From Ferruginibacter sp. (GTDB taxonomy: Bacteria > Bacteroidota > Bacteroidia > Chitinophagales > Chitinophagaceae): a DNA stretch of 11,179 nt. This document shows positions 1 to 11,179 of this stretch, piece by piece. The DNA lies in assembly GCA_025362765.1 (NCBI GenBank), contig JANYFI010000096.1, positions 1 to 11,179 on the forward strand. Reading direction: 5' to 3'. Below the pieces are notes generated by a model. It saw only the letters and a list, made by a program, of their open reading frames with translations. It did no database searches and was not told the DNA's origin. Position numbers and translations under genes: made by a program. Every line of letters starts with the position of its first letter. The first letter of the stretch is position 1.

Positions 1-1529
1 CCGTAACTGCCGCCCATAATCGCTACTTTTTTTGGATCAACCAATCCCTTTGCAACCAGATATTTTACACCCCAGGTTATATCGTCCTGCATCAGTTTTC
101 CCCATTGCAGGTTGCCGGCATCAAGATAATTTTTACCATACCCGGTACTACCCCTAAAGTTGGGCGCCAATACCACAAAGCCGCGGTTGGCCATCAGTTG
201 CGCATAACTATTCATGCCCCAGTAATCCCTTGCCCAAGGCCCGCCATGCGGAAATACCAATAAGGGCAGCATCTTTCCATTGCTTTGTTTTGGAATAGTA
301 ACATAGGCTGGAATTTCAAGCCCGTCACTGCTTTTGTAACGGATAGACTGCATAGAGCTCAGGTATGGTTCATATTGTTTAAGCTTTGGCCTTGGCGTAT
401 ATTGAAATACCAGTTTTTTAGTAACCCTGTCAAAAAGATATACGTCAGGAGCATGTACATCGCTTGTTACATTGATCAGTACTTTTTGCTCATCTTTTGT
501 TGAACCGCTCCAGGCAATTTGCCGTCCCGGAAATTTTTGTTGCAGGAAATTAAAATCAGCTTCCACTTTTTTATCTTTAAAATACAGGCGCAGGCGATCA
601 TCGTAATAACTGGTGAACTGAAGCTGGTGAGATACATCACTAAATGCTGCATCTTCCAGATCAACACGTTTTAACGGATCCTGTTCAACCAGTGTGGTAC
701 TTCCTGTTTCAGGATCCATCAATAGCAATTGTACAAAATTGGTTCCTTTGTTACTGCTGATATAAGCCTTTTTATTGTCTGCAGAAAATGCATTTATCCC
801 TGCGGATTCAAGCGGCCCTACTTCATAAATTTTGCTAAGGTTCCCCTTCTCATCTACGTGTAATATTTCAGTGCTGCCATCTTCTGGATTACGGATGGCC
901 AGCCTCGGCGTTTCGTTCCAGTCAAACATCCAGCCGCTGATACGATCGTTGTTTTCACGCAGCTTTTCCAGCTTGCCGGTGGAGATACTTAATTTGTATA
1001 AGTCGTGCCATTTAGGATCTCGGTCATTTATGCCTATCATCATAACGTCAGGATTTTTTTTGCTTACAGCAAAAATTTCCGCTCTTATTTTTTCATTGGG
1101 CGTAAGATTACGTGCAGGTGGAAATCCACTCGTATCCGCATCATCCGCTGGGTTAACGGCATATATATTGTAATTTTCGTTGCCACCCTTGTCCTCTACA
1201 TACAAAATATATTTACCATCATAGCTCCAAAAATAGCCTCCTACCGGGCGGTCATTGGCGGTTAACTGTTTTGCTTTATCAAAAGGTTCTGTTATCTTCT
1301 TTACAAAAATATTCAGCACCCCTTTCCAGGGTTTTAAAAACGAAATAAATTTTCCGTCGGGGCTCAACTGCCCACCGGCGATCTCAGGATTTCCTAAGAA
1401 TATTTCCCGGTCGATTAACGGCGGAACTTTCGTTTTTTTTTGAATAACGGGGTTGCTTTGCGCAAAAGAATCCACAACTATCATTACAGCCAGTAAAGAC
1501 AGCAGGGCCAATTTTAAATTTGATTTCAT
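1..1529 (-). CDS. Secreted S9-family (prolyl oligopeptidase) serine peptidase, 3' part missing
   Basis: The reading frame is open from the ATG at 1529 to the window edge (509 codons). It starts with a Sec signal peptide: MKSNLK, a hydrophobic core LALLSLLAVMIVV, and a likely cleavage site around DSFAQ. The N-terminal two thirds read as a beta-propeller of WD/TolB-like repeats, for example GGQLSPDGKFISFLKPWKG and GGYFWSYDGKYILYVEDKGG. An alpha/beta-hydrolase domain follows, with the S9 oxyanion-region motif HGGPW (His428) and the nucleophile elbow GGSYG (Ser508) at the very edge of the window. The catalytic Asp and His lie outside. S9 dipeptidyl/acylaminoacyl peptidases are usually 630-700 residues, so about 130-180 residues are missing. 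It probably cleaves peptides in the periplasm for nutrition. It lies 472 bp from the kinase gene and is probably a separate transcript. Alternative: another S9 subfamily member (DPP-IV-like or acyl-peptide hydrolase), which cannot be resolved from this part. Confidence 0.93.
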   Translation of the reverse strand, partial: MKSNLKLALLSLLAVMIVVDSFAQSNPVIQKKTKVPPLIDREIFLGNPEIAGGQLSPDGKFISFLKPWKGVLNIFVKKITEPFDKAKQLTANDRPVGGYFWSYDGKYILYVEDKGGNENYNIYAVNPADDADTSGFPPARNLTPNEKIRAEIFAVSKKNPDVMMIGINDRDPKWHDLYKLSISTGKLEKLRENNDRISGWMFDWNETPRLAIRNPEDGSTEILHVDEKGNLSKIYEVGPLESAGINAFSADNKKAYISSNKGTNFVQLLLMDPETGSTTLVEQDPLKRVDLEDAAFSDVSHQLQFTSYYDDRLRLYFKDKKVEADFNFLQQKFPGRQIAWSGSTKDEQKVLINVTSDVHAPDVYLFDRVTKKLVFQYTPRPKLKQYEPYLSSMQSIRYKSSDGLEIPAYVTIPKQSNGKMLPLLVFPHGGPWARDYWGMNSYAQLMANRGFVVLAPNFRGSTGYGKNYLDAGNLQWGKLMQDDITWGVKYLVAKGLVDPKKVAIMGGSY

Positions 1530-2001
1530 GTTGAGTTGGTTTTATTGAAATGATATAGTTAAGAAAAATATGGCAGAAGCTACGTGTTGTAAATTTATCG
1601 TATATTTTTAAAAAAAGTATCGCTTGTCAATTTATACCAATAGAATCTGATCCTGCTCATGGCAGACTGAAATATTCAAAGCAGGTTCGGGCTGACAGCG
1701 TAAAAAAATTTGATGGCAGACTTTCAAAAGAAATCTTTATTAAAGCAGTATTGAAATATATCTTAGTAAAAAATACAAGAGGAAAATTTGAGGAGTAGTA
1801 AACAGACGGAAATACAATACAATGGCAGCGTATACAATCAATCAATAGTGAAGAAAATACATCAGGTATTAGGGAGTAAATATTGATTTTTAAAAGAATG
1901 ACCCTCTCTGGCACGTTGTAGCCTGGAAAAGTAACGCAATTGCTTTTAGATAGCGTTCTTTAACTTTCATTTTCCAAAAGCTGGCGACTGTTTTATACCT
2001 G
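1530..2001. other. Intergenic stretch without a convincing gene
   Basis: This 472-bp A+T-rich stretch separates the kinase gene from the peptidase gene. It should contain the peptidase promoter and leader. On the minus strand a TAAATTTA element about 60 bp before the peptidase ATG resembles the Bacteroidota -7 motif TAnnTTTG with one mismatch, but no clear -33 element was found. Nested inverted repeats lie just downstream of the kinase (TGGAAAA 1924-1930 with TTTTCCA 1970-1976; AACGC 1933-1937 with GCGTT 1953-1957) but no U-run follows, so a terminator is not supported. On the plus strand a frame is open from 1559 to a TAG at 1796-1798. It has no ATG, contains an in-frame 10-bp direct repeat ATGGCAGACT (1659 and 1713), and resembles no family I know. 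It may be a gene remnant or chance. Confidence 0.6.
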
Positions 2002-3639
2002 TTAATAATCATTAACGCGGTTGAGGTCTTTTTTTGCGATCCATCCCTTACTGATTTTCCCTCTTGCATCCAAAATGGTTACATAAATAAATGCCCCTTT
2101 TTCATCTGTGGCGGTAATGATTTCGTCAGAAGGAATGATGTACACATTTGTCCTGGTCCCTTCATCAGGCGACTCATGAAAAAAAGCCCTGCTAATCACT
2201 TTAAATTCCTTACCTGTGGCTGCACTGGTATTATACCTGGTATTGGCGACATCTGTTTCAGCTGACGGTTGGCGTGGTTTACTCACCGTATTTAAAGATG
2301 CGGAAATGGGTTTCCTCCATTTTATTTTTACTTTTTTTGATAACTTATCTTCTTGTGCCAAAGAAGAATCCAACGGCTTGCTCAGCGTTTGAAGCGGTGC
2401 AACAATAGTATCTTTTATACCAGTCTTAGGTGGCCGCAACAATGAATCGTAGGTTGTAAATCCTGCCAGGCCCACCGCTACAAACAGTACTAAAAAAAAC
2501 AATCCTTTCGAAATGCCGTTCTTTGTTGCTTTTGACATACCATAACTTTCAGCGTACTGGTATTGCTCAATTGTTTTTTCTTTTAATGCCACTTCATTTT
2601 GCAACTGGTCTATCAGGTTGTTTTTTTCTACAGACTGTAATTCCAATTGTTCAACCAGTTTTTTTAACTGCAGTTCATTTGTGCGGGCAATCGTTAACTG
2701 TTCGGTTGACACGTTCACCATTTTATGTTCTTCAGCGATCATACCAGCATGAATGAATTCCTGTAATTCCGTTCCGTTTTTAAATCGCTTTGAAGGCTCT
2801 TTTTCAAGACACCTGCTAATCATATTGATTAGCCAGTCGGGCACCTGCATTTCCCTTTCTTTTTTATCGTATCCCCAACTGGAAGGCATGGTTTCTTTTC
2901 TCAGTGTTAGTAAATCAGGTGGGGCATTTTCCATATGTGCCAGCATCACAACATTGCGCCCCATTTCCCCTTTACCATTTAATGGAAAGGGAACTGTACC
3001 TGCAAGCAATTCAAACAAAATAATTCCGAGGCTGTAAATATCTGTTTCAAAATACATCACGCCCATATTTTGTTCCGGCGCCATAAATTCTATCGCCCCG
3101 GCATGGCGAATACTGGTACGACGTTGTTCATCCGACATAATGGATAACCCAAAATCAAGTAAAATATAATTGCCGGTGCGCTGGTTAAATTTTACGTTAT
3201 TACTTTTTATATCGCCGTGCTTAATATCTGCCCGGTGACAATGCGCCAATGCATTGGATAAATGGTCTGCTACTTTAATGGCTTCTTTAATAGTAAAAAC
3301 AGTATCGTAAGGCGGTGTAAGCAATTCGCCCAAATCAGGCCCTTCAATATACTCCATTTCAATGTAGGGAAGATTGCCGGAAGTGGTAATACCTGAAGCT
3401 ACAATACTCACTACATTGGGGTTAGGAGATTCGTTTACTTTTTTTAATTTCTGCACTTCATTTTGAAAAGAAATAAAATTTTTATCCTCGTCTGTTTCGC
3501 TGGCGATTGGAGTGGGCAATATTTTGATGGCGGTAATAATTTCGCCGCTTCTTCTTGCTTTATACACAGAGCCCTGCCCTCCTGATTTTACTGCACCCAG
3601 GTTTTCCAATCCTTCTGTTATTGTAAATACTTTCGCCAT
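2002..3639 (-). CDS. Membrane-anchored Hanks-type Ser/Thr protein kinase with extracytoplasmic SH3-like domain
   Basis: This 545-residue protein has an N-terminal kinase domain (about 10-300). Visible motifs are the glycine loop SGGQGSVYKA (19-28), the ATP-anchoring Lys39 in TAIKIL, Glu61 as likely alpha-C glutamate, the catalytic loop HGDIKSNN (Asp143, Asn148), DFG (162-164), APE (187-189) and DIYSLG (200-205). The usual HRD is HGD, so it is a non-RD kinase. Thr175 and Ser176 in the activation segment are candidate autophosphorylation sites. A heptad-like coiled coil follows (about 315-362), then one membrane helix (about 379-396), a Ser/Pro/Lys-rich linker, and a C-terminal SH3b-like beta domain (about 478-540) ending GWIAKKDLN. 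The topology matches PknB-type kinases but without PASTA repeats. The start at 3639 was chosen because it lies 4 nt after the FHA stop and begins MAKVFTITE; an upstream in-frame ATG at 3687 would overlap the FHA gene by 44 bp and adds residues unlike a kinase. It presumably phosphorylates cell-wall proteins encoded nearby (inference). Confidence 0.95.
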   Translation of the reverse strand: MAKVFTITEGLENLGAVKSGGQGSVYKARRSGEIITAIKILPTPIASETDEDKNFISFQNEVQKLKKVNESPNPNVVSIVASGITTSGNLPYIEMEYIEGPDLGELLTPPYDTVFTIKEAIKVADHLSNALAHCHRADIKHGDIKSNNVKFNQRTGNYILLDFGLSIMSDEQRRTSIRHAGAIEFMAPEQNMGVMYFETDIYSLGIILFELLAGTVPFPLNGKGEMGRNVVMLAHMENAPPDLLTLRKETMPSSWGYDKKEREMQVPDWLINMISRCLEKEPSKRFKNGTELQEFIHAGMIAEEHKMVNVSTEQLTIARTNELQLKKLVEQLELQSVEKNNLIDQLQNEVALKEKTIEQYQYAESYGMSKATKNGISKGLFFLVLFVAVGLAGFTTYDSLLRPPKTGIKDTIVAPLQTLSKPLDSSLAQEDKLSKKVKIKWRKPISASLNTVSKPRQPSAETDVANTRYNTSAATGKEFKVISRAFFHESPDEGTRTNVYIIPSDEIITATDEKGAFIYVTILDARGKISKGWIAKKDLNRVNDY

Positions 3640-3643
3640 AATA

Positions 3644-4417
3644 TTATTCGCCGCCTGTAGAGGTAAATTCCAATACAGCTTTATCACCTAAAATCACCTG
3701 GTCTCCTTCCTGCAGGCGATGCCCCACTTCGATAGCCTGCATTTTTATAAACCCACCATCTGCCGTATGTATCTTCATTTTGTTATTGGGGGGAATGCCG
3801 CCCTCATCCGCAAAAATTAAAAACGAACCACTGGAGGGTTCCCATTCAATATGCGCATGCTGGCGGCTTACAGAACGATTAATATCCATTGATTCCGTTG
3901 CCGTAAAGGCAATCATATTTTTTCGCACGAAGCCGCCGTTTAACTGCACTTTGGCTTCGCGGCCAATATTTATTTTTTCTTTGGATGGTTCCAGCACGTA
4001 TATTTCTTTTTCCGCATTGCCCCCTAAAATCCTGATATAGGCACGGGCTTTTTTATTGACGATACCCGCCTTTCTGGTGGAGATAAAGAGGGCCGTTTTT
4101 ATTTCTGCTGATACATAAGAATGATCAGGATATTTATCAGTGAATACAATTTCATATTTCCAGGATGATGGTAACTGAATGGCGTAATCATCCGCAATTT
4201 TTTGTACTACGTCCCTAAACTTGTCTGGGTTCGCAGCATGTACCACCGATTCATATAGGTATCGTTCAGATTCTGTACAATTGACGTAGAGATAGATGCC
4301 ATTGATATTGGCACCTTCACCGCCCTCTGCGAGCTGTAGTTTTTCTTTAATAAACTGTAATAAAATATTCCTTATTTTTTTTACATCCGCCGCAGGTTCT
4401 TTAAATAGTTTAAACAT
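3644..4417 (-). CDS. FHA-domain (phosphothreonine-reader) protein
   Basis: This 257-residue soluble protein has no signal peptide or membrane segment. The N-terminal module (about 1-125) is alpha/beta, with helices at 10-28 and 65-80 and the strand region SSWKYEIVFTDKYPD; it resembles the first part of the FhaA-like protein at 10248-11179. The C-terminal FHA domain (about 125-254) shows the expected ligand residues: Gly152-Arg153 in INIGRE, Ser184/His187 in SVSRQHAHI (S-x-x-H), and Asn211/Asn212 in the loop that normally carries Asn-Gly. The final strands read GDQVILGDKAVLEF. FHA domains bind phosphothreonine peptides. With the kinase ATG only 4 nt after its TAA, the two are almost certainly co-translated, so this protein is a plausible substrate or adaptor of the kinase (inference). 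No Shine-Dalgarno sequence precedes the ATG, only an A-rich stretch, as is usual in Bacteroidota. The 251 bp before it contain repeats and might hold a secondary promoter, though I cannot identify one. Confidence 0.93.
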   Translation of the reverse strand: MFKLFKEPAADVKKIRNILLQFIKEKLQLAEGGEGANINGIYLYVNCTESERYLYESVVHAANPDKFRDVVQKIADDYAIQLPSSWKYEIVFTDKYPDHSYVSAEIKTALFISTRKAGIVNKKARAYIRILGGNAEKEIYVLEPSKEKINIGREAKVQLNGGFVRKNMIAFTATESMDINRSVSRQHAHIEWEPSSGSFLIFADEGGIPPNNKMKIHTADGGFIKMQAIEVGHRLQEGDQVILGDKAVLEFTSTGGE

Positions 4418-4460
4418 GGTTGGTTATTTTTTTTATAAATAATTTTGACCTCGCCCCCAA

Positions 4461-4481
4461 CCCCTCTCCAAAGGAAAGGGG
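4461..4481. repeat. Palindromic intergenic repeat (CCCCTCTCC-AAA-GGAAAGGGG)
   Basis: Two 9-nt arms flank an AAA loop. One position is mismatched on the plus strand (C/A), but in the minus-strand transcript it becomes a G-U wobble, so the operon RNA could form a 9-bp hairpin with a UUU loop. No U-tract follows in the transcription direction, so it is not a classical terminator. Very similar CCCCTCTCCAAAGGAGAGGGG palindromes are scattered between genes in many Bacteroidota; this is general recollection and not a search result. It may stabilise or process the transcript between the SEDS-PBP gene and the FHA-kinase pair. Confidence 0.6.
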
Positions 4482-4550
4482 AGTTTGATTCGTTGTCTTT
4501 CGTTTCTTTTCCTAATTTCCGTTTCCCGTGCAATTGAATTCTTAGCCTGT

Positions 4551-4615
4551 TTAATCCATTCTAAATACACCGAAAATTTAATCCGTTATCATCTATATAA
4601 TCCGTATCATCCGTG
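4551..4615. repeat. Short degenerate TAATCC / ATCCGT reiterations
   Basis: TAATCC occurs at 4552, 4579 and 4598, and ATCCG recurs at 4609, giving an irregular series (TAATCCATT, TAATCCGTTATC, TAATCCGTATC, ATCCGTG). Spacing is uneven (27, 19 and about 11 nt), so it is not a clean tandem array or a CRISPR. It lies in the 251-bp gap between the SEDS-PBP stop and the downstream FHA gene, next to the palindrome at 4461-4481, and looks like dispersed repeat DNA. A regulatory role is possible but not shown. Confidence 0.35.
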
Positions 4616-4668
4616 TTCTATCATTCGGTCTGATCTTCATGAGTAATTGCCTGTGCCACCTGAATGGG

Positions 4669-7600
4669 TTACGGCAATAGCTGATCGTTATCTTCTTTCT
4701 CCTTTTTCGGTGCTTCAAAACTTTTTATATAATTTCTTTCCAGTAATAATGGAATGATATGGCTGCCCGCTAATTGCACCGCATCACTAGAGCCCTTCGC
4801 GCCTTCAATTCTTATACAAACAACGATATGTCCCGCACCTTCGGCTTTTGGTGCAAAAAACACATACCATCCGTCATTGATTGTTTCACCCTTATAAATT
4901 CTTTCCGGTGTACCAGTTTTACCGGCAACAAATATTCCAAGTTTACCCCTTTTAGAAGCACTCTGCTTTTTCATATAGCCTGTCATACGGCTGGCGTATA
5001 AAGAATCATTTACAATGGAAATACCTGGCTTACCGGCAACCGCTTTTCCGTTGATATCCATCACATATCTTTCCGGCATCATTACGCCATGGTTAGCTAT
5101 GGCCGACGCAACCCTGGCTATTGCCGCAGGTGTGGCTACCAGTTCGCCTTGTCCCCATGCCATACCGGAAACGCCCATCGCTCTGGTTCGCCGGATATTA
5201 TTTGGATTGTATTTTTTCAGACTGGTGAATTCAGTCTTTCTCCAAAGCTCCCGCCACTTTTCCTGCTGCACTGCATTGTTGGTTTCATTGTCAAAATAAT
5301 AGCCGCCGACCCCATGCAAAAACATGCCCGATTGCATGTACAAAGTGGCCATTTGTTCCTGCAGTTTTTCTTCGTTGGCGAGCCGGATGAAAAATGAATT
5401 GTTTGATTTCACTATTGCGTTTTCAATATTGATCAATCCAGCTTCATCCGGTTCGGGGCCGGTAATCCGGATCAAATCTTTCGGATAAATCCGGATCATT
5501 TTTTTTGATGCAGCATCCCCCAGCTTATTAAATGCCGCCAATGCAGTAACAAGTTTTGCAGTAGAGCCAGGTTGTGTAGCATGTGTAAACCCAATATCAG
5601 TATTTACATTCCAGCCAGGCAAATGATTCAATTCACTTTCGCCCAGGTTAAGGCGATCCCAGTCATTCAATGGTGCCTGTGGCCACATTGCCGAAGCAAG
5701 TACATCGCCGGTATTGTCTTCCATCACTACTACTGACACCCTTTTTCTTTTCACGCTGTCATCATTTTGCACCGCCAGTTCAATTTTAGTTTGTAAAGCT
5801 GCATCCATGGTGAGTTTTACATCCCGGTTACGTTTTTTAAATGCTTCCACTGCGCTGCTGTTAATACCTGCCAGTAACAAATCAGTCAGCGCACTGTAAT
5901 CTCTTTTTGTAACAGTAATCTGGGTCTCGCTTGCAGGTGAAAATTTTTCAGCTTTGTAAGCGCTGGCGCTTACCTGGAATTTAATCAACGGCGCAGGAAA
6001 TCCGCGGAGTTCCGATGCATGTTCATACTCCGCAAAATAGCCGTTATTGCTACCATCAAACACATGCGTATTGGCATCCCCTGTCCAGAAAAACATGTGT
6101 TCGCCAAAAGGATAATAGCGGTCAGCCCTTTTATAAGCGAGTGAGGCAATATCACTGGCCGGTATGCCGTAGGCAGTCAGGGAATCCTTTTCCTTCTGCA
6201 CCAGCCTGGCATCACTCGTTGCCAATATTTTTCCATTGCGGTCAACTATATTCCCTGCCTGCAGGCGATTCATTAAAATATTAATCCTGGGATTATAGCT
6301 GAATAACCTGGCTCCGCTGCGATCCGCTACCAGCGCCGGTTCTACAATCCATTTCCTATTGTTAACTGTAAAGCCTGATACATTCACCGCCAGCAACACA
6401 ATTGCCACACAGGCTGCCAGCAATGCGGGTATTAAATTTTTATCCTGCCGTTGCATAATGTATTTCATTTGCACTTTTGATCCGTTAATTTTTGACGCCG
6501 ACAACAAGAAACCCGCAGCAAGCATGCTGCACAATAATGAAGTTCCGCCATAACTGGTAAAGGGCAATGCCACGCCTGACAAAGGCAATGCACCGGTGGA
6601 GCCTCCCGCAATCAATAAAAATTGTACGAAGGTTCCAATGCCAATACCGGCACATAAATAAAATAAAAATGGTGTACCTGTTTGCCGACCGATAATGATG
6701 GAGCGGTGCAGGTAGATTAAAAATAAAATGAACACACAGGTTATTCCTGCCCAGCCAAACTCTTCACCCATTGCCGGTAATATCATATCCGTATGAGCTT
6801 CTGGTATCGTCTTGGCAAAACCTTCGCCTGCTCCCTGGCCGGTAATGCCACCACTTGAAATGGCCCAAATACCATTGGCAACCTGGTCGCCGCCAAATAC
6901 CTGGTTGTTCCAGGGATCGGTCCAAATCGCTTTTCTGTCCACCAGTCTTTGCATTGGCCCGGGAATCAATTTAGCCAGCGTATGTATTTTATCAAGTAAT
7001 AAAAAACCACTGACCACTACAAGGGCCATGGTTGCAGACTCACTCAATTTCTTTTTTGTTATCAGCATATACAAGGCCATCACCACCACCGCAACGCCTG
7101 TTGCCAGCCAAACATTTTTAATCAACCAAACACTTAGCACATAGACCACCAGCGCCGCCACTACTTCCATAAAATCGCCCCGGCAAAAAGAAAATAAAAT
7201 GATAAACGTGAAGCAACAAACAATTGCGGGACCCAGATCGCCCAGTAGTAAAAACATTAAAATAGTAGTGAGAATGGCAACCAACGCAAAAACAAAAAAA
7301 TACAACCGCTTATTCCACGAAGGATATTGTGAAATAAAATTTTCATTCTTTGCAAAAAAACCGGCGAGAAATAATATGATAAGGTACTTTACAATTTCGC
7401 TGGGCTGAAAACCAAACAAGTTTACTTTAACACCACTGCCCTGCGGGCCTGTACCAAACAAAATAGTTAAAATTAACAACCCGATTGCACCCAGTGCCCA
7501 GGGCCAGCCGTTGGCCGCGTTCGGGTTGTTTTTAAAAATAAACAGGCGGAATAAACCGGAGTCGGCGGTAAACTTTTTAAGGTTGACAAATTGAAGCATA

Positions 7601-8766
7601 AGTATACCAGCCACACCAATACAAAAATAAGTGAAGGTACTTTTTGCCAGGAAGCGGTCACGTAATGGATCCTGTAAACTAAACAGTGTAATCAATGAAA
7701 GCCCCATCAGGATCATGATAACGGGTAATATTAATTGATCACTTCCCGGAGAACGAAAAGTAAAAACTATGTGCAGCAACAAAAAGGAAAAGAAAAAAGT
7801 GGTCACTATTATCCAATACCATCTGCTCACTTCCTCAGGCGACCGTACAATAAATGCCTTTTCTTTTTTTAAAGTACTAAAGTCTTTTGCTGAAAAAAGT
7901 TTTAGTAAATGCGGCGACTGAACAAAATTAATCGCCATGTTGCCCTGTAATTTTTCGCTACCCTTTAGATGCCCAAACTCGTATCCTGGTTGTAGTGGAA
8001 TCAATTCATAGGCTTTATTTTCCGGCAATCCTGAAAAGCTATATTTGCCTGCTTCGTCTGTACGGGCATACGCATAAAAGGAAAACAGTTGCGGCTGACC
8101 TGCAGAATCCAACATATACACTTTGCGCAGACCATCTTTGTAACTAACTATGGTGTTCCCGTCGCCTTGCTGATAATCAGTATTGGCCGAATCCTGGGGC
8201 ACTAATAATTTAAGTCTTACCAATGCGCCTTGAACAGGCTGAGCCTGCAGGTTTTTTATAGTGCCTGAAATAGCAACTGCTCCCAGCGCCACGTTATTGA
8301 TTGCAGCTACCTGCAGTGGTTTCATTTTTTCCTTGTCATATGTAATTGAATCAGCTTCAGAAAAGCCCAATAAATTACGGGAAAGTGCCACACGGTTTCT
8401 AAATACTTTGCCGCCTTTGGCAAAGGCTTCATCAGCATTTACAAAATATGGCTGTTTATTCAACTCTCCCGCATTGTCGATTGTTGCAGCAGGAACTTTA
8501 GCGCTTTTAATGGTGGCCGCAATAAAATCAATGTCTTTTTGATCTTCAAAATACAATCCTTTTTTCAACAGGTTTTTTATATTGCCTGCATCATTGTTGG
8601 TGTTCAGGTTCACCATTGTACCGTTTTCCAAACGGGTGTTCACTTCTGTAAAATCCCGTTGCAAAACAGTAAACATTTTCCAAAAAAGCAAACCCATAAC
8701 AATGGCTATCAACAAAAGCGCAAGCCTTTCCAATCTTCTATTTGGTTCTGTTGCACGATACGTCAT
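4669..8766 (-). CDS. SEDS glycosyltransferase (RodA/FtsW family) fused to class B penicillin-binding protein transpeptidase
   Basis: This single 1365-residue frame joins the two enzymes that make septal or side-wall peptidoglycan. Order: a short cytoplasmic tail, membrane helix (about 13-29), an outer region (about 35-310) with a CNA-B/carboxypeptidase-regulatory-like beta domain (about 166-262; TDEAGKYSFSGLPENKAYEL), a SEDS region (about 315-757) with 12-13 predicted helices, a PBP anchor helix (about 776-797), then the PBP. The SEDS part carries the signature PEAHTDMILPAMGEEFGWAG with the conserved Asp660, equivalent to the essential RodA/FtsW aspartate. The PBP part has the N-terminal mark NIVDRNGKILA (about 839-849) and all three active-site motifs: STAK (Ser1068, Lys1071), SNN (1121-1123) and KTGT (1283-1286). 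Both activities therefore look intact: polymerising lipid II and crosslinking the stem peptides at the outer face of the inner membrane; the PBP half should bind beta-lactams. Its ATG directly abuts the phosphatase TAA. Separate RodA and PbpA together total roughly 900-950 residues, so the N-terminal outer region explains most of the excess. Confidence 0.97.
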   Translation of the reverse strand: MTYRATEPNRRLERLALLLIAIVMGLLFWKMFTVLQRDFTEVNTRLENGTMVNLNTNNDAGNIKNLLKKGLYFEDQKDIDFIAATIKSAKVPAATIDNAGELNKQPYFVNADEAFAKGGKVFRNRVALSRNLLGFSEADSITYDKEKMKPLQVAAINNVALGAVAISGTIKNLQAQPVQGALVRLKLLVPQDSANTDYQQGDGNTIVSYKDGLRKVYMLDSAGQPQLFSFYAYARTDEAGKYSFSGLPENKAYELIPLQPGYEFGHLKGSEKLQGNMAINFVQSPHLLKLFSAKDFSTLKKEKAFIVRSPEEVSRWYWIIVTTFFFSFLLLHIVFTFRSPGSDQLILPVIMILMGLSLITLFSLQDPLRDRFLAKSTFTYFCIGVAGILMLQFVNLKKFTADSGLFRLFIFKNNPNAANGWPWALGAIGLLILTILFGTGPQGSGVKVNLFGFQPSEIVKYLIILFLAGFFAKNENFISQYPSWNKRLYFFVFALVAILTTILMFLLLGDLGPAIVCCFTFIILFSFCRGDFMEVVAALVVYVLSVWLIKNVWLATGVAVVVMALYMLITKKKLSESATMALVVVSGFLLLDKIHTLAKLIPGPMQRLVDRKAIWTDPWNNQVFGGDQVANGIWAISSGGITGQGAGEGFAKTIPEAHTDMILPAMGEEFGWAGITCVFILFLIYLHRSIIIGRQTGTPFLFYLCAGIGIGTFVQFLLIAGGSTGALPLSGVALPFTSYGGTSLLCSMLAAGFLLSASKINGSKVQMKYIMQRQDKNLIPALLAACVAIVLLAVNVSGFTVNNRKWIVEPALVADRSGARLFSYNPRINILMNRLQAGNIVDRNGKILATSDARLVQKEKDSLTAYGIPASDIASLAYKRADRYYPFGEHMFFWTGDANTHVFDGSNNGYFAEYEHASELRGFPAPLIKFQVSASAYKAEKFSPASETQITVTKRDYSALTDLLLAGINSSAVEAFKKRNRDVKLTMDAALQTKIELAVQNDDSVKRKRVSVVVMEDNTGDVLASAMWPQAPLNDWDRLNLGESELNHLPGWNVNTDIGFTHATQPGSTAKLVTALAAFNKLGDAASKKMIRIYPKDLIRITGPEPDEAGLINIENAIVKSNNSFFIRLANEEKLQEQMATLYMQSGMFLHGVGGYYFDNETNNAVQQEKWRELWRKTEFTSLKKYNPNNIRRTRAMGVSGMAWGQGELVATPAAIARVASAIANHGVMMPERYVMDINGKAVAGKPGISIVNDSLYASRMTGYMKKQSASKRGKLGIFVAGKTGTPERIYKGETINDGWYVFFAPKAEGAGHIVVCIRIEGAKGSSDAVQLAGSHIIPLLLERNYIKSFEAPKKEKEDNDQLLP

Positions 8767-10155
8767 TTATAACTTTTTTAAGTTTAATACAGGTATAAAT
8801 ATGGAATCCTTAAATTTTCCCGACAGCGTGGTATCGGGTATCACAGGCTCGTATTGCACAGGTACCCGGCAGTTTATAAAGCGTACATTCTTTAATACCA
8901 CATTGTTTTTTTGCAACAAAATGGCCGCATCAAAATTTTTAAAAATGATGCTATCCAGCACGATATGTTTTGCTGATTTGCTAATGATAAACGCAGCACC
9001 TTTATAAGTTGAATCACTGCTAATTATAATACCATTGCCCTGCAGGTAAAAACTATCCTTACTAATAACCACAGGTGCTGATAAATTGACTACGGCTGCC
9101 AAGGGTTTGAAGGAATATTTTTTTGTGGAATCATTCACTGCCCCGATAAAAGTAGCTACATTTTCATTTATTGGCTTTATTTCGATTGTTGCATTGATTG
9201 CTATTTTCGGCTTAGCAGGACTTGGCTTATTAAACAACATCATTGATACAAGCCCCAATGATAACAATAACAATAAAACAATAAAACTGCGGCTTCGCCT
9301 GGTTGACCGCACCTTTTTTTCAGGTGGCTTGTCTTTTATCAAACGCTCATTGCATGGTTTACCTGACTTTTTCTCCACCGGTTTTAATGCTACTTTAGGT
9401 GCAGGCTCATTGGTATTTTGCACCAGCACAGCGGTAATATTGTCATTTCCACCGGCTTTATTTGCTGCCTCAACCAGTTCCCTGGCCTTTTCAGTAAGCG
9501 TGTTTTTCTGTAACAGTATTGCTGTGATGCTGACCGAAGAAATCATATCCGACAATCCATCACTGCAAACCAATATCATATCACCGGGAAGAAAAGGCGA
9601 CTCACCAGTTTCGATAAAATCATTGATGGTTTCTATGGCTGCTTCAAATCCAAGCGCTTTGGTAATTTCGTTGCGTCTTGGGTGGCTCATGGCGTCTTCC
9701 TCCGACAAACGGCCGGACTCTTCCAAAAAACCCACCACCGAATGATCTTTTGATAATTTCACCAGCGAATGATCTCTCAGCAGGTACAATCTTGTATCGC
9801 CTACATGGGCGTAATATAATTTATTGTGTTTAATATCGGCCACGGCACAGGTAAGCACACAGGCCATCTGGTCATTTTTATTGTCTTTGCTTTTTTCTTC
9901 CGCTATTTTTTTGTTGGCTGCAATCAACGCTTCCTCAAGCGCCTTAATAATATCTTCCGGCAAATTTTTTAACCGCTCTATTATAACAGATCGTGTGATA
10001 GCGGCAGCAACTTCGCCACCGCTGTAACCGCCCACGCCGTCAATCACGCAGGCCACTACAAATTCCTTTTTAGAAAATTCGCAGGCAATAAACGTGTCTT
10101 CGTTGTGATCCCGCCGTTTGCCCTTGTCTGTTATGCCAACAAAATATTCAACCAT
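8767..10155 (-). CDS. Membrane-anchored PP2C-family Ser/Thr phosphatase with beta-helix-like outer domain
   Basis: This 462-residue protein has a complete N-terminal PP2C (PPM) catalytic domain (about 1-247). Metal-binding and structural motifs are RRDHNED (14-20), VIDGVGGYSGGE (37-48), HVGDTRLY (117-124), KLSKDHS (133-139), EITKALG (163-169), CSDGLSDM (197-204) and GGNDNITAV (235-243). A basic proline-containing linker leads to one membrane helix (about 290-307). The outer part (about 310-462) has short repeating hydrophobic strands such as FYLQGNGIIIS, HIVLDSIIFKNF and NVVLKNVRFINC, typical of a small right-handed beta-helix. PP2C enzymes reverse Hanks-kinase phosphorylation, so this is the natural antagonist of the kinase at 2002-3639. 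Its topology matches actinobacterial PstP, which also has one membrane helix and an outer domain. Its start overlaps the microprotein gene by 8 nt and its TAA touches the next ATG, so translation is coupled on both sides. Confidence 0.95.
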   Translation of the reverse strand: MVEYFVGITDKGKRRDHNEDTFIACEFSKKEFVVACVIDGVGGYSGGEVAAAITRSVIIERLKNLPEDIIKALEEALIAANKKIAEEKSKDNKNDQMACVLTCAVADIKHNKLYYAHVGDTRLYLLRDHSLVKLSKDHSVVGFLEESGRLSEEDAMSHPRRNEITKALGFEAAIETINDFIETGESPFLPGDMILVCSDGLSDMISSVSITAILLQKNTLTEKARELVEAANKAGGNDNITAVLVQNTNEPAPKVALKPVEKKSGKPCNERLIKDKPPEKKVRSTRRSRSFIVLLLLLSLGLVSMMLFNKPSPAKPKIAINATIEIKPINENVATFIGAVNDSTKKYSFKPLAAVVNLSAPVVISKDSFYLQGNGIIISSDSTYKGAAFIISKSAKHIVLDSIIFKNFDAAILLQKNNVVLKNVRFINCRVPVQYEPVIPDTTLSGKFKDSIFIPVLNLKKL

Positions 10156-10246
10156 TTTTGCTGTGAGTTTGTTTTATTTCAGTAAAATTCGCGATCAGTA
10201 AAATGATGCTGATCAGCAGTAATGCAATTGCCAGTACTCTGTCCAT
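10148..10246 (-). CDS. 32-residue single-pass membrane microprotein
   Basis: The frame runs ATG (10246) to TGA (10148-10150) and encodes 32 residues: MDRV, a hydrophobic stretch of about 16 residues (LAIALLLISIILLIAN), then a polar, mildly basic tail ending HSKNG. It starts 1 nt after the TGA of the FhaA-like gene (TGATATG) and its stop overlaps the phosphatase ATG by 8 nt. It therefore exactly bridges the 92-nt gap between two conserved operon genes, with the coupling geometry of its neighbours. No Shine-Dalgarno motif precedes it, but none precedes the other genes either. I do not recognise a family. Small one-helix proteins in cell-wall operons often act as partners of membrane enzymes (general knowledge); here that is only a guess. 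The alternative is that it is a translated spacer that keeps ribosomes moving to the phosphatase start, with no function for the peptide itself. Confidence 0.6.
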   Translation of the reverse strand: MDRVLAIALLLISIILLIANFTEIKQTHSKNG

Positions 10247-10247
10247 A

Positions 10248-11179
10248 TCAAACTTTAAAAATGTTAATGGTTACAATGCCATTTAATACAATCCTCGAAT
10301 TCACCGGTAGCTCCGACCAGCCGGGTGTTGACGGATCGCTGTTGGTAATTTCTATTTCGTTGATAATTGTTTTTTCGCCGAAAGAACTCAGGAAAAATTT
10401 GTCCGTATTTTTATCAAATCGAATTAATAAATGCGGCGTGGATACCCATTCTGAAGGAATTTTAAATACGCCTTCCTGGTTCGAATTTTCTTCACTTCCC
10501 GACACCGTAACTTGTTCCTGCCTCATAAAATATTCCAGCTTTTTGCCGGCGTATTGTTTATCAGGTAACGTTATTTCGAACCGGGCAAAATATTTTGGTG
10601 TATGGACCGGTCCCGGCTCGTCCACCACCAAACTTTGGTAGTAAGGAATTTCATAATAGCCATCACTGTAAAAAGTGAAGTCTTTCAGCAGTTCATCTGC
10701 AATATCAAATGTTTGCGCAATGCCTGTTTGTCTTGGAATAAATGTTACCCGAAGGCTATCTTCTTTTTGCTTCGGTGCCGAATTGCCGGGTAATAGTTTT
10801 CCAATAAAGCTTTTATCGCCGGGGCCATAATCAGGATGCGATACAAAACGAAACACCCACTTGTTGGAAGAAGGTGTTATTTTTTTACCCTGCTGTTTGT
10901 GTTGTTGCAGTATGGTATAAAATGACTTAACAGATTCCTGGATAATAAAACCAAAAATGCCTTTGTTGTTATCCATGAATTTATTGTAGTCGGGCGGGCT
11001 AAAGCAAATGATGTACTCATGATAAAATATTACCCTGCCCGCAAACGATAATTCAGCAATGGATTCCTGAAATTTTTTGATAATATACTTGTGCACCGTA
11101 TCGGGTGAAAGCGTTGCCATTGCAGCATATTCAGTTTCTTTTTTAAGAAACCAGTTTTGTACGCCGATGCGTTGCCAGA
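10248..11179 (-). CDS. FhaA-like protein with degenerate C-terminal FHA domain, 5' end beyond window
   Basis: The frame ends at TGA 10248-10250 and is still open at the window edge. The 19 codons upstream of the first ATG (11120) read like protein (QNWFLKKETEYAA), and no stop or start signal separates them, so the gene probably begins outside. If the 11120 ATG is used, it has 290 residues. In that numbering the N-terminal module (about 8-110; GRVIFYHEYIICFSPPDYNKF, then a helix, then SSNKWVFRFVSHPDYG) resembles the FhaA N-terminal domain (DUF3662-like) of actinobacteria. The C-terminal part (about 175-290) follows the FHA strand pattern: EQVTVSGSEEN where Ile-Gly-Arg is expected, STPHLLIRF with S-x-x-H kept (Ser227, His230), and a final NSRIVLNGIVTINI. 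The phosphate-binding Arg of Gly-Arg appears lost, so phosphothreonine binding may be weak or absent. It precedes the phosphatase in the operon, as fhaA/fhaB do in Mycobacterium. Family assignment is by pattern and less certain than the gene itself. Confidence 0.8.
   Translation of the reverse strand, partial: WQRIGVQNWFLKKETEYAAMATLSPDTVHKYIIKKFQESIAELSFAGRVIFYHEYIICFSPPDYNKFMDNNKGIFGFIIQESVKSFYTILQQHKQQGKKITPSSNKWVFRFVSHPDYGPGDKSFIGKLLPGNSAPKQKEDSLRVTFIPRQTGIAQTFDIADELLKDFTFYSDGYYEIPYYQSLVVDEPGPVHTPKYFARFEITLPDKQYAGKKLEYFMRQEQVTVSGSEENSNQEGVFKIPSEWVSTPHLLIRFDKNTDKFFLSSFGEKTIINEIEITNSDPSTPGWSELPVNSRIVLNGIVTINIFKV

Follow-up and report, generated by a model that had tools for sequence, protein, structure and literature searches.

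Is peptidoglycan synthesis in some Bacteroidota under the control of Ser/Thr phosphorylation, as in actinobacteria, and if so, does the gene set responsible share ancestry with its actinobacterial counterpart? Work on the phosphorylation control of RodA-PbpA has been done in actinobacteria, in which some parts of the fhaA-fhaB-pstP-rodA-pbpA-pknA-pknB locus are essential and difficult to take apart. The question arose from a window of 11,179 nt (the whole stretch of DNA analysed here), which corresponds to contig C312 in a MAG of Ferruginibacter sp. that is 69% complete, and in which a first-pass annotation had recognised a cell-wall module of the actinobacterial type. The assignment of the genome to Bacteroidota proved right, since close relatives of the central protein are named Ferruginibacter, Ginsengibacter and Segetibacter. 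No published description of the cassette was found in the literature searched, a body of text that mostly lies outside subscription journals.

Gene content and spacing

The five genes named previously indeed lie on one strand, the minus strand, and are joined by a sixth:

10248..11177, minus strand: FHA1, FhaA-type protein (predicted FhaA_N-like N-domain plus degenerate FHA domain), 5' end cut; ATG-started ORF 10248-11120
10148..10246, minus strand: 32-aa single-TM microprotein with an [HN]Fx[DES][IVL]K motif, sharing its last 8 nt with the start of PP2C
8767..10155, minus strand: PP2C phosphatase, 462 aa, one TM (~287); Pfam PP2C_2, 61.5 bits
4669..8766, minus strand: SEDS-class B PBP fusion, 1365 aa; Pfam FTSW_RODA_SPOVE and Transpeptidase, with motifs
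3644..4417, minus strand: FHA2, N-region of ~150 aa plus FHA domain; GR...SRQHA site; Pfam FHA in relatives
2002..3639, minus strand: Hanks-type Ser/Thr kinase, 545 aa, one TM (~374); Pfam Pkinase, 119.7 bits

The spacings of 1, -8, 0 and 4 nt given earlier hold as values, but the first two turn out to be the junctions of the microprotein ORF, which lies between FHA1 and PP2C and was absent from the earlier description. The 0-nt spacing is the PP2C/fusion junction and the 4-nt spacing the FHA2/kinase junction, the latter given a kinase start at the ATG at 3639, which we preferred over the mechanical GTG at 3687; 251 nt separate the fusion from FHA2. Because FHA1 runs off the contig, its first residues are absent, the upstream region is beyond view and any upstream kinase would be out of sight. 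The window also holds an S9 peptidase, at 3-1529.

A SEDS-PBP fusion with complete catalytic motifs

The label of a RodA/FtsW-PBP fusion was confirmed, as both Pfam domains are found in the one ORF (FTSW_RODA_SPOVE at residues 421-759, 149.4 bits; Transpeptidase at residues 1011-1326, 80.4 bits). The protein consists of an N-terminal TM, a domain of ~280 aa with a weak CarboxypepD_reg match, a multi-TM SEDS domain and the PBP. The hallmark of SEDS glycosyltransferases is the conserved Asp of the HTD motif, and class B PBPs are recognised by SxxK, SxN and K[TS]G; the fusion has both sets. SxxK, SxN and KTG stand at residues 1068, 1121 and 1283 of the window protein and are invariant in 10 of 10 fusions aligned, while a regular-expression search of the 73 full-length fusions among the best 80 loci returned HTD, SxxK and K[TS]G in 73/73 each and SxN in 66/73. 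One fusion with a frameshifted end (P0168) is included in one fusion alignment and was excluded from the search alignment. In its motifs the fusion resembles canonical RodA-PBP2 and FtsW-FtsI, which, unlike it, are two proteins and belong to a different SEDS clade. Fusions are also named from Rhodothermales and Acidobacteriota (those that have an NCBI name appear as 'FtsW/RodA/SpoVE family cell cycle protein'); these have the same domain order and form one clade with the Bacteroidota fusions, although the acidobacterial ones have a shorter region ahead of the SEDS domain.

FHA proteins, phosphatase and kinase

FHA1 (10248-11120) has zero Pfam matches. When the structure of its N-domain was predicted alone, the best fold match among 350,542 PDB chains was the N-terminal domain of Rv0020c (FhaA; E 4.8e-3), and Pfam FhaA_N scored above cut-off in two of the three FHA1 relatives scanned (f18 set). 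Both results bear out the description of the protein as FhaA-like, with its combination of an FhaA_N-type and an FHA domain, and we assign an FhaA-like fold to the N-domain with moderate confidence. The full-length predicted-fold search had the FHA part only among the matches listed. Comparing the N-regions of FHA1 and FHA2 with FhaA by profile gave the FHA part alone or no convincing match; against PDB sequences, the FHA1 profile found weak FHA matches only (best E 0.031) and the FHA2 profile no useful match. FHA2 is a 257-aa FHA protein with its own N-region. Its FHA domain scores just below the Pfam cut-off in the window (20.1 vs 20.7 bits), and Pfam FHA is found at E 0.01 in 42 of the 53 members of the FHA2 alignment. 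The phosphothreonine site is canonical in FHA2 and degenerate in FHA1.

The PP2C has a catalytic domain, the TM and a C-terminal tail for which Pfam gave no match above cut-off. PrkC-PrpC and Stk1-Stp1 are PASTA-kinase/PP2C pairs tied to the wall. The cassette resembles them in having a kinase and PP2C pair linked to a wall gene (the PP2C scores 208.8 against the Stp1 model, cut-off 230), but differs in that its kinase shows no PASTA domain in Pfam and reaches 141.6 with the PASTA-kinase model, cut-off 450. An SH3-like domain suspected by eye at the kinase C-terminus was without a Pfam match. In four of the five carrier genomes of the genus, including the 69%-complete MAG itself, the cassette is the source of the sole PP2C_2 and the sole Pkinase match. 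The phosphatase of the actinobacterial locus can likewise be a genome's only one, according to two reports (PMC11898655, PMC6554272).

A conserved linkage with a patchy, accessory distribution

FHA1-PP2C-fusion-FHA2 is kept on one strand in 74 of the best 80 loci of the genome collection (Pedobacter panaciterrae being counted twice), which excludes a chance arrangement; the linkage extends across genera and is not limited to one genome. The remaining six loci reach a contig end, and a related kinase lies beside the block in 71 of the 74 intact ones. Among 15 regions from fusion carriers, eight have the order FHA1-PP2C-fusion-FHA2-kinase (L040-L043, L045, L052-L054), in L044 a pair of kinases separates PP2C from the fusion, and the other six keep subsets. 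In some loci the kinase is upstream of the block.

Within the genus, the cassette is present in 5 of 59 genomes, and the fusion was not found in the other 54. The window's own genome has an ordinary mreD-PBP2-rodA stretch on contig C557, and each of the 14 near-complete carriers examined has two or more further SEDS genes. The fusion is not the mre-linked RodA/PBP2 of a housekeeping elongasome, and the cassette is not the main wall locus of the genome. It is accessory, and its distribution is patchy. In Spirosoma it was found on one plasmid, and together with the patchy distribution this makes transfer within the phylum likely; no acidobacterial plasmid was seen among the 12 listed of 107 records. 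Carriers include the cultured genera Pedobacter and Mucilaginibacter.

Relationship to the actinobacterial locus

We found the actinobacterial locus in Actinomyces (L203) and in Tsukamurella (L137); in the latter, its PP2C is an ORF that is not listed. It shares with the cassette an FhaA-type protein, a PP2C, a RodA of the same clade, a class B PBP, an FHA protein and a kinase, on one strand. In contrast to this housekeeping locus with its PASTA kinase PknB, the cassette encodes SEDS and PBP as a single protein that also bears an additional N-terminal domain, its FHA2 is unlike FhaB in size and in the N-region, no PASTA is detectable in its kinases, and it has a microprotein in addition; it is accessory, patchy and in one case plasmid-borne.

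The difference between FHA2 and FhaB, together with a gene order unlike the actinobacterial one and a kinase that is sometimes upstream, would be expected under convergence, whereby a Bacteroidota/Acidobacteriota lineage built its FHA, PP2C, kinase and SEDS-PBP set independently, co-location being useful, and the likeness is analogy. We regard this as unlikely, above all in view of the SEDS domain. In the SEDS tree, 26 fusion SEDS, four actinobacterial RodA and an FHA-linked SEDS of Monoglobus split from 26 ordinary SEDS with support of 100/99, placing the fusions in the clade of locus-linked RodA. AU tests rejected trees in which the actinobacterial RodA (p 0.0001) or the fusions (p 0.021) were held with ordinary RodA, and the latter value also disfavours an origin by duplication of a native Bacteroidota RodA. 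For this tree 7 near-duplicate rows of 64 were dropped, and the SEDS sets exclude L146, L148, L154, L157 and a split Arthrobacter rodA. Long-branch attraction was considered as a cause of the grouping and rejected: the split was unchanged when six rows were added (three RodA of actinobacteria, the SEDS of Monoglobus, a SpoVE of Bacillus and a SEDS of Staphylococcus equorum), as in the tree above, and, in a separate tree, it stood again at 100/99 when the fast-evolving Bacteroidota fusions were removed, along with six non-fusion rows including the truncated rodA of the MAG. In the clostridial cluster of Monoglobus (L205), an FHA gene directly precedes the SEDS and PBP pair, although there, unlike in the cassette, the genes are separate and no PP2C or kinase is annotated in the 17 kb shown.

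Separate domain trees had been proposed as a check, and beyond the SEDS domain they neither join the cassette proteins to PbpA, PstP and PknA/B nor exclude kinship. Kinship of the fusion PBPs with PbpA was approached in three ways, and joining the two costs 1.5-1.6 lnL (p 0.18-0.19); the first two PBP trees exclude L176, L190, L196 and L200, eight further rows and P0287 (no SxxK match) were dropped, and the second tree also lacks PBP_L181. The best PP2C tree keeps the cassette PP2C separate from PstP (86/83), and joining them costs 1.9 lnL (AU p 0.37; 9 of 25 non-cassette PP2C loci, which had no match at 1e-5, were dropped; among the 16 non-cassette rows kept, several are the same gene from two overlapping loci). 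The best kinase tree, with 12 non-cassette kinases out of many, does not join PknA/B (AU test of joining, p 0.16). At first we took the PP2C and kinase trees to exclude PstP and PknA/B, a reading that we withdrew because the AU tests do not reject kinship. That the best PBP, PP2C and kinase trees do not join their actinobacterial counterparts is consistent with convergence, whereas the SEDS result, the FhaA match of the FHA1 N-domain and the failure of the other trees to reject kinship argue against it. The comparisons point to a link that is partly homologous.

A candidate phospho-switchable synthase

Our preferred reading, to which we give reasonable though far from complete credence, is that of a self-contained accessory peptidoglycan-synthase cassette, made up of a fused synthase, a kinase and PP2C that set a phosphorylation state, and FHA readers. 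The fusion covalently joins a SEDS glycosyltransferase to its class B transpeptidase, and would polymerise and cross-link lipid II as a further synthase next to the ordinary pairs FtsW-FtsI and RodA-PBP2. The phosphorylation state of the cassette proteins would be set by the linked transmembrane kinase(s) and the transmembrane PP2C; FHA2, with its canonical site, and FHA1, an FhaA-type scaffold whose site is degenerate, would read this state and position or activate the synthase. In this scheme we infer the enzymatic activities, the membrane topology of the tails, the phosphorylation targets and the sensed signal. The gene complement suggests that wall synthesis in carrier Bacteroidota may be switchable by protein phosphorylation. 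A wider proposal is more tentative: the cassette could be a horizontally mobile plug-in that brings Gram-negative Bacteroidota an additional, covalently fused and phospho-switchable synthase, often the entire Ser/Thr system of the genome and a new microprotein subunit of the membrane, and that shares an ancestral FHA-SEDS-PBP module with the actinobacterial locus.

The synthase might instead be a backup against beta-lactams or wall damage, with low penicillin affinity and with damage sensed outside via the kinase and PP2C tails. The best solved matches of the fusion PBP are indeed low-affinity class B PBPs, and the larger estimated genomes of carriers in the genus (median 5.8 vs 3.2 Mb; 5 vs 54 genomes, kinship uncorrected) would fit a versatile soil life. 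However, the fusion PBP is far below cut-off with the low-affinity NCBIfam models and scores higher with pbp2_mrdA, the ordinary PBP2 of the same genome fits the low-affinity models better, and Pfam found no mecA-type N-terminal domain in the fusion, which together make such a role rather improbable. Still less probable, and by a wide measure, is a conflict or programmed-damage system with the synthase as effector of an FHA-PP2C-kinase switch: besides the patchy distribution and the plasmid, it could appeal to genome G131 (L272), where an FHA2-like/FHA1-like/PP2C trio adjoins two caspase-domain proteins with no synthase there, but synthase, kinase and phosphatase all have their catalytic motifs and no toxin-like domain was found in the five cassette proteins in Pfam. 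That the fusion, with its two domains and catalytic motifs, has replaced the lineage's RodA-PBP2 is refuted for the carriers examined by the ordinary PBP2-rodA of the MAG and the other SEDS genes of the 14 near-complete carriers, and has next to nothing in its favour in a genus where 54 of 59 genomes appear to lack it.

If the accessory phospho-switchable synthase is real, Ser/Thr control of wall synthesis would be no Gram-positive speciality. As the Bacteroidota module is accessory, compact, naturally fused and found in cultured Pedobacter and Mucilaginibacter, clean deletion of each part should be possible, and a natural single-chain SEDS-PBP enzyme is on offer for structural work.

The microprotein

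The cassette also adds one conserved microprotein. Its family has no match above cut-off in Pfam and none in NCBIfam, the best Pfam model being a sub-threshold MrpF_PhaF (16.3 vs cut-off 23.3 bits), and this membrane protein probably serves as a small subunit for regulation or assembly. The [HN]Fx[DES][IVL]K motif occurs in 78 of the 89 loci having adjacent FHA1 and PP2C, and a pN/pS of 0.16, or 0.18 with the motif excluded, indicates that the ORF is under selection.

A conserved FHA-phosphatase-synthase-kinase cassette

The 11,179-base window is contig C312 of a 69%-complete MAG, and the set of five genes on one strand described in the first-pass annotation was indeed seen there:

minus strand: FHA1 (FhaA-type), PP2C, a 1365-aa SEDS-PBP fusion, FHA2 (a second FHA protein) and a Hanks kinase
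10148-10246, minus strand: 32-aa ORF with a single TM segment, between FHA1 and PP2C
3-1529, minus strand (that of the cassette), downstream: S9 peptidase

The 5' part of FHA1 is missing because the contig end cuts the gene. The spacings in that annotation are right as values, but two of them belong to the junctions of the 32-aa ORF, which it did not name. Family motifs, with the roles usual in these families, were located in PP2C and the kinase.

Of 8000 candidates scored against the fusion protein, 1360 matched at E 1e-3, and identity was at least 64% in all but one of the best 120 of these. The best 80 loci of the genome collection belong to Ferruginibacter, Segetibacter, Flavisolibacter, Parafilimonas, Mucilaginibacter, Pedobacter, Hufsiella, Flavipsychrobacter and MAGs that bear no genus name. 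The proposed linkage holds across genomes: FHA1-PP2C-fusion-FHA2 lies on one strand in 74 of the 80, the remaining six running into a contig end, and at least one related kinase adjoins the block, 3' of FHA2 or 5' of FHA1, in 71 of the 74. Two of the 80 are copies from one Pedobacter panaciterrae contig (NZ_LGEL01000011; L098 and L101), in opposite orientation and 99.96% alike over 21,957 bases, with FHA1 split into two ORFs in one copy; this is either a duplication or an assembly artefact.

Among 15 regions from fusion carriers, eight keep the order FHA1-PP2C-fusion-FHA2-kinase. Two kinases lie between PP2C and the fusion in L044 and in its plasmid relative (L136), L050 has FHA1-PP2C-fusion-FHA2, and three regions of one group of relatives (f18) have FHA1-fusion-FHA2. 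PP2C is itself joined to SEDS-PBP in L051 (G179, 6262-10416), a triple fusion in one 1384-aa ORF. No flanking gene was common to most of the 15 regions. The three f18 regions have flanks in common; otherwise flank matches were scattered, with one gene cluster shared by four regions and others by two.

A microprotein between FHA1 and PP2C

In 78 of 89 loci where FHA1 adjoins PP2C there is an ORF of 28-42 aa that encodes a hydrophobic helix and carries the motif [HN]Fx[DES][IVL]K. Of the 11 loci that missed, at least L096 encodes such an ORF with one motif residue changed. As the ORFs were chosen by their motif, the 14 codons preceding it were examined for selection as well; their codon-position entropies were 1.27, 0.55 and 1.74. 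The pN/pS ratio was 0.18 over 59 pairs with the motif left out and 0.16 over 107 pairs with it. Judging from these substitution patterns, the microprotein is under selection as a protein. Its Pfam search gave nothing above threshold (MrpF_PhaF matched below it), and its NCBIfam search gave no match.

A possible phosphorylation switch

With its SEDS and transpeptidase motifs intact, the fusion should act as a single-chain synthase. The kinase and PP2C have one predicted TM segment apiece, and their tails are thus presumably outside the cytoplasm, answering an envelope signal. In the C-terminal half of PP2C (whole gene at window 8767-10155, minus strand), the tail past the TM segment is a possible envelope sensor. 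A right-handed beta-helix model matches it weakly, at 15.7 bits and under the cut-off. The GR...SRxHA site is kept in FHA2 and absent from FHA1. In the simplest scheme, the kinase would phosphorylate FHA1, the microprotein or loops of the fusion, FHA2 would bind the resulting phosphothreonine, the complex would activate or place the synthase, and PP2C would reverse the switch. In PMC11898655, mycobacterial FhaA is described as influencing where the wall-synthesis machinery localises.

PP2C and kinase trees neither join nor exclude PstP and PknA/B, and a literature search of partial coverage found no description of the cassette. The signalling trio also serves other effectors: in L272 (G131:C44, 466-8017), FHA2-like, FHA1-like (FhaA_N) and PP2C genes adjoin two caspase-domain (Peptidase_C14) proteins, and that contig holds no synthase. 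The N-region of FHA2 may be HEPN-like. An FHA2 relative (L050:10935-12305) has an N-terminal HEPN_Swt1 domain (90 bits), and L272:1854-3554 matches it just below cut-off.

An accessory cassette of patchy distribution

Among 296 genomes from across the phylum, with two candidates scored per genome, at least 12 have a fusion-length ORF; such ORFs were seen in 6 of 60 genomes of the family and 5 of 59 of the genus, the window's own genome counted each time. The cassette is accessory, because each of 14 near-complete carriers examined has at least two other SEDS genes and the window's own genome has an mreD-PBP2-rodA stretch (C557). Transfer within the phylum is likely, given this patchy distribution and a 137-kb Spirosoma oryzicola plasmid (NZ_CP089545, L136) carrying FHA1-PP2C-kinase-kinase-fusion-FHA2. 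On this plasmid a response regulator and then a histidine kinase follow the cassette. Outside the classes of these carriers, fusions of the same build bear names from Rhodothermales, Thermoanaerobaculia, Blastocatellia, Bryobacteraceae and other Acidobacteriota. Genome G131, with a fusion on C87, has a second, very divergent one (L047; C121, 5165-9088) with a short kinase ORF 4 kb upstream.

Four of the five genus carriers, the window's incomplete MAG among them, have a single PP2C_2 match and a single Pkinase match, each on the contig that bears the fusion; in the fifth the counts are two and three, respectively. Among the 54 non-carriers of the genus, matches above cut-off were absent for PP2C_2 in 43 and for Pkinase in 40. 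Estimated genome size in the genus was larger in carriers (median 5.8 vs 3.2 Mb; n=5 vs 54; one-sided Mann-Whitney p 0.0003, kinship among genomes ignored).
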